Both the position numbers and the translations under genes were made by a program. From Alcaligenaceae bacterium (GTDB taxonomy: Bacteria; Pseudomonadota; Gammaproteobacteria; Burkholderiales; Burkholderiaceae_B), in NCBI GenBank assembly GCA_947378965.1, contig CANCMG010000007.1, positions 1 through 64,000 of the forward strand: a stretch of 64,000 nucleotides of DNA, given 5' to 3'. The first letter of the stretch is position 1. Each line of letters starts with the position of its first letter. The notes under the pieces are model-generated. The model had not been told where the DNA came from, made no database searches, and saw only the letters and a list, made by a program, of their open reading frames with translations. Below are positions 1 through 64,000 of the stretch, piece by piece.

Positions 1-699
1 TTGGGGCACTGTTCGGCCTGTCACACCTCGCGCGATGCCTTAGGCGGTGAGCGCTCGGGGCTGGCTTACCTAAGCGGCGCCACCGTTGATGGCTGGCAGG
101 CACCAGCACTCAATGCGCGCTCGCCCAGCCCCGTGCCCTGGACTGAAACAGCCTTTTATGACTATTTGCGCAACGGTCATAGCGTCGAGCATGGCAGCGC
201 CTCGGGGCCAATGGCTCCGGTCGTTAGGCAGTTGGCGCAAGTGCCAGATACTGATATTGCTGCGATGGCGCATTATTTGGCATCGTTTCAAGCGCCGGTG
301 ACAGGTCAGACTGCACAGGCCTACATCGCGCAGGCTGCGTCTCGCGAGCCTCTGCTACTTGGCCCCGCGCAGCGCATGTTTCAGGCCGCCTGTGCGGCTT
401 GCCACCACGACGGCGATGGCCCGCGTTTGATCGGCGTCAATATTCCGCTGGCTCTGAGTACGGGCATGCACAGCGCACAACCTGATAACGTCATTCGCGT
501 GATTCTGGAAGGGATCCGCAAACCTGCCAGCGACCAAATCGGCTTTATGCAAGGTTTTGCCAAGCAGTTTGATGACCGGCAATTGACTGAGCTAGTGAGT
601 TATATGCGCAGTCGTTTTGCCCCCACTCAGCCACCTTGGCAAAACCTCGAACAAAAAATTGGGGTAATCCGTATGTCACCAAGCTTGCATTTACCGTAA
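1..699 (+). CDS. Multiheme cytochrome c, C-terminal part (5' end outside window)
   Basis: Two covalent haem-attachment motifs are visible, CSACH at residues 4-8 and CAACH at 131-135 of the visible part. Each is followed by a Met in a sequence typical of class I cytochrome c domains (for example SGPMAPVV). The spacing of about 125 residues fits the di- or tri-haem cytochrome c subunits that pass electrons from periplasmic or membrane dehydrogenases (alcohol/aldehyde or molybdopterin type) to the respiratory chain. Family knowledge suggests a third haem domain or signal anchor lies upstream of the window. The TTG at base 1 is simply where the window begins, so the true start is not seen. The gene ends 77 bp before greA. 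The partner dehydrogenase cannot be identified from here. Confidence 0.8.
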
Positions 700-713
700 A
701 GTTTGCCCACAAT
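685..713 (+). promoter_or_regulatory. Possible greA promoter
   Basis: TTGCAT and CACAAT are separated by 17 bp (3/6 and 4/6 to the sigma-70 consensus), overlapping the end of the cytochrome gene. Transcription from here would start near base 720, just before the hairpin in the greA leader. It was chosen because a greA transcript must start upstream of that hairpin. The match is weak. Confidence 0.25.
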
Positions 714-729
714 AGCGATATTGTTGATC

Positions 730-765
730 ACCCCGGTTCTGACCCGAGCCGGGGTTTTGCTTTTT
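730..765 (+). terminator. Terminator-like hairpin in the greA leader
   Basis: A perfect 7-bp stem, ACCCCGG paired with CCGGGGT around a 12-nt loop, runs straight into a T-rich tail. The T tract ends 11 bases before the greA ATG, so no separate greA promoter fits after it. It therefore acts either as a leaky terminator of the cytochrome gene that greA transcripts must read through, or as an attenuator in the greA leader. E. coli greA is known to have a leader terminator producing short GraL RNAs; equivalence here is inference. Confidence 0.7.
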
Positions 766-776
766 GGGAAAACACC

Positions 777-1253
777 ATGGCAACTATTCCTCTTACCGTG
801 CGCGGGGCCGAGCGCTTGCAAGCTGAACTGCAGCGGCTCAAGCATGTCGATCGGCCTGCGGTCATCAACGCCATTGCTGAAGCGCGTTCGCACGGCGATT
901 TGTCTGAAAACGCCGAGTACGATGCCGCACGCGAGCGCCAAGGCTTTATCGAAGGGCGCATTGCCGAGCTCGATGGCACGCTGTCCAATGCCCAACTCAT
1001 TGAACCGAGCACCATTGATGCAGATGGCCGTATCGTGTTTGGCGCAACCGTTGAGATCGAAGATCTTGAGTCGGGTGCCAAGGTCACTTACCAAATCGTT
1101 GGTGACGTTGAGGCCGATATTCGTGCGAACTTAATTTCGGTATCGAGCCCTGTGGCGCGTGCTTTGATTGGCAAATATGAAGGTGACGTCGTCGAGGTGA
1201 AAGCCCCGGCTGGTTCTCGCGAATACGAAATCATCAGCATTAAATACCTATAG
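777..1253 (+). CDS. greA: Transcription elongation factor GreA
   Basis: GreA rescues backtracked RNA polymerase by stimulating cleavage of the 3' end of the nascent RNA. The 158-residue product has the standard family length. The N-terminal coiled coil carries the signature [16 protein letters not shown], whose acidic tip residues (D and E of GDLSENAEY) coordinate the catalytic Mg2+ in the polymerase secondary channel. The C-terminal FKBP-like globular domain ends in [14 protein letters not shown]. The start was set at [10 protein letters not shown] because the ORF-track start adds 47 residues running through the cytochrome gene and the hairpin. In many betaproteobacteria greA follows carB; here it follows a cytochrome gene instead. 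Its leader contains the hairpin described separately, which suggests attenuation control. Confidence 0.97.
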
Positions 1254-1350
1254 CCTTCACTGACCCCAGGTGCTGGCTGATGTCCGCACTTGGCGGAGTG
1301 GTCGAAAAAGATTTTGCCACCAAACGGTGAGGTCGACTGCTCACGTCGAC

Positions 1351-1381
1351 AAAAAAAACAGCACCGATATTGGGTGCTGTT
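1351..1381 (-). terminator. Rho-independent terminator of yhbY
   Basis: Read on the minus strand, a 9-bp stem (AACAGCACC paired with GGTGCTGTT, 7-nt loop) is followed by eight T residues. It lies about 95 bp past the yhbY stop codon. On the plus strand the U tract is poor, so it would serve greA only weakly. Confidence 0.85.
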
Positions 1382-1415
1382 TGCTCAAGGTGTAGTGGGT
1401 AGTTCGGTGGCGTTT

Positions 1416-1441
1416 TTGCTGCAAATGTTGCTGCAAATGTT
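1416..1441. repeat. 12-bp tandem repeat after yhbY
   Basis: TTGCTGCAAATG occurs twice back to back and a third, diverged copy begins TTGCGGCGG. It lies between the yhbY stop codon and its terminator. It belongs to the same general type of short intergenic tandem repeat seen elsewhere in the window. Confidence 0.6.
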
Positions 1442-1473
1442 GCGGCGGTCAGGTTAGTCTGCAAACCGGTTTT

Positions 1474-2076
1474 TTAGCGTTTAACCGATGCGCGTTTACG
1501 TACCGTTGAGCCAAGTGCACCACGCCGCGCTCCGGCACGTAGCGACAAAGCGCTGCCGCTGCGACGCGGAATCCCATGTGAGGTATCCTTGGCGCTTGCG
1601 GCGCGTTTGCTAGGCCGTGCAGGGCGATCGCCCGAGTAAACTGTAGGGCGATCAGTTGCCAAGTCGTTTGGTTCGCGTTCTGGGCGATTGCGCCGGCTTG
1701 GCTTTTGAACCTTTTTGCCGGCAGCGGCTAATTTCTTAGGCGTGTGTGGTTCGTTAGGCTTACGCTTGGCTGGTGTTGCAGGTTCAGCCGGCGGTTTAAG
1801 GTAGGTGCCCTTTGAGCCAAAGCGATACAGGATCAACATTTTGCCCAGGTGGTGCACCGCGGCGCACGATAGGGTGTCGCAAATCGTTGCAAGCATGGCA
1901 TCGCGCTCGTCGCGGTCAGCACTGGCCCTAACCTTAATCAGCTCGTGAGCAGATAGGTTTAGGTCGATTTCTTTTAAGACTGCCTCAGTCAGCCCATTGT
2001 CGCCAATCATTACAACTGGTCGCAGGGGGTGAGCAGCAGCGCGAAGCGAACTACGCTCGCGGGGGGTAAGTTCCAT
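1474..2076 (-). CDS. yhbY: YhbY family RNA-binding (CRM domain) protein with basic tail
   Basis: Residues 1-95 match the CRM-domain protein YhbY, which associates with pre-50S ribosomal particles: [21 protein letters not shown], then [16 protein letters not shown] and [10 protein letters not shown]. coli YhbY is about 97 residues. Here the domain is followed by about 100 residues rich in Lys, Arg, Pro and Ala, a basic, probably disordered tail likely to add RNA affinity (inference). The ATG at 2076 was chosen because the family starts at MELTPRE; an ATG three codons upstream (2085) is equally usable, and the ORF-track start runs into rlmE. It is divergent from rlmE with only about 27 bp between start codons, so the promoters must overlap or lie inside the opposing gene. 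A strong terminator follows. Confidence 0.9.
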
Positions 2077-2103
2077 AATAGTCATAAGGTAGATTGTACG
2101 GGA

Positions 2104-2739
2104 ATGGCGAAGAACAAATTTTCTAAAGAGTGGGTCATGCAGCACATTAACGACCCTTTCGTCAAAATGGCGACTCAAAAGGGCTATCGGGCCCGTGCGG
2201 CCTTCAAATTGACCGAGATTCTAGATGCCGAAAAGCTCATGCGTCGCGGCGATATCATTGTTGATCTGGGCTCGACCCCAGGCAGCTGGTCTCAGGTAGC
2301 GCGCGAACGTCTGGTGGGCAAGGGTGGTGTACTAGATGGCCGCATCGTTGCGCTCGATCTTTTACCAATGGAGCCGATCGCTGGTGTCGAGTTCATTTTG
2401 GGCGATTTTTGTGAGGATTCTGTCCTCGAACAGATCAATCAAACCCTCGAAGGAACAAAGGTAGATTTAGTGATGTCGGACATGGCGCCTAATTTATCTG
2501 GTGTCGGACTGGCTGATGCGGCCAGAATTCAAGAAGTGATCGACTTAGCTCTTGAATTTTCGCTGATGCACCTCAAAACAGAGGGTGCCTTGATTGTGAA
2601 AGCGTTTCACGGCAGCGGCTTTTCACAAACTGTTGAAAGCTTCAAGCGACACTTCAAAAGGGTGGTCGAGCGCAAACCTAAAGCATCAAGAGATCGTTCT
2701 TCTGAAACTTTCTTGATTGCCAAGGGTCGAAAGGGCTAG
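2104..2739 (+). CDS. rlmE: 23S rRNA 2'-O-methyltransferase RlmE (FtsJ/RrmJ)
   Basis: RlmE methylates the 2'-O of U2552 in the A loop of 23S rRNA using S-adenosylmethionine, a late step of 50S assembly. The 211-residue product matches family size. The N-terminal basic helix includes [12 protein letters not shown] (catalytic Lys), the SAM-binding loop is [13 protein letters not shown] (usually DLGAAPGGW), the acidic catalytic residue is in [11 protein letters not shown], and the second catalytic Lys is in [10 protein letters not shown]. The start at [10 protein letters not shown] gives the normal N-terminus; the longer ORF-track form overlaps yhbY. No clear Shine-Dalgarno sequence precedes this ATG, which may mean a very short leader. 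The ftsH gene follows, as in E. coli, but with a hairpin between them. Confidence 0.95.
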
Positions 2740-2756
2740 AGCTTTGTAATTTCGGT

Positions 2757-2796
2757 CCCGTCGCACAGTAAGGGATTACTGCGAATGGGCTTTTTT
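2757..2796 (+). terminator. Probable terminator between rlmE and ftsH
   Basis: An imperfect hairpin (CGC-AGTAA paired with TTACTGCG with a 2-nt bulge, tetraloop GGGA, and an outer CCC/GGG pair) is followed by six T residues. A TAGAAT sequence at 2803-2808 just after it could be the -10 of a separate ftsH promoter. Confidence 0.5.
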
Positions 2797-2885
2797 AACA
2801 GGTAGAATGCTATTGTGCCTCGTTGCAACGCGTCCTTTAGGCCAAAGGAGCGTGGCGCGTCAGAATGACAAGCTGGAGATCGGCC

Positions 2886-4772
2886 TTGAACAATTCTTTT
2901 TCGAAAGTCGCGGTTTGGATGGTGATTGGTTTGGTGTTATTTACTGTTTTTAAACAGTTCGACACCCGCGCGCCTGTACAAGACACCGTGAGCTACACCC
3001 AATTTATGGAAGACGCCAAGTCGGGCAAGGTCCGCCGAGTCGACGTCCAAAACGATGTCATTCATGTCACGCCTGATTCGGGTCGCCCCTACACCCTGAC
3101 TTCGCCTGGCGATCTCTGGATGGTGTCTGATTTGCTCAAGGCCGGCGTGTCTGTCTCGGGTAAGCCGCGCGAAGAGCCCTCATTGCTCATGAGCATCTTT
3201 GTGTCTTGGTTTCCAATGTTGCTGCTGATTGGCGTCTGGGTCTTCTTTATGCGCCAGATGCAAGGCGGTGGCAAAGGCGGAGCGTTCAGTTTTGGTAAGT
3301 CGCGTGCGCGCTTGCTCGATGAGGGCACCAATGCCATCACCTTTGCTGACGTTGCGGGTTGCGACGAAGCTAAAGATGACGTCCAAGAAATTGTTGATTT
3401 TTTACGTGACCCATCTAAGTTTCAAAAGCTCGGTGGCCGTATCCCCCGTGGCGTGTTGATGGTGGGTTCGCCCGGTACCGGTAAAACGTTGTTGGCAAAA
3501 GCGATTGCTGGTGAAGCAAAGGTTCCGTTTTTTAGTATTTCGGGTTCTGACTTTGTCGAGATGTTTGTGGGTGTGGGCGCAGCGCGCGTGCGCGACATGT
3601 TTGAAAACGCTAAAAAGCACTCACCTTGCATTATTTTTATTGACGAGATCGATGCTGTCGGTCGTCAGCGCGGTGCCGGCTTGGGTGGCGGCAACGACGA
3701 GCGCGAACAAACGCTCAATCAGATGTTGGTTGAAATGGATGGCTTTGAGTCTGGCGTTGGCGTGATTGTGATCGCCGCAACCAACCGTCCTGATGTGCTT
3801 GATCCAGCCTTGCTGCGTCCCGGTCGCTTTGACCGTCAGGTGGTGGTGCCCTTGCCAGATATTCGCGGTCGCGAACAAATTTTGAAAGTGCACATGCGTA
3901 AAGTGCCGTTGGCGCAAAACGTTGATGCCCATACCTTGGCACGTGGCTGCCCTGGTTTTTCTGGTGCTGATCTGGCTAACTTGGTTAATGAGTCGGCCTT
4001 ATTTGCAGCACGCCGCAATGGCCGCACGGTGGATATGTCAGACTTTGAAAAAGCCAAAGACAAGATCATCATGGGTGCCGAGCGTCGTTCAATCGTGATG
4101 CCCGAAGAAGAGCGCCGTAACACCGCATACCATGAGTCAGGTCACGCGATTGTGGCTCGTATGTTGCCTAAAACTGATCCGGTGCACAAAGTGACGATCA
4201 TCCCGCGCGGTCGTGCCTTAGGTGTCACCATGCAATTGCCAGAAGGCGATCGCTACAGCATGGATAAAGAGCGCCTGCTGTGCACGATTGCGGTGTTGTT
4301 TGGTGGCCGTATCGCTGAAGAATTGTTCATGAATCAAATGACCACAGGCGCCTCAAACGATTTTGAGCGTGCCACAGCGATTGCTCGTGATATGGTCACG
4401 CGCTATGGCATGACCGATTCTTTGGGCCCAGTGGTGTACGCTGAAAACGAAGGCGAAGTCTTTTTAGGCCGTAGCGTGACAAAAACCACGCACATGTCTG
4501 AAGCGACGATGCAAACAGTCGATAAAGAGATCCGCAAAATTATCGACGAGCAGTACGCACGTGCGCGCACGATTCTTGAAAATAGTCGCGAAAAAGTCGA
4601 AATCATGACTAAGGCTTTGCTTGAATGGGAAACCATCGACGCAGATCAGATCGGTGACATCATTGAAGGGCGCCCACCGCGCCCACCAAAAGTGCCACAG
4701 GCGCCGGCTGATTCATCCGATACACCTCCTACAGGTGCCGCGCCGACTAACGATCCTGCAGCCGTGGTTTAA
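2886..4772 (+). CDS. ftsH: ATP-dependent zinc metalloprotease FtsH
   Basis: FtsH is a hexameric inner-membrane AAA+ protease that degrades unassembled membrane proteins and regulators such as sigma-32 and LpxC. The translation shows a first membrane helix ([15 protein letters not shown]), a periplasmic domain, a second helix ([15 protein letters not shown]), Walker A GSPGTGKT near residue 194, Walker [10 protein letters not shown], the second region of homology through RPGRFDRQ, and the zinc motif HESGH near residue 416. The common forms are GPPGTGKT and HEAGH; both variants keep the essential residues. I prefer the TTG at 2886: GGAG lies 7 bp upstream and the protein then starts [12 protein letters not shown] like relatives, giving 628 residues. 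The in-frame ATG at 2865 has its nearest AAGGAG 14 bp away. Confidence 0.95.
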
Positions 4773-4794
4773 GACGACGACAGAGCTGACTCTG

Positions 4795-5640
4795 ATGTCA
4801 GGTAGCTGGTTATGCGGGCGCTTTGAGTTTGTACTCAAGCGCCCGCTTTTAATGGGTATCGTCAACGTCACGCCAGATTCATTTTCTGACGGCGGTCAAC
4901 ATGCTGATACACCCTCGGCGATTGCGCACGCGCAACAACTCGTTGCTGAAGGCGCCGATATTATCGACATTGGTGGCGAGTCCACCCGTCCAGGTGCCGC
5001 GCCGGTTTCTATCCAAGAAGAGCTTGCGCGCATTTTGCCGGTGATCGCTGCGTTGCGCGACAGCGGTGCCGCGATCTCAGTCGACACCTGCAAGCCTGAG
5101 GTGATGCAGACTGCGCTTGAGGCGGGGGCTGACATCATTAATGATGTGACAGGCATGCGAGCACCCGAGGCGCGGCGCGTTGTTGCTGCACATCCAAGCT
5201 GTGGGGTGTGCCTGATGCACATGCAGGGCGAGCCGCGCACAATGCAACGCAACCCTCAATATCAAAATGTCGTACACGAGGTGAAAGCGGCGCTCGTCGC
5301 GCAAGCGCAGTTGCTCGAGAGTCTTGGTGTCAAGCGCGCCCGCCTTAGCCTAGATCCGGGCCTGGGTTTTGGTAAAACGCTAAAGCATAACTATCAATTA
5401 CTGCAAGGGCTAGAGCATCTAGTGCAAAGCGGTTACCCAGTCGTGTTGGGTGCCTCGCGCAAATCTATGATTGGTAGCGTCACCGGTAAGTCTGTGGATC
5501 ACCGCCTCAGTGGTAGCATCGCTGGGGCGCTTGCGGGTGTGGTCAGAGGTGCAGCGGTCTTGCGTGTGCATGATGTCGATGCTACGCGCGACGCTTTAAA
5601 CGTTTGGCAGGCTGTTCAGGCTGCAGAGGATCTACCCTAA
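4795..5640 (+). CDS. folP: Dihydropteroate synthase
   Basis: FolP condenses p-aminobenzoate with 6-hydroxymethyl-dihydropterin diphosphate to make dihydropteroate in folate synthesis, and is the sulfonamide target. The 281-residue TIM barrel shows the family signatures [17 protein letters not shown] and [15 protein letters not shown], then [31 protein letters not shown] (pterin site) and GASRKSMIG (KS near the pABA/phosphate site). The ATG at 4795 is 22 bp after ftsH; the ORF-track start 58 codons upstream reads an alternative frame of ftsH. The order ftsH-folP-glmM is conserved in many proteobacteria and suggests one transcript. There is only a weak ribosome-binding site, so translation may be coupled to ftsH. 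Confidence 0.97.
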
Positions 5641-5680
5641 TGTCCCTTTGGTGCTGAGCGGCGAGTTTCTCGGAGAAAAA

Positions 5681-7027
5681 ATGAGTCAAAGAAAATATTT
5701 CGGTACCGATGGTGTGCGCGGCAAGGTGGGTGGCGAGGTCATCAATGCTGAATTCGCACTCAGGCTTGGTTATGCGGCCGGTAAAGTGCTGGCTAAAGAA
5801 CATTCGGCGCGGCGTGGCCGTCCGACCGTATTGATTGGTAAAGACACGCGCATCAGTGGTTATATGCTTGAATCGGCGCTCGAAGCAGGCTTTGCTTCGG
5901 CCGGTATTGAAGTGTTGCTCGCGGGCCCGCTACCCACCCCAGCAGTGGCGTATTTGACGCGCACCTGGCGTTTGGTGGCCGGTATTGTGATCAGCGCCTC
6001 GCACAATCCTTATTACGACAATGGCATCAAGTTTTTTTCGTCTAAAGGGATGAAGCTGCCAGACGAGACTGAGGCTGCGATTGAAGCTGCGCTAGATGAA
6101 CCCATGCAGTGTGTCAGTTCTGAAAAGCTCGGACGCGCGCGTCGTATTGACGATGCTCCGGGTCGTTATATTGAGTTTTGTAAAAGTACTTACCCATCGG
6201 ATTTGGATTTAGGCGGTTTGAAACTCGTGGTAGACGCTGCTAATGGTGCTGCGTACCATATCGCACCTCACGTGTTTCGCGAGTTAGGTGCCGAAGTCAC
6301 CGCAATTGGCGTCTCACCCGATGGGTTCAATATTAATAAAGACGTCGGTGCCTTACATCCTGAAAGCTTAGCTGCTGAAGTCCGTGCACGTGGCGCAGAT
6401 CTTGGCATTGCGCTTGACGGTGACGCCGATCGTGTGCAAATGGTAGATGCCACCGGGCGTGTCTATAACGGCGATGAGCTGTTATACGCGGTGCTGCGCG
6501 AACGCCTCTTGCGCGGCCCCGTTGCAGGTGTCGTAGGTACTCTCATGACCAACTTCGGCTTTGAGCGTCAGCTTAAAACGATGGGCATTCCCTTTGAACG
6601 TGCTCAAGTCGGTGACCGTTACGTGCTAGAGCAATTGCGCAATCGCGGCTGGCTCTATGGTGGCGAAAGTTCAGGACATTTGTTGTGTCTAGATTCGCAC
6701 ACGACGGGCGATGGCATCGTTGCAGCCTTGCAGGTGTTGGCAGCCTTACAGCGCAGCGGCGAGACCCTATCTCAATGGGTGTCTGCCTTGCGCTTGTACC
6801 CACAAAAAATGATCAACGTGGCACTTAAACCCGGTACTGATTGGGCAACCCATGCCGGTTTACAGGCGGCTCAGCAACAAGCCGAAGCCTTACTCGGTGA
6901 ACGCGGACGCGTCTTGATTCGCGCGTCGGGTACCGAGCCCAAACTACGCTTGATGGTCGAGGCCGATGACGAGGCGTTGGCGACAAAGTGTGTGGCTTTG
7001 CTGGCGGCAGTTGATTTGACGAGCTAG
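5681..7027 (+). CDS. glmM: Phosphoglucosamine mutase
   Basis: GlmM interconverts glucosamine-6-phosphate and glucosamine-1-phosphate, feeding UDP-GlcNAc for peptidoglycan and LPS. The 448-residue protein begins [16 protein letters not shown], the hallmark of the family. The phosphorylated active-site Ser is in [10 protein letters not shown] (about residue 107), the Mg2+ loop is DGDADR, the sugar-binding loop is GGESSGH, and the phosphate-binding C-terminal motif is [13 protein letters not shown] clear GGAGA lies 8 bp before the ATG at 5681, which rules out the 11-residue-longer ORF-track version. It is the last gene of the ftsH-folP-glmM group. A weak 6-bp hairpin (TGAAGT/ACTTCA) follows at 7041-7059. 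Confidence 0.97.
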
Positions 7028-7124
7028 CGATCAAACGCTCTGAAGTCAAAAAAACTTCATCATTTCGTCACTTTCGTGCAATGTCGGTTGGTCATCATGA
7101 GGGATACCTCAGGAGATCAACCTC

Positions 7125-7928
7125 ATGCTTGAGCTTGTGCGCAGTGCTTCTAGTTTATTTACGCTTCCGACCGCTTCAAATAACCCTGCCGGTTTGGTTG
7201 TCGGCCTGGCGCAGTCACCCGAAGAAATCGAATTAGTGCAGCGGCTTCGTCACGACGTGTTAAGTGCAGAGTATGGCGCTGCCCTTGGCAATGATCACGA
7301 TGGGATTGATCGTGATCACTTTGATCCCTGGTGTGCGCACCTGCTGGTGCGTGAACTCTCGACAGATCAAGTGGTAGGTACCTATCGAATTTTGACCCCC
7401 CAACAAGCCAAGCGTGCGGGTAGCTATTACTCGGAGTCTGAGTTTGATCTCAGCGGCTTAGGAAATGTGCGTGAGTCTTTAGTCGAATTTGGACGAGCTT
7501 GCATTCACGAAGAGCATCGGCAAGGCGGCGTCTTGATGATGCTTTGGTCGGGCTTGGCAGAAATCGTCAAGCAGGGTAATTACGAGCATGTCTTCGGTTG
7601 TGCAAGTGTCAGTCTGCGCGATGATGGTGTTACGGCGGCCGAAGTCTGGCGGCAGGTCAAAGAGCGTTCGTTGTTCACCGAGGACTTAGGCGTGAAACCC
7701 TTGCATCGTTATCCCGTTGAGCAGCTTGATAGCCAGTTACCGGCCTCGGTGCCGGCTTTGCTCAAAGGTTATTTGAAATTAGGGGCGCGCGTCTGTGGCG
7801 AGCCCGCCTGGGACCCTGACTTTAATACTGCGGATTTTCCGATGTTGCTGTCGGTCAGCCATATGGGTCAGCGTTACCGTAAGCACTTTGGCTTTGATAG
7901 CGTTAAACCTGGATTAACTCAAAATTAA
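7125..7928 (+). CDS. olsB: OlsB-like GNAT N-acyltransferase (ornithine lipid synthesis)
   Basis: The 267-residue protein resembles the OlsB/hemolysin-like GNAT family that transfers a 3-hydroxyacyl group from acyl-carrier protein to the alpha-amino group of ornithine, giving lyso-ornithine lipid. Supporting segments are VQRLRHDVLSAEYGA, DHFDPWCAHLLVRE, VVGTYRILTP, ESLVEFGRACIHEEHR and VFGCASVSLRDDG, which match the conserved core. AGGAG precedes the ATG by about 9 bp. The second enzyme, OlsA, is not in the window. Ornithine lipids contain no phosphorus and often replace phospholipids when phosphate is scarce; position next to ppx, ppk and pst supports that role. The gene end overlaps the convergent ppx end by 26 bp. 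The substrate could be another amino acid, so the symbol is provisional. Confidence 0.7.
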   Translation: MLELVRSASSLFTLPTASNNPAGLVVGLAQSPEEIELVQRLRHDVLSAEYGAALGNDHDGIDRDHFDPWCAHLLVRELSTDQVVGTYRILTPQQAKRAGSYYSESEFDLSGLGNVRESLVEFGRACIHEEHRQGGVLMMLWSGLAEIVKQGNYEHVFGCASVSLRDDGVTAAEVWRQVKERSLFTEDLGVKPLHRYPVEQLDSQLPASVPALLKGYLKLGARVCGEPAWDPDFNTADFPMLLSVSHMGQRYRKHFGFDSVKPGLTQN

Positions 7929-9390
7929 AACCGACCTTACTCCATTCGGTTTCTTCGCCATGTAACGAAAAATCTGTGAGTGGATGCGAGGCGAGCCATT
8001 TTTTGTCGACCTTGCATACGATGGCAAGCCCTTTTACGCTGACCGAGAGTGGCAAACGAGACACATCTTCGCGACGCCGACAAAGCAGTACCGCTAAACG
8101 CAAACAAAGAATGGTTAACCATTGCTCGCGATGTTTAACCAGATTTTGCGCCTTACTGAGTTTGCCGGTATGCGCAAGCGCCAACAGACCCAACTGCGTT
8201 TGATCGACTCGTGAAAAGCCTGGCATGTCAGCGTTGTTCAAAATATAGGCGCTGTGCTTGTGATAACCCGCTTGGGCAATCGATAAACCCACCTCGTGCA
8301 AGTCTGCGGCCCAACTTAAGGTATGGCGCAGCTCGTCTGGCTCGGTGCGGTCTGGTAGCAAAGCATCAAACAGACTTAAGGCGCAGCGCTTGACTCGCGT
8401 GGATTGACGCGTATCGACGTGGTAGCGTTTGGTAAAGGCCAAGACAGACACGTCACGCCGGTCATGGGCTTCTTCGCGACCAGCGAGGTCAACCAAGACG
8501 CCAAGGCGCAAGGCGCCATCGCCGGTCTTCATGACCTCGACACGCATCTCGTCAAAGAAGGCGCTCATGATGGCCAGGCCGCCCGTTAAGACGTCGGCGC
8601 GTTCAAGCTTGATGCCTGGTAGGTCGTTTGGAATCACCCGCCCCGCGCGCACGAGCTTGGCCTTTAGTTTCTCAAGGCCGTCTCTCGTAATCCCTTCAGG
8701 CGACAGGCGACCTTCAGTCAAGATTGCGTAAAGTGCCTTGGCCGTGCCAGACGAACCAAAAGCGGCGTCCCAGCCCATTTTGCGATAAGGCTTGGTAATG
8801 ACCTCGATTTCGCGTCGGGCGGCGAGTTCGGCTTGCTTCATCGAATAGGTGTCGATGACACCCTCTGGAAAAAACTTTCTGCTGTAACTGACGCAACCCA
8901 TGTAGAGCGACGAGGTGAGCAGGGGTTCGTCGCCGCGACCGATAATGATTTCGGTTGAGCCGCCTCCGATGTCGATGACTAGGCGCCTGTCGGTCGAGAT
9001 CGGTAGGGTGTGACTGACACCAGAATAGATCAGGCGCGCTTCTTCGCGCCCGGCAATGACCTCAATCGGAAAGCCGAGCGCAGCCTCGGCGCGAGGTAAA
9101 AAATCAGCGACGTTGCGTGCCACGCGAAAGGTATTGGTGGCAACTGCGCGTACCCGATCGGGGTGAAAACTGCGTAAGCGCTCGCCAAAACGTTTGAGCA
9201 CCTCAATGGCGCGTTCAACGGATTCATCGTTTAGTATTTTGGCGGAGTTTAAGCCGGCGGCTAAGCGCACGGTCTCTTTGAGGCGGTCGATTTGATAGAT
9301 GTGTTTGGCACCATTTTGCTCGGCTACCCGTCCGATCGATAGTCTGAAGCTGTTCGACCCCAGATCTACTGCTGCCAAGAGGTGTTCCAT
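7903..9390 (-). CDS. ppx: Exopolyphosphatase
   Basis: Ppx removes terminal phosphates from inorganic polyphosphate; GppA, a close relative, hydrolyses pppGpp. The 495-residue product has the actin-like ASKHA fold signatures AAVDLGSNSFRLSIG at the N-terminus, the VIAGREEARLIYSGV catalytic region, LVIDIGGGSTEIIIG, and FGSSGTAKALY, followed by a C-terminal HD-like domain with DLHEVG near residue 365. Length favours Ppx/GppA rather than the short Ppx2 forms. The start at MEHLLAAVDLGS is seven residues inside the ORF-track start and matches relatives. It is divergent from ppk with a Pho box in between, and its last 26 bp overlap the acyltransferase gene on the other strand. Confidence 0.93.
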   Translation of the reverse strand: MEHLLAAVDLGSNSFRLSIGRVAEQNGAKHIYQIDRLKETVRLAAGLNSAKILNDESVERAIEVLKRFGERLRSFHPDRVRAVATNTFRVARNVADFLPRAEAALGFPIEVIAGREEARLIYSGVSHTLPISTDRRLVIDIGGGSTEIIIGRGDEPLLTSSLYMGCVSYSRKFFPEGVIDTYSMKQAELAARREIEVITKPYRKMGWDAAFGSSGTAKALYAILTEGRLSPEGITRDGLEKLKAKLVRAGRVIPNDLPGIKLERADVLTGGLAIMSAFFDEMRVEVMKTGDGALRLGVLVDLAGREEAHDRRDVSVLAFTKRYHVDTRQSTRVKRCALSLFDALLPDRTEPDELRHTLSWAADLHEVGLSIAQAGYHKHSAYILNNADMPGFSRVDQTQLGLLALAHTGKLSKAQNLVKHREQWLTILCLRLAVLLCRRREDVSRLPLSVSVKGLAIVCKVDKKWLASHPLTDFSLHGEETEWSKVGFNFELIQV

Positions 9391-9468
9391 CAATGTCAAT
9401 CCGTTACCCAATTGAGCCTATTATAAAAGGGTATCCAAAATTCAAAAAAATAAGCTAGTCTGACTTGA

Positions 9469-9486
9469 TTGTTATAAAACTGTAAC
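9469..9486 (+). promoter_or_regulatory. Pho box between ppx and ppk
   Basis: Two 7-mers, TTGTTAT and CTGTAAC, are separated by four A residues, giving the 11-bp PhoB repeat pattern (consensus CTGTCAT, N4, CTGTCAT; 5/7 per half). It sits 63 bp before the ppk start and 79 bp before the ppx start, so PhoB could act on either gene. Confidence 0.6.
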
Positions 9487-9548
9487 CTTGTTGTTGTACA
9501 ACCCTAGGTAGCTCAACACTAAGTCGCTCAACCCCAAGGCCTCACCCT

Positions 9549-11618
9549 ATGCCAGCGCGTAAAAAAGCCGAACCGCTTTTTCTGAACCGAGAACTGTCCC
9601 TGCTTCAGTTTAATGAGCGGGTGCTAGCCATGGCTGAGCATCCAGACACCCCGTTGCTAGAGCGCCTGCGCTATGTCTGTATCGTAAGTTCGAATCTAGA
9701 CGAGTTTTTTGAGATTCGGGTGTCAAGCTTGAAAGAGCAGTTAGCGCAGCACCCCACGCTGATGGGCCCCGATGGCATGACCACCGAGCAAGCCTACGAA
9801 CGGGTGCAACTTGAAGTGCACCGTATGGTCGATCGGCAGTACGCCTTGCTGAATGATGATATCTATCCGCGTCTGCGTACCGAAGGTGTTTACCTCCATC
9901 ATGCGGTTGAATGGAATGACGCGCAAACCGCCTGGGCCAAAGAGGTGTTTCATCGCGATGTGATGCCGTTATTGACGCCGATTGGTCTTGACCCTGCGCA
10001 TCCGTTTCCGCGTGTCTATAACAAAAGTTTAAATTTTATTGTGCCCTTGTCTGGGCAAGATGCCTTTGGTCGTAAGGCAACGATTGCCATTGTGCAGGCG
10101 CCGCGAGCACTGCCACGCCTGATACAAATGCCACCTAAAGTGTCGGGTCAGCCTCACAGTTTTATTTTGTTGACGAGCCTGCTGCGCGCCTTCGTGGGTG
10201 AGTTGTTTCCGGGTATGACCGTGCAGGGCTGTTATCAGTGGCGGGTGACGCGTAATAGTGACTTGTTTGTCGATGAAGAAGAGGTCACTAACTTGCGTCA
10301 GGCACTTCAGGGTGAGTTGTCTCAGCGTAATTTCGGTTCGGCTGTTCGACTTGAAATTGATTTGCTGACGCCGGTTGAGATCGCCAAGTTTTTGCAAAAA
10401 GAGTTTTCATTGACTGAGGCAGACACCTACCGTGTCAACGGCCCAGCCAACGTGTCGCGCTTAATGCAGATTTGTAATTTAGTGAAAAGACCGGATTTAT
10501 TGTTTCCCGAGTTTCAGGGGCCGATTCCTGCGCCGTTTGATAGTTTGCCAAATCGGCCTTCTGCCATTTTTGAAGCGATCGCGAAACAAGACCGTTTATT
10601 GCACCACCCTTATCAATCCTTTCAACCGGTCATTAATTTTTTAACGGCAGCGGCCGTCGATCCGGATGTTGTGGCGATTAAACAGACGATTTATCGCACA
10701 GGCGAAGACTCTGAGTTGATGCGTCTGTTGCTCGCTGCAGCTAAGGCAGGTAAAGAAGTGACTGTCGTGGTAGAGCTGATGGCACGCTTTGATGAGCAGA
10801 CCAATATCAATTGGGCAGCCCGCCTCGAAGAGGTCGGTGCACATGTGGTGTACGGTGTTGTTGGTCATAAAACACACGCCAAGATGGCACTGGTGTTGCG
10901 CCGTGAAAAAGGTCGTATCAAGCGCTACGGTCACTTAGGTACCGGTAACTATCACCCACGCACGGCGAGTTTGTACACGGATTTTGGCCTGTTAACAGCT
11001 GACCCACGTCTGTGCGAAGACATGGATAAAGTGTTTTCGCAGCTAACGGGGCTTGGTTCGCGGCGTGTACTGAAAGAACTATTGCAGTCACCCTTTAATT
11101 TGCATGATACGGTGGTGTCGATGATTCGCGCCGAAGCGCGTGCAGCCCGTGCGGGCAAACCTGCACGGATTTTAGTGAAGTTAAATTCTTTGCTCGAGCC
11201 CATCGTGATTCAAGAGTTGTACAAAGCCAGCCAAGCGGGGGTCAAGATCGATTTGATCATCCGCGGCGTATGTGCCTTGCGTTCGGGTGTGCCTGGCTTA
11301 TCTGAAAACATTACAGTGCGCTCAATCGTTGGTCGCTTTCTCGAGCACTCACGGGTATTTTATTTTTACAATCAGGGCGCCGAGTCTGTCTATCTTTCGT
11401 CGGCGGATTGGATGGACCGTAACTTTTTTAGGCGGGTTGAGATTGCATTTCCGGTTTTAGAAAAAGCACTAAAAAAACGTGTCATTGAAGAGGCTTTTAC
11501 CTTTGCGCTGCGCGACAATCGCCTGGCCTGGTTGCAGCAGCCCGATGGCAGCTATAGCAAACTGGTCAATCGGCGTGCGGCGTTCAAATTACACGAATAT
11601 TTGATGGCAAAATCATAA
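9549..11618 (+). CDS. ppk1: Polyphosphate kinase 1
   Basis: Ppk1 makes inorganic polyphosphate from the terminal phosphate of ATP. The 689-residue protein starts in the usual way (LFLNRELSLLQFNERVL), contains SSNLDEFFEIRVSSLKEQ in the N domain, and has the two C-terminal phospholipase-D-like domains. The phosphorylated histidine is in VVGHKTHAKMALVLRRE (His443 here by count; the equivalent is His435 in E. coli), followed by GHLGTGNYHPRTA. ATP-binding residues lie in KQTIYRTG. It is divergent from ppx, which degrades the product; in E. coli the two form one operon in the same direction. The Pho box upstream suggests induction by phosphate starvation. A terminator follows. Confidence 0.97.
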   Translation: MPARKKAEPLFLNRELSLLQFNERVLAMAEHPDTPLLERLRYVCIVSSNLDEFFEIRVSSLKEQLAQHPTLMGPDGMTTEQAYERVQLEVHRMVDRQYALLNDDIYPRLRTEGVYLHHAVEWNDAQTAWAKEVFHRDVMPLLTPIGLDPAHPFPRVYNKSLNFIVPLSGQDAFGRKATIAIVQAPRALPRLIQMPPKVSGQPHSFILLTSLLRAFVGELFPGMTVQGCYQWRVTRNSDLFVDEEEVTNLRQALQGELSQRNFGSAVRLEIDLLTPVEIAKFLQKEFSLTEADTYRVNGPANVSRLMQICNLVKRPDLLFPEFQGPIPAPFDSLPNRPSAIFEAIAKQDRLLHHPYQSFQPVINFLTAAAVDPDVVAIKQTIYRTGEDSELMRLLLAAAKAGKEVTVVVELMARFDEQTNINWAARLEEVGAHVVYGVVGHKTHAKMALVLRREKGRIKRYGHLGTGNYHPRTASLYTDFGLLTADPRLCEDMDKVFSQLTGLGSRRVLKELLQSPFNLHDTVVSMIRAEARAARAGKPARILVKLNSLLEPIVIQELYKASQAGVKIDLIIRGVCALRSGVPGLSENITVRSIVGRFLEHSRVFYFYNQGAESVYLSSADWMDRNFFRRVEIAFPVLEKALKKRVIEEAFTFALRDNRLAWLQQPDGSYSKLVNRRAAFKLHEYLMAKS

Positions 11619-11681
11619 AAATATTTGAGTGCCATTTTATAAAGATGTTGTAAATCAAATACTTAATTAATTTATCGAATG

Positions 11682-11703
11682 ACCCCAGTTTGGGGTATTT
11701 TTG
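11682..11703 (+). terminator. Terminator after ppk1
   Basis: ACCCCA pairs with TGGGGT around a 3-nt loop, followed by ATTTTTGTTTG. It separates ppk1 from the pst operon and its Pho box. Confidence 0.75.
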
Positions 11704-11710
11704 TTTGTGA

Positions 11711-11728
11711 CTGTCATAAAGCCGTCAC
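11711..11728 (+). promoter_or_regulatory. Pho box of the pst operon
   Basis: CTGTCAT, AAAG, CCGTCAC: the first half is a perfect PhoB 7-mer and the second matches at 5-6 of 7 positions, with exact 4-bp spacing. It lies 80 bp upstream of the pstS ATG, where a Pho box replacing the -35 element is expected. It is the best regulatory match in the window and implies that a PhoB-type regulator is encoded elsewhere in the genome. Confidence 0.85.
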
Positions 11729-11808
11729 GTTCGGTCTGTACCATAGCCTGACTAGTGCCAAATGCTGGCCTAGATTTTGTCATGAATTGAATTTTATAAG
11801 GCTACGAC

Positions 11809-12849
11809 ATGCTCAAACGCTCATTTGTAAAACTCTCTGCGGCGCTCGCGCTCAGCGCTCTGGGTTTTGCCTCGCACGCTGTTGATATTACCGGTGCCGG
11901 CGCGACGTTTCCGTTTCCGATCTATGCCAAGTGGGCAGCTGAGTACAAGGCCGCATCAGGCAAGGCCGTGAACTATCAATCGATCGGTTCTGGTGGCGGT
12001 GTGCAGCAAATTACTGCTAAAACAGTTGATTTTGGGGCGACTGACGACCCGATGAGTGGCGCCCAGCTTGACAAGATCGGTCTGATGCAGTTTCCTGCCG
12101 TGATTGGCGGCACTGTTGCAGTGGTGAACGTCGAGGGCGTCAAGCCCGGTCAGTTGAAGTTGACTGGCACAGTGCTTGCCGACATTTATCTTGGCAAAAT
12201 CAAAACCTGGAATGACCCAGCCATTCAGTCAATGAACACTGACGTGAAATTGCCTGCCTCACAGATTATTGTGGTGCATCGTTCAGACGGCTCGGGCACG
12301 ACCTTTGGTTGGACTAACTATTTAAGTAAGGTGTCAACTGACTGGAAAGAAAAAGTTGGTGAAGGTAAAGCCGTGAAATGGCCAACCGGTCAAGGTGGCA
12401 AAGGTAATGAAGGTGTCTCTGCCTACGTTAGGCAGCTGAAAAACTCGATTGGTTATGTTGAGTTTGCCTACGCTAAACAAAACGGTTTGGCCTGGACGCA
12501 ACTCACAAACAAAGACGGTAAAACGGTTCAACCTGACCAAAAGTCTTTCGCCGCTGCCGCAGCAAACGCACAATGGGATAGCGTTCCTGGTATGGGTGTG
12601 GTCTTGACCGATCAGCCTGGCGCTGACTCATGGCCTGTCACAAGTGCAACGTTTATTCTTTTGTACAAAAACCAAGCCAAGCCTGAAAATGGCAAAGCCG
12701 CGGTGGCTTTCTTTGACTGGGCGTTTTCTAAAGGGGCCGCGTCAGCTTCTGCGTTAGATTACGTACCCTTGCCAGCAGCTGTCACAGATCAAATCCGTGC
12801 AAGTTGGAAAGCAAATTTAACCGCGGACGGTAAACCCCTGTTGAATTAA
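11809..12849 (+). CDS. pstS: Phosphate-binding periplasmic protein PstS
   Basis: PstS is the high-affinity phosphate receptor of the PstSCAB importer. The 346-residue precursor has a Sec signal peptide (MLKRSFVKLSAALALSALG) with cleavage likely after SHA. The mature protein starts VDITGAGATFPFPIYAKWA, diagnostic for PstS, with phosphate ligands in GAGATFP, SIGSGGGVQQI, DFGATDDPM and HRSDGSGTTF. It begins the pst operon about 80 bp after a strong Pho box. A long imperfect stem-loop separates it from pstC, consistent with the receptor being made in excess over the membrane parts. Confidence 0.97.
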   Translation: MLKRSFVKLSAALALSALGFASHAVDITGAGATFPFPIYAKWAAEYKAASGKAVNYQSIGSGGGVQQITAKTVDFGATDDPMSGAQLDKIGLMQFPAVIGGTVAVVNVEGVKPGQLKLTGTVLADIYLGKIKTWNDPAIQSMNTDVKLPASQIIVVHRSDGSGTTFGWTNYLSKVSTDWKEKVGEGKAVKWPTGQGGKGNEGVSAYVRQLKNSIGYVEFAYAKQNGLAWTQLTNKDGKTVQPDQKSFAAAAANAQWDSVPGMGVVLTDQPGADSWPVTSATFILLYKNQAKPENGKAAVAFFDWAFSKGAASASALDYVPLPAAVTDQIRASWKANLTADGKPLLN

Positions 12850-12881
12850 GCGTAGGCTAATTTTTGGTTTGTCTGTTACGT

Positions 12882-12919
12882 CTGAGCTTGCGTTGAGCGC
12901 TTCGTCAACTCGAGCTCAG
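12882..12919 (+). other. 15-bp stem-loop between pstS and pstC
   Basis: CTGAGCTTGCGTTGA pairs with TCAACTCGAGCTCAG (13 of 15 positions) around an 8-nt loop. There is no U tract, so it is more likely an mRNA-stabilising or partial termination structure than a full terminator. Confidence 0.6.
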
Positions 12920-12945
12920 TCTCCGACTCAGCTAGTAAGAGCGTT

Positions 12946-13884
12946 ATGAAAAAAACTCAGTATTCGTGGCACGATGCGGCGTTCAGTGGATTGACGCGAG
13001 TATTCGCGTTTTTGGTCTTTAGTCTGCTGGCCGCGATTTTGTTTTCGCTGATTTACGGTAGCCAAGAATCACTTTCAAAGTATGGGCTGTCGTTTCTTTG
13101 GACAAATGAATGGGATCCTGTGCAGGCCGATTTCGGTGCGCTCGTGCCAATTCTCGGCACCTTGCTCACCTCGTTCGTGGCTTTGCTGATCGCGATTCCT
13201 GTGTCTTTTGGTATCGCGATATTTTTGACTGAATTAGCACCCGGTTGGCTGAAGCGCCCGATCGGCACAGCAATTGAGATGCTCGCAGCGATTCCTTCGA
13301 TCATATACGGGATGTGGGGCTTGTTCGTGTTTGTACCGTTTTTTCAAGAGTATGTGCAGCCAACGCTGATTGATATGCTCAGCCCCTTGCCGTTCATTGG
13401 TTGGATGTTTGCCGGTGCACCCTTTGGTATCGGTATCTTCACCGCTGGGCTGATTCTGGCGATCATGGTGATACCGTTTATCGCTGCGGTGATGCGCGAC
13501 GTCTTTGAGCTTGTTCCAGCTCTACTCAAAGAGTCGGCGTACGGCTTGGGAAGTTCAACCTGGGAAGTGATGTGGAAGGTGGTGATACCCTTCACTCGCT
13601 CAGGTGTGATTGGTGGTGTGATGTTGGGCTTGGGTAGGGCGCTTGGTGAAACGATGGCCGTAACGTTTGTGATCGGTAACGCCTTCAGAATGCCCACCTC
13701 CTTCTTCGCACCTGGTAATTCAATCGCCTCGGCTTTGGCCAACGAATTTAACGAGGCTGCCGGCATGCAAAAGTCAGCCCTCATTGAATTAGGACTGATC
13801 CTTTTCTTGATCACGACGGTTGTGCTGGCCTTAGCCAAACTGATGTTATTGCGTATGGCAAAAGCAGAAGGCACAAAAACATGA
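12946..13884 (+). CDS. pstC: Phosphate ABC transporter permease PstC
   Basis: One of the two inner-membrane permeases of the phosphate importer. The 312-residue protein shows an N-terminal membrane helix ([20 protein letters not shown]) and five further hydrophobic segments, with the PstC signature [20 protein letters not shown] and [17 protein letters not shown]. The coupling loop to PstB (EAA motif) is [16 protein letters not shown]. Its stop codon overlaps the pstA start by 4 bp (ATGA), so translation is coupled. Functional context is PstS upstream and PstA and PstB downstream. Confidence 0.96.
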
Positions 13885-14768
13885 ACCTTAATGTGAAAAT
13901 GACGACTCAGCCCCCAGCCTCGAGTATCCGTTCAGACAATTGGGTGTACAGGCGGCGCAGCATCCTGAATAAAGTCATGCTGTCTTTGTCGATGATCGCC
14001 TTGGTGTTTGGCTTGTTTTGGTTGTGCTGGATTTTGGCGGTCCTCGTGTTAAAGGGTGGTAGCGCTTTATCGTTGACCTTATTTACTGAAAGCACTCCGC
14101 CTCCTGGTCAGGCGGGTGGTTTGCTCAATGCAATCATGGGTAGTTTTGTCATGGTGGGGTTTGGCACCTTAATTGGTACCCCGGTGGGGATTTTGGCTGG
14201 TACCTACTTAGCAGAATACGGGCAGCGCGGTTGGCTGGCGCCTGCCACTCGCTTCTTGAACGACGTGTTGTTATCAGCGCCCTCGATCGTGATCGGTTTA
14301 TTTATTTATGCGGTGTACGTGTCGCAGGTCGGCCACTATTCTGGCTGGGCGGGTTCGTTTGCCTTGGCGATTTTGGTGATCCCGGTTGTCGTGCGTACCA
14401 CCGACAATATGTTGCTCTTGGTGCCCAATAGTTTGCGCGAGGCTTGCTTTGCATTGGGGTGCCCGAAGTGGCGCATGATCACGATGGTGTCTTACAAGGC
14501 TGCCAGATCCGGCATCATGACGGGCATTCTGTTGGCGGTTGCCCGTGTTGCGGGCGAGACTGCCCCCTTGCTGTTTACGTCGTTGAATAATCAGTTTATG
14601 TCGTTTGATATGAACAAACCGTTGGCCAATTTGCCGGTGGTGATTTTTCAGTTTGCAGCTAGCCCGTTTACAGACTGGAACACATTGGCTTGGGCTGGCG
14701 CCACGCTGATCACCTTGGCTGTGCTGGGGCTCAACATCATTGCCCGTTCAATGTTTCGGCAAAAATGA
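13881..14768 (+). CDS. pstA: Phosphate ABC transporter permease PstA
   Basis: Second permease of the phosphate importer, 295 residues with six predicted membrane helices. The family signature [21 protein letters not shown], then [16 protein letters not shown] and the coupling loop [15 protein letters not shown], identify PstA rather than PstC. A cytoplasmic N-terminal tail of about 35 residues precedes the first helix. An internal start at Met7 is possible, but the 4-bp ATGA overlap with pstC supports the first ATG. pstB follows after 64 bp. Confidence 0.96.
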
Positions 14769-14832
14769 GTATCACCGTTAGACCCGCGCGACCTATTTCA
14801 GTCTGACTAAAAAGAACCCGAAGGTAAACAAT

Positions 14833-15624
14833 ATGGTTTTGAACGCTGCTGCAAAACAAGACACCGCTTTGGTATCAAAAATTGAAATTAAAAATCTCAA
14901 TTTCTATTACGGTAAATTTCATGCGTTGCGCGATGTCAATATGTCGATTGCCAAAAATAAAGTCACCGCGTTTATTGGTCCGTCTGGTTGCGGCAAATCG
15001 ACTTTATTACGCACCTTGAATCGCATGTTTGAGTTGTATCCCGGCCAACGTGCCGATGGTGAAATCTTGTTTGATGGCGAAAATCTCTTGACGTCTAAAA
15101 CGGATATTTCACTGATACGCGCAAAGATCGGTATGGTGTTTCAAAAACCCACGCCTTTCCCGATGAGCATTTACGACAACGTCGCCTTTGGTGTCCGACT
15201 CTTTGAAAATTTAAGTAAAGGGCAAATGGACGAGCGTGTTGAGTGGGCGCTAAGTAAGGCTGCGTTGTGGGGTGAGGTTAAAGATAAGCTAGGTCAAAAC
15301 GGCAGCAGCTTGTCAGGCGGCCAGCAACAACGTTTGTGTATCGCACGCGGCGTCGCGATCAAACCAGAAGTGTTGCTGCTTGATGAGCCTTGTTCGGCGC
15401 TTGATCCGATCTCAACCGCAAAAATTGAAGAATTGATTGCAGAACTCAAAAATGACTATACGGTCGTGATCGTGACCCACAACATGCAGCAGGCGGCGCG
15501 TTGTTCGGATTTCACGGCGTACATGTATTTGGGCGAGTTGATGGAGTTTGGCAAAACTGACCAAATATTTGTCAAACCTAATCGCAAAGAAACCGAAGAC
15601 TACATTACTGGGCGGTTTGGTTGA
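14833..15624 (+). CDS. pstB: Phosphate ABC transporter ATPase PstB
   Basis: ATPase that powers PstCA. In the 263-residue protein the motifs run in order: [18 protein letters not shown], Walker [11 protein letters not shown]-loop [15 protein letters not shown] signature [14 protein letters not shown], Walker [14 protein letters not shown], and the switch His in [12 protein letters not shown]. The motif [11 protein letters not shown] is specific for PstB. An N-terminal extension of about 17 residues precedes the domain; AAGG lies about 9 bp before the ATG. In most proteobacteria phoU follows directly; here it is absent and a partner-switch signalling cluster begins 85 bp downstream. Confidence 0.97.
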
Positions 15625-15655
15625 CGCGCGGAGCACGGTTCAATAGTCGTATGTG

Positions 15656-15684
15656 TTAACAGTAAAAAAATTTTTTATCATAAA
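15656..15684 (+). promoter_or_regulatory. Candidate promoter of the signalling cluster
   Basis: TTAACA (5/6 to TTGACA) and CATAAA (4/6 to TATAAT) are 17 bp apart, with an A7T6 tract as spacer. It lies between pstB and the STAS gene and would make the cluster separately transcribed from pst. The tract is self-complementary but lacks a GC stem, so it is not convincing as a terminator. Confidence 0.4.
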
Positions 15685-15708
15685 AAATAGTCGGTAAAGG
15701 TCGATAAC

Positions 15709-16047
15709 ATGGAAATTCGGATTGAACCCCTAGCAGAAAACTTTACCCTCGTGACACTGCTTGGTAAGCTAGATTTAATGGGCTCACAGGCGATTGATAC
15801 CCGTCTTGGCGCGACGGCTAACAGAGGCGATCACGTCGTGGTTGACCTTGAGGGCGTAACATTTTTAGCGTCGATGGGTATCCGCAGCTTAGTGATGGCG
15901 GCTAAGGCTGCGCAATTGAAAGGGCGACGCCTCATTGTGATTAAGGCTTCGGCTGACGTCGAGCAAGTTTTACTGGCAAGTGGTTTGGATAGTTTGATTC
16001 CGATGGTGGCGTCGGTTGAGGCAGCGATGGCCTTGTGTCAAAGCTAG
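15709..16047 (+). CDS. STAS-domain anti-sigma factor antagonist
   Basis: A 112-residue single-domain STAS protein of the SpoIIAA/RsbV type. The central strand and loop FLASMGIRSLVMAAKAA carries the conserved phosphorylatable Ser (Ser55 by count) at the start of helix 2; DLEGVTFLASMGI is the family core. Known members are phosphorylated by an RsbW-like kinase and dephosphorylated by a PP2C/SpoIIE phosphatase, releasing a sigma factor or other effector. Both kinds of partner lie directly downstream. AAAGG is about 8 bp before the ATG. The output target is not in the window: no sigma factor gene is present, so the switch may act on an unlinked sigma factor, an enzyme, or another regulator. Confidence 0.9.
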   Translation: MEIRIEPLAENFTLVTLLGKLDLMGSQAIDTRLGATANRGDHVVVDLEGVTFLASMGIRSLVMAAKAAQLKGRRLIVIKASADVEQVLLASGLDSLIPMVASVEAAMALCQS

Positions 16048-16105
16048 TTGCCGCACAGACTGAAAGTATCTGATGAACGAAGCCCTCGTGCAATGACTAT
16101 TGAGT

Positions 16106-16558
16106 ATGATCATGACGCTATCCGTACCCTTAAAGATTGATTCGCTCATTCAGGTCGCGCAGTGGGCAGAGACTTGCTTAGGGCAGTGGTTGCTGCCAGC
16201 CTCAAAAAACTTCGCAGTCCAACTCTGTTGCGAAGAGGCGTTCTCAAACATTGTCAAGTACGGTGTTTCTGAGCAGGGCGGTGACGAGTTCGAATCGGCG
16301 GTTGCAAATTTTTCGCTTGACTATCAGCAGCATCGCTTGCAACTGATTATCGAAGATCCCTGTGAGCCTTTTAATCCGCTTGAAACAGCACCACCTGTGG
16401 TGCCTAGCAATCTTGCCGAAGCAAAGATTGGGGGGCTTGGCATTGATCTGATGAAGAAGTTCGCCCAAAAGATATGCTACGAGCGAAAAGATTTTAAGAA
16501 CCGTATTTCCTTTGTCTTTGACTTGTCAGGCTCGCCACAGGCTCCTAAGGTAACCTAG
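16106..16558 (+). CDS. RsbW/SpoIIAB-like ATP-binding protein (anti-sigma kinase type)
   Basis: About 150 residues, matching the HATPase_c_2 family of serine kinases/anti-sigma factors. The N-box is CCEEAFSNIVKYG (Glu and Asn for Mg-ATP); the G1-like region is IEDPCEPFNPL (normally DxGxxF/P); the G2 box is GGLGIDLMKKFAQ followed by YERKDFKNRISF. The expected role is to bind and phosphorylate the STAS protein upstream. The start is uncertain: TTG 16100, ATG 16106 and ATG 16112 are in frame and none has a good ribosome-binding site, so translation may depend on coupling to the STAS gene 58 bp upstream. The G1 Gly is replaced (DPCEPF rather than DxGxPF), seen in some RsbW relatives; kinase activity should not be assumed. 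Confidence 0.85.
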   Translation: MIMTLSVPLKIDSLIQVAQWAETCLGQWLLPASKNFAVQLCCEEAFSNIVKYGVSEQGGDEFESAVANFSLDYQQHRLQLIIEDPCEPFNPLETAPPVVPSNLAEAKIGGLGIDLMKKFAQKICYERKDFKNRISFVFDLSGSPQAPKVT

Positions 16559-16683
16559 CTGCCTAGTGTGAACTTAAAGTGTTCGTATGAAATATGTGCG
16601 GTTGGCACCCCCAATCGAATCGTCAGGTCTAATCCTTCTTGATGTGCTGCGCTTTAAAAAAAAACGATAGCGGATGGTTTTAG

Positions 16684-18147
16684 ATGACTAAGACTGTCGA
16701 TCAGCTTTCTTTGCACCAGAAAATAATCGAGCCGACGATTTTGGTGAGTCAGCTCGAGAAAATTTTCGAGACGTACGCTTACATTCAAAGCTGTGTCATC
16801 GTTGACGCCGACAAACAACTCGGTGTGATTTCAAAAAAGAGGTTAATGGCGACGCTGAGCAAACCCTATGTTCGCGAACTGTATGCCCAAAAGCCGATTC
16901 ACTTGTTGCACTTTGTCAAGACGATTGATGAAGAGCCTTTAATCCTTGAGGGTACAACACCGATTGCAGAGGCTGTGGGCCTGGCCTTGGCCAGAGACGC
17001 TGAGCGTTGTTACGAGCCGATTGTCGTGAACACCCCAATTGGCCCCCAGACACTCGAGGTTGACCTTTTATTGCGTGCGCAGTCGATCATTTTACAAGAG
17101 TCGATTGATTTGAAGGAACGCCTGCTAACCGATGTCCGAAACGGCTCAGAAGAGTTGAAGCGGGCGATTTTCGAGCTTGAGGTGGCCAAAGAGCGCCTTG
17201 AGGCCTCAGAGGCTAGCCTCGAACAAGAAGTCGTTAAGCGTACGCGACAGTTAGAAGTCGTCAACGCCGACCTGGTGTCACAACAGGCTCAAATTCAAAG
17301 TGAATTGCAAGTCGCCCGAACCTTGCAGCAATCGATCTTACCGAGCGCCTTCCCAGAAGACCAGCGGTTTAGTGGGTGCGCGTATATGCGTGCGGCCAGA
17401 ATGATTGGGGGGGATTTCTTTGATGTCTTTAAAATTGACGAGCATCACCTAGGCGTTGTGGTGGCAGACGTAAGCGGCAAGGGGGTACCTGCGGCGATGT
17501 TTATGGTGCTCGTGCGCACGATGTTGCAAGAAGTTGCTCGTCATTCACTTGTTCCTAGCGATTGTTTAGCGAACGTGAATCAACAACTGCTGGCAAAGAA
17601 CCCACTTTCTCTGTTTGTCACGATGCTCTTCGGCATTTTGGATGCAAGGACAGGAGAGTTTGTGTTTTCGAATGGCGGGCATGCGATGCCGTATCTGCTG
17701 CGAGCAAATGGCGCCATTGAGTGCGTTGCGACACGCGGTTCGCCGTTAGTGGGGTTGTTGGATCTTGCGACCTACATTGATCATAAGGTTTATCTCTCTG
17801 CGCATGATCAAGTGCTCATGATTACCGATGGTGTAACCGAATGCTTCGATGATAACGAGCAGGTATTTGGTGAAGAGCGTTTATTAAACTTCTTGACCAC
17901 CGTGGCGCAGGGGTCGACTCAAACAATCGTAGACAGTCTTGTCAAGCGACTCGACGAATTTTCGCAAGGCACTGCCCCTTCAGATGATGTGACAGTTTTG
18001 GGCCTTCAATATCAAGGCTTGTTGGGAGGGCTAGAGGTCGCTTCGCCCAATGGGCTCCCCGGTGGTGAACGAGTCCCTAACGGCACTAGTCCCCTGAAGA
18101 CGCTGCGTAGCGCAATTGCCGAGTCGGCAGATTCGCTCCAAGCATAA
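16684..18147 (+). CDS. SpoIIE/RsbU-type PP2C phosphatase with CBS-like sensor and coiled coil
   Basis: A 487-residue predicted Ser/Thr phosphatase for the STAS antagonist. Residues about 15-130 resemble a CBS-domain pair (VDADKQLGVISKKRLMATL near 40-58 and TTPIAEAVGLALARDAERCYEPIVV near 91-115), which often bind adenine nucleotides. A coiled coil spans about 140-215. The PP2C domain follows, with metal ligands in GGDFFDVF (242-249), ADVSGKGVPAAMF (261-273), ITDGVTECFDD (380-390) and SDDVTVLG (433-440). No receiver domain or membrane helix is seen, so the input is probably the CBS region. A Gly/Pro/Ser-rich tail of about 45 residues ends the protein. It lies 125 bp after the kinase gene and 31 bp before the channel gene. 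Confidence 0.9.
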   Translation: MTKTVDQLSLHQKIIEPTILVSQLEKIFETYAYIQSCVIVDADKQLGVISKKRLMATLSKPYVRELYAQKPIHLLHFVKTIDEEPLILEGTTPIAEAVGLALARDAERCYEPIVVNTPIGPQTLEVDLLLRAQSIILQESIDLKERLLTDVRNGSEELKRAIFELEVAKERLEASEASLEQEVVKRTRQLEVVNADLVSQQAQIQSELQVARTLQQSILPSAFPEDQRFSGCAYMRAARMIGGDFFDVFKIDEHHLGVVVADVSGKGVPAAMFMVLVRTMLQEVARHSLVPSDCLANVNQQLLAKNPLSLFVTMLFGILDARTGEFVFSNGGHAMPYLLRANGAIECVATRGSPLVGLLDLATYIDHKVYLSAHDQVLMITDGVTECFDDNEQVFGEERLLNFLTTVAQGSTQTIVDSLVKRLDEFSQGTAPSDDVTVLGLQYQGLLGGLEVASPNGLPGGERVPNGTSPLKTLRSAIAESADSLQA

Positions 18148-18178
18148 ATTGTGCATGCTTAGTGGTGCGTGATAATGT

Positions 18179-21154
18179 ATGAGTGACGGTAAGATGGGTT
18201 TTTTGAATCCGATTGGTAGATTTAAGAGGATATTCTTGAAAAAGAGTATCAAACCTACGGCTGTTGCCCGCCGAACAACGGCGGCATCGCGGTTTTTGCC
18301 CGTACTTGGGCTGTTGTTCACGGTATTGATCGCGGTCGAAGCGTTTTACGTGTTGGCTCCCCGGTTTTTCGACGAGGCCGACAAGCCTAAGATGGTGCGT
18401 GCCGATGGCACCAAAATTGAGCCGCTCGATGTCGTATTAATTACCGACGAAACGGGCGCCACAAAAAATATTGGTAAAGACATGGCAAGCGGCTTTCAAA
18501 AGGCCCTGCAAACAAACGACGCCACGCAAGAGATTCGACTGATCGTGCGCGATGATAAGGGCGAAGTCGAGGCAACAGCCGCGATTGCAAGCGGTTCTGC
18601 TCTGGGCTTTCGTACGCTGGCCTTGGTGGGGCCGACCGAGCGTTCGGGGTTTCAAGCGGTCCGGGATGCAGCCAACGAAAACGAGGTTGTGGCGTTGGTG
18701 CCGATTGGTAGTCCGTCAAAAATGGCAAATGGCGATTGGACTTTTACCCTGCTGGCATCGTCCTATAAAAATGGCGTTGTCATGGGGCGCTTATTGCAAA
18801 AAATCCTCAAGAGTCCTTCGGTCGTTCAATACTCGCATGATGTGTTAGAGACGTCTGGATTTTGGGGCGGCATACTCGAAGCCTTTATGGGTAGTGGCGT
18901 TGAGGGGATTGATCAAGTTGAGTGGCTAAAAAATGCGACACCGACGCAGATCGCTGAATATATGGCCGCCAATAATTGGCACGATGTGACCATTATTTCA
19001 CTACCGATGGATGAGGCGGAGGTTGTGCTACGTTCTCTGCGTGAGTATGGTTATGTCGGCACGGTGGTTGTAGAGGGCGAGGCATCTTTAGAGCAGTTCG
19101 CTCAACGTTTTAAATCTGATCGAAGTGAGATATTGAAAACGGGGCAAATGACCAATAACGTTCTGAGTGTGGTCCCCTTTACTTCAACGATCGCTAGTGA
19201 AAAAAGTCAGCATTTGATTTCTGATTATCGAAGTCAAACGGGCGGTGAGCCGAGTTGGGCCTATGCCTATGGCTATGATGCGGGCTTATTGATTTCAAAT
19301 TTTGTGCGCGATAGTAAGGCTAAGGGTGTATTCAATTTGTCTAACCCCGACATGATGCGGGCCGAACTAAAAAAACACCTGAGTCAACTGCGTACAAATG
19401 AAACGGCAACTGTTGGCTTTACCGGGACCATCGACTTTAAAGAAAACAATACGCGTGAACTCTCGCCACGACTCGTGATGTATCGCGAGCGTAAGCAAAC
19501 ACCTTACTTCATCCAAGTGAGTGACACGCCTTCTCTTGTGTTAAATCAAGCGGAGGCAAATGATTACATCACGCTGGATCAAGTGAGCTATCGGGTAGTA
19601 CCCGTTGTGCACGTAGGTATCAATCCTCGCTCGTTTAGTGCGATCAATCTTGATGCAGGAACCTTTGAAACCACCTTTGATATTTGGTTCAAGTCCAAAG
19701 ATCTCATTGACATTGCGGATATTCAATTTTTGAATGCAGTCGGTGATTTGAAATCAGTGGTGTTAAAAGAAGAAAAACAGCTAGCCAGTGAGACGTATCG
19801 CAGGTACTTAGTGCAGGGCCTCTTTCGTTTTGATCCAACTCCTTCTGATTTGGTTTTAGATAAGATTCATCTTCAAGTGCTCTGGCGGCATCGCAAACTC
19901 GACTTAACACAACTTATATTTGTGGCAGACCCTGAAGTGTTTTATGTAACCGGCGCAAATCCCAAGGCCGCGACTCAGGGATATGATGCCTTGTCTGTGG
20001 CAGGGTACGGCCCACAATCTTCATTTTTGGCCATTGATAACAAGCAGGTGAAGGCCTTGGGTGATGATCGCGGGTTACGCGGCTTTGTTGATTATTCTGT
20101 GGGTACTTTTCAGATCGAGTTGCAGCGTAATATTTCGACGCTGACTTCGCACATCGTTAGGTTTTTTAGTGCAAAGGTTTTGCAAGATATATTTGGGCTA
20201 AGCGCTTTGTTGCTGCTGGGGGTATCACTGCTTTGGCTGGTTAAGCCCAATGCGTACTTTGCAGCAACCTTTTGTCTCGCTTTGCTGATTGTGAGTACGC
20301 TGAGTGAAACGATTCTGTTCACCTTGCCCTTGACCGCAAAATTTGATGTTGAAACGTTGGCGCTTATTCGAACAAGTTATAGCCTTCTGTTCATTCTTTT
20401 AGCCGTCCGTTTGTTTGACATGGGCCTGCTGGCTCTGATGTGGGGCAAAGGAAAAAAAGTAAAATCCGTGCAACCTGTGATCTTGTTTTTTTCGCGTGTT
20501 GGTTTGTATTTCGCGGGGATAGCGGTTTTTTACATGGGGGTCCTGGGTAAAGACTTGCTCCCAATTTTGGCGACGGCTTCAGTGCTCTTGACGGTGATCG
20601 GTTTGGCGTTACGAGAGTTGATTTTTGATTCTGTTGCGGGGATTGCTTTAGCGGCAGATCAAAACGTGGCCGTTGGTCAATGGATAAACTTCAAGACCAG
20701 AGACCGTAATTTGTCGGGTGTTGTAGAAATGCTAGGCTGGAGGTTTGTCACGCTTCGTTCGCGAGATCAACAAGCCCATTACATACCGAACTCGATTTTT
20801 GCGACGCAAATCCTCTCTAATCTGTCTAATGATCAGGGCTACATTCGTATTGAGATTCCCTTTTTGATGTCAGCAAAAGCAGAGGTCGATCGCTTATTTT
20901 TGATCTTGGTCGAGGCCCTCAAACAGCCGCTCGAGCAAGTGCCAGATGTTGATCATGCCCGCCCCGTGAAAGTGTTGCTTGATGGCCTTCAAGAGGGCAG
21001 TGTGCGTTGTGTGGTGCAGGTGTTTTATTCTCCACAGGTCAGCACAGATTTACTAAAAACGACCGTTTTAGAGGTGGTGCGTCAGGTTTTGGTCAAAGAG
21101 GATGCGCTGTCTAGTCCCTGGCTAAGTTTTAAGTCGAATGAATACGCGACTTGA
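18179..21154 (+). CDS. Periplasmic-binding-protein/MscS channel fusion
   Basis: A 991-residue membrane protein with an unusual domain order. After a basic cytoplasmic start comes one membrane helix (about 39-60); then a type I periplasmic binding-protein domain (about 82-445; AYGYDAGLLI and GFTGTIDFKENNTR resemble leucine-binding proteins); then a beta-rich domain (about 470-650; VVHVGINPRSFSAIN, FETTFDIWFKSKD, GLFRFDPTPSDL); then four hydrophobic segments (about 670-790); then an MscS pore helix and beta domain (ILATASVLLTVIGLALREL, VAVGQWINF, HYIPNSIF) and a cytoplasmic C-terminus. It is probably a channel gated or tuned by a periplasmic ligand (inference). The beta domain resembles the ligand-binding sandwich of pentameric ligand-gated channels by eye only. 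It lies 31 bp after the phosphatase gene, probably in the same transcript. Confidence 0.85.
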   Translation: MSDGKMGFLNPIGRFKRIFLKKSIKPTAVARRTTAASRFLPVLGLLFTVLIAVEAFYVLAPRFFDEADKPKMVRADGTKIEPLDVVLITDETGATKNIGKDMASGFQKALQTNDATQEIRLIVRDDKGEVEATAAIASGSALGFRTLALVGPTERSGFQAVRDAANENEVVALVPIGSPSKMANGDWTFTLLASSYKNGVVMGRLLQKILKSPSVVQYSHDVLETSGFWGGILEAFMGSGVEGIDQVEWLKNATPTQIAEYMAANNWHDVTIISLPMDEAEVVLRSLREYGYVGTVVVEGEASLEQFAQRFKSDRSEILKTGQMTNNVLSVVPFTSTIASEKSQHLISDYRSQTGGEPSWAYAYGYDAGLLISNFVRDSKAKGVFNLSNPDMMRAELKKHLSQLRTNETATVGFTGTIDFKENNTRELSPRLVMYRERKQTPYFIQVSDTPSLVLNQAEANDYITLDQVSYRVVPVVHVGINPRSFSAINLDAGTFETTFDIWFKSKDLIDIADIQFLNAVGDLKSVVLKEEKQLASETYRRYLVQGLFRFDPTPSDLVLDKIHLQVLWRHRKLDLTQLIFVADPEVFYVTGANPKAATQGYDALSVAGYGPQSSFLAIDNKQVKALGDDRGLRGFVDYSVGTFQIELQRNISTLTSHIVRFFSAKVLQDIFGLSALLLLGVSLLWLVKPNAYFAATFCLALLIVSTLSETILFTLPLTAKFDVETLALIRTSYSLLFILLAVRLFDMGLLALMWGKGKKVKSVQPVILFFSRVGLYFAGIAVFYMGVLGKDLLPILATASVLLTVIGLALRELIFDSVAGIALAADQNVAVGQWINFKTRDRNLSGVVEMLGWRFVTLRSRDQQAHYIPNSIFATQILSNLSNDQGYIRIEIPFLMSAKAEVDRLFLILVEALKQPLEQVPDVDHARPVKVLLDGLQEGSVRCVVQVFYSPQVSTDLLKTTVLEVVRQVLVKEDALSSPWLSFKSNEYAT

Positions 21155-21235
21155 GACTGTTTCGAGATCTTTGGTGTGTTGTGTTTTAGGTACCGTTTGG
21201 TTGCTCACTTTAATTCTGTTACACTGCTCATCTTT

Positions 21236-21312
21236 CGGGGCGTAGCGCAGCCTGGTAGCGCATCTGCTTTGGGAGCAGAGGGTCGTGAGTTCGAATCCCA
21301 CCGCCCCGACCA
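21236..21312 (+). tRNA. tRNA-Pro(TGG)
   Basis: Full cloverleaf: acceptor CGGGGCG paired with CGCCCCG, D arm GCGCAGCCTGGTAGCGC, anticodon stem-loop TCTGC-TTTGGGA-GCAGA with anticodon TGG at 21270-21272, T arm with GTTCGAATC, discriminator A and encoded CCA. A strong terminator follows within 10 bp. Confidence 0.97.
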
Positions 21313-21320
21313 GTAATCTC

Positions 21321-21358
21321 AAAAGGCTAGTTTCTTAATTGAAACTAGCCTTTTGCTT
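21321..21358 (+). terminator. Terminator after tRNA-Pro
   Basis: A perfect 14-bp stem (AAAAGGCTAGTTTC paired with GAAACTAGCCTTTT) with a 6-nt loop and T-rich end TTTTGCTTT. The A-rich 5' arm makes it potentially bidirectional. Confidence 0.9.
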
Positions 21359-21456
21359 TGGGCGAGCGGTTTTTTGCTTGTGGGGGTCCTTTGCTTTGAG
21401 TGAGTGGCTTTTTACTTGAAACCGATCCTATGCCTTTGGCGAGCGGTTTTTTGCCG
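21350..21456. repeat. Tandem repeat, 38-39 bp unit, about 2.7 copies
   Basis: Three successive segments share the pattern CTTTGGGCGAGCGGTTTTTT: GGCGAGCGGTTTTTTGC at 21361 and 21438 are identical, and a diverged copy (GAGTGAGTGGCTTTTTAC) lies midway. The spacing is 38 then 39 bp. The block fills most of the gap between tRNA-Pro and the next gene; the first copy begins inside the terminator tail. Confidence 0.75.
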
Positions 21457-21503
21457 GCGGTGTGATAATCAGAGATGATCCACTTCATCTCTCGGAGAAC
21501 CTC

Positions 21504-22394
21504 ATGGCACCAGAAGTCGTATTTATTGGTCTAGGCAACATGGGCATGCCCATGGCACTTAATCTGCTACGTGGCGGGTTTTCAGTCATTGGTTTTGACT
21601 TGGCACAGGCTAACGTCGACGCTTTGGTGGCGGCAGGCGGGGCTAAAGGCCTTGACTTTGCGCAGGCTGTCAAAGGTGCCAAAGTCGTGGTCAGTATGCT
21701 GCCAGCGAGCCAGCACGTGCAAAGCGTGTATTTGGGCGACCAGGGCGTTTTAGCGCTTGTTCAGAAGGGTACTTTGCTAATCGATTCATCGACTATTTCG
21801 CCACAGGTGGCCAAAGAGCTCGGTACTGCTGCTGCCGCCAAAGGGATAGAAATGATTGATGCGCCTGTTTCGGGCGGGCCCTTCGGCGCTAAGGCTGGCA
21901 CCCTGACCTTTATGGTGGGTGGCACTGAGCAGGGCTTTGCGGCCGCACAGCCGTATCTGCAAAAGATGGGTAAGGCGCTGTATCACGCCGGTGCGCATGG
22001 CAGTGGTCAAACCGTTAAGGTTTGCAACAACATGCTGCTGGGTATCACCATGATCGGCACCGCCGAAGCCTTGCGTTTGGGTGTTGCCAATGGGCTTGAT
22101 CCTGCCGTACTGTCTGAAATTATGTCAAAAAGTTCGGGCAATAACTGGGTCTTGAATTCGTGTAATCCATGTCCAGGCGTCATGCCAGAGTCGGCCGCGT
22201 CAAATGGCTACGCCGGTGGTTTTGGTGTTGATTTAATGCTGAAAGACTTGGGTCTGGCGGTTGAAAACTCTTTGGCCACTAAGTGCAGTGTGCCGCTGGG
22301 TGGTTTGGCTCGTAACCTGTACGACATGCATAGCAAGTTGGGGCATGGCAAGCTGGATTACGGTAGCATCTACGAAACCTTAGGAAAAAAATAA
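21504..22394 (+). CDS. NAD(P)-dependent oxidoreductase, 3-hydroxyisobutyrate dehydrogenase family
   Basis: A 296-residue beta-hydroxyacid dehydrogenase. The Rossmann motif is VFIGLGNMGMPMALNLLRGG, the substrate-binding signature is DAPVSGGPFGAKAGTLTFMVGG, and the catalytic Lys lies in GSGQTVKVCNNMLLG. The family oxidises short 3-hydroxy acids such as 3-hydroxyisobutyrate or tartronate semialdehyde (in reverse). GGAGA sits 7 bp before the ATG at 21504; the ORF-track start is 14 codons too long. Immediately downstream are a branched-chain-type ABC binding protein and a second paralogue (23944), suggesting that the imported compound or its breakdown product is a 3-hydroxy acid. The exact substrate cannot be read from sequence. 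A 7-bp hairpin at 22401-22417 follows. Confidence 0.88.
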   Translation: MAPEVVFIGLGNMGMPMALNLLRGGFSVIGFDLAQANVDALVAAGGAKGLDFAQAVKGAKVVVSMLPASQHVQSVYLGDQGVLALVQKGTLLIDSSTISPQVAKELGTAAAAKGIEMIDAPVSGGPFGAKAGTLTFMVGGTEQGFAAAQPYLQKMGKALYHAGAHGSGQTVKVCNNMLLGITMIGTAEALRLGVANGLDPAVLSEIMSKSSGNNWVLNSCNPCPGVMPESAASNGYAGGFGVDLMLKDLGLAVENSLATKCSVPLGGLARNLYDMHSKLGHGKLDYGSIYETLGKK

Positions 22395-22400
22395 TTTAGT

Positions 22401-22417
22401 GCCGTTGCTACAACGGC
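22401..22417 (+). terminator. Weak hairpin after the first hydroxyacid dehydrogenase
   Basis: GCCGTTG and CAACGGC form a perfect 7-bp stem with a 3-nt loop; a T-rich run (ATATTTTTT) comes about 10 bp later. Possibly a partial terminator. Confidence 0.4.
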
Positions 22418-22439
22418 GCATTTAAATATTTTTTAAAAA

Positions 22440-22469
22440 CTAGGGTAAACCATAATGAGAAAACCCTAG
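22440..22469. promoter_or_regulatory. Inverted repeat CTAGGGT-N16-ACCCTAG
   Basis: A perfect 7-bp dyad with 16 bp between arms, 108 bp upstream of the ABC binding-protein start. The position suits an operator for the transport operon. The regulator is unknown. Confidence 0.4.
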
Positions 22470-22576
22470 GCGCATAATAGGCTTACAGTACTGGCACATA
22501 GATCGTAATCTCAGTGCTTTTTACTGATAAAAGACGATTTGCTGCAAAAAATAAACACAACTCCAGGAGACAAACC

Positions 22577-23830
22577 ATGTTGCATCCTAAGCGTGCAGGT
22601 CTGCATTTTGTTAAAGCGGCGCTTGTCGCTGCGCTCGTGTCAGTGGGCTTCGCAAGTCACGCTGAAGTCGGTATCACCGACACTGAAATTTTGTGGGGTA
22701 ATTCGACGCCTCTTTCAGGCCCCAATGCAGGCTACGGCGCCATTGGTCGCGCGCAAAAGGCTTGTTTTGAATACGTCAATGCTGATCTTGGCGGCGTCAA
22801 AATGGGCGACGGCAAAACCCGCAAGTTCAAACTAATGATGTACGACGACGCGATGGAGCCAGCTCGCGCCTTGCAAAACGCCCGTCGTCTGATTACGCAA
22901 GATAAGGTATTTGCGATTTCGGGTAACGTCGGTACCGGCGCTAACCTTGGCGCACGTCCGTTCTACAACACCGAAAAAGTGCCGCAAGTATTTTTGTATA
23001 CGGGCGGGCCAATGTTTGGCTCAAAGCCTGAAGTTGAAAAGTTTCCGTACACGATGTTGGCTTTGTTAGCCTACAACACTGAAGCCGCGTTGTACGCGTC
23101 TTACATCAAGACCAACTATCCTAATGCAAAAGTTGCGCTATTCAACGATGATAGCGGTGGCCCATTTTTTGCGACAGGCTTTATCAAAGCCGCAAAAGAG
23201 CTAGGGCTCAATGTCGTGATTCACGAAGAGCATTCGTATAGCGAACCCACGATTGATGCAAAGATTGATCGTATCGCCGCCTCGGGTGCTGATGTGTTTG
23301 TGGATGCGACGACTCCTAAATTTGTCGTGCAAGCGTTAAAGCGTATGCAGACAATTAACTGGAAACCCGCCCACATCATTTGGGGTGTTGGCTCAAGCAT
23401 CGGTGGCGCCCTGCAGCCTGCGGGTGCAGCAGCTTCAACCGGTGTGTTAACAGGCTTGTGGCTTAAGGATCAGGCGAACCCAGCCTACGCCAATGATGAC
23501 GACATGAAGACCTATGTCGAGAAACTTAAAAAGTATGAGAGCAGCCTAAACCCAGCCGATCAAAATGCGGCGGCGGGGTGGTTTATTTGCCATGCAGTGA
23601 AGGCGGTACTTGAAAATACCAAGGCACCGACACGCGAGGCGTTCATGGAATCCGCACGCAACATGAAGGGTGTGAAAGCCCCCCTGTTGCTTGAAGGCAT
23701 CACCCTGAACACCAGTGGTTCGACCGATGGCTATCCGATTGAGTCGGTTCAGATGGGTCAGTACGATGGGGTGAAGTATGTGTCGAAAGGCCCAGTGATT
23801 AATTACGAGGGTAAGACGCCTGCACCTTAA
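22577..23830 (+). CDS. Branched-chain amino acid-type ABC transporter substrate-binding protein
   Basis: The 417-residue precursor of a type I periplasmic receptor (LivJ/LivK, Peripla_BP_6). The signal peptide is FVKAALVAALVSVGFASHA; the mature protein begins EVGITDTEILWGNSTPLSGPNAG, typical of the family. AGGAGA lies 7 bp before the ATG at 22577, so the 21-residue longer ORF-track start is rejected. The matching membrane and ATPase genes are downstream (25006-28320), separated by a dehydrogenase gene. Family receptors bind amino acids, urea, short amides or aromatic acids; the flanking hydroxyacid dehydrogenases point to a hydroxy or keto acid (inference). A 12-bp hairpin follows the stop codon. 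Confidence 0.93.
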   Translation: MLHPKRAGLHFVKAALVAALVSVGFASHAEVGITDTEILWGNSTPLSGPNAGYGAIGRAQKACFEYVNADLGGVKMGDGKTRKFKLMMYDDAMEPARALQNARRLITQDKVFAISGNVGTGANLGARPFYNTEKVPQVFLYTGGPMFGSKPEVEKFPYTMLALLAYNTEAALYASYIKTNYPNAKVALFNDDSGGPFFATGFIKAAKELGLNVVIHEEHSYSEPTIDAKIDRIAASGADVFVDATTPKFVVQALKRMQTINWKPAHIIWGVGSSIGGALQPAGAAASTGVLTGLWLKDQANPAYANDDDMKTYVEKLKKYESSLNPADQNAAAGWFICHAVKAVLENTKAPTREAFMESARNMKGVKAPLLLEGITLNTSGSTDGYPIESVQMGQYDGVKYVSKGPVINYEGKTPAP

Positions 23831-23886
23831 CGCGTTGCGTTCAAAGCAGACGCAATACTTGGCAATATTCAAGCGGTAAGCACGAC

Positions 23887-23914
23887 CTCAGGCGCCTTGG
23901 AAAAGGCGTCTGAG
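23887..23914 (+). other. 12-bp stem-loop with GGAA tetraloop
   Basis: CTCAGGCGCCTT pairs fully with AAGGCGTCTGAG (one G-T wobble) around GGAA, a GNRA-type loop. It has no U tract. It lies between the binding-protein gene and the next operon gene, as at pstS-pstC. Confidence 0.65.
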
Positions 23915-23943
23915 TTGTTCAAACTCATACACAAGAGATGATC

Positions 23944-24834
23944 ATGGCTCAAAACGGCGCTGGTGCAGGACAGAAAGTTGGCTTTGTAGGTTTGGGTGCA
24001 ATGGGCGGCCGTATGGTCGCTCACTTAAAAGATTTTGCCGACGTTCAGGTGTTCGATCTGGATGTTGCTCGGCGCGAACAGGCCGCCGCAGCGGCTGGCG
24101 GCAAGGCGGTGGCTAGCATCGGCGCGATGGCTGATGCTCAGGTGGTGATTTTGATGTTGCCTGACAGCCCGATCGTTGACAAGGTGTTGCGCAATGAATT
24201 GCTCAAGACGTTAAAGCAGGGCGCGATGGTGATCGATATGAGTTCGTCGACACCCGCCAACACCATTGAGAATGCCAAAATCTCAAAACAGCATGGCATC
24301 ACGTTTATTGATGCGCCTGTCTCTGGCGGAATTGGCGGTGCCGAGTCGGGCAAACTGGCGATCATGGCCGGTGGTGAGGCAGCAGACTTTGCACGTGCCT
24401 TGCCCTTGCTCAATCGTATGGGGACTAAAGTTGTGCATGTTGGCCCAGTGGGATCAGGTCATGCTGTTAAAGCGTTGAACAATTTGTTGGGTGCAACGAT
24501 CTTAGTGGCAACCTCTGAAATTTTTGCGGCCGGCGAAAAGTTTGGGCTTGATCCTGCCGTGATGCATCAAGTGATTGATGCCTCAAGTGGTGGCAGCTTT
24601 ATGACCGCACAGGCTTGGCCACGTGCGGTGTTGCCCAAGACTTGGAACTTCGGTTTTGCGATGCAACTGATGAATAAAGACGTTGGGATTGCAATGTCAC
24701 TGATCCAGTCCACCGGAGTCAAAACCGTTTTGTGCGAAGCGAATGCAGCGCTGTGGGCAAAAGCTGTCAAAGAGAATCCAGGCGCTGATATGACCATCAT
24801 CACGAAAAATATTCGTGAAGCGGCTGGGCTCTAA
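23944..24834 (+). CDS. NAD(P)-dependent oxidoreductase, 3-hydroxyisobutyrate dehydrogenase family (second copy)
   Basis: A 296-residue paralogue of the gene at 21504, clearly divergent in sequence. Motifs: GFVGLGAMGGRMVAHLKD (NAD(P) loop), DAPVSGGIGGAESGKLAIMAGG (substrate signature), GSGHAVKALNNLLGA (catalytic Lys). ATG 23944 has AAGAG 6 bp upstream and is preferred over ATG 23938, which would sit against the ribosome-binding site. Two different enzymes of one family around the same receptor gene suggest successive or stereospecific steps on related hydroxy acids. A 171-bp gap, in which I see no further gene, separates it from livG. Confidence 0.88.
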   Translation: MAQNGAGAGQKVGFVGLGAMGGRMVAHLKDFADVQVFDLDVARREQAAAAAGGKAVASIGAMADAQVVILMLPDSPIVDKVLRNELLKTLKQGAMVIDMSSSTPANTIENAKISKQHGITFIDAPVSGGIGGAESGKLAIMAGGEAADFARALPLLNRMGTKVVHVGPVGSGHAVKALNNLLGATILVATSEIFAAGEKFGLDPAVMHQVIDASSGGSFMTAQAWPRAVLPKTWNFGFAMQLMNKDVGIAMSLIQSTGVKTVLCEANAALWAKAVKENPGADMTIITKNIREAAGL

Positions 24835-25005
24835 ATCTGCATTGCATCGTGGGCGCAGTATCGCGCCGACCTGTGCTTGCGTGCCGATCTAGCAATTTTT
24901 TTCTAGGTATGTTTAGCGGTACTGTGCGTTCAGGTCGTCGCCGCGTTCAAGGCGCTTGAGATGTGCTGCGCATTGTTGCCCTAGACGGATAAATTGGAAA
25001 TCTTA

Positions 25006-25779
25006 ATGAGTCCAACCCATAAATTATCAGTGTCGGACCTATCTCTGCGCTTCGGTGGCATCGTCGCGCTCAATGGCTTGTCGTTTACCGTCGATGAAGG
25101 ATCGATTTGTGGGTTGATTGGTCCCAACGGTGCAGGTAAAACGAGTCTGTTTAATTGCATCAGCCGTTTGTATAACCCGTCGGCGGGGCGCGTGCTGTTT
25201 AACGGTCGTGACATTACAGCGGTCAAGGCCAAAGAGGTCGCCAACCTTGGGATTGCGCGTACCTTTCAAAACCTAGCCTTGCTATCTTCGTTGACGGTGC
25301 ACGAAAACGTGATGCTCGGCGGGCACCATTACGGTCGTAGCCGTTTACTGACAGCGCCGTTTTCGCCACTCTCGCGTCGGCCTGAAGAGGCTTCGCTCAG
25401 TCGGTTTGCGGATGAGTTGCTTGAGCGCTTGAATATGGGCGACTTACGCGATCAACGTATCGATGATTTGTCATATCCCACCCTGAAAAAAGTTGAACTT
25501 GCGCGTGCACTTGCGATGCGTCCAACATTTTTAATGTTGGATGAACCCGCTGGTGGCTTGTCGCACTCAGAGGTTGGTGAGTTGTCTGACACGCTCGTAC
25601 GTATTCGTAGTGAGTTTAATTTGACTCTGTTGCTCGTCGAGCATCATATGGGTATGGTCATGAAAATATCTGACAATATTGTTGTGCTTGATTTTGGGCA
25701 CAAGATCGCTGATGGCAAACCTGCCGACATCAAAGTCAACCCACGTGTGGTTGAAGCGTACTTGGGTAAACCAAGATGA
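25006..25779 (+). CDS. livG: Branched-chain-type ABC transporter ATPase LivG
   Basis: A 257-residue ATPase of the LivG family. Walker A is GPNGAGKTS, followed by SLFNCISRLYNP typical of LivG; Walker B is FLMLDEPAGGLS; the switch His is in LLVEHHMGMVM. The ABC signature reads LSYPTLKKVELARAL, lacking the Gly-Gln of the canonical LSGGQ or the usual LivG LSYGQQR. The ATG at 25006 was chosen (GGAAA upstream); a TTG four codons earlier is in frame. It overlaps livF by 4 bp. With LivF it forms the nucleotide-binding heterodimer under the LivH/LivM channel. Confidence 0.93.
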   Translation: MSPTHKLSVSDLSLRFGGIVALNGLSFTVDEGSICGLIGPNGAGKTSLFNCISRLYNPSAGRVLFNGRDITAVKAKEVANLGIARTFQNLALLSSLTVHENVMLGGHHYGRSRLLTAPFSPLSRRPEEASLSRFADELLERLNMGDLRDQRIDDLSYPTLKKVELARALAMRPTFLMLDEPAGGLSHSEVGELSDTLVRIRSEFNLTLLLVEHHMGMVMKISDNIVVLDFGHKIADGKPADIKVNPRVVEAYLGKPR

Positions 25780-26489
25780 AAGTTCTTGATATCCAAAACT
25801 TCTCGGCTGGGTATGGTCGCTTACGCGTGTTACACAACATTTCAATGTCTGTTCACGAGGGCAGCGTTGCGGTCTTGTTGGGCGCAAACGGAGCTGGTAA
25901 AACGACCACCTTACGCGCCATCAGTGGGTTGATCAAAAGTGAAGGCAGTGTTTTGCTCGATGGTCAAGAGACGCATGGCTTAAGCCCCGATCGCATTGCA
26001 CGCCTCGGTGTCGCACATGCCGCTGAAGGTCGTGGCACGTTTACTGATTTGACCGTCGAAGACAATCTACGCGTCGGTGCCTTTAGGCGCACCGACACAA
26101 AAGAGATCGCTGCCGACATTGAAAAAATGTACGCGTTGTTTCCGCGTTTGCGCGAGCGCTATCAGCAAAAAGCGGGCAGCTTGAGCGGGGGCGAGCAGCA
26201 AATGCTTGCGGTGGGTCGTGCCCTGATGCTGCGTCCGCGCGTACTGTTGCTTGATGAACCCTCGCTGGGCCTGGCGCCAGTCATCATTAATGATCTGTAT
26301 GACACTCTGGCGCGTGTGAATAAAGAGCTGCGTATCACCATGCTGATTGTTGAGCAAAATGCCAATTTGGCTCTGCAGATCGCGGACTACGCTTACGTAC
26401 TTGAGTCTGGGGTGATTTCATTGCAAGGCCCTGCACAAGAGATCGCCTCGCATGATGGCGTGCGTGCGGCTTATCTCGGAGAGGTCTGA
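25776..26489 (+). CDS. livF: Branched-chain-type ABC transporter ATPase LivF
   Basis: A 237-residue ATPase of the LivF family. Walker A GANGAGKTTTLRAISGL, Q-loop region HAAEGRGTFTDLTVEDNL, canonical signature LSGGEQQMLAVGRAL, Walker B VLLLDEPSLGLAP, switch region IVEQNANLALQIADYAYVLE. It starts within livG (ATGA) and its stop shares a base with the livH start (TGATG), so livG-livF-livH are translationally coupled. It supplies the canonical ATPase half, whereas LivG here has a degenerate signature. Confidence 0.95.
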   Translation: MKVLDIQNFSAGYGRLRVLHNISMSVHEGSVAVLLGANGAGKTTTLRAISGLIKSEGSVLLDGQETHGLSPDRIARLGVAHAAEGRGTFTDLTVEDNLRVGAFRRTDTKEIAADIEKMYALFPRLRERYQQKAGSLSGGEQQMLAVGRALMLRPRVLLLDEPSLGLAPVIINDLYDTLARVNKELRITMLIVEQNANLALQIADYAYVLESGVISLQGPAQEIASHDGVRAAYLGEV

Positions 26490-27370
26490 TGATTTATTTT
26501 TTACAGCAACTGCTCAATGGCCTGGCAACAGGTGCGATCTATGCTTCGTTGGGCTTGGCACTCGTATTAATCTATCGCACCACCAACATCGCTAATTTCG
26601 CCCAGGGCGAGATGGCAACGTTCTCGGCATTTTTAACCTGGCAGCTAACCGAATTTGGTTTGCCGATTGGGTGGGCAATTTTGATTTCGCTTGGACTGTC
26701 GTTGATCATGGGCGCCGTCACCTACGTGTTGATTGTGCGGCCCGTGCAATACAAAGACGAGATGACAATCATCATCGTCACGCTAGGATTGTTTCTGGCG
26801 TACAACAGTGCTACCGGTGCGATTTGGGGCTTTATGCAAAAGGCCTCACCAAGCCCGTTGCCTGAACAGACCTGGACATTCGGCACACTGCGTGTTGGCG
26901 CTGAGTTACTGGCTTTTGTTGGGGTACTCGTGACGATTTCAGCCGGGTTATATGTATTGTTTCAGCGCACACGTTTGGGCATGGCTTTGCGGGCCGCAGC
27001 ATCAAATGCACAGTCGGCGCAGTTGGTCGGTATCCCCTATACCGCCATGATGACGCTGGGCTGGGGGATGGCTGCAGCGTTGGGCTCGGTGTCTGGCGCT
27101 TTGGTCGCTTCGCGTCTGACCTTAGATCCCAACATGATGGGTGATGTGATTATTTATGCCTTCGCGGCGGCGGTGGTTGGCGGGCTCAGCAGCTATCTGG
27201 GGGCTGTCGTAGGCGGTGTTGTCGTTGGTGTGTCTCAATCTTTCTCAACCGCATATTTGCCTGCACTCGGCGCAGATCTTCAGATCATTGTGCCTTTGTT
27301 GTTAATTGTTGCCGTGTTGATTGTGAAGCCTGAAGGTCTGTTTGGTAAAGCCGTGCAGGTGAGGGTATGA
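26489..27370 (+). CDS. livH: Branched-chain-type ABC transporter permease LivH
   Basis: A 293-residue inner-membrane permease with about eight hydrophobic segments. The N-terminus FLQQLLNGLATGAIYASLGLAL and the coupling region RLGMALRAAASNAQSAQLVGI are diagnostic of LivH. It pairs with LivM to form the translocation path. The stop codon of livF overlaps the start by one base, and its own end overlaps livM by 4 bp. Confidence 0.95.
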   Translation: MIYFLQQLLNGLATGAIYASLGLALVLIYRTTNIANFAQGEMATFSAFLTWQLTEFGLPIGWAILISLGLSLIMGAVTYVLIVRPVQYKDEMTIIIVTLGLFLAYNSATGAIWGFMQKASPSPLPEQTWTFGTLRVGAELLAFVGVLVTISAGLYVLFQRTRLGMALRAAASNAQSAQLVGIPYTAMMTLGWGMAAALGSVSGALVASRLTLDPNMMGDVIIYAFAAAVVGGLSSYLGAVVGGVVVGVSQSFSTAYLPALGADLQIIVPLLLIVAVLIVKPEGLFGKAVQVRV

Positions 27371-28320
27371 ACATGACTGCTAAACATTGGTTGCTCGGCG
27401 TGCTCTTAGCGGCGCTGCTGATCGTGACACCAATTGTCGCCCCAAGCTATCTGACCTTTCAGTTAACTGGTGTGATGGCGTATGCGGTAGCGGCAATTGG
27501 TTTGAACCTGATCATTGGTTATGCAGGTCAGATTTCACTGGGGCATAACGCTTTTTTCGCTTTGGGCGCGTACACGGCCGCATTAAGTGTGGCGCATTTA
27601 CAGGTGCATTATGTGGTGTCGGTGTTGATCGCAGCGGCTGTCACGTTTGTGGTTGGATTTTTAGCAGGCTTTCCTGCGCAGCGTTTAAAGGGTCTTTATC
27701 TGGCCTTGATTACGTTGGTCCTTGCGGTGTCGGTGTCGCCTGTTATCAAGCACTTTAAGGCTTATACAAACGGGATGTCGGGCTTGGCGGTTGATCGTCC
27801 TACGCCACCTGCTTGGTCTGGCCTAACGCAAGATGCTTGGGTCTACTACGTTGTGTTGCTCTTCACCGCCGTGTGTTTTTTCTTAGCCCGAAACTTTGTG
27901 GCGGGTAGCACCGGGCGCGCGCTCACTGCAGTCAGACAAGCCCCGCTTGCGGCATCGTCGATGGGCGTAGATGTCAATGGCTACAAAGTGCTGATCTTTG
28001 GTCTGGGTTCTATGTTCGCAGGTATTGGCGGTGCGATTTTTAACTTCTCGATCGGATTTATTGCCCCTGACTCTTTTAACCTCTTGCTGTCGGTCAGTTT
28101 TCTGGCTGCAATCGTGGTGGGTGGCTTAGGGACCGTATGGGGCGCGCTGGTGGCTGGTTTGTTTTTACAGTTTGTGCCGTCGTACGCCTCTGACATCAGC
28201 AATGCCTTAGCGGGCGCTGTGTACGGTGGGATCCTGATCGTGTGTATGTTCTTTATGCCCAAAGGCATCGTTGGTTCAGCCATCGTTTGGCTGCGCGAGC
28301 GTCGATTGGCAAAACATTGA
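27367..28320 (+). CDS. livM: Branched-chain-type ABC transporter permease LivM
   Basis: A 317-residue permease, second half of the channel. GLNLIIGYAGQISLGHNAFFALGAYT is the conserved LivM segment; STGRALTAVRQAPLAASSMG is the coupling loop to the ATPases; GGLGTVWGALVAGLFL is the conserved C-terminal part. It starts inside livH (ATGA). The stop is 10 bp before the D-2-hydroxyacid dehydrogenase start, so that enzyme belongs to the same transcript. Confidence 0.95.
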   Translation: MNMTAKHWLLGVLLAALLIVTPIVAPSYLTFQLTGVMAYAVAAIGLNLIIGYAGQISLGHNAFFALGAYTAALSVAHLQVHYVVSVLIAAAVTFVVGFLAGFPAQRLKGLYLALITLVLAVSVSPVIKHFKAYTNGMSGLAVDRPTPPAWSGLTQDAWVYYVVLLFTAVCFFLARNFVAGSTGRALTAVRQAPLAASSMGVDVNGYKVLIFGLGSMFAGIGGAIFNFSIGFIAPDSFNLLLSVSFLAAIVVGGLGTVWGALVAGLFLQFVPSYASDISNALAGAVYGGILIVCMFFMPKGIVGSAIVWLRERRLAKH

Positions 28321-28330
28321 AAGGTTGAAA

Positions 28331-29338
28331 ATGCGTTTAGCGATTTTGGATGATTACCTAGGTATTGGGCAGACGATTGTTGATTGGAGTGCGGTACCTG
28401 AGTTGGCGGTCGTTAGCTTTCGTGATCATGTGCATGATCAAAATGAGTTGGTTGATCGCTTGGCCGAGTTTGATGTGGTGATGCGAATTCGCGAACGTAC
28501 AGAGTTTCCACGCGAAGTGCTCTTACGTTTACCAAAATTAAAGTTGTTGTTGGCCACGGGTATGCGTAATGCACGTTCGATTGATTTACGTGCGGCAGAT
28601 GAGCTTGGCATTGTTGTCAGTACCACTGAGGCGCAACACCAAACGACAGTTGAAGTGACCTGGGCGTTAATTCTTGGGCTGTTTCGCGCGATTCCGCAAG
28701 AAAGCGCTTCGCTGCGCGCCGGTGGCTGGCAAGTGAGCTTAGGCCGTGGGTTGGCGGGCAAGACCTTAGGTGTTGTGGGTTTGGGCAATATGGGGATCCC
28801 TGTTGCGCAGATCGGTCAGTTGTTTGGGATGAAGGTGGTGGCCTGGAGCCGCAATATGACGCCCGAACGTTCAAACGTTTATCAAGTTGAGTCAGTCACC
28901 AAAGAGCAATTGTTTCGCCAATCTGATGTGATCACGATTCATATGCCGCTCAGCGATGCCACGCTCGGTCTCGTGTCGGCCGCAGATCTAGCCTTGATGA
29001 AAAAAGACGCCTTCTTGATCAATACGTCGCGTCCACAAATCGTAGCTGAAGGTGCGCTGCTCGACGCGCTTGAACAGAGGCGCATCGGTGGCGCCGGGCT
29101 CGATGTGTTTGAGGTTGAACCCTTGCCCGCTGACCATCCTTATCGAAGCTTGCCTAACGTGCTGGCAACGCCTCATATTGGCTTCGTGACCAAAGAGAAT
29201 ATGGAAGAGTTCTTTCATACCTCACTAAAGAATTTATTAGCGTTTTTGGCCGGTTCGCCGACTAACGTGATCAACGCAGCTCGGCCGTTTTTGCCCGATT
29301 CTCAGGTATCGAAACAAATGCACGCTAAAGGCCACTGA
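28331..29338 (+). CDS. D-2-hydroxyacid dehydrogenase family protein
   Basis: A 335-residue NAD(P)-dependent dehydrogenase that interconverts 2-keto acids and D-2-hydroxy acids. The Rossmann loop is GVVGLGNMGIPVAQIG, the catalytic Arg region NTSRPQIVAEGAL, the Glu segment IGGAGLDVFEVEPLP, and the catalytic His is in TPHIGFVTKEN. AAGG lies 6 bp before the ATG at 28331; the ORF-track start 20 codons upstream is within livM. Placement at the end of the ABC operon suggests it processes the imported compound. Substrate (glycerate, lactate, hydroxyisocaproate or other) is unresolved. Confidence 0.9.
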   Translation: MRLAILDDYLGIGQTIVDWSAVPELAVVSFRDHVHDQNELVDRLAEFDVVMRIRERTEFPREVLLRLPKLKLLLATGMRNARSIDLRAADELGIVVSTTEAQHQTTVEVTWALILGLFRAIPQESASLRAGGWQVSLGRGLAGKTLGVVGLGNMGIPVAQIGQLFGMKVVAWSRNMTPERSNVYQVESVTKEQLFRQSDVITIHMPLSDATLGLVSAADLALMKKDAFLINTSRPQIVAEGALLDALEQRRIGGAGLDVFEVEPLPADHPYRSLPNVLATPHIGFVTKENMEEFFHTSLKNLLAFLAGSPTNVINAARPFLPDSQVSKQMHAKGH

Positions 29339-29500
29339 TGCCTGGCGATTTGCCTTAAGTCGCATCTGGATCAAGCAATTTGAGCTTGAACGGCTGACTG
29401 AAATCTTATCGAGTCTCTAGTCACGCAGTGCGCTGCGGCTTGTAGGTCGAGTGGCGCCTCGGCCTCGCGCTGACTGCGCAGAGCTATTTTCCAGTTAATA

Positions 29501-29533
29501 TTGATGTACTAAATTATAGTATTTGATGTACTA
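29501..29533. repeat. Direct repeats TTGATGTACTA, 22 bp apart
   Basis: Two identical 11-mers at 29501-29511 and 29523-29533 with an 11-bp AT-rich spacer (aattatagtat). The 22-bp period is two helical turns. The pair lies in the AT-rich convergent gap between the dehydrogenase and folB, where no promoter is expected. The rest of this 227-bp gap shows no gene. Confidence 0.5.
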
Positions 29534-29565
29534 TTTTAATAAATCCTAAGTCATTAATAATAAAG

Positions 29566-29961
29566 TTATTTCTTTAATTGAAATGACTCAACGCCAACGG
29601 CAGCACAATCGGCATAGACATCAGGTTTGGCCGTAGATACGCGGGCGGCACGCACCAGAGGATGTGCCAACATACGCTTCATGATTTCGTCGCAGAGAGT
29701 TTCTTGCAGCTTAATATGGCCCGGTGCGATGATATCTGCGATCGTTTGACGCATGAAGTCGTAGTCCACCACCTCACTTAAATCATCTCGGCTTGGCGTG
29801 TTGTCGGTGAGTGGTACGTAAAGATCCACATTGACGATGACGCGTTGTTCGCCCTTTTTTTCAAACTCGTGCACACCGATATTCATGTTGATCTCAAAAT
29901 CCTTGAGAAACAAACGACGGCAATTCGAGAGGTCGGGGTGCTGAATGAGGGCAAGAGTCAT
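29566..29961 (-). CDS. folB: Dihydroneopterin aldolase
   Basis: FolB cleaves dihydroneopterin to 6-hydroxymethyl-dihydropterin and glycolaldehyde in folate synthesis, supplying the substrate path to FolP (also in this window). The 131-residue form starting at MTLALIQHPDL contains RLFLKDFEINMNIGVHEFEK (family start), QRVIVNVDLYVP, VVDYDFMRQTI (catalytic region) and ETLCDEI, and the C-terminal Lys/Pro loop STAKPDVYADCAAVGVE. The ORF track begins at a GTG 23 codons upstream; no good ribosome-binding site is seen for either. It is the last gene of a minus-strand pair with the PTR1-like reductase. Confidence 0.9.
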   Translation of the reverse strand: MTLALIQHPDLSNCRRLFLKDFEINMNIGVHEFEKKGEQRVIVNVDLYVPLTDNTPSRDDLSEVVDYDFMRQTIADIIAPGHIKLQETLCDEIMKRMLAHPLVRAARVSTAKPDVYADCAAVGVESFQLKK

Positions 29962-30105
29962 TGGGGTATCGAAAACGTTTTTAAAAGTGAAAAAATCAAC
30001 AGTATGAGGCCTATGCCGAGACTTGGTCACCGGTCAGCTATTTCAAATTGAGGCGAGTCAAGTCAGGTTACTTCAAATCAAACAGGTCTTCCTCCTCAAG
30101 GCAGA

Positions 30106-30894
30106 TCAAGTCAGAAACATGACATCTCGTTTAGAGGGGTTTAGGTGCTGCCCGCCGTCGACAAAGAGTGTAGTGCCTGTGATGGCATGTGCCGACACTA
30201 AGTACACCACAGCGTCGGCGATATCTTCGGGTGTAGACGATTTGCCTAAAGGTGTTTGTTGGTGCGCCTGCTCGAACCCTTCTTGTGTTTGATCCCCAGA
30301 GATCAACGTCAGCCCGGGTGCAAGCCCGACCACTCTGAGCTCGGGCGCATACGCTTGAGCAAGCAAGGTGGTGGCTTGGTAGAGCGCCGATTTTGATAAG
30401 GTGTAAGACAAAAAATCTGGATTTGGATTAGCCAGTTTTTGATCAAGCAAATTAATGATCACCGAAGGATATGTGAACACTCGCGCAGAGACTTCTTTTG
30501 CGTGTAGGCGTGCGCGATACAGATCCCGACTCAGTGCAATCGGCGCGATCGCATTGATCTGCATATGAGTCTCAAATTGCGTGGGGCTAAATTCGGCTGC
30601 ATCGTCAAAGGCAAATAAAGAGGCGCTATTGATGATGCAATCTGGTAGACCAAGCGCAGCCGTGCACTGCGCGACTAGCGAGTCAACTTGCGTTTGTTGT
30701 GCAAAGTCTGCCTGCAGTGCAACAGCACGACGCCCTAGGCCTTGCACCGCCAACACGGTCTCTTGCGCCTCGACAACTGATTGGCCATAGTGCACACCAA
30801 TATCCCAGCCGTCTCGCGCCAAACGTAAGGCGATTGAGCGCCCTAAGCGTTTTGCAGCGCCGGTAACCAATGCGATTTTAGTAGAAGCATTCAC
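30106..30894 (-). CDS. SDR oxidoreductase, pteridine reductase (PTR1/FolM)-like
   Basis: A 262-residue short-chain dehydrogenase. The NADPH loop is ALVTGAAKRLGRSIA, where the Arg (not the usual acidic residue) is typical of pteridine reductases PTR1 and FolM. NSAS replaces the usual NNAG. The catalytic pair is YTLSKSALY, followed by VVGLAPGLTL, close to PTR1, and TGTTLFVDGG. Family members reduce dihydro- or fully oxidised pterins and folates. Adjacency to folB supports a pterin role (dihydromonapterin or dihydrofolate reduction). Whether it backs up or replaces dihydrofolate reductase cannot be judged from the window. Confidence 0.8.
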   Translation of the reverse strand: MNASTKIALVTGAAKRLGRSIALRLARDGWDIGVHYGQSVVEAQETVLAVQGLGRRAVALQADFAQQTQVDSLVAQCTAALGLPDCIINSASLFAFDDAAEFSPTQFETHMQINAIAPIALSRDLYRARLHAKEVSARVFTYPSVIINLLDQKLANPNPDFLSYTLSKSALYQATTLLAQAYAPELRVVGLAPGLTLISGDQTQEGFEQAHQQTPLGKSSTPEDIADAVVYLVSAHAITGTTLFVDGGQHLNPSKRDVMFLT

Positions 30895-30963
30895 TACGTG
30901 GCCTCATGGGTTTGAGCGATTGTTGAATAAGCGATCATCAAATGTTCTCGTAGCCATGATGAT

Positions 30964-31671
30964 TCATATCGCGGCCTCGCAACCTTGATAGCTGTTAGCG
31001 ATACAGCGCGTGGCGAGCTCTTGGGCTCGGGTCACCGATTCTTTTGACATCGTTTCAGAAAGTTCGGCAAGGGTGCGTACGGCACTCTGCTCGCCCAGCC
31101 CACGCGCAATATCCAGCCACATATATGCCAGAACTTTATTCTGCTTCACGCCTAGGCCTTTTGCATAGAGCGTGCCGAGGTGACGTTGTGCGTGCGGGTC
31201 GCCTTGCGCTGCCGCCAGTGCAAACCATTTACGCGCTTCAACAGGATTTGGTGTCACACCAAATCCATTTAGATTCATCAAGGCCAAGCGATACTGCGCG
31301 TTCGGCTCGGCAGCAGCGGCCGCTAACCCGTACCAGCGCAAGGCTTGCTTGTCGCTGTGCGCCACGCCTCGACCCGCTTCATACATAAATCCCAAATGGT
31401 ATTGCGCACTCGCATGGCCTTGCGCTGCAGCCTTTTCAAACCAGGCACGCGCCTGCTTATAGTCTTGTGCAACGCCTTGACCGTTGTCGTATAGCACCCC
31501 CAACATGTTTTGTGCCTCGGCGTTACCGCGTTGGCCGAGCTGGTTGAGTTGCGCGACGGCCTCTTGGGTTTTACCGCCTTCAAACAGTGCCATGCTTTCA
31601 GAGACGGTTTGCGCCTGACTGCTTAGGCATAGCAGCGTTAGACAAGCGGCAAGTAAATAGTGCAACGTCAT
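30964..31671 (-). CDS. Exported Sel1-repeat protein
   Basis: A 235-residue protein with a signal peptide (MTLHYLLAACLTLLCLSSQAQ) and at least four Sel1-like helical repeats of about 36 residues, each with the pattern A-x-x-LG-x-x-Y-x-x-G-x-G-V-x-x-D (for example MLGVLYDNGQGVAQDYKQA and HLGFMYEAGRGVAHSDKQA). Such repeats are protein-interaction scaffolds. The start at ATG 31671 lies within one copy of a 41-bp tandem repeat that fills the gap to the upstream FAH-family gene; a TTG five codons upstream is also in frame. A specific partner cannot be named. Confidence 0.85.
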   Translation of the reverse strand: MTLHYLLAACLTLLCLSSQAQTVSESMALFEGGKTQEAVAQLNQLGQRGNAEAQNMLGVLYDNGQGVAQDYKQARAWFEKAAAQGHASAQYHLGFMYEAGRGVAHSDKQALRWYGLAAAAAEPNAQYRLALMNLNGFGVTPNPVEARKWFALAAAQGDPHAQRHLGTLYAKGLGVKQNKVLAYMWLDIARGLGEQSAVRTLAELSETMSKESVTRAQELATRCIANSYQGCEAAI

Positions 31672-31764
31672 GTGATCTTGAGGCAAAGGGCAAGTGAAGG
31701 GCTTGGTGTCATGTGACCTTAAGACGAGAAGAACGTAAATGGCTTGACGTCATGTAATCTTGAT
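31667..31764. repeat. 41-bp tandem repeat across the FAH-Sel1 gene junction
   Basis: GTCATGTGATCTTGAG (31667), GTCATGTGACCTTAAG (31708) and GTCATGTAATCTTGAT (31749) recur at exactly 41-bp steps; copies 1 and 2 agree at 28 of 41 positions. On the minus strand copy 3 holds the stop codon of the FAH gene (ACATGA) and copy 1 holds the start codon of the Sel1 gene (ATGACG). See findings. Confidence 0.8.
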
Positions 31765-32547
31765 CGACAGATCTGGCATACGATCAAGTTTGCACAGGAT
31801 CACGTCGCCTTTGACAACCGGGCCGACATTTTCAGGTGTACCCGAGTAAATAATGTCACCAGCAAATAACTCGTTTGCTTCAGACAGTTTTGAAATCTGC
31901 TCAGCCACAGACCAAATCATTTGATCCAGAGTCGCCCGTTGTTTAACCACGCCGTTCACGGCAAGAGAGATTGTTTCTTTCGAAAAACTACCGATTGCAC
32001 TGACCGGGTAAATGGGCCCAATGGGCGCCGAGCGATCAAACGATTTGCCGATTTCCCAGGGTTTTTTCTGATCGCCCAGCATGCGCTGCAAGTCACGCCT
32101 GGTCATGTCTAAGCCAAGCGCATAACCATACACATGTTCAAGCGCGCGCTCGATCGAAATGTCTTTGCCGCCGGACTTCAGTGCTGCCACCAACTCGACC
32201 TCATAGTGGTAGTTTTTAGTGAGGCTCGGGTAGGGGTGATCCACTACCTGACCTGGGGCAACGTACTGAATCGCATCGGTTGGCTTCTGAAAAAAGAAAG
32301 GGGGTTCGCGCGTAGGATCTGAACCCATCTCGCGCGCATGCGCGGCATAATTACGACCGATGCAATAAATGCGACGCACCGGAAACTGCTGCGTGCTGTT
32401 CGCGATCGGGATAAAGGTTTGCTCAACGGTGAAAAGCGCTTTGGCTCCTGGCTGCGCACTTGCCTCGCGGCTCACCCCTACTGTCGCAGTGGCTGCTATT
32501 GCCGCCAAGCCTGCTTTGAGGCTGTCACGTCTAGAAATCATGTTCAT
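31750..32547 (-). CDS. Fumarylacetoacetate hydrolase family protein with Tat-type signal
   Basis: A 265-residue FAH-fold enzyme: IYCIGRNYAAHAREMG is the conserved start of the domain, HYEVELV carries the metal-binding Glu residues, and YSGTPENVGPV matches the C-terminal substrate loop (usually TGTPxGVG). The family hydrolyses or decarboxylates beta-diketones, 2-keto-enoates or oxaloacetate in the cytoplasm. This one begins NMISRRDSLKAGLAAIAATATVG and then ASA-Q, a twin-arginine-like signal, so it is probably exported. AGGAGA precedes the ATG at 32547 by 6-8 bp, which supports the start. The amidase gene lies just upstream on the same strand (34 bp). Confidence 0.85.
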   Translation of the reverse strand: MNMISRRDSLKAGLAAIAATATVGVSREASAQPGAKALFTVEQTFIPIANSTQQFPVRRIYCIGRNYAAHAREMGSDPTREPPFFFQKPTDAIQYVAPGQVVDHPYPSLTKNYHYEVELVAALKSGGKDISIERALEHVYGYALGLDMTRRDLQRMLGDQKKPWEIGKSFDRSAPIGPIYPVSAIGSFSKETISLAVNGVVKQRATLDQMIWSVAEQISKLSEANELFAGDIIYSGTPENVGPVVKGDVILCKLDRMPDLSIKIT

Positions 32548-32581
32548 GCGTTCTCTCCTGTTGAGTCGTGTGCGTCAGCAA

Positions 32582-34039
32582 TTAGCGCAATAACTTGCTG
32601 CGAATTTTTGAATAACCACTTGCCAGATCGTAGGCGTGCCCAAGTTGTAGCACGCTCATGTCGCTTTGTACCGGGCCGATAATCTGTAGCCCAACGGGCA
32701 GCCCACCGCTGGTAAAGCCCGCGGGTGCTGCCAAGGTCGGTAGTCCGGCCATCGTGGCAGGGATAACCGACTGCATCCAGCGGTGGTAGGTATCCATTGC
32801 TTTGCCGGCAACCTGCTTAGGCCAGTGCTCTTCGGCGGCAAACGGACTAACCTGCGCCGCAGGCATGACTAAAAAGTCGAACTGTTCAAACAGGCGGCGC
32901 AGCTCTTGATACCAAGCCGTACGGACTTTGGCCGCTGCAAAAACGTCGGGTCCTGACAAGGCGAGGCCGCGTTCGATCTCCCACACCGCCTCGGGCTTGA
33001 GTAAGGCGCGCGAACTGGCAGAGTGATAGTGGTGGGCGTTGCCCCCAGCAAAGGTAAAGCTGCGCAGCGTGAGCCAGGCGTTCCAGAGTTGTTCAAGATC
33101 AAATGTAGGCACGGCCGCCTCAACCGTACTGCCAATGGTTTTGAAGTGTTGGAGAGCAGTTTCGGTGATCCCTAATAGCCCCGCTTCAATCGGCAAATGC
33201 CCGCCTAAATCCCCGAGCCAGCCAATGCGGGTGCCACGCAACTCGCGCTCAAGCGGTTGCTCAAATAATTTGACATCATCTTGTCTGCGCGATAACGGCA
33301 AGCGCGCGTCAAAGCCGGCTTGTACTGAAAGTAACAACGCCAGATCAGGGATATTGCGTGCCATGGGGCCCGTGACGCTGAACTGCTGAAAAAAGACTTC
33401 TTCGCCAGGGCCGTGCGGCACACAGCCTGGCGAGGTTCGAAAGCCAAACACATTATTAAAGGCTGCAGGCGTGCGCAGCGATCCCATCATGTCAGAACCG
33501 TCAGCAACGGGCAGCATATTCAAGGCCAGGGCAACGCCCGCGCCGCCACTGCTGCCACCCGCGCAGCGCGAGGGGTCAAAGGCGTTGCGGGTGATGCCGT
33601 AGACAGGGTTGTAGGTGTGTGCGCCCAAGCCAAACTCTGGCGAGTTGGTACGCCCGACAAAAATAGCCCCGGCGGCACGTACGCGCGCATTGGCCGCTGA
33701 ATCGGTCGTGGTGACTTGTCCTTTAAAGATCGGTGAGCCGTTGGTAGTGATCATGCCTGCCACAGGGGCGATGTCTTTGGGCGCCTGCGGAAACCCGTGC
33801 AACACGCCCATGCTTTGTTTGCGATCTAGCTGTGCATCGCGTTCGCGTGCTTGCGCAAATAGGGCGTCGGGGTCAGGCATGGCCACGATGGCGTTGACGG
33901 TAGGATTTTGTTGGTCGATTTGCACTAAGAACGCTTCGAGAACTTCGCTACAAGACACCTCGCGGCGATGGATCGCGCGCGACAGGCTGACAGCATCGAG
34001 CGAAACAATAGAACTGGAGGGGGCGGCGGCTGAGGTCAT
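32582..34039 (-). CDS. Amidase (amidase signature family)
   Basis: A 485-residue amidase-signature hydrolase, cutting amide or carbamoyl bonds. The Ser-Ser-Lys triad is visible: Lys in GFPQAPKDIAPVAG, the bridging Ser in CAGGSSGGAGVALAL, and the nucleophile in SDMMGSLRTPAAFNNV (more usually GSDxGGSxRxPA). The start at MTSAAAPSSS was preferred since the ORF-track start adds 27 residues without family support. It heads a minus-strand operon with the exported FAH-family gene and the Sel1 gene, and is divergent from a Bug receptor, a pairing that suggests uptake and breakdown of an amide-containing compound (inference). The substrate is unknown. Confidence 0.9.
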   Translation of the reverse strand: MTSAAAPSSSIVSLDAVSLSRAIHRREVSCSEVLEAFLVQIDQQNPTVNAIVAMPDPDALFAQARERDAQLDRKQSMGVLHGFPQAPKDIAPVAGMITTNGSPIFKGQVTTTDSAANARVRAAGAIFVGRTNSPEFGLGAHTYNPVYGITRNAFDPSRCAGGSSGGAGVALALNMLPVADGSDMMGSLRTPAAFNNVFGFRTSPGCVPHGPGEEVFFQQFSVTGPMARNIPDLALLLSVQAGFDARLPLSRRQDDVKLFEQPLERELRGTRIGWLGDLGGHLPIEAGLLGITETALQHFKTIGSTVEAAVPTFDLEQLWNAWLTLRSFTFAGGNAHHYHSASSRALLKPEAVWEIERGLALSGPDVFAAAKVRTAWYQELRRLFEQFDFLVMPAAQVSPFAAEEHWPKQVAGKAMDTYHRWMQSVIPATMAGLPTLAAPAGFTSGGLPVGLQIIGPVQSDMSVLQLGHAYDLASGYSKIRSKLLR

Positions 34040-34194
34040 GGCAGAAGCTCGTGCAAAAGACGCTATTGTGCCACCGCAGCGTTTGCTATGGCTTGTACTA
34101 GATTGGCCAGATGAAAACACGACATATCAAGGATTTCCCTATGTTTCATCGACACCCCCACTTTTGAGCGCTGACAGAGTTCGATCGGGGGTCA

Positions 34195-34214
34195 CTAATT
34201 TCTACCAAAATTAG
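34195..34214. promoter_or_regulatory. Inverted repeat CTAATTT-N6-AAATTAG
   Basis: A perfect 7-bp dyad in the 244-bp divergent region between the amidase and the Bug receptor, 70 bp before the receptor start. It could be an operator for either direction. Nothing else supported was seen in this gap. Confidence 0.35.
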
Positions 34215-34283
34215 CCGTCAGTGAGGTATCTTGTTAACTCTAGAACAATATTGATTGAGCCGCACAGGCCAACAGGAGCAGAC

Positions 34284-35390
34284 ATGACACACGCGAGCGC
34301 GCACGGTTGCAACAGTTCCATTGTCCAATCACCAGTCAGAGTGCAGCGTTCGGCGGTAGCCTTGGCGTTAGGGGGGCGTGTTCAGTCTTTCTCGCGCAGT
34401 CGGGCTTGGTTACTGCAGCAGTCGGTAGTCGCGTTGTCATGCTTGGGGCTGTTATTTGCGGGCCCAGTTGCACAGGCCGAGAGCGCCGCGAGTTATCCCA
34501 GTCGTAATATCTCAATTATCGTGCCCTTTACCCCTGCGGGCACCACCGATATTTTGGCCCGTATGATGGCCGCCAAGCTTGGTGAAAAATTTAACCGAAC
34601 CGTTGTGGTTGAAAATCGTCCGGGCGCTGGTGGCAATACCGGTAGCAACGTGGTGGCCAAAGCGGCCCCAGACGGCTATACCTTGTTGCTCGGCACGATC
34701 AGCACGCATGCGATCAATACCTCGTTGTACAAAAATATGCCTTACAACGCGATCAAAGACTTTGCGCCGATTAGCCGCATTGCTAACGTGCCGAATCTGT
34801 TGGTCGTGAATAAAAATGCGCCGTACAGCACAGTGGCGGAGCTTGTGGCTTGGGGTAAAGCGAATCCCGGCAAACTGACCTTCGGTTCGTCAGGCAGCGG
34901 CACGACCTTGCACCTATCCGGCGAACTTTTTAAACAAATGACGGGCGTAGAAATGACGCACATCCCTTATAAGGGGAGCGCCCCTGCGGTGTCTGACTTG
35001 ATCGGCGGACAGATTTCTATGCTCTTTGACAACATGCCGACGGTCTTGCCCCAGGTCAAGTCTGGCAATTTGAAAGGGCTTGCCACGACCGCAGCGACGC
35101 GTAACCGCGAACTGCCTGATATTCCGACTGTGTCTGAAAGTGGTTTAACAGGATTTTTGGTGATGTCGTGGTTTGGTTTGTTAGCACCAGCGGGCACGCC
35201 AGCCGATATCATTGAAAAATTAAATCGGGCTGTGGTAGAAATTATTAAAACACCTGATGTGCAAACACGGATTTTGGCAATTGGTTCAGAGCCATCACCC
35301 GAATCCCCAGCGCAATTTGCGGCGTTCATTCAGGCCGAGACGACCAAGTGGGCAGACGTGGTCAAGAAGTCTGGCGCTTCGGTTGAGTAA
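34284..35390 (+). CDS. Tripartite tricarboxylate transporter receptor (Bug/TctC family)
   Basis: A 368-residue periplasmic binding protein of the Bug family, greatly expanded in Bordetella relatives. After an unusually long N-region of about 50 residues comes the signal core VVALSCLGLLFAGPVAQAES, then the mature signature YPSRNISIIVPFTPAGTTDILARMM, ENRPGAGGNTGSNVVAKAAPDGYTLL, and the ligand loop LTFGSSGSGTTLHLSGE. AGGAG lies 6 bp before the ATG at 34284. No TctA/TctB membrane genes are nearby, as is usual for orphan Bug receptors. Ligands are typically carboxylates or amino acids; this one is undefined. The long signal N-region (contains RSRAWLLQQS) could indicate that the real start is further in. 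Confidence 0.92.
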   Translation: MTHASAHGCNSSIVQSPVRVQRSAVALALGGRVQSFSRSRAWLLQQSVVALSCLGLLFAGPVAQAESAASYPSRNISIIVPFTPAGTTDILARMMAAKLGEKFNRTVVVENRPGAGGNTGSNVVAKAAPDGYTLLLGTISTHAINTSLYKNMPYNAIKDFAPISRIANVPNLLVVNKNAPYSTVAELVAWGKANPGKLTFGSSGSGTTLHLSGELFKQMTGVEMTHIPYKGSAPAVSDLIGGQISMLFDNMPTVLPQVKSGNLKGLATTAATRNRELPDIPTVSESGLTGFLVMSWFGLLAPAGTPADIIEKLNRAVVEIIKTPDVQTRILAIGSEPSPESPAQFAAFIQAETTKWADVVKKSGASVE

Positions 35391-35545
35391 GATGCTGAGC
35401 CAAGCGATTGCACTTTTGACCCAAGGTGCAATGCGAAGCCTTTTTTAGCGACATGATGACGGCAATTGCACCATGAGCGTGGTGTGCTTGCTTAAGCCTC
35501 GCCCACTTGCGGTGGGTTGATATTTCATTTAGGACAGAGCAAACA

Positions 35546-37090
35546 ATGAGTTGGACCCCCGAATTAGAAGAGTTAGCGCTTAGAAAAAAACTTTCACTCA
35601 CGATGGGTGGCGAAGACAAGATTAAGCGACAGCACGATAATGGCAAGTTAACGGTACGCGAACGCATTGATCAACTCGTGGATTCGCAAACCTTTCGTGA
35701 AGTCGGTGGCTTGGCCGGTACTGCCACTTACGACGCCGAAGGAAAGTTAGTCAGCGTGATGCCGTCTAATGTCATCATCGGTCGGGCGCAAATCAATCAG
35801 CGACCCATCGTACTGGTGGGTGATGACTTCACGGTGCGTGGTGGTGCCAATGACGGTGCGGTTGGCGACAAAATGATTTTTGCTGAACAAATGGCCTGCG
35901 ACTTGCGTTTGCCACTTGTGCGCTTGATAGACGGTACAGGCGGCGGTGGCTCGGTGAAAAACATCGAAAAAATGGGGCATGCCTTATTACCCAAAATGAA
36001 AATCTGGACATCCATCACGCGTAGTTTGGCTCAGGTGCCTTGCGTGTCATTGGCCTTGGGTTCAGTGGCTGGACAAGGCTCGGCCCGGGTGTCGGCTAGC
36101 CACTATTCTGTGATGGTGAAAGATACCTCGCAGTTGTTTGTCGCAGGACCACCGGTGGTGGCACGGATTGGCCAAAACTACACAAAGAACGAGTTAGGCG
36201 GCAGCCAGATTCATGCCCGCAATGGCGTGGTTGATGATGAGGTTGCGTCTGAGGCTGAGGCTTTTGTCGCGGCTCGCCGCTTTTTGTCGTATCTGCCAGC
36301 GTCAGTACATGAACTTCCGCCACGGGGTCCAGTGCCAACAGAATCGCTCGATCAAAGCTGGTTGCGCAACGCCATCCCAAAAGATCCCCGTAAAGTTTAT
36401 AAAATCCGACCAATCATTGAAGCCTTGGTTGACTCAGGTTCGTTTTTAGAAATGGGCAAGCAGTGGGGGCGCGCCATCGTCGGTGGCTTAGCGCGCGTGG
36501 ATGGCTGGCCCGTGGTGTTCGCGGCAAGCAACCCCTATCACTATGGCGGTGCTTGGGATCGTCAAACCTCTGACAAGTTTGTGCGCATGATTGATTTGGC
36601 CGAGACCTTTCATTTGCCCTTGATCAATATGGTGGATGTGGCGGGCTTTCAGATTGGTATTGAGGCTGAGCAAGATGGCGTGATGCGTGCAGGTGTGCGG
36701 GCGCTGACGGCGGTCTCGCAATCGACCGTACCTTGGTGTTCGGTGATTATGCGTCGCGCGTTTGGCGTGGCCGCTGCCGGTCATCAAGCCCCTGGGCGCT
36801 TTAATTTTCGTTATGCCTGGCCTTCGGCGCAGTGGGGCTCATTACCCATCGAGGGCGGCCTTGAGGTGGCTTATCGTGCCGAGATCGAAGCGGCGGCCGA
36901 CCCCAAAGCGAAACACGCCGAGATCGAGGCCCGCGTGCGAGCGTTGACATCACCGATGCGCAGTGCCGAGGCGTTTGTGATCGAAGACATTATCGATCCG
37001 GCAGAAACGCGGGCTGCTTTGGTTGAGTTTGCGACCCTCGCCGCGCCTTTACGTCAAGCGGGGGTACGAACGGTCACTTACCGGCCTTAA
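35546..37090 (+). CDS. Acyl-CoA carboxylase carboxyltransferase (beta) subunit
   Basis: A 514-residue crotonase-fold carboxyltransferase of the PccB/MccB type, which moves CO2 from carboxybiotin to an acyl-CoA. Evidence: KLTVRERIDQLVDSQTFREVG at the N-terminus, LIDGTGGGGSVKN (acyl-CoA oxyanion loop), LGSVAGQGSARV, LINMVDVAGFQIGIEAEQDGV and RRAFGVAAAGH (biotin-side oxyanion loop). ATG 35546 follows GGACAGAG. No biotin carboxylase/carrier alpha subunit lies nearby, so it must use one encoded elsewhere, or it acts as a stand-alone decarboxylase-like enzyme. It sits between two solute receptors in a catabolic cluster. The substrate acyl-CoA is unresolved. Confidence 0.9.
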   Translation: MSWTPELEELALRKKLSLTMGGEDKIKRQHDNGKLTVRERIDQLVDSQTFREVGGLAGTATYDAEGKLVSVMPSNVIIGRAQINQRPIVLVGDDFTVRGGANDGAVGDKMIFAEQMACDLRLPLVRLIDGTGGGGSVKNIEKMGHALLPKMKIWTSITRSLAQVPCVSLALGSVAGQGSARVSASHYSVMVKDTSQLFVAGPPVVARIGQNYTKNELGGSQIHARNGVVDDEVASEAEAFVAARRFLSYLPASVHELPPRGPVPTESLDQSWLRNAIPKDPRKVYKIRPIIEALVDSGSFLEMGKQWGRAIVGGLARVDGWPVVFAASNPYHYGGAWDRQTSDKFVRMIDLAETFHLPLINMVDVAGFQIGIEAEQDGVMRAGVRALTAVSQSTVPWCSVIMRRAFGVAAAGHQAPGRFNFRYAWPSAQWGSLPIEGGLEVAYRAEIEAAADPKAKHAEIEARVRALTSPMRSAEAFVIEDIIDPAETRAALVEFATLAAPLRQAGVRTVTYRP

Positions 37091-37156
37091 TGGGTTCAAG
37101 ACTTAATGCAGTACGATACAAAAAATCATAAAAAATACTTTACTCAAGAGGCAATC

Positions 37157-38368
37157 ATGTTCAAGCAATCATTACTGTCAGTCGCGGTCGCTGCAACCCT
37201 CTGCATCATGCCCGTGCAGGCGCAAGACAAAATCTCTGGTGGTGTCGTCAAGATTGGTGTGTTGACCGACCTGTCTGGCTTGTACATGGCGAATGTGGGC
37301 CCGGGTTCGGTGCTGGCTACAAAAATTGCGATCGAAGAGTTTGGTGGCAAAGTGGCGGGCAAACCGATCGAGCTCGTGGTGGCTGATCATTTGAACAAGG
37401 CCGACGTTGCCGCGGCGCGTGCGCGCGAGTGGATCGACCGCGATGGTGTGGATGTCGTGACCGAATTGGGTAATAGCGCCGTTGCGTTAGCGGTCATGAA
37501 TATTGCAGCCGAAAAAAATCGCATGACGATGGCAACCGGCGCGGGCTCTTCGCGAATTACTGGCGCAGACTGCAAGCCGACCAACGTGATGTGGGTGTAT
37601 GACACCTACGCCCTAGCAAAAGTGGGTACCTTACCTTTAATTGAGCAAGGCGCAAAAAAATGGTATTTCATCACGGCTGATTACGCCTTTGGCCATTCAC
37701 TTGAAAGCGATGGCGCTCGGTTTATTAAAGAGGGTGGTGGTTCGGTGGTCGGGTCGTCGCGGTATCCTTTTCCAGGTAATGATTTTTCGTCATACTTGCT
37801 CTCGGCACAAGGTAGTGGCGCCGATGCGGTCGCCTTTGCAAGTGCTGGGGGTGATTTATTGAATCAAATTAAACAGGCCAACGAGTTCGGTTTGGGAAAA
37901 AAACAAAAACTGGTCGCGCTGCTAATGAGTATTTCCGATGTGCACGGGGTGGGCTTGCAAGCGGCTCAGGGCATGAATTTTGCAGAGACCTTTTATTGGG
38001 ATATGGATGACGAGACGCGAAAGTTTTCGCAACGGTTTTTTAAAGAAATGGGAAAAATGCCAACTGCTTTGCAGGCGGGGCAGTACTCGGCTGTCTTAAA
38101 TTACCTGCGTGCGGTCGAAAAGTCGGGTAGTGATGATGTGACCGATGTGATGAAAACCTTGCGCGAGATGCCCATTCGTGATGCGTTTGCGCGCAATGCC
38201 AAATTACGGGCGGATGGCAAACTGATTCACGATACGTACCTGGTGTCGGTAAAGTCTCCAACTGAATCAAAAGCCCCTTGGGATTACTACAAGATCGTCA
38301 AAACCGTGTCAGGCGAGGATTCTTTTAATCCTTTGTCTGAAAGTCAGTGCCCGCTAGTCAAAAAATAA
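37157..38368 (+). CDS. ABC transporter substrate-binding protein (orphan, Peripla_BP_6)
   Basis: A 403-residue periplasmic receptor precursor: signal peptide FKQSLLSVAVAATLCIMPVQAQ, then KISGGVVKIGVLTDLSGLYMANVGPGS, the normal opening of type I receptors. Other supporting parts are ATGAGSSRITG (ligand loop), FITADYAFGHSLESD and SSYLLSAQGSGADAVAFA. AGAGG precedes ATG 37157; the ORF-track start is 17 codons too long. There are no permease or ATPase genes beside it, in contrast to the complete system at 22.6-28.3 kb. It may share that transporter or serve as a sensor. The gap after it contains 12-bp tandem repeats. Confidence 0.92.
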   Translation: MFKQSLLSVAVAATLCIMPVQAQDKISGGVVKIGVLTDLSGLYMANVGPGSVLATKIAIEEFGGKVAGKPIELVVADHLNKADVAAARAREWIDRDGVDVVTELGNSAVALAVMNIAAEKNRMTMATGAGSSRITGADCKPTNVMWVYDTYALAKVGTLPLIEQGAKKWYFITADYAFGHSLESDGARFIKEGGGSVVGSSRYPFPGNDFSSYLLSAQGSGADAVAFASAGGDLLNQIKQANEFGLGKKQKLVALLMSISDVHGVGLQAAQGMNFAETFYWDMDDETRKFSQRFFKEMGKMPTALQAGQYSAVLNYLRAVEKSGSDDVTDVMKTLREMPIRDAFARNAKLRADGKLIHDTYLVSVKSPTESKAPWDYYKIVKTVSGEDSFNPLSESQCPLVKK

Positions 38369-38375
38369 TACTATT

Positions 38376-38418
38376 AACTAAACGATCAACTAAACGATCA
38401 ACTAAACGATCAACTAAA
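38376..38418. repeat. 12-bp tandem repeat AACTAAACGATC, 3.6 copies
   Basis: Three perfect copies (38376, 38388, 38400) and a 7-bp partial copy, filling the 60-bp gap between the binding-protein stop codon and the next gene. Every copy contains TAA. Confidence 0.95.
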
Positions 38419-38428
38419 GAGCCCAGTC

Positions 38429-38812
38429 ATGATGGATGTTTTGTGGTGTGAGGCGTTGGCGATCAAGGTCAACGCCGATGAAAGATTGGTGTGGAGGGGG
38501 CGCCATGTCTCAACTTCATTTTTGTTGCAAGTGGATCAGGCTCAATACGTGATTCAGATTTTGGGCGGGCGTATTACCGAGGTAAAAAAAGGTCCGTTCC
38601 CCATTGCCGACTGGGTCTTTGCGTTGCGGGCAAGCGAGGCCGCTTGGGCCGAGTTTTTACAACCTATCCCCAAGCCTGGCTTTCATGACGTGATGGCGAT
38701 GCTTAAACTCAAGCACCTCAAGATGGAGGGCGATTTGTATCCCTTGATGTCGCATCTACTTTACTTCAAAGATGTTTTGGCAAGCGTGCGCGGTGAAGAG
38801 GTCGCATCGTGA
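38429..38812 (+). CDS. Small protein, SCP2-like fold suspected
   Basis: A 127-residue acidic-to-neutral protein without signal peptide. The pattern of a beta strand WRGRHVSTSFLLQV, then YVIQILGGRITEVKKGPFPIADWVFALRASEAAWAEFL and MLKLKHLKMEGDLYPLMSHLLYFKDVL resembles the SCP2 sterol-carrier-like fold (strand, 'DW.F.L.a..e.W..f', hydrophobic C-terminal helix), a lipid or CoA-ester binding fold. This is by eye and tentative. It overlaps the downstream hydrolase gene (GTGA), so the two products are translated together and probably work together. The start may be either of two adjacent ATG codons (38429, 38432). Confidence 0.65.
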   Translation: MMDVLWCEALAIKVNADERLVWRGRHVSTSFLLQVDQAQYVIQILGGRITEVKKGPFPIADWVFALRASEAAWAEFLQPIPKPGFHDVMAMLKLKHLKMEGDLYPLMSHLLYFKDVLASVRGEEVAS

Positions 38813-38874
38813 GTCAAAACAGCATAAGTCAAAACAGCAAGAATCAAGACAGCATGAGCCCTGACCGTATGAGC
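38809..38874 (+). repeat. 15-bp tandem repeat at the hydrolase start, 4.4 copies
   Basis: Units GTGAGTCAAAACAGC, ATAAGTCAAAACAGC, AAGAATCAAGACAGC, ATGAGCCCTGACCGT and a final ATGAGC. The first two agree at 13 of 15 positions; the fourth is strongly diverged. The repeat is in frame and adds about 20 residues to the protein. Confidence 0.75.
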
Positions 38875-39738
38875 GCGCAAGTGTTTGTAGAACCCATTGT
38901 CGGTCGCTATATGCACCTGACCTTAAACGGTCAAGCGCATCGAGTCTATTTCGAAGAGGCGGGCACCGGTGTGCCCTTGTTGTGCTTGCATACCGCAGGT
39001 GCCGATACGCGTCAGTATCGTGCGTTGATGAACGATAGCGAGTTGCTTAAACAATTTAGAGTGATTGCCTTTGATCTTCCTTGGCACGGTAAATCGTCGC
39101 CTCCAGAAGGTTGGCAAAACGGCACCTATCGCTTGTCGTCGCATGATTACACGCAGGCAATCTTAGCGGTTGCCGATGCGCTGCAACTGGATCAGCCGAT
39201 TGTGATGGGCTGCTCGATCGGCGGGCGAATTGTGCTGCACTTGGCGCTTGAACACCCCGAGCGTTTCGGTGCCGCGATTGGCTTGCAATCGGGCGCACAC
39301 GTCGAGCCGTACTACGACCTTGAGTGGTTACACCGCTCAGATGTGCACGGTGGCGAGATTGCGGCCGGAATCGTCTCTGGCTTAATCGGCCCCTTAAGCC
39401 CCGCGCAACACAAATGGGAAACCCTTTGGCATTACATGCAAGGTGGTCCCGGCGTGTTTAAAGGCGATCTGTTTTTCTATAACGCCGATGGCGATATTCG
39501 GGATCGCGTTAAGCAGATTGACACAAAAAAATGCCCGCTGTGGCTCTTGACGGGCGAATACGATTACTCGTGTACCCCAGAAGATACGGTGTTTTTAGGC
39601 AAGACGATTGAGGGAGTCAACTGGCAAATTATGCAGGGAATGGGGCATTTTCCAATGAGTGAAGATCCTGCAAAGTTTCTGACCTACCTCAAACCCGTCT
39701 TGCAAGCGGCCCTGCGCGCTCGCGCCTCAGCACCATAA
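38809..39738 (+). CDS. Alpha/beta hydrolase
   Basis: A 309-residue alpha/beta-fold hydrolase. The oxyanion region is LLCLHTAGADTRQYRAL, the nucleophile elbow is GCSIGGRIVLH (Ser in G-x-S-x-G), the acid is probably in LLTGEYDYSCTPED, and the catalytic His is in MQGMGHFPMSEDP. The GTG start overlaps the preceding stop (GTGA). The first 20 residues are an in-frame 5-residue repeat (MSQNS/ISQNS/KNQDS/MSPDR) made by four 15-bp repeat units; an ATG at 38869 just after the repeat begins MSAQVFVEPIVG and may be the ancestral start. Substrate unknown; C-C hydrolase, esterase or lactonase are possible. A terminator follows. Confidence 0.85.
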   Translation: MSQNSISQNSKNQDSMSPDRMSAQVFVEPIVGRYMHLTLNGQAHRVYFEEAGTGVPLLCLHTAGADTRQYRALMNDSELLKQFRVIAFDLPWHGKSSPPEGWQNGTYRLSSHDYTQAILAVADALQLDQPIVMGCSIGGRIVLHLALEHPERFGAAIGLQSGAHVEPYYDLEWLHRSDVHGGEIAAGIVSGLIGPLSPAQHKWETLWHYMQGGPGVFKGDLFFYNADGDIRDRVKQIDTKKCPLWLLTGEYDYSCTPEDTVFLGKTIEGVNWQIMQGMGHFPMSEDPAKFLTYLKPVLQAALRARASAP

Positions 39739-39749
39739 CGGCAGAGCGC

Positions 39750-39777
39750 GACTGCCCTACAATCGGGGCAGTCTTTT
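39750..39777 (+). terminator. Terminator between the hydrolase and arnT-like genes
   Basis: GACTGCCC pairs with GGGCAGTC (8 bp, 8-nt loop) followed by TTTT. It ends 14 bp before the next ATG. A TACAAT at 39758-39763 lies in the loop region and could be the -10 of a promoter for the glycosyltransferase gene, in which case the promoter and terminator overlap. Confidence 0.8.
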
Positions 39778-39791
39778 AAATTCCGTTTTTA

Positions 39792-41363
39792 ATGAAAAAT
39801 TTACTGAATCGGCTGTGGATAGCAGCTTTGCTACCTCAGGCCACTCGCTGGCTTGTCTTAGGCACCGGCTTTTGGCTGGGGTGCTTGTCGTGGGTGCGGC
39901 ACTTGCACCTGCCCGACGAGGGGCGTTATGTGGGTGTGGCCTGGGATATGGCGCGCGCCGACAGCTTTTTAGTGCCTTTGATGAATGGCCTGCCTTATTT
40001 TCATAAGCCTCCGCTCTTTTATTGGCTCACTGATCTGTCGGTGCTAGTGTTCGGCGCGCACGAGTGGTCAGTGCGCATCCCGTCGTGGCTGGCGGCCTGG
40101 TCAAGCGCGATTGCCTTATATTTTTTTATACGCAAGCACCGCGGCCTTAAAAAGGCGACCTTGAGCTTAATCATCCTGTGCACCCTGCCCCTATTTTATG
40201 GCGGTGCGCAATACGCCAATTTGGATATGTTGGTTGCGGGCTTGATTTCACTCACGATTCTTGCCGGTGCAGAGGCGGTGTTGCGTAGTGAACAAGGTCT
40301 GCCCTACCGCTGGTTCTCGGTTGCAGCAGCAGTATTTGCCGGCTTGGCGATTTTGGCTAAAGGGTTGATCGGTTTGGCCTTGCCTGGTGGCGTTTTATTC
40401 TTTTGGTTACTGTTTACAACACGCTGGCGTAAGCTTGGCGTGTTGCTGTGGCCGCCTGCAATCGTCGCGTTTGTCGCGGTGACTTTGCCGTGGTTTTGGG
40501 CGATGCAGGTTAAGTTCCCCGAGTTTTTCAATTACTTTTTTATTCATCAACAATTCGAGCGCTTCGTGAGCCAGGGTTTTAACAACCCTCAGCCAGTTTG
40601 GTTCTATTTGCCTGTGCTGTTTGGCATGACGTTGCCGTGGTCGCTTGGTTTGCTAGTCGCGTTCAATCGTCGGTTTTGGCAAAACACCTTGCAGTCGTTT
40701 GGCTTATTGATGCTGATCTGGCTATTGCTGATTTTTATCTTTTTTTCGATCCCTGCCTCAAAGCTGATTGGCTATATTTTGCCGGCCTTGCCACCCTTGG
40801 CCGTGCTAAGCGCCGAAGCGTTGTTGTTGGCCTTGCAAGGTCGCTGGGCCGCGCACATCCCTCGAACGATTGCCACCTATTTTGTGATTGCAAGCGTGGC
40901 CTGCGTGATGGGGATGGGGGGATTTCGCTTTATTCAAACTGATACGGCCTACCGCATGGGCGCACAGATCGCTGCGCAAAAAAAACCGACCGACGTGTTT
41001 GTGTATGTGCGCAGTTATCCCTTTGATTTAGCGTTTTACGTGGGCGCCACTGAGCCTGCCTGGGTAGTCGAAAACTGGGAGAATCTTCCAAAGCGTGATA
41101 ACTGGCGCAACGAATTGGCCGATGCCGCACGCTTTAACCCAGAGGTGGGTAAGCAAACTCTCATCAATTTTAAAGAGTTTGTGGTGCGCCTGTGTGCGAG
41201 CGAACAAAGAGTATTTTGGGTACGTGGTGATCGGTGGATTATTCAGCATCTGCCTTTTTTGTCAGAGGTACCCCCCTTCTTTGAGCAGCCAGATGGCGGT
41301 CGGGTCTGGAAACTTGAAACCGATATCGCGTTTAAGGCTAAGCTCTGTAGTAAAGGTGAATAG
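39792..41363 (+). CDS. ArnT-like glycosyltransferase (GT-C, PMT_2 family)
   Basis: A 523-residue polytopic inner-membrane protein with about 11-12 hydrophobic segments and a soluble C-terminal part. The first periplasmic loop has the GT-C acidic motif HLPDEGRYVGVAWDM, and PYFHKPPLFYWLTDLSVLVFG is characteristic of ArnT/PMT_2 enzymes, which transfer a sugar from a polyprenyl-phosphate donor to lipid A or proteins in the periplasm. No undecaprenyl-phosphate-sugar synthesis genes are adjacent, so the donor is unknown. The C-terminal codons (AGTAAAGGTGAATAG) are themselves one unit of a 14-bp tandem repeat that continues past the stop. It is unrelated in function to its catabolic neighbours. Confidence 0.85.
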   Translation: MKNLLNRLWIAALLPQATRWLVLGTGFWLGCLSWVRHLHLPDEGRYVGVAWDMARADSFLVPLMNGLPYFHKPPLFYWLTDLSVLVFGAHEWSVRIPSWLAAWSSAIALYFFIRKHRGLKKATLSLIILCTLPLFYGGAQYANLDMLVAGLISLTILAGAEAVLRSEQGLPYRWFSVAAAVFAGLAILAKGLIGLALPGGVLFFWLLFTTRWRKLGVLLWPPAIVAFVAVTLPWFWAMQVKFPEFFNYFFIHQQFERFVSQGFNNPQPVWFYLPVLFGMTLPWSLGLLVAFNRRFWQNTLQSFGLLMLIWLLLIFIFFSIPASKLIGYILPALPPLAVLSAEALLLALQGRWAAHIPRTIATYFVIASVACVMGMGGFRFIQTDTAYRMGAQIAAQKKPTDVFVYVRSYPFDLAFYVGATEPAWVVENWENLPKRDNWRNELADAARFNPEVGKQTLINFKEFVVRLCASEQRVFWVRGDRWIIQHLPFLSEVPPFFEQPDGGRVWKLETDIAFKAKLCSKGE

Positions 41364-41419
41364 CTAAAGCCGAATAACCAAAGCCGAATCACCAAAGCCG
41401 AATCACTAAAGCTAAATAA
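41350..41419. repeat. 14-bp tandem repeat at the arnT-like stop codon, 5 copies
   Basis: GTAAAGGTGAATAG (the last codons and stop), CTAAAGCCGAATAA, CCAAAGCCGAATCA, CCAAAGCCGAATCA and CTAAAGCTAAATAA follow without gaps. The middle two are identical. The repeat thus begins in coding sequence and extends through the intergenic gap. Confidence 0.85.
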
Positions 41420-41453
41420 CTCACTAATTTGCTGCCTTTCCGGAGACTTGAGA

Positions 41454-43208
41454 ATGACAACCGAAGAAAAAAAACCAAACATTAAAACCCCCGAGTCTTT
41501 GCGCAGTGCACGCTGGTTTGCCCCCGATGACTTGCGCTCGTTTGGGCATCGCTCACGTGCCATGCAAATGGGCTACGGCCCCGAAGACTGGGCCGGTAAG
41601 CCAGTGATCGGTATTATTAATACCTGGTCTGATATCAATCCCTGCCATAGCCATTTCAAGCAACGCGTCGAAGACGTGAAGCGCGGTGTCTTGCAAGCAG
41701 GCGGGTTTCCAATTGAGCTGCCGGCGCAGTCTTTGGCCGAACAGTACGTTAAGCCCACCACGATGCTATACCGCAACTTGCTGGCGATGGACGTTGAAGA
41801 ACTCTTGCGCTGCCACCCGATCGACGGTGCGGTGCTGATGGGCGGGTGCGACAAGACCACGCCTGCGCTGTTGATGGGCGCTACCAGTGCCGGTCTGCCA
41901 ATGATTTACGTGCCGGCGGGCCCCATGTTGCGCGGTAACTGGCAGGGCAAAACGCTAGGCTCTGGCTCTGACGCCTGGAAGTTTTGGGACGATCGTCGTG
42001 CCGGCCTGATTAATCAAACGCAGTGGCTTGAGATCGAAGGCGGTATTGCGCGCAGTCATGGCACGTGTATGACGATGGGTACGGCCAGCACCATGACAGC
42101 GATTGCCGAGGCCCTTGGCATGACCCTGCCAGGCTTTTCGTCTGTTCCAGCACCCGATTCAAATCACATGCGCATGAGCGCCGAGTCGGGTCGTCGTATC
42201 GTCGAGATGGTCTGGGAAGACCTGACCCCGAACAAAATTCAAACCCATGCCGCCTTCGAGAATGCGATCGTGATCGCGATGGCGATGGGTTGCTCGACGA
42301 ATGCGATCATTCACGTGATTGCGCAAGCTAAGCGCGCAGGGTGTGACATTGGTCTTGACGATTTCGATCGCTTTAGCCGGATCGTTCCGGTGATCGCCAA
42401 CGTGCGCCCGAGCGGCGAACAGTATCTGATGGAAGACTTCTACTATGCAGGTGGTTTACCGGGCCTGATGACGCGTATCCCCCAGCACCTGCATCTGGAT
42501 GCTCTGACGGTCACTGGCAAAACTCTCGGTGAAAATATCGCGGGCGCAGGCGTCTATAACGATGACGTGATTCGCCCTGTCGATAATCCGATCTATGCCG
42601 AAGGCGCGCTAGCCGTGCTCAAAGGTAATCTGGCCCCCGATGGTTGCGTGATTAAGCCCAGCGCCTGCCCCGAGCATTTACACCGTCATACGGGCCCGGC
42701 GTTGGTTTTCGATGACTACCCATCCATGAAGGCCGTGATTGACAGCGACGATCTTGATGTGACTGCTGATCATGTTTTGATTTTGCGTAATGCTGGTCCG
42801 CAAGGCGGGCCCGGGATGCCCGAGTGGGGCATGTTGCCCATGCCTAAAAAACTGCTCAAGCAAGGTGTGCGCGATATGTTGCGCATGTCAGATGCGCGCA
42901 TGAGTGGCACAAGTTATGGCGCCTGCGTATTGCACATTTCGCCCGAGTCGTATGTCGGTGGCCCGTTAGCGCTAGTTAAAAATGGCGACATGATCTCGGT
43001 TGATGTACCCGCCCGCACGATTAACCTCGAGATTTCTGACGCCGAGATGGCAGCACGCAAAGCAGCTTGGAAAGCCCCTGAGCCTCGCTACGAGCGTGGC
43101 TATGGCTGGATGTTCTCTAAGCATATCGAGCAGGCCAATGAGGGCTGTGATTTTGATTTCTTGCGAACCGATTTTGGTGCGCCAGTGTCCGAACCCGACA
43201 TCTATTAA
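41454..43208 (+). CDS. IlvD/Edd family dehydratase, sugar-acid type
   Basis: A 584-residue iron-sulfur dehydratase. The three cluster cysteines are in NPCHSHF, GGCDKTTPA and HGTCMTMGTASTM; the last two segments plus WSDINPCHSHF are characteristic of L-arabinonate/D-xylonate-type dehydratases ([2Fe-2S]) rather than dihydroxy-acid dehydratase IlvD. The C-terminal part has DARMSGTSYGACVLHISPES (Mg/catalytic Ser region). It removes water from an aldonic acid to give a 2-keto-3-deoxy acid. GGAG lies 8 bp before ATG 41454. An RraA-family gene follows, and such proteins can act as aldolases on keto acids, so the pair may form a sugar-acid route. The sugar acid cannot be specified. Confidence 0.88.
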   Translation: MTTEEKKPNIKTPESLRSARWFAPDDLRSFGHRSRAMQMGYGPEDWAGKPVIGIINTWSDINPCHSHFKQRVEDVKRGVLQAGGFPIELPAQSLAEQYVKPTTMLYRNLLAMDVEELLRCHPIDGAVLMGGCDKTTPALLMGATSAGLPMIYVPAGPMLRGNWQGKTLGSGSDAWKFWDDRRAGLINQTQWLEIEGGIARSHGTCMTMGTASTMTAIAEALGMTLPGFSSVPAPDSNHMRMSAESGRRIVEMVWEDLTPNKIQTHAAFENAIVIAMAMGCSTNAIIHVIAQAKRAGCDIGLDDFDRFSRIVPVIANVRPSGEQYLMEDFYYAGGLPGLMTRIPQHLHLDALTVTGKTLGENIAGAGVYNDDVIRPVDNPIYAEGALAVLKGNLAPDGCVIKPSACPEHLHRHTGPALVFDDYPSMKAVIDSDDLDVTADHVLILRNAGPQGGPGMPEWGMLPMPKKLLKQGVRDMLRMSDARMSGTSYGACVLHISPESYVGGPLALVKNGDMISVDVPARTINLEISDAEMAARKAAWKAPEPRYERGYGWMFSKHIEQANEGCDFDFLRTDFGAPVSEPDIY

Positions 43209-43352
43209 GCGAGATCCTCGACGAGCACTTTTAACTTGATATTTATTAGGCGGGATGCTCGACGAGCACTCTGAACTTAATATTTATTAAGCGAGATGCT
43301 CGACGAGTACTCTGAACCCGATTACTACTAAGCGAGATCCAAAATGAGCACT
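43209..43352. repeat. 41-bp tandem repeat filling the dehydratase-RraA gap
   Basis: Copies start at 43209, 43250, 43291 and 43332 (GCGAGATCC, GCGGGATGC, GCGAGATGC, GCGAGATCC), exactly 41 bp apart. The fourth copy contains the RraA start codon (AAAATGAGCACTCT); the first three have GACGAG(C/T)ACT in its place. The unit end (CTGAACCCGATTACTACTAA) matches the end of the dehydratase gene (CCGAACCCGACATCTATTAA). Confidence 0.92.
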
Positions 43353-44063
43353 CTTAAGCCCGAGACCCGCGAAAAACTGCTGGGGATTAGCACGGCCACA
43401 TTAGCGACTTGCCTGTTTAAGCGTGGCTTGCGCAATCAGTTTATTCAAGGCGTGCAGCGTTTATCAAAGTCCACCAAGAACATGGTGGGCGAGGCTTACA
43501 CGCTGCGCTATATCCCTGCGCGTGAAGATCTCAACACCATGGAGGTCTTTAAAGATCGCAGCCATCCACAGCGTAAAGGCATTAACGAATGCCCAGAAGG
43601 TGCTGTGTTTGTGATTGATAGCCGTAAAGATGCACGCGCTGCCTCGGCAGGTGGCATTTTGGTGGGGCGCCTGATGGCTCGCGGGGTGGCCGGTGTTGTG
43701 ACGGACGGTGGCTTTCGTGATTCGGCTGAAATCGCAGAGCTCGGCATCCCAGCCTATCATCAACGCCCGTCAGCGCCTACCAACCTAACCTTGCATCACG
43801 CGATTGACGTGAATGTGCCAATTGCTTGCGGCGACGCGCCAGTGTTTCCGGGTGACGTGATGGTTGGTGATGGTGATGGCGTGATTGTGTTGCCGGCACA
43901 TCTGGCAGATGAATTGGCAGCCGAAGCGTTTGAAATGACGATTTTTGAAGACTTTGCGACAGAAGAGGTGAGGGGTGGCCGCTCGATTATGGGCTTGTAT
44001 CCCAATACCGACCCGCAAACGACGGTTGATTTTCAGGCCTGGCGCAAAAGGACTGGCCGTTGA
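43344..44063 (+). CDS. RraA family protein (possible hydroxymethylglutarate-type aldolase)
   Basis: A 239-residue member of the RraA/MenG-like fold. The family core is AGGILVGRLMARGVAGVVTDGGFRDSAEIAELGIP, where Arg and Asp of FRD are metal and substrate ligands in HMG/CHA aldolases; GDGDGVIVLP is the second conserved block. E. coli RraA (about 161 residues) inhibits RNase E; this protein is longer by about 80 residues and sits beside a dehydratase, so a keto-acid aldolase or decarboxylase role is more likely than RNase regulation (inference). The ATG is inside the last 41-bp repeat unit, about 9 bp after GAGATCC. A hairpin CCCCA/TGGGG without a T tract follows. Confidence 0.85.
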   Translation: MSTLKPETREKLLGISTATLATCLFKRGLRNQFIQGVQRLSKSTKNMVGEAYTLRYIPAREDLNTMEVFKDRSHPQRKGINECPEGAVFVIDSRKDARAASAGGILVGRLMARGVAGVVTDGGFRDSAEIAELGIPAYHQRPSAPTNLTLHHAIDVNVPIACGDAPVFPGDVMVGDGDGVIVLPAHLADELAAEAFEMTIFEDFATEEVRGGRSIMGLYPNTDPQTTVDFQAWRKRTGR

Positions 44064-44208
44064 AGAGTATTGCCGCATTTGCTGAGTTTTCTGCCCCAAT
44101 AAGTGGGGTAGAGTTGCAGAGCTGAGCGCTCTTGATGCTTTGTTGGTTTGATGGACGGCTCAGCCCCTGCTAACGTGGCGCAGCTTAGGCTTTAAAAGAG
44201 GGGGGGGG

Positions 44209-44285
44209 TGGGGTGAACGACGGGGCTCGAACCCGCGACAACCAGAATCACAATCGGGGACTCTACCCACTGAGCTACGTCCACC
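44209..44285 (-). tRNA. tRNA-His(GTG)
   Basis: Minus-strand cloverleaf with extra G at -1 paired with discriminator C73 (a hallmark of tRNA-His), acceptor GTGGACG paired with CGTTCAC, D arm GCTCAGTGGGTAGAGT, anticodon loop TTGTGAT with anticodon GTG, T arm GGGTTCGAGCCCC, and encoded CCA. It is followed on its 3' side by a run of C residues (G9 on the plus strand). Confidence 0.95.
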
Positions 44286-44364
44286 ACAGAGCGAAGATTC
44301 TAGCATGTTTGCGCCCAGTTTGCCCCTTCTGCGGGGCCTCATGTTTTTACTGTAAGACCATTCA

Positions 44365-45822
44365 ATGACCAAATTGCTCGCGCTTCTCTCAGAATACTGG
44401 CCACACGTGTTGTTTGCCGTGTCGGGGGTGGCAGGTACGGCCGCTGCGGTGCACGCCGCGATGACTAAGCAAGATGTACGTGCTGCAGTTGCTTGGGTCG
44501 GTGTGGCACTGTTTTCGCCTATTTTCGGGGCGGTGCTGTACTTGGTTGCCGGTATCAATCGGGTGCGTAAGCAGCGCATCACCCAGCCACGGGCCGGGAC
44601 CATTTACGCTGAAGATGTGATTGAACGGGTGTTAGTTCAGGATGTCACCGCTGCGGCGGGCCCACAATTTTCTACCCTTAAAGTCCTAGGCGATCGCGTC
44701 AGTCATTTCAAGGTATTGAACTTTAATGAGATTCAGACGCTGCGAGGCGGAGACGAAACGTATCCCGCGATGTTGGCAGCGATTCGCCGTGCCACCCAGT
44801 CAATTGCCCTGCAAAGTTATATTTTTGATCACGATGTGTTGGGTGCTGAGTTTGCTCAGGCGCTGATCGAGGCGCAGGCGCGCGGTGTGCAAGTGAGGGT
44901 GTTAATTGATGCGGTTGGGTCAAAGTATTCGCGCCCTCCAATTATCCATATGTTGCTCAAAGGTGGCGTAAAAGCCGCGCTGTTTATGCGTCCCTTGTTT
45001 GGCCTGCGTTTGGCCTATGCCAACCTGCGCAGCCATCGTAAATTACTAGTGATCGATGGCGTGCATGGCTTTACAGGCGGCATGAATATTCGAGCCGGAT
45101 TTTTGAGCGCCGTGGCCAAAGCAGAGGTCACACAAGACACGCATTTTGAACTGAAGGGCCCAATTGTGCATCAGTTGATCATCAGCTTTGCACACGACTG
45201 GCAGTTCACCACGCAAGAAAAACTCAAAGGTCCTGAGTGGTTTGCCCCTGCCTTAGGCCAACTCACAGAGCGAGGGATACCGATGCGTTGTGTCGCCTCG
45301 GGCCCAGATGGCACCTTAGGCAGTACCCACAACATGTTATTGGGTGCCTTATCGGTGGCGCAGCATCATGTGCGTATTCAGTCACCTTATTTTTTGCCCG
45401 ATCTCGTGTTGATCGCAGCATTGTCGACGGCCGCGCGCAGGGGGATTGTGGTGGATATTGTTGTGCCGGGCGCTAACAATTTGAAATTGGTGAATGCGGC
45501 CATGATGGCCCAACTCGATCAGTTGATTTTGACTGGATGCCGAGTCTGGCAAGCCCGAGGCAATTTTGATCACTCTAAATTGTGCACGGTAGACGGAGGG
45601 TGGTCTTACGTTGGCTCGTCAAATATTGACCCGCGCAGCTTACGTTTAAATTTTGAGCTTGACCTTGAAGTGTATGACTGCCGTTTTGCCGCAGGGCTTG
45701 AAACCCAAATCGATACCGTCATCGCAGGGGCAGAACGGATCACGATCCGAACGTTGCGACGCCAGCCTTTTTGGTTGCGACTGCGCAATAAGGTGGCGTG
45801 GTTAGCATCACCTTATTTGTAG
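44365..45822 (+). CDS. cls: Cardiolipin synthase (phospholipase D family)
   Basis: A 485-residue membrane enzyme that condenses two phosphatidylglycerols, or PG with PE, to cardiolipin. Two N-terminal hydrophobic segments (YWPHVLFAVSGVAGTAAAVHA; VAWVGVALFSPIFGAVLYLVAG) precede two PLD domains with HKD motifs: SHRKLLVIDGVHGFTGGMNI and DHSKLCTVDGGWSYVGSSNID. Length and the double membrane anchor fit ClsA-type enzymes. It overlaps no neighbour; tRNA-His lies upstream on the other strand and a binding-protein gene is convergent. The 128-bp gap after it holds an imperfect CTC(T)CCCTTC/GAAGGGGAG hairpin. Confidence 0.9.
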   Translation: MTKLLALLSEYWPHVLFAVSGVAGTAAAVHAAMTKQDVRAAVAWVGVALFSPIFGAVLYLVAGINRVRKQRITQPRAGTIYAEDVIERVLVQDVTAAAGPQFSTLKVLGDRVSHFKVLNFNEIQTLRGGDETYPAMLAAIRRATQSIALQSYIFDHDVLGAEFAQALIEAQARGVQVRVLIDAVGSKYSRPPIIHMLLKGGVKAALFMRPLFGLRLAYANLRSHRKLLVIDGVHGFTGGMNIRAGFLSAVAKAEVTQDTHFELKGPIVHQLIISFAHDWQFTTQEKLKGPEWFAPALGQLTERGIPMRCVASGPDGTLGSTHNMLLGALSVAQHHVRIQSPYFLPDLVLIAALSTAARRGIVVDIVVPGANNLKLVNAAMMAQLDQLILTGCRVWQARGNFDHSKLCTVDGGWSYVGSSNIDPRSLRLNFELDLEVYDCRFAAGLETQIDTVIAGAERITIRTLRRQPFWLRLRNKVAWLASPYL

Positions 45823-45950
45823 AGGGTTGTTTTGCCGCACTTAGGGCTTGCTGAAAAGCATTTTCACTCAGCCTAAGCGCGACAGCACTGATCGTTACTT
45901 GCGCCAAGCCTCTCCCTTCAAGACGTGAAGGGGAGCTGAGCGACATTCGA

Positions 45951-46829
45951 TCAAGGAGCCGTGAGCGGATCTACTTTTGGATCAGCCGCTGGCCCCACGC
46001 CCGCACCCTTGATGTCGTAGCGCGTCATCGAGTCTCTCACAACGCCTTGCGCTTTCATCTCTTCAACAAAGGTACGCAAAAATAAAGCGGCCTCGGGGCC
46101 TTTTGTTTTGGGTACGCCCATCGCCTGATTAATCACCATAAAGCGCTCGGCTAACATCCGAACGCCAGACACACCTTTGGTGTCGGCTTCGAGCTGTTGC
46201 TTGACCCCTGCAGCCACTTCAAAACCTTTGTCTAAAAAGCTCGACACCACCACTTGTGACGATGCCACACGTTCGAGCGGCGCGTGCTTTAGATTGCGCG
46301 TTAAAAATAAATCATAGGCACTGCCCTTGCCGACAACTACGCGGTTTGTCGCCACGTCAACTTGCTCGTTACGCTGGATGCTTGAGTCAGTACGTACCAA
46401 GTAATACCCTTCAATTTGTACGTAAGCGGCAGTAAACGCGATGTCTTTACCGCGCTCGGGGTCGACCGCAAAAAAACCGACATCGGCACGGCCTTCTTCT
46501 AGGGTGGCAACCGATTTGCCAGCTGTTTCATTGACGATCAGTTCAACTGGTACGCCCAATTTTTTGCCAAGCTCAAGCGCCAAGTCGATTGATATCCCAA
46601 AAGGCTTGCCTTGTGCGTCACGGTTCGCTAACACGGGGTTGCCCATGTTGAGCGAGGCGCGCAGCACTCCGGTTGGGGCAAAGGCTTTGATTAGATCTGC
46701 GTGCATAGCTGAAAAATCCTTAGATTTGGGTTGTGTTTGGGCGTAACTCGAATTGCTCAGATTGCAGAGCATGAGCGTAGTCAGAGAGATAGCTGAAAAC
46801 AATATTCTCATTTTCTTTCCGTTTTTCAT
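45951..46829 (-). CDS. Amino-acid-type substrate-binding protein (SBP_bac_3)
   Basis: A 292-residue precursor of a type II periplasmic binding protein. The signal peptide is KMRILFSAISLTTLMLCNLSNSSYAQ. The mature part shows GVLRASLNMGNPVLANRDAQGKPFGISIDLALELGKKLGV, the conserved opening of the amino-acid/lysozyme-inhibitor group, then GRADVGFFAVDPERGKDIAFTAAYVQIEGYYLV. AAGGA lies about 6 bp before the start at 46829; the ORF-track start runs 33 codons upstream into the divergent gap. No ABC permease or ATPase is adjacent. Such orphan proteins can also act as chemoreceptor or sensor partners or as dehydratases (cyclohexadienyl-dehydratase-like). Ligand unknown. Confidence 0.87.
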   Translation of the reverse strand: MKNGKKMRILFSAISLTTLMLCNLSNSSYAQTQPKSKDFSAMHADLIKAFAPTGVLRASLNMGNPVLANRDAQGKPFGISIDLALELGKKLGVPVELIVNETAGKSVATLEEGRADVGFFAVDPERGKDIAFTAAYVQIEGYYLVRTDSSIQRNEQVDVATNRVVVGKGSAYDLFLTRNLKHAPLERVASSQVVVSSFLDKGFEVAAGVKQQLEADTKGVSGVRMLAERFMVINQAMGVPKTKGPEAALFLRTFVEEMKAQGVVRDSMTRYDIKGAGVGPAADPKVDPLTAP

Positions 46830-46933
46830 TTTTATCCTTTCGCTCTCAAGATCTGCCGATGTGCGTGCCCCACCTATAATAGGGCTTAATAGGTTGCTGT
46901 TTTGATCTCTTTCATAAAGTGTAAACAAAAATC

Positions 46934-47755
46934 ATGCAGACTCTCTTTTCAAATTTTTCGATTGCGTCTCGTGCGGTGTTTATGGCGCTGTCGCTGAGCG
47001 CGGTTTGCGCAAGCAGCTTGGCGCAGACCAAACCCCCAGGCGCATTTGCGACCGTCAACGGCGTGGCTGTTCCACAGTCTTTGATTGACACAAATGTTAA
47101 GGTCAATGTTGCTAAGGGGCAAAAGGATTCGCCCGAGTTACGTCAGGTGATTCAAGACGAACTTGTCAATCGCGAAATTCTTGCGCAAGAGTCGGTCAGG
47201 CTCGGCTTAGATAAAACCACCGAGGCGCAAGCCCAGTGGGCGCAAGCGCGTCAGACTTTTCTGGTCGAACTTCTACTCAATGATTACGTAGCGCGCAACC
47301 CCATTACTGACGCAACACTCAAAACTGAATACGAACGCCAGATGGCCCAGCTCAAAGATCAGCAGCAATATCTCCTGAGTCTAATTGTGACCTCAACTGA
47401 GGATCAAGCTAAAGCTGTTTTAGCTAGACTGCGCAAGGGCGAAGCTTTTGCAAAGCTTGCCACCGAGACGTCTATTGATCCTAGCAAGAAAGATGGGGGC
47501 AGTGTGGGATGGGTGTTACCGGCTCAGATATTGCCAGCCATTTCAAACGTGATGGTGAACTTAGCAAAAGGCGCTTTAGCGGCAGCGCCGATTCAAACTT
47601 CAGCAGGCTGGAACATACTCAAGCTTGAAGATACCCGCCCGTTTAAAGCGCCTACGTTGGACGAGGCCAAAAACGAGATCCGGCAAGTGCTGGTGCAAAA
47701 GCAGCGCTTTGACTACGTTAAAAAACTGCGCGAAAACGCTAAGGTTGTGCAGTAA
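46934..47755 (+). CDS. Parvulin-type peptidyl-prolyl cis-trans isomerase (periplasmic)
   Basis: A 273-residue exported PPIase. Signal peptide about residues 1-31 (AVFMALSLSAVCASSLAQ), a SurA/PrsA-like N-terminal helical part (VNGVAVPQSLIDTNVK, ELVNREILAQESVRLGLD), then a parvulin domain at about 135-235 with QQYLLSLIVTSTEDQAKAVLARLRKGEAFAKLATETSIDPSKKDGGSVGWV. The standard H(I/V)L opening is replaced by YLLSLIV, losing the usual His, so catalysis may be reduced and a chaperone role may dominate. It is divergent from the binding-protein gene; both start within a 104-bp gap. tRNA-Arg on the other strand follows. Confidence 0.88.
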   Translation: MQTLFSNFSIASRAVFMALSLSAVCASSLAQTKPPGAFATVNGVAVPQSLIDTNVKVNVAKGQKDSPELRQVIQDELVNREILAQESVRLGLDKTTEAQAQWAQARQTFLVELLLNDYVARNPITDATLKTEYERQMAQLKDQQQYLLSLIVTSTEDQAKAVLARLRKGEAFAKLATETSIDPSKKDGGSVGWVLPAQILPAISNVMVNLAKGALAAAPIQTSAGWNILKLEDTRPFKAPTLDEAKNEIRQVLVQKQRFDYVKKLRENAKVVQ

Positions 47756-47767
47756 GGCGTATATTTT

Positions 47768-47844
<77 letters not shown>

Positions 47845-47930
47845 ATGCGGGGGATTTTAACCTCTTAATAGCCATCGTACTTGCCGCTTGAGTTGATTCT
47901 GGCGCTACTGAACCCTTTGAAAAAATAGCT

Positions 47931-48557
47931 ATGTCACAACTGTTTGTGGTGCACCCCGACAACCCTCAGCCCCGCTTGCTCAAGCAGGCGGCGCAACTGC
48001 TGCAAGAGGGCGGTTTGGTGGCATTGCCCACTGATTCAAGCTATGCGGTGGTTGCTCGCCTAGACGACAAGGGGGCCGCAGACGCCTTGCGTAAGTTGCG
48101 AGGGCTTGACGATCGCCATCATCTGACCATTCTATGTCGCGATCTAGCTGAAATCAGTCAATTTGCGCGCGTCGATAATGTTCAGTATCGGCTGCTTAAG
48201 CTGGCAACACCAGGGCCCTGGACCTTTATTCTTGAGGCCTCACGCGAGGTACCTCGGCGTGTTTCGCACCGGTCACGCAAAACCATTGGGATTCGGGTGC
48301 CTGCACATCCGGTCACGCTTGCGTTACTCGAACACGCGCAATCCCCGCTCTTGTCTACCACCCTGATCCCTGAAGGCGAAGAACTCGCCCTGACTGACCC
48401 CACCGAGATTCGCGAGCGCTATCAACATGCGTTGGCTGCCGTGATCGACGCGGGCGCCTGTGCACTCGAGGCGACCACGGTGATTGACCTAACGACCTCA
48501 CCCCCCGAGGTGGTGCGGCGAGGCCGTGGCGATCCAAGTGTGCTTGGGCTTGATTGA
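47931..48557 (+). CDS. yciO: YciO family threonylcarbamoyl-AMP synthase-like protein
   Basis: A 208-residue YrdC/Sua5-fold protein, closest to YciO rather than TsaC: it opens SQLFVVHPDNPQPRLLKQAAQLL and contains GLVALPTDSSYAVVARLDDK, HHLTILCRDL, ATPGPWTFILEASREVPRR and SRKTIGIRVPAHP, all matching YciO. TsaC makes threonylcarbamoyl-AMP for the t6A modification of tRNA; YciO has weak or similar chemistry and an uncertain cellular role. Downstream after 63 bp is a membrane protease gene, an arrangement repeated in other betaproteobacteria. Confidence 0.9.
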   Translation: MSQLFVVHPDNPQPRLLKQAAQLLQEGGLVALPTDSSYAVVARLDDKGAADALRKLRGLDDRHHLTILCRDLAEISQFARVDNVQYRLLKLATPGPWTFILEASREVPRRVSHRSRKTIGIRVPAHPVTLALLEHAQSPLLSTTLIPEGEELALTDPTEIRERYQHALAAVIDAGACALEATTVIDLTTSPPEVVRRGRGDPSVLGLD

Positions 48558-48608
48558 AAATTTCATGGTGTCAGTGACGTGAGGCCCTATTGAGCGCCCA
48601 TAAACCTC

Positions 48609-48614
48609 TACAAT
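48609..48614 (+). promoter_or_regulatory. -10 element (TACAAT) immediately before the site-2 protease gene
   Basis: TACAAT (5/6 to TATAAT) ends 6 bp before the ATG at 48621, so transcription from it would start at or next to the A of the start codon, giving a leaderless mRNA. No Shine-Dalgarno sequence is present. No convincing -35 at normal spacing was found. Confidence 0.4.
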
Positions 48615-48620
48615 CGCAGT

Positions 48621-49265
48621 ATGGAAGACCTGATTCGAACTCTGACCCTTTACGCCTTGCCCGTGCTCTTGGCGATCACCTTGCATGAGGCCGCGCATGG
48701 TTATGTCGCTAAACTCTTTGGTGACCCAACGGCCTCTCTAGCAGGGCGGGTCAGCCTAAATCCGATTCGCCATATTGACCCGATTGGCACAATCGCGGTC
48801 CCTGTTGGCATTTTGGCGATGTCAAGTCTCTTTGGCGGTGGGTTTTTGTTTGGTTGGGCTAAACCGGTGCCGGTCGATTTTGGTCGCTTGCGGCGCCCCA
48901 AGCAAGACATGCTGTGGGTGGCCCTAGCCGGCCCTGCAGCGAATCTTTTGATGGCAATTTTGTGGGGAATTGCCTTGCGGTTACTGTTTGAGGCAGGCGA
49001 GCGAAGCGGTTTTTGGTTTCAAATGGCACAGGTCGGTATCCATATCAATTTAGTGCTTATGGCCTTGAATTTATTGCCTATTTTGCCCTTAGACGGGGGG
49101 CGGGTGTTGTTTAGTTTGCTGCCAAATCGGCTGGCCTGGCAATACGGTCGCGCCGAACCCTACGGCCTGTTGATCGTGATTGCGTTGTTGGCGACCAACG
49201 TACTCAATACCCTGCTGAATCCCTTGGTGGCGCTGGGTGAACAAGTTGTTCGTCTTTTTTTATAG
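48621..49265 (+). CDS. Site-2 protease family (M50B) membrane protein
   Basis: A 214-residue polytopic membrane metalloprotease. The zinc motif is ITLHEAAHGYVAKLFGDPTA (HExxH at residues 22-26), the third ligand Asp is in LNLLPILPLDGGRVLFSL, and GPAANLLMAILWGIALRLL is the conserved core helix. It matches the short YwhC/Rip-like subgroup without PDZ domain, which cleaves substrates within the membrane. Probably leaderless (see promoter). Located between yciO and dapA. The substrate is unknown. Confidence 0.88.
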   Translation: MEDLIRTLTLYALPVLLAITLHEAAHGYVAKLFGDPTASLAGRVSLNPIRHIDPIGTIAVPVGILAMSSLFGGGFLFGWAKPVPVDFGRLRRPKQDMLWVALAGPAANLLMAILWGIALRLLFEAGERSGFWFQMAQVGIHINLVLMALNLLPILPLDGGRVLFSLLPNRLAWQYGRAEPYGLLIVIALLATNVLNTLLNPLVALGEQVVRLFL

Positions 49266-49345
49266 TTCGTCCCGCAATCCGGTAAACTGTCTTACTCACT
49301 TCGTATAGGTGCTTTTGCGCCTTGACTCGCCTTCTGGATCCATTC

Positions 49346-50251
49346 ATGGCCACGATCTCGACTTCTAAAGTACCCCAATTCATGGGCAGCATGGTTGCCT
49401 TGGTGACACCGATGCACCCTGACGGCAGCCTCGACTATAAAAGCTTCAAAGCACTGATTGACTGGCACGCCCAAGAGGGCACCGACGCGCTGGTGATTGT
49501 CGGTACCTCTGGCGAATCACCCACGGTAAACGTTGACGAGCACGCTGAACTCATTCGCGTTGCAGTTGAGCACTCTGCGGGTCGAATCCCTGTGATTGCC
49601 GGTGTAGGTGCCAACTCAACAAGCGAGGCAATCCACCTTGCCGAGCACGCCCGTAGCGTAGGCGCGCATGCCGGGCTATCGGTGGTGCCCTACTACAACA
49701 AGCCTTCTCAAGAGGGCATGTATCAACATTTCAAAGCTGTACAAGAGGCGGTTGATCTGCCCACGATTTTGTACAATGTGCCAGGCCGCACGGTAGCTGA
49801 TCTGGCGCACGACACAGTGCTGCGTCTGGCTCAAGTGCCCGGCGTCATCGGGATTAAAGATGCGACTGGTGATATTGGTCGCGGAGCGTTACTGATTCGC
49901 GATTTGCCCTCTGACTTTCTGGTGCTGAGTGGAGACGACGCAACTGCGGCGGCGTTAATTTTGCTAGGTGGTCGCGGCAACATCTCTGTCACCGCTAATA
50001 TTGCACCGCGCGCCATGCACGAGATGTGCAGCGCTGCACTGAAGGGCGACGTGTCAACTGTCAAGCGCTTAAATAATTTACTAGGGCCTTTGAACAAGCT
50101 ATTGTTTGTTGAAGGCAACCCTGTTCCAGTTAAGTGGGCGTTGGCCCAGATGGGGCGTATTCCTTCCGGGATTCGCCTGCCTCTGGTTCAACTTAGCGCT
50201 CAATTTCAAGCTCCTTTGCGAGCTGCAATGTCAGAGGCGGGGTTGCTCTAA
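49346..50251 (+). CDS. dapA: 4-hydroxy-tetrahydrodipicolinate synthase
   Basis: DapA condenses pyruvate with aspartate semialdehyde, the first committed step to diaminopimelate and lysine. The 301-residue TIM barrel shows [34 protein letters not shown] (substrate carboxylate loop), [10 protein letters not shown] (catalytic Tyr) and [11 protein letters not shown] (Schiff-base Lys). The start MATISTSKV was chosen over the ORF-track start; a third option, [10 protein letters not shown] at 49382, would match E. coli DapA length more closely. The bamC ATG follows the stop codon with no gap, so these two genes are co-translated as in E. coli (dapA-bamC). Confidence 0.96.
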
Positions 50252-51391
50252 ATGAAAAGTTTGTTGAACAAAAAGTGCGGTGTAGTGGCCGCTCTAATTG
50301 CTACGGTGTTGTTGTTGAGTGGTTGTAATAGTTTGCGGTCTGTCATGAGCGGTGATGACGCCATTGATTACAAAAGCGTGGTTCGCACCGATCCGCTCAG
50401 TATTCCGCCTGATTTGACACAGGCTTCAAACGACCCACGCTATCGATCGCCTACCGCAGGCACCACAACCTTCTCGCAATATCAGCAGGCGCAAACTAGC
50501 GGCAGGGGCGTGCCCAATGCTGCCCAGTCTGGCGTGCTGCCAACCCGCAGTGACATGCGTGTGATGCGTGATGGTGAACTGCGTTGGCTGACTGTTGATA
50601 TGGCGCCCGAAAAAGTGTTCTCGATGACCGCTGACTTTTGGACAGAATCTGGTTTTACGCTTGAGGTCACTGACCCCAAGGCGGGTTTGCTCGTGACGAA
50701 CTGGGCTGAAAATCGCGCAAAAATCCCAGAGAGCTGGCTGCGGCAAGCGTTGGGCTCAATGCTTGACAACCTGTGGGACAGCGGCACACGCGATAAGTTT
50801 CGCACGCGTATCGAGCGGGTAGGCTCGCGCACTGAGGTCTATATTTCGCACCGCCACATGGAAGAGGTCGCTCGAATTAACCAAGCTGAATCCGAGGTGC
50901 GTTGGGCCAACGCCAAAGAAGATCCGGGCTTGAACGCTGCGATGTTGGCTCGGCTGATGGTGTATTTGGGTGAAGATGTTGATGGCGCACGTAAAAAAAT
51001 GGCGCAATCAAATCCTGGTGCACAAGAGCCTAAAGTCAGCGCGCCGTCTGATGACAAGGCCATGTTGGTAGTCGCAGAACCCTTTGATCGCGCTTGGCGC
51101 CGTGTTGGTGTGGCGTTGGATTCGGGTGGTTTCACCGTTGACGATCGTGATCGTTCCACGGGCGATTTCTTCGTGCGTTATGTTGATACCGACACTGGCG
51201 AAAAGCGTGAAGAGCCCAGCTTCTTTAGTCGCTTGTTTGGCGGCAAAGATCCTGCTAAAGCGCCTACGCTGCGTATTCATCTGGTTCAGCAGGATAACCA
51301 GACGCAAATTACGGTGCTTGATGCGCAGGGCGTGCGTGACACCAGCGCCACGGCACAGCGCTTACTGAGTGTGTTGAGCAGCAAGATGTAA
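50252..51391 (+). CDS. bamC: Outer membrane protein assembly factor BamC (NlpB)
   Basis: A 379-residue lipoprotein of the BAM complex that inserts beta-barrel proteins into the outer membrane. The lipobox is LLLSGC (Cys25 by count), followed by the unstructured BamD-binding segment (DYKSVVRTDPLSIPPDLTQ, with the conserved D-Y-K) and two helix-grip domains (ELRWLTVDMAPEKVFSM; MLVVAEPFDRAWRRVGVALD). The gene directly follows dapA and ends at a strong terminator. Confidence 0.95.
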   Translation: MKSLLNKKCGVVAALIATVLLLSGCNSLRSVMSGDDAIDYKSVVRTDPLSIPPDLTQASNDPRYRSPTAGTTTFSQYQQAQTSGRGVPNAAQSGVLPTRSDMRVMRDGELRWLTVDMAPEKVFSMTADFWTESGFTLEVTDPKAGLLVTNWAENRAKIPESWLRQALGSMLDNLWDSGTRDKFRTRIERVGSRTEVYISHRHMEEVARINQAESEVRWANAKEDPGLNAAMLARLMVYLGEDVDGARKKMAQSNPGAQEPKVSAPSDDKAMLVVAEPFDRAWRRVGVALDSGGFTVDDRDRSTGDFFVRYVDTDTGEKREEPSFFSRLFGGKDPAKAPTLRIHLVQQDNQTQITVLDAQGVRDTSATAQRLLSVLSSKM

Positions 51392-51410
51392 GGTCGTTCA
51401 TTCGCTAGAC

Positions 51411-51443
51411 AAAAAACGACGGTCTTGGCCGTCGTTTTTTTTT
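51411..51443 (+). terminator. Terminator of dapA-bamC
   Basis: AAAAAACGACGG and CCGTCGTTTTTT form a 12-bp stem with a 6-nt loop followed by additional T residues. Flanking A tract makes it possibly bidirectional. Confidence 0.95.
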
Positions 51444-51575
51444 AAACATTTGATAAAGGGCACGCACTCGCCGTTTGCCGACTTTTTGTGCGACTTACGC
51501 CAACAGACATGTTGACTTACCTGAGACGGTGCATGTTTACGCATGACACGCACGCACCCTTTTGTTGCAGCGGCA

Positions 51576-51592
51576 TGTACCAAAATGGTGCA
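51576..51592. promoter_or_regulatory. NtrC-like binding site upstream of ureD
   Basis: TGTACCAAAATGGTGCA matches the NtrC dyad TGCACC-N5-GGTGCA at 11 of 12 arm positions. It centres about 128 bp upstream of ureD, in a typical enhancer position. Control of urease by nitrogen limitation is plausible. Confidence 0.6.
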
Positions 51593-51712
51593 TTTTTTAT
51601 TTTTTGCGATTACGCCTGCTGTTGCCAAACAATTCTCTTTGCATCTCGTTCAAAGATTCGTCATGATGGTGTTTTAATTGAATAACAAACAACTATCTAC
51701 TTTGTGTGATTG

Positions 51713-52609
51713 ATGCATCCCGGTGATCAGCGACATTGGTCTAGTGATTCAGACCCCTCAGGCCACTCTGCGGTTGAGTCGGCGCTCGCGTCCTGGACAG
51801 CACGTCTTGCGCTTGACTTCAACTTAGATCCTCATCAGCCTCAACTTAAGACTCGGCTCAATCATCAGCACCTTGGGCCCTTGCGAATTCAAAAAGCCTT
51901 GTACCCAGAAGGTGCTTCACCTTGTCACGCGATCATCGTGCACCCGCCCGGCGGTATCGCGGGCGGTGATCGACTTGAAGTATTGATCAATAGTCAGCCA
52001 GGTAGCCATGGTTTGGTCACCACGCCCTCTGCAGCAAAGTGGTACGGCGCAAATGCTTCGCTCGAGGCTTCGCAATTGATCGATATTGACTTGCAGGGTG
52101 CCTTCGAGTGGTTGCCACAAGAAACCATTGTGTTCAATCGTGCGCGTGTGCGTTCTGATATTGATATCAGGGTGGGTAAGCATGGGGCAATGTTAGGTTG
52201 GGATCACCTCATCTTTGGTCGCCAAGCCTCTGGCGAATCTTTCGCTGAAGGTCACTTTCGCCAATCGCTAAACATCCACATTGAGGGGCAGCTGGTTTGG
52301 CACGACCGCTTGGCCTTGGTGGGCGATGACGCGTTGTTTGCCTCGCCAATCGGCCTGCGCGGGTATTACAGCTGCGCAACGCTATGGGCGATTTTGCCCG
52401 TGTCTAAAACGTTTACCGAAGCAACCATGCAAACCTTGCGCGAGCAGTCTGCGCAGTTGGCCTGGACGCTTCTTCACCCTCGCTTATTGGTGGGCCGGCT
52501 GTTAGCCGAACCGCGTCAACTTAAGTTTTTATTACAAGACGCTTGGGCGCAATTGCGCCCGGTCGTGCTTGGTTTGCCAGCTGTCGCGCCACGTTTGTGG
52601 GCGACTTGA
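51713..52609 (+). CDS. ureD: Urease accessory protein UreD
   Basis: UreD binds apo-urease and with UreF and UreG forms the activation complex that carbamylates the active-site Lys and inserts nickel. The 298-residue protein has YPEGASPCHAIIVHPPGGIAGGDRLEV, the core signature of UreD, then VTTPSAAKWYGA and ETIVFNRARV. It is the first gene of ureDABCEFG, the usual order in betaproteobacteria. ATG 51713 directly follows an in-frame TTG; ribosome-binding site is weak. An NtrC-like site lies upstream. Confidence 0.93.
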   Translation: MHPGDQRHWSSDSDPSGHSAVESALASWTARLALDFNLDPHQPQLKTRLNHQHLGPLRIQKALYPEGASPCHAIIVHPPGGIAGGDRLEVLINSQPGSHGLVTTPSAAKWYGANASLEASQLIDIDLQGAFEWLPQETIVFNRARVRSDIDIRVGKHGAMLGWDHLIFGRQASGESFAEGHFRQSLNIHIEGQLVWHDRLALVGDDALFASPIGLRGYYSCATLWAILPVSKTFTEATMQTLREQSAQLAWTLLHPRLLVGRLLAEPRQLKFLLQDAWAQLRPVVLGLPAVAPRLWAT

Positions 52610-52643
52610 TGATTGAGATAATAAAAGTTGTTAAGGAGTAATT

Positions 52644-52946
52644 ATGGATCTGACACCACGCGAAAAAGACAAACTGTTAATTTTTACGGCGAGCTTGCTC
52701 GCCGAGCGTCGCCGAGCACGTGGCCTGAAACTCAATGTGCCCGAAGCGATCGCCATGATTTCAGCGGCCATCATGGAAGGCGCGCGCGACGGCAGAACGG
52801 TCGCTGAACTGATGAGCGAAGGCCGCAATATTTTGACTCGACAAGATGTGATGGAAGGCGTTTCTGAAATGATCCCCGACATTCAAGTCGAGGCGACGTT
52901 TCCGGATGGCACCAAACTTGTCACGGTGCATCAACCTATTCAGTAG
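52644..52946 (+). CDS. ureA: Urease gamma subunit
   Basis: The smallest structural subunit of urease, 100 residues as in the family. It reads [23 protein letters not shown] at the start, with [21 protein letters not shown] and [36 protein letters not shown] lies 7 bp before the ATG. With UreB and UreC it forms the (abc)3 enzyme that hydrolyses urea to ammonia and carbamate. Confidence 0.98.
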
Positions 52947-52966
52947 TCATTCGCGTTGTTGTTGTT

Positions 52967-52984
52967 CTCGCGTTGAAACGCGAG
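52967..52984 (+). other. Hairpin between ureA and ureB
   Basis: CTCGCG pairs with CGCGAG around TTGAAA (the inner TT/AA could extend the stem), followed by ATTTTA. It lies just before the ureB ribosome-binding site. It could reduce read-through or protect upstream mRNA; the T tract is short for a full terminator. Confidence 0.45.
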
Positions 52985-53001
52985 ATTTTATGGAGAAAAA
53001 G

Positions 53002-53328
53002 ATGAGCACCACAACAATGATTCCGGGCGAGATGATCGTTGCCCCAGGTGAAATTGAAATTAATGTTGGCCGTACCTTGACTAAAGTGCTGGTCGCCAAC
53101 ACCGGCGATCGGCCGGTGCAGATCGGCTCGCACTATCACTTTGCTGAAACCAACGCGGCCCTGCGCTTTGATCGCGCGCAGGCCACTGGGTTTCGCTTAA
53201 ATATACCGGCGGGTACCGCCGTACGTTTCGAGCCAGGTCAAGAACGCGAGGTTGAACTTGTTGCCTTAGCGGGTGATCGGCTGGTGTATGGTTTTAGAGG
53301 TTTGGTAATGGGGGCACTCGACAAATGA
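53002..53328 (+). CDS. ureB: Urease beta subunit
   Basis: Structural subunit of 108 residues: [42 protein letters not shown] and [17 protein letters not shown] are the family blocks. GGAGA lies 6 bp before ATG 53002; an ATG four codons upstream (52990) overlaps that site and is less likely, and the ORF-track start is in the upstream gap. Its stop overlaps the ureC start (ATGA). Confidence 0.97.
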
Positions 53329-55037
53329 AGATTTCAAGACAAGCGTACGCTGAGATGTACGGCCCCACCACGGGTGATCGAATTCGCCTGGCCGATACGG
53401 CCTTGTTTGCGATGGTTGAAAAAGATTTCACCATCTATGGCGAAGAGGTGAAGTTTGGTGGCGGCAAGGTGATTCGCGATGGCATGGGTCAGTCGCAGCG
53501 CATGAGTAAAGATTGCGTGGATACCGTGCTGACCAATGCGTTGATCATCGACTACTGGGGCATCGTCAAGGCCGATATCGGCATTAAAAATGGACGTATC
53601 TCGGGTATCGGCAAAGCCGGTAACCCAGATATCCAACCGGGCATCACGATTGTTGTCGGGCCTGCCACTGAAGTGATCGCAGCCGAAGGCATGATCGTCA
53701 CGGCCGGTGGTATCGATAGCCATATCCATTTGATCTGCCCGCAACAAATCGAAGAGGCCTTGAGTTCAGGTGTGACCACCATGATTGGCGGCGGCACGGG
53801 CCCCGCGACCGGCACCTTTGCGACCACCGTCACACCGGGCCCCTGGCATTTGGCGCGCATGCTGCAGGCAATGGAATCCTATCCTATCAATATCGGTTTG
53901 CTGGGCAAGGGTAACGTGTCGGTGCCAGGCCCCTTGCACGAACAGATCGAAGCCGGTGCCGTCGGCTTGAAGTTGCACGAAGACTGGGGCAGTACGCCCG
54001 CTGCAATCGATAATTGCTTAAGCGTGGCTGACGAAACCGATACGCAAGTGGCGATTCACACCGACACCTTGAACGAATCAGGTTTTGTCGAGGCGACGAT
54101 TGAGGCGATTAAAGGGCGTGTGATTCACACTTATCACACTGAAGGTGCGGGCGGTGGCCATGCGCCTGACATCATCCGCATTTGTGGCGAGTCGAATGTG
54201 TTGCCCTCGTCAACCAATCCGACACGGCCGTTCACGATCAACACGCTGGATGAGCATCTTGATATGTTGATGGTGTGCCATCACCTAGATGCCTCAATCG
54301 CCGAAGACATTGCGTTTGCCGAAAGCCGCATTCGCCGCGAGACCATTGCCGCTGAAGATATTTTGCACGATATTGGCGCGTTTTCGATGATCTCGTCAGA
54401 CAGTCAAGCGATGGGGCGTGTGGGCGAAGTGATTATGCGAACCTGGCAGACCGCACACAAAATGCGCGAGCAACGTGGCTCAATGAGCGAGGCAGGTTTT
54501 TCAGATCCGTCAACCAGCGACAATGCGCGTATCAAGCGTTACATCGCCAAGTACACGATCAACCCCGCGATTACGCATGGCATGGCCAAAGAGATCGGGT
54601 CGATCGAGGTGGGTAAGTTTGCCGACTTAGTGTTGTGGCGCCCAGCCTTTTTTGGTGTCAAACCTTCGACTGTGATTAAGGGTGGTCAGATTACGATGGC
54701 CGCAATGGGTGACCCGAACGCGTCTATCCCTACACCACAGCCCGTGCATTTCAGACCACAGTTTGGCGCCGCACAAAGTGCGATTGCGACCAGTTGCATT
54801 ACCTTTATGTCGGGCATTGCGATTGACAAAGGTTTACCAGCTGATTTGGACTTAAAGCGTCACGTTGCCGCGGTGCAGGGCATGCGCAGCTTGACTAAGG
54901 CTGATATGAAGTTAAACGCCGCAACGCCCAAAATCACCGTTAGCCCTGAAAACTACAAAGTTTTTGCGGATGGTGTCTTGCTTGATTGCCCACCGGCTAA
55001 GACTTTGCCTATGGCGCAGCGGTACTTTTTGTTTTAG
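53325..55037 (+). CDS. ureC: Urease alpha (catalytic) subunit
   Basis: The nickel-containing catalytic subunit, 570 residues. All active-site elements are present: nickel ligands His133 and His135 in [14 protein letters not shown], carbamylated Lys216 in [10 protein letters not shown], His ligands in [11 protein letters not shown] and [15 protein letters not shown], the mobile-flap Cys/His in MLMVCHHLD, and the metal Asp in [13 protein letters not shown]. It overlaps ureB by 4 bp. The 173-bp gap to ureE is larger than other gaps in the operon and holds no supported gene. Confidence 0.98.
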
Positions 55038-55210
55038 GAAGACTGAACGTCGACTTGCTTGTCTATGACCGATCAAAGTGTCTTTTCAGGTAAATATGTG
55101 ATTCAGGACTCGCTTGAGCTTAGGGCAGCAAAGTTTTTTACATTGGATGGTAGCGATGAGTTTAACGGTTGAAACAGTGCGTTGCTGTGTGGCATTGGTG
55201 AGGGCGTAGC

Positions 55211-55792
55211 ATGGCAATCATGTTAAACGCGCGCCGCGCGCACGATGATCCGCAGTTGCGCAGCGACAGCGCGGCCTGGCCAGAACCCTGGCCTGTGCTT
55301 GAACTGACGCTCGAAGATCGCCAGCGCTGGCGTTTGGCTGCGATGTTGCCCAATGGCCGCGCCGTGGCCGTGATCTTGCCGCGTACCGAGCCTATGCAGC
55401 ATGGTGATGTCTTGTGTGGCGAGCAGGGTGAGCGCGTGGTGGTACAGGCTGCAGTCGAAGAGCTCTTTTGTATTCAGGCGAATAATCCGTTTGAGTTGAT
55501 GCGTATTGTTTATCACCTGGCCAATCGCCACGTGCGAGCCATGCTCACGACAGAGGCGGTCTGGATCCAGCCTGATCCTGTGCTTGCGGAGATGGTGCGG
55601 CGCTTGGGTGGCACGGTAACGGTGGTGCAACAAGCTTTTATCCCTGAGGGGGGGGCCTATGCTGCAGGGCAGGGCGGTGGGCATCAGCACCACCATCATG
55701 CAACTGAGTGTGGTGTTGAAGAACACGACCAAGCCATGGGTAACCTTGGCGAAGAGCTCTCAATCGCCGCGCACGCGCGCGCAAAGTCGTGA
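55211..55792 (+). CDS. ureE: Urease nickel metallochaperone UreE
   Basis: UreE delivers nickel to the UreDFG-urease complex. The 193-residue protein has the N-terminal peptide-binding domain (WRLAAMLPNGRAVAVILPRTEPMQHGDVL), the metal-binding domain with NRHVRAML, and a His-rich tail GGHQHHHHATECGVEEHDQ that can hold extra nickel. Residues in the first 20 positions (ARRAHDDPQLRSDSAAWPE) are longer than in some relatives. The end overlaps ureF (GTGA). Confidence 0.93.
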   Translation: MAIMLNARRAHDDPQLRSDSAAWPEPWPVLELTLEDRQRWRLAAMLPNGRAVAVILPRTEPMQHGDVLCGEQGERVVVQAAVEELFCIQANNPFELMRIVYHLANRHVRAMLTTEAVWIQPDPVLAEMVRRLGGTVTVVQQAFIPEGGAYAAGQGGGHQHHHHATECGVEEHDQAMGNLGEELSIAAHARAKS

Positions 55793-56472
55793 GGAGCCTC
55801 ACTCAAACCCAGTCGTTGCTGGCCGCCTTGCACCTGGCTAGCCCCGCCTTGCCTGTCGGTGGCTTTGCCTACTCTCAGGGTTTAGAGCAGGCGATTGAAG
55901 ATCGTTGGGTCACTCAAGTTGAGCAAGCCTATGTTTGGATTCGCGACGTACTACTCTTGAATTTGGCGCGCCAAGAGCTACCGTTGTGGTTGGCGTGCCA
56001 CCGTGCGGTATTGCAACAGGATTGGTCTGCCTTGGCCACCGCCAATCAAGAGCTTTATGCCCTGCGCGAAACCGCTGAGTTCAGGCTTGAGTCTGTGCAG
56101 ATGGGGCACTCGATGACTAAGTTGTTTGCGCAGTGGCCTCAAGGGGTCGCGCTTAATGCATTATCGATCGAACAATGGACATACCCCGCGTCTTACGCTG
56201 CCTTAGCGGCGATCTCTGGCATAGATGAGACGATGGCCTTGACCGCCTATTTGTGGAGCTGGGTTGAAAACCAAGCGCTCGCGGCGGTCAAGATTATCCC
56301 CTTGGGGCAAATTGATGGGCAGATTTTGCTGCATCGCTTAAAAGGCGATGTCGAACGCGCGACTGAAATTGCGCGTTCTACCGACCCCGCGCATGCAGGT
56401 TCGGCGGCCTTTGGTTTGGCACTTGCAAGCGCCAGACATGAATCGCAATACAGTCGTTTGTTCAGAAGTTAA
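55789..56472 (+). CDS. ureF: Urease accessory protein UreF
   Basis: UreF is an all-helical protein bridging UreD and UreG during activation. The 227-residue product shows ALHLASPALPVGGFAYSQGLEQAIEDRWV, the family signature, then RETAEFRLESVQMGHSM and SAAFGLALASARH-like C-terminal segments. The start is a GTG that overlaps the ureE stop (GTGA), so translation is coupled. Confidence 0.94.
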   Translation: MRSLTQTQSLLAALHLASPALPVGGFAYSQGLEQAIEDRWVTQVEQAYVWIRDVLLLNLARQELPLWLACHRAVLQQDWSALATANQELYALRETAEFRLESVQMGHSMTKLFAQWPQGVALNALSIEQWTYPASYAALAAISGIDETMALTAYLWSWVENQALAAVKIIPLGQIDGQILLHRLKGDVERATEIARSTDPAHAGSAAFGLALASARHESQYSRLFRS

Positions 56473-56507
56473 ATTTTTTGTAGTTGTCACTATTTTAGGA
56501 TTGCACG

Positions 56508-57134
56508 ATGAATGCTTCTACTCAAACAAATCCCCTACGAGTTGGTATTGGTGGCCCCGTTGGCTCAGGCAAAACTACACTCGTTGAAGTTTTATGCAAA
56601 CGCATGCGTGATCAATACAAACTGGCTGTGGTGACCAACGATATCTATACCAAAGAAGACGAGCGTTTGCTGGTGGCTGCCGAAGCCCTGACCGCTGATC
56701 GCATCATGGGTGTTGAAACTGGTGGTTGTCCGCATACAGCGATTCGTGAAGATGCCTCAATTAATCTTGAAGCGATTGATCGCATGCAAAAGCGTTTTCC
56801 TGATTTGGATTTAATTTTTATCGAATCGGGTGGCGATAATTTGGCAGCAACCTTTAGCCCAGATTTATCTGATTTAACAATTTACGTGATCGATGTGGCT
56901 GGCGGCGAAAAAATCCCTCGTAAAGGTGGCCCCGGCATTACGCGTAGCGATTTGTTAGTGATTAACAAAACGGACTTAGCTCCTTACGTGGGGGCCAACC
57001 TGGACGTGATGCGCCACGACACCGCCCGCATGCGCGCAGATCGCCCTTGGGTGATGACAAACCTCAAAACCGGTGATGGTCTAGACGAGGTGATCAAATT
57101 TATCGAGAAGGCAGGGTGCTTGACTGCGAAGTGA
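56508..57134 (+). CDS. ureG: Urease accessory GTPase UreG
   Basis: UreG is the SIMIBI GTPase whose hydrolysis drives nickel insertion. In the 208-residue protein the P-loop is [15 protein letters not shown] (about residues 13-27), the nickel-binding Cys-Pro-His is in [17 protein letters not shown], the switch is [21 protein letters not shown], and the guanine motif is [13 protein letters not shown]. It is the last gene of the urease operon; no nickel transporter follows. Confidence 0.97.
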
Positions 57135-57201
57135 GCTACCACATCGAGCTCATACTTTGCGTTATTTCATTTTGTCTAGCTTCAAGTCAGGAAGTATTAG
57201 T

Positions 57202-57387
57202 ATGAGCAGGATCGTTATACAAAGAAAAAATAGTGTTCCAACGTCAAGTAAAAAGCCTTTGACGAATCGGCAAGGGGAAGTCAAATATTTGTCTCGCTTA
57301 GAACAAGACTCATTCAAACCGGCTGTCGAGGTGTTGTCTGACAGCCTGTTAAAGATCTTAAAGAGAAACTATCGGCGCACCAAATGA
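57202..57387 (+). CDS. Small basic hypothetical protein
   Basis: A 61-residue ORF beginning MSRIVIQRKNSVPTSSKK with AGGAAG about 8 bp upstream of its ATG. It is rich in Lys, Arg and Ser and ends SLLKILKRNYRRTK, suggesting nucleic-acid or ribosome contact, but no family was recognised. It lies 68 bp after ureG and its 3' end overlaps the convergent roxA gene by 19 bp. The ORF-track start 15 codons upstream has no ribosome-binding site. It may be real or chance. Confidence 0.4.
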   Translation: MSRIVIQRKNSVPTSSKKPLTNRQGEVKYLSRLEQDSFKPAVEVLSDSLLKILKRNYRRTK

Positions 57388-58634
57388 ATCCACCCAGCCG
57401 ACAGCCATTCTGTGAGCGTATCAACCGCTTCAGGCGTTAATTTTTGTGCGGCAGGGTCAGCGCCTGATAGTTCGCGAGCGTCGGCCAAAATCTTTAGGCC
57501 TGCTTCGGCGACCACGGGCGCGACCTCTCCATTAATAAACAGGTGCTTGCCGCAGTACAACATGCGTGTGCGGCGATCAAGCGCCCAGTGTGTGAAGGGT
57601 GCGTCTTGATTTTGCGCGACCGCGTTATCAGACTTGCCGTCGCGCATCGTATCGCCATCAATGTCACCATCGCCACTATCGTTACTGTGATCACCATCAT
57701 CACCATAGTCACTATCAAACACCGCCGCCTGATTCGGCTCAGTCAGCCAGCATCCTAAAAATCGCTGTGCCAGTGCTGCATTAAATTGGATCTTAGATAC
57801 CGCTTGCACTGCGGCATCAATCAAGCCGTCTGGGATTTCAGCGGGGTGTGCGCTAGCATGTTGCCCCGCGTCGCGATACAGAGCGTCAAGCTTTGGGCCG
57901 GGTAAGGGTGGCTCGCCGTATGGCCCACTCGCTAGTCCCGCACGCGCCACGATTTGATCCGCGGCGGCTTCGAGCATGCCGCGGGCCAAGGCAGCCTGAT
58001 CGGGTGCCCGAAAGCCGATTGAAATCGTCATGCAATCATTATCAAGTGCCACACCATCGTGCGCCGCCTGTGGTGGTAGGTACAGCATATCGCCAGGATC
58101 TAAAACAAACTCTTCTTCAGGGATAAAGTTTTGTAATATTTTGAGCGATAAGTCAGGGATCAGTGTGAGGTCGCGTTGCTGACTAATTTGCCAACGCCGG
58201 CGACCTTGACCTTGTAATAAAAATACATCGTAGCTATCAAAGTGTGGGCCCACACCGCCGCCTAGGGTCGCCAAGCTGATCATCAAATCATCTAAGCGTG
58301 CATCAGGTACAAAGCGAAACTGATTCATTAAGGCGCAGGCGGCGTCGTCTTGGATATCGACACTTTGCACTAACAGCGACCAGTCGGGCTCTGAAGCCTT
58401 TGGTAAACGCGCAAAGGGGCCCCGATCCATTTGCCATTGACCTTTTTCGCGCCACACCAGGCGCGATTCGACATCATCGCGGCGGCTCATTTTTTTTAGC
58501 GCGGCAGCAGAGACTGGCGGTTTGAAACCGGCAAACGCCTGTCGAATCACTAGCGGCTTTCGCTGCCAGTAAGTTTTCATGAACTGGGTGGGCGTCAAAC
58601 CACCAAGCAAAGCGAGAGGTTTATTTGGATTCAT
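57369..58634 (-). CDS. roxA: JmjC-type ribosomal oxygenase (YcfD/RoxA-like)
   Basis: A 421-residue 2-oxoglutarate/Fe(II) oxygenase; E. coli RoxA (YcfD, 373 residues) hydroxylates an Arg of ribosomal protein L16. Visible parts: TPTQFMKTYWQRKPLVIRQAF at the N-terminus, iron ligands His131 and Asp133 in GPHFDSYDVFLLQGQGRRRW, and the third ligand His192 in MLYLPPQAAHDGVAL. The C-terminal winged-helix part is interrupted near residues 306-333 by an acidic Asp/Gly/Ser run (SDYGDDGDHSNDSGDGDIDG) absent from E. coli, which explains the extra length. It stands alone between the urease operon and mutS, with no clear ribosome-binding site. Confidence 0.88.
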   Translation of the reverse strand: MNPNKPLALLGGLTPTQFMKTYWQRKPLVIRQAFAGFKPPVSAAALKKMSRRDDVESRLVWREKGQWQMDRGPFARLPKASEPDWSLLVQSVDIQDDAACALMNQFRFVPDARLDDLMISLATLGGGVGPHFDSYDVFLLQGQGRRRWQISQQRDLTLIPDLSLKILQNFIPEEEFVLDPGDMLYLPPQAAHDGVALDNDCMTISIGFRAPDQAALARGMLEAAADQIVARAGLASGPYGEPPLPGPKLDALYRDAGQHASAHPAEIPDGLIDAAVQAVSKIQFNAALAQRFLGCWLTEPNQAAVFDSDYGDDGDHSNDSGDGDIDGDTMRDGKSDNAVAQNQDAPFTHWALDRRTRMLYCGKHLFINGEVAPVVAEAGLKILADARELSGADPAAQKLTPEAVDTLTEWLSAGWIHLVRR

Positions 58635-58718
58635 GATGTGTAGCCTGTTCTCAGTGCGTGGTCTGCCGTTCGTATCTGCGCAAGATAGGTGCGTAGCGCA
58701 AATTGAATACGAAGCGAA

Positions 58719-61481
58719 TCAAAGCTGCAGTTTTTTAAGTTGATATAACGCCTCAAGCGCCTCGCGCGGACTTAAGGTATCAGGGTCAAGGGCAGCCAAA
58801 GCCTGTTGCAAAGCCTCTTGCGCTTCGCTGATTTCAGCCGCAGCAGCGGCTTGCGCCTCGGCATCCACCACTTCGCCAAACAGCCCGAGTTGCGCCGTCG
58901 GCGCACCTTGCGCTTCAAGCCGCTCAAGCTCGCGCGTCGCGTGGCGAATCACCGCCTGTGGGATACCCGCACGTTGCGCGACTTGAATCCCGTAGCTGCG
59001 GCTGGCAGGGCCATCTTTGACCTCGTGTAAAAACACAATACCTGAGGGTGATTCGGCCGCAGCAAGATGCACGTTAGCAGTATTCGCTTGCTCGCTAGGC
59101 ATCCGGGTGATTTCAAAATAGTGCGTCGCAAATAGCGTCAGTGCACGGTTATGCGTGACCAAGCGTTGCGCAATCGACCAGGCCAAGGCTAAGCCATCAT
59201 AGGTCGAGGTACCGCGCCCAATCTCATCCATCAGCACCAAACTTTGCGCTGAACTCGAAGCCAAAATAGCCGCCGCTTCAATCATCTCCATCATAAAGGT
59301 CGAGCGCCCGCCGGCTAAATCATCGGCTGCGCCAATACGTGTAAAGATCCGATCAAGCGGCCCAATCGAAGCGCTTTGCGCGGGAACAAAGCTGCCGACG
59401 CGCGCTAATAGTGCGATGAGCGCAACCTGCCGCATGTAGGTTGATTTGCCGCCCATATTCGGGCCGGTAATCACAAGCAAAGCGCGGTGCGGATTTAACG
59501 AACAACTGTTTGGTGTAAAGCGTTCGATCGCGCGCTCAACCACGGGGTGACGACCCAAAGTGATTTCAATGGCTGTGTGCGCAAGCAGTGTTGGTGCCAC
59601 CCATTGATGATGCTGGGCGTGATGTGCCAGTGAAACCAACGCGTCAAGTTCAGCGCAGGCTGCGGCGCACTGCGCCAGTTGTTTGACTTGCGCAGTGAGT
59701 TGCTCAAGCAATTGCTCGAACAGCCATTTTTCGCGGGCAAGCGAACGGTCTTGTGCGGATAAGACTTTGTCTTCCCAGGATTTGAGTTCGGGCGTGATGT
59801 AGCGTTCGGCGTTTTTAAGTGTCTGGCGCCGACGGTAATCATCAGGCACTTTTTCGGACTGTGCGCGACTGACTTCAATAAAAAATCCGTGCACGCGATT
59901 AAATTCAACCCGTAGCGTGGCGATGCCTGTGCGGGCGCGTTCGCGCGCTTCAAGCTCAAGTAAAAAGGCGCCGTTATCGGTTGAGATTGCGCGCAGCTCA
60001 TCAAGCTCTGCATCAAAGCCCGTGGCGATCACGCCGCCGTCACGCGCTAAGGCGGCGGGTTCTAAGGAAATGGCGCGCGTTAATAACTCTTGCAAGCCTT
60101 CGGGTGGGGTGAGGGCTTGTGCGAGAGCTTGCAAGCGTAGTGTGGTGTTCGTTACATTCGCTTGAGTTGTTGCATACGTGGAATGCGCATGCTCTTGTTG
60201 TAATGCAGTAGCAGAGTGAACCGACGGTGGCGCTGCTTCAGCAGTTGTTAAAAGTTCAGACGCCTGCGATGGTGTCAGCGCTGAAAGCACTTGCTGCTGC
60301 ACCGCCGGTAACGCGCTTAAGGCATCACGCAAGCTGGCAAGTTCGCGCGGGCGTACTGACAGCAGCGCAATACGCGTAGCGATACGTTCAAGATCGGGTA
60401 GCTTGTTAAGTTCAGTGCGCAGTACTTGAAGTAGTGGCTTGGCGTGCAGCAATTCACTGCGCTGCGCACTGGCCGCCATCAAACTGCCGATTGCCTGTTG
60501 TCGCTCAAGCACCGGCGCATTGTCACGCAAGGGGTGATGCAACCACCTGCGCAACAACCGGCTGCCCATCGGGGTGCAACAGTTATCCAAAATCGAAAAT
60601 AAAGTGGGTGCTTCTTCACCAGAAAGAGTACGCGTTAACTCAAGATTGCGACGCGTCGCTGGGTCCATCAATACGTACTGACTTGCCCGATCGGCCACCA
60701 GCGTCTGCACATGCGATAGCGCGTGCGCCTGAGTGCGCCCCGCGTAACGTAATAACGCCCCAGCCGCGCATAACGCAGTGGGTAGATCATCCACATCAAA
60801 GCCTGAAAGCGATTCAGTTTTAAAGTGCGCCAGCAGATGCGCCTGGGCCTGCTCGGCCTCAAAATGCCAGGGTGGTATCTTAGTGGCTGCGCAATGCAGC
60901 GTTAGATCAAGTTGTGCATCGTCGGCAAGAATGATTTCGGCGGGATCAATGCGGTGCAGTTCAGAATCAAGCGCTTCAGCGGCGCACTCAGAAAGCTTGA
61001 ATTCGCCGCTTGCCAGATTCAGCCAGGCCACGCCAGCGCGTTGCGCCTTATTACCTTTGCGTGGCACAAACACTGCGGCCACACAGCGATCGGCCTTTGA
61101 GGGTAACAACGCTTCGTCAGTGAGTGTGCCCGGCGTAACAATACGCACGATCTTGCGCTCGACTGGGCCTTTACTTGTGGCGGGGTCACCAATTTGCTCG
61201 CAGATCGCTACCGAGACACCTTGCGCAACCAACTTAGCCAAGTATTGCTCGGCTGCGTGGTACGGCAAGCCTGCCATCGGGATGGGCACCCCATTTGACG
61301 ACCCACGCCGCGTGAGCGTTAAACCCAGCAGCTTCGCACCGCGCTCAGCGTCTTCATAAAACATCTCATAGAAGTCACCCATGCGGTAAAGCAGCAGCAA
61401 CGGCCCGGCCTCAGCCTTCAGACGCAGGTATTGCTGCATCATCGGTGTGTGTTCGGCTAGTTCTTTTTCAGGCAGAGTCAA
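58719..61481 (-). CDS. mutS: DNA mismatch repair protein MutS
   Basis: MutS recognises base mismatches and recruits MutL. The 920-residue protein has the mismatch-reading Phe-x-Glu in [20 protein letters not shown], the connector and lever domains, Walker [21 protein letters not shown], Walker [23 protein letters not shown] and the C-terminal dimer region. It is longer than E. coli MutS (853), partly through Ala/Gln-rich linkers. The start is a TTG: relatives also begin a few residues before HTPMMQQYL and no ATG lies nearer; GGA is about 9 bp upstream. A toxin-antitoxin pair lies 52 bp upstream on the same strand. Confidence 0.96.
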
Positions 61482-61533
61482 ATGTGATGTCCGTTGAAAT
61501 TGTTTTTGTCGTTAAAGAAACATCATGCCGATA

Positions 61534-61866
61534 TCAGCCAACAGCTAGCTTGACTGGTTTGCCGATGCGACTGAGCATTTCAACTAAAGTATCTATGGTG
61601 AACTTACATGTTTTGCTATTTACCACATCTGATACGCGCGGGCGCGAAACCATCAGAATCTCGGCTGCTTCAGCTTGTTTGAGGTGATGATCGCTAATCC
61701 AGACAGATAGCTCGGTCATCAGTTGTTGCTTTAGAAGTTGGGTGTCATTGATCTGTTTGCGAGACGCCGCCTGCAAACGCCTGGCTTCGGCGGGTGTGAA
61801 GCCAAGTTCCAGAAAGAGGTTCGCACCAGACTTCGTGACGTGTCGGATCTCTGTGTCGATTTTCAT
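61534..61866 (-). CDS. XRE/HigA-like antitoxin
   Basis: A 110-residue helix-turn-helix protein: WISDHHLKQAEAAEILMVSRPRVSDVVNSKTCKFTIDTLVEML is an HTH_37/XRE motif, where QAEAAEILMVSRPRVSDVV is the DNA-reading helix pair. The N-terminal part (NLFLELGFTPAEARRLQAAS) is the region that usually contacts the toxin. It starts inside the toxin gene (ATGA), so it is translationally coupled. The expected role is to neutralise the toxin and repress the operon at the palindrome upstream. It is the second gene, as in higBA-type systems. Confidence 0.85.
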   Translation of the reverse strand: MKIDTEIRHVTKSGANLFLELGFTPAEARRLQAASRKQINDTQLLKQQLMTELSVWISDHHLKQAEAAEILMVSRPRVSDVVNSKTCKFTIDTLVEMLSRIGKPVKLAVG

Positions 61867-62207
61867 GTTGTTGACTTTCTCGCGTTGACTACGGCACGAT
61901 AGCGTGCCTCGGTAATGTTCTTGTCCTGCTTAGTCGTTGTCTGTGCCTTCTTTTGAAAGCAATGTAAGACATAGATTACTTCTTCAAATTTGGCAACATA
62001 CATGACACGATAGCTACCACCACTTTCACGTAGGCGGATTTCTTTAGTACCCGCACCAACAACATCGAACGGTTTCCAATCGTCTGGATCTAAACCAACT
62101 TGAATCTTGCTTAACTGAAATCCAGCAGCGCGCCGTGCTTCATCTGGAAACGCTAGTAGATCACTGTAACTTGATCCTAACCAGCGAATGTCTTTTTCGT
62201 GATTCAT
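61863..62207 (-). CDS. RelE/HigB-type (Gp49-like) toxin
   Basis: A 114-residue protein of the phage-derived Gp49-like/HigB family: SYSDLLAFPDEARRAAGFQLSKIQVG, DPDDWKPFDVVGAGTKEIRLRESGGSYRVMYVAKFEEVIYVLHCFQKKAQTTTKQD. Members are ribosome-dependent mRNA interferases. AAGG lies 6-8 bp before its ATG. It is the first gene of a two-gene operon with the antitoxin, directly after a perfect palindrome. Confidence 0.87.
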   Translation of the reverse strand: MNHEKDIRWLGSSYSDLLAFPDEARRAAGFQLSKIQVGLDPDDWKPFDVVGAGTKEIRLRESGGSYRVMYVAKFEEVIYVLHCFQKKAQTTTKQDKNITEARYRAVVNARKSTT

Positions 62208-62217
62208 TACAAACCTT

Positions 62218-62233
62218 GTATAAAATTTTATAC
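62218..62233. promoter_or_regulatory. Palindromic operator/promoter of the toxin-antitoxin operon
   Basis: GTATAAAATTTTATAC is a perfect 16-bp palindrome 11 bp before the toxin start. On the minus strand it includes TATAAAAT-like -10 sequence, so a bound antitoxin would block RNA polymerase directly. Confidence 0.7.
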
Positions 62234-62466
62234 GCGCCCAATACGGAAGTCAAGCTTTAGGATTACGGCGGGCGATGTCGCTAAGCTTAGGACGATGCGA
62301 CCTGTAGCCGAGTATGACATTGCTTTTTTTGCTCCTGCACGGGCGTGATGACAAGTTTGTCCGGTCAGGCTCTGCGTACCTGAATAACAGGCCGTTGTTC
62401 TGGCTTTCGATTTTGTGAGAATGGTTCAGTCGAGGTGTAAAAACCAAGGACTGGACGTGCACCACT

Positions 62467-62472
62467 TATAAT
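62467..62472 (+). promoter_or_regulatory. -10 element of the Bug receptor gene
   Basis: A perfect TATAAT, 38 bp before the ATG at 62510, followed by AGGAG as ribosome-binding site. The -35 region at 17-bp spacing (CCAAGG) is poor, so an activator may be needed. Confidence 0.5.
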
Positions 62473-62509
62473 TCGCAAGTTAAATAAACTAAGCGATAGG
62501 AGTCACATC

Positions 62510-63502
62510 ATGGCGCTATTTAAGTCCGCACGTTCTGCTGCGCTGTTAGCCTGTAGTTTGCTTGGCCCGTTGGGGATGATGTCGAGTCCGGTTCAAGCCC
62601 AAACCCCCTTCCCAACTAAATCCGTGCGGATTGTGGTTGGGTTCTCAGCAGGTGGTTCGACAGATGTGCTTGCCCGTATCTTGGCTAAAGGCATGACCGA
62701 AGATCTTGGTCAAAGTTTTGTCGTTGAAAACAAACCCGGTGCGGGCAGCAATATTGCGGCCGAACTCGTTGTGCGCTCACCGGCCGATGGGTATACCCTG
62801 TTGATGATTGCAGTGACCAATGCGATCAATCAAACGCTTTATCCAAATTTAAAATTTGATGTGATCAAAGACTTTAGCCCGGTTGGTTTGGCAGCTAAGG
62901 TGCCAAACATGCTTGTGATTTACCCCAAGCTGCCTATTAATAGCGTCAAAGAATTAATCGAGTACGCCAAGAAAAATCCTGGCACTTTAAATTTTGCCTC
63001 GTCGGGTGCGGGCACCTCGATTCATATGACGGGCGAGTTGTTCAAACTGAAAACTCAACTCGATATTTCCCATATCGCCTACAAGGGTAGTACGCCCGCA
63101 CTGACTGACTTAATCGGTGGGCAGGTCCAGATGATGTTCGATAATATGCCAACGGCCTGGCCGATGGTGCAAGCAGGTAAATTGCGTGCGCTAGCGATCA
63201 CCTCGCCTAAGCGTTCGCCCGCAGCGCCCGATGTCCCCACCCTAGACGAATCGGGTTTTCCGGGCTTTGACGTGTCTTCGTGGTTTGGCTTGGCGGCACC
63301 CGCAGGTACGCCCAAAGAGGTCGTTGCTAAGCTAAACGTTTCAATGAATAAAGTCTTGAGCAATCCTGAGATTCAAAAGCGCTTGGATGACCTTGGTGCA
63401 ACAAACGGTGCGGGTACGGTCGAACAATTCGATCAGTTTTTGAAGTCGCAAACCGAGAGTTGGGGTGTTGTCGTTAAAAGCGCTGGCGCGAAGGCTGAGT
63501 AA
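62510..63502 (+). CDS. Tripartite tricarboxylate transporter receptor (Bug/TctC family)
   Basis: A 330-residue periplasmic binding protein with signal peptide SARSAALLACSLLGPLGMMSSPVQAQ and the mature opening FPTKSVRIVVGFSAGGSTDVLARILAKGM. Conserved loops are ENKPGAGSNIAAELVVRSPADGYTLL and LNFASSGAGTSIHMTGELF, close in sequence to the receptor at 34284, so the two are paralogues. AGGAG lies about 10 bp before the ATG. No permease genes are adjacent. It is convergent with cysE, 17 bp apart. Confidence 0.93.
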   Translation: MALFKSARSAALLACSLLGPLGMMSSPVQAQTPFPTKSVRIVVGFSAGGSTDVLARILAKGMTEDLGQSFVVENKPGAGSNIAAELVVRSPADGYTLLMIAVTNAINQTLYPNLKFDVIKDFSPVGLAAKVPNMLVIYPKLPINSVKELIEYAKKNPGTLNFASSGAGTSIHMTGELFKLKTQLDISHIAYKGSTPALTDLIGGQVQMMFDNMPTAWPMVQAGKLRALAITSPKRSPAAPDVPTLDESGFPGFDVSSWFGLAAPAGTPKEVVAKLNVSMNKVLSNPEIQKRLDDLGATNGAGTVEQFDQFLKSQTESWGVVVKSAGAKAE

Positions 63503-63519
63503 ACACTCAGACGAGCTTT

Positions 63520-64000
63520 TTATTCGTCAACCAGCTTATTCAAGCGTTGCGCATCAAGGGGTGCAGTTTGCCCTTTGACCTGCGAGCCCATCGCTTCGAT
63601 GGTTTGGCAAAGCTGAGCGATCCGAGCATCTTGCGCTGCTGCATGATTGATAAGTTCGTGCAAAACTTTGACTAAAGGGTCACCTGCACCTGGGTCAACT
63701 GCATACGCGGTGAACCCTGCCGAGTCGTTCGTTGACTGACCTGAGGTGACCGAGCCCGAAGCGGGTGCCCCTTTGTCGAGCAAGGCTTTCAGTGGCGCCG
63801 CATCCCAACCCGTATCGCAGGGCGATAAGGGGGTTGCGGTAGACTGTGGCGCAGTCGCATGCGCTACCTGAGGCTCGGCTGCCTGCGCATTGGCCGCTGT
63901 GGCTTCGGGTGAATCTTGTTTAGCCTCAATCAAACGCGCAGGGTTACCCACCGCCGTCGCGCCAGCAGGCACTGGCTTGACGACCACCGCATTCGATCCA
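63520..64000 (-). CDS. cysE: Serine O-acetyltransferase CysE, C-terminal part (5' end outside window)
   Basis: Reading from the window edge, the minus strand gives GSNAVVVKPVPAGATAVGNPARLI, the end of the left-handed beta-helix of CysE, which acetylates serine for cysteine synthesis. A long tail of about 135 residues follows: an Ala/Pro/Thr-rich linker, then FTAYAVDPGAGDPLVKVLHELINHAAAQDARIAQLCQTIEAMG, which resembles the C-terminal helical extension of some proteobacterial CysE proteins. The ORF-track start (GTG 63987) is internal to the VVVK segment and not a real start. The terminal Ile that contacts cysteine synthase in enteric CysE is not present at this C-terminus (ends KLVDE). Confidence 0.85.
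   Translation of the reverse strand, partial: GSNAVVVKPVPAGATAVGNPARLIEAKQDSPEATAANAQAAEPQVAHATAPQSTATPLSPCDTGWDAAPLKALLDKGAPASGSVTSGQSTNDSAGFTAYAVDPGAGDPLVKVLHELINHAAAQDARIAQLCQTIEAMGSQVKGQTAPLDAQRLNKLVDE

Follow-up and report, generated by a model that had tools for sequence, protein, structure and literature searches.

VNTR loci are used in MLVA typing, and one publication ranks them as the smallest kind of variable segment (PMC2884548). In Borgs, the units of all genic tandem repeats are divisible by three, as are those of 14-38% of the intergenic ones (Schoelmerich et al., 2023; PMC9879509). More than 4 satellites per Mb have been counted in 18 of 119 bacteria, at a rate that varies strongly among species (Subirana and Messeguer, 2019; PMC6749651), and in lake planctomycetes intergenic tandem repeats lie behind structural variants (PMC9426551). 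The locus described here belongs to a lineage for which topic searches of the literature found no published report of tandem repeats, either in the genus or in the GKS98 cluster. Sheuella amnicola NBD-18 and Zwartia panacis KCTC 42751 are members of this freshwater cluster of Alcaligenaceae (PMC10535154), and we infer that the genus of the genome studied here takes in both species.

The array stands at the 5’ end of an alpha/beta-hydrolase gene in a window of 64,000 nucleotides, the whole stretch of DNA that was analysed, which comes from a 4.5-Mb draft genome in 189 contigs (G000; coordinates refer to the forward strand unless stated otherwise). Ahead of ATG 38869, and in frame with the hydrolase, four 15-bp units (38809-38868) encode V/MSQNS-ISQNS-KNQDS-MSPDR, followed by MSAQVFVEP; the original prediction had described the units, their frame, their peptide and three candidate start codons correctly. 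Unit 1 (GTGAGTCAAAACAGC, 38809-38823) holds the likely start codon, GTG 38809, and has the same sequence in five of the six array-bearing species. Unit 2 (ATAAGTCAAAACAGC, ISQNS, 38824-38838) is identical to it at 13 of 15 positions, and unit 3 (AAGAATCAAGACAGC, KNQDS, 38839-38853) matches units 1 and 2 at 11 of 15; the orthologous form of unit 3 is KSHDS in G019, G024, G043 and G007. The most diverged copy, unit 4 (ATGAGCCCTGACCGT, MSPDR, 38854-38868), is directly followed by ATGAGCGCGCAAGTG from 38869 and shares 8 of 15 positions with units 1-3, a weak repeat at the DNA level. Its orthologous copies, which read MSHDS, MSHDH and MGHDG, show that it is a genuine unit, and the lone MSHDA unit of G018 looks like its homologue.

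Tandem Repeats Finder (TRF) reports this array at 38812-38855 with a period of 15, 2.9 copies and a score of 60. Arrays scoring at least 60 averaged 0.1 per 64 kb in 60 dinucleotide-preserving shuffles of the window, against five in the real window, and a chance origin was rejected on these grounds. A dispersed repeat family was also rejected: exact occurrences of the 13-base unit core are confined to the array genome-wide, so the array is local and not a dispersed element. With head-to-tail units in the range of about 10-100 bp that occur above chance, and with exact-unit differences in number among the genomes of different species, the hydrolase 5’ array is a true minisatellite. It is not unique, as many comparable short repeats sit at gene borders in this lineage.

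Unit numbers were compared between species, each represented by one genome and mostly by a metagenome bin. Within the genus, three sister species have no unit (G006, G041 and G009), one has a single unit (G018), four have four (G000, G019, G024 and G004), one has five (G007) and one has six (G043). The hydrolase N-terminus reads VSQNS-ISQNS-KSHDS-MSHDH in G019, MSQNG-IGQNS-KSHDS-MGHDG in G024 and VSQNS-TSQNS-IGQNS-MSHDS in G004, and in G007 the unit directly 5’ of MSAQ is KSHDS, without an ATG. Anchored flanking genes are spaced 8, 23, 68, 83 or 98 bp apart, in 15-bp steps throughout. The original prediction of an in-frame amplification beside the start, lengthening the N-terminus, is borne out by these relatives with 0, 1, 4, 5 and 6 units. 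A conserved repeat-free N-terminus of the same length had been named as evidence against it, and the repeat-free N-termini of relatives (MSKAVWIEP, MSTAVWIEP and MTSRVLIEP) are shorter. In a tree built from the repeat-free part of the gene, the six species with at least four units form one clade (support 91/91), and G018 and G009 fall below this clade without firm support. The simplest history would begin with one early unit, followed by expansion in the common ancestor of these six species and by later gains and losses. As at VNTR loci, units of 10-100 bp stand head to tail, lengths differ by exact units, many arrays are intergenic and coding ones are in frame; unlike at those loci, the variation seen here is among species rather than strains, and arrays in this clade are frequent at gene junctions. 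Close relatives of the hydrolase are also encoded by metagenome bins titled ‘Bordetella parapertussis’ (L061, L067, L093, L097, L100, L103, L113 and L119); on environmental bins these titles look like naming errors, and L061 and L067 belong to the genus studied here.

The hydrolase gene (38809-39738) encodes 309 residues, with the fold beginning at about residue 30. Its product matches PF00561 with 66.5 bits (cut-off 25.8) as well as PF12697, and carries a putative GxSxG nucleophile motif (GCSIGG, residues 134-139) and a putative catalytic His, H280, which are invariant in 23 aligned sequences and point to an alpha/beta-hydrolase fold. The first invariant position of this alignment is E28. An AlphaFold2 model built from the same 23 sequences assigns residues 1-17 a pLDDT below 50 and places the first strand at residue 30; its mean pLDDT is just 71.8, and it was used for the broad outline alone. 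The N-terminal tail is predicted to be disordered and to lie outside the hydrolase fold. By model and alignment together, the fold has no need of the tail, with which some orthologues dispense. A second hydrolase copy (G000:C1:29991-30821), 58% identical and present in most relatives too, has a reading frame of about 285 residues, too short for a repeat tail.

Translation most likely starts at GTG 38809. This codon is overlapped by the TGA (38810-38812) of an upstream gene of 127 aa (38429-38812) that has no match in Pfam or NCBIfam, although both its 3’ end and the overlap into the hydrolase gene are conserved throughout the genus. A Shine-Dalgarno sequence, GAAGAGG (38795-38801), lies 7 nt 5’ of GTG 38809 and has an anti-Shine-Dalgarno duplex of -6.5 kcal/mol, and a GTGA or ATGA start/stop overlap is found in every aligned orthologue, with or without the array. 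Were ATG 38869 (or 38854) the true start, the array would be an untranslated leader or spacer; in favour of this reading, all array-bearing species have MSAQ or MNAQ, and initiation is stronger at AUG than at GUG. However, the original prediction’s alternative starts at these two codons found no backing, as neither is preceded by a good Shine-Dalgarno sequence (duplexes of -0.7 kcal/mol at 38854 and -1.9 kcal/mol at 38869), ATG 38854 is not conserved, being missing in G007, and array-free species, too, conserve the start that overlaps the upstream stop. In addition, all copy changes are multiples of three, the array holds no stop codon, and its substitutions follow a coding pattern, with pS 0.58 and pN 0.14 (corrected ratio 0.14) against 0.41 and 0.022 in the gene body (ratio 0.04); the array values draw on about 8 synonymous sites per pair, on non-independent pairs and on an assumed unit-by-unit homology between species. 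Small as the sample is, this is the pattern expected of a translated segment under relaxed constraint. We favour GTG 38809 because it has the sole good ribosome-binding site, a conserved position and coding-type substitutions in the array behind it, and we regard an internal start as improbable. Since the overlap is fixed in the aligned orthologues, copy number alters the sequence 3’ of the first start codon alone. Copy-number changes thus affect the N-terminus, as had been anticipated, and the further proposal, a start displaced from the upstream stop, found no support: the overlap never moves. Tandem arrays close to start codons act as phase-variation switches in some pathogens, and a contingency locus that turns the hydrolase on and off might be imagined here. 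Gain or loss of 15 bp leaves the reading frame as it was, however; no frame change is seen in any species, the start is fixed at the overlap, and the units of G000 have diverged (8-13 of 15 positions identical), which would lower the slippage rate. Such switching is very improbable in our judgement. Finally, the draft state of the 189-contig genome and the proneness of assemblies to error at tandem arrays would speak for an artefact or chance, but this is hardly credible given diverged units, an array in six independently assembled species and a frequency of 0.1 per 64 kb in the shuffles.

Another reading gives the array a role in expression, in which an unstructured 5’ coding tract would boost initiation and offset the weaker GTG, with copy number under selection. 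Over the span from -25 to +45, predicted folding energies are -8.0 to -12.6 kcal/mol for the six species that have at least four units, against -18.0 to -24.4 kcal/mol for the four that have none or one; a GTG start is confined to array-bearing species (five of the six), and unit 1 is nearly invariant. These species form a single clade, however, and represent effectively one evolutionary event. The median over the same span for ORFs of the window is -11.3 kcal/mol, so the array species are ordinary in this respect, and a strong or unusual mRNA effect was rejected, array genes folding like average window ORFs. Moreover, G024 combines the array with an ATG start, and the first unit alone can affect initiation, which leaves units 2 to 6 unexplained. 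A tuning role of the array is possible from the folding predictions, yet we think it unlikely to account for the locus. Because unit 1 is unusually conserved and the start structure is weaker in array genes, selection on initiation may act to some degree.

Further arrays lie at nearby junctions. A 12-bp minisatellite detected by TRF (38376-38418) occupies the spacer 5’ of the 127-aa gene, which measures 60 bp in G000, 36 bp in G019 and 24 bp in G024, G043, G004 and G018. A 14-bp minisatellite, also detected by TRF (41358-41420), lies 3’ of a PMT-like gene; the spacer between that gene and the following dehydratase gene is 69, 97, 111 and 125 bp long in G004, G000, G007 and G019, respectively, in 14-bp steps, and 96 bp long in G043. 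The dehydratase (41448-43208) is IlvD-like by similarity and, at 1090.5 bits, exceeds the cut-off of the L-arabinonate dehydratase model NF009559. A 41-bp minisatellite (43203-43354) spans its stop and the beginning of the gene that follows, at a junction of 152 bp in G000, 111 bp in G043 and G007, and 29 bp in five more relatives (41-bp steps). Within 43191-43354, the segment repeated by the 41-bp array takes in the region of the dehydratase stop, together with degenerate copies (ACGAGCACT) of the start (ATGAGCACT) of that following gene. A weaker 15-bp array (9499-9532) measures 34 bp in G000 and 19 bp in G004, a difference of one unit. The spacer between the hydrolase and PMT-like genes was examined and is without repeats.

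Pooled over the six array species, 123 arrays were found in 1.23 Mb sampled (100/Mb), against 10 in 0.45 Mb sampled from other members of the genus (22/Mb) and 3 in 0.14 Mb at the same locus in other Alcaligenaceae (22/Mb); these densities come from sampled draft stretches, some of them from short contigs, with smaller samples for the relatives and a slight bias toward the array clade through inclusion of the window and its homologous regions. By species, the density per Mb was 133 in G043, 119 in G000, 86 in G019, 76 in G007, 65 in G004 and 61 in G024. Loci outside the Alcaligenaceae (L070-L140) proved a poor density control, with 71 arrays/Mb, mostly coding; of their 33 arrays, many of them in Bradyrhizobium, 8 were mostly noncoding. 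Genes were called as longest ORFs, without a trained caller. On this basis, 40 of the 55 arrays in G000 cross or sit in noncoding DNA; arrays placed at random do so in 10.9 cases on average and in at most 21 in 2000 trials. A period divisible by three is found in 41 of the 46 arrays that lie wholly in coding sequence, against 21 of the 70 that are mostly noncoding (Fisher p = 1.3e-10, a value that counts non-independent cases, arrays being partly shared by descent within the clade). Given this concentration at gene boundaries and the multiple-of-three coding periods, tandem duplication appears to strike broadly, and the survivors to be those arrays that leave the reading frame intact.

By analogy, the tandem repeats of Borgs would be the closest counterpart of this array set. 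Both comprise many independent arrays, intergenic as well as genic, of which the coding ones give disordered repeat segments. The Borg pattern of genic units divisible by three and unconstrained intergenic units recurs here, with 41 of 46 genic arrays against all in Borgs, and 30% of intergenic arrays (21 of 70) against 14-38%. In contrast, Borgs are archaeal and extrachromosomal and their units perfect, whereas the arrays here are bacterial and chromosomal, have diverged units and share no sequence; the contig of the hydrolase array carries mutS and other genes of a chromosomal type. Under a rough imitation of the satellite rule, not the original program, we counted about 11 per Mb in G000, 18 per Mb in G043 and none in G004 or the rest of the genus sampled. 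Like the satellites of Subirana and Messeguer, these are arrays of at least 10 bp at a species-dependent rate, and their density is notable or high compared with that survey (PMC6749651), neither extreme nor extraordinary. Lake planctomycetes are likewise freshwater plankton, and their intergenic tandem repeats are tied to deletions, with slippage proposed; unlike the species here, they belong to a different phylum, and their variants were seen inside populations with long reads. For the repair genes tested, loss was rejected as the cause of the clade excess: G000 has MutS, MutL, RecJ and XseA, and loss of SbcD does not discriminate, the protein being absent in 11 of 11 genomes tested, array-poor ones included. 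MutS of G000 and G004 (58719-61481, minus strand) has, around residue 415-450, an additional low-complexity stretch of about 20-30 residues with no counterpart in G006, and the profile match is also split in two at this point in the other array-bearing species as well as in G018 and G041. This stretch may be another in-frame insertion; its association with the array excess is so far no more than a coincidence.

We are fairly confident that the hydrolase array is a translated coding minisatellite, grown by slippage and tolerated, and one case of a clade-wide process that forms arrays at junctions and protein tails. The array would have been founded when a 15-bp segment at the gene’s 5’ end was duplicated in tandem, and would have expanded by replication slippage or unequal exchange, its copies then diverging and turning over; we infer that slippage was the mutational mechanism and that changes in array length are nearly neutral. 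Translation from GTG 38809 would yield a flexible tail of 5-residue repeats. The array would persist because 15 bp are frame-neutral, the overlap of start codon and upstream stop is fixed at its 5’ edge, and the tail lies outside the fold. More broadly, short tandem arrays would build up wherever this freshwater clade of Alcaligenaceae tolerates a change in length, at gene junctions and in in-frame tails. It is a tentative and rather doubtful extension that a clade-specific raised rate of short tandem duplication remodels junctions genome-wide, as a chromosomal counterpart of Borg repeats; if that were true, unit steps would change intercistronic spacers and protein ends. The 0, 1, 4, 5 and 6 units of the sister species offer dated intermediates of the growth of a protein end, in which in-frame duplication lengthens the protein while an overlapping start/stop pair stays undisturbed. 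Should the clade excess prove true in complete genomes, these species would lend themselves well to studying what determines how often tandem duplications arise in bacteria, and whether changes in junction length affect the expression of operons.
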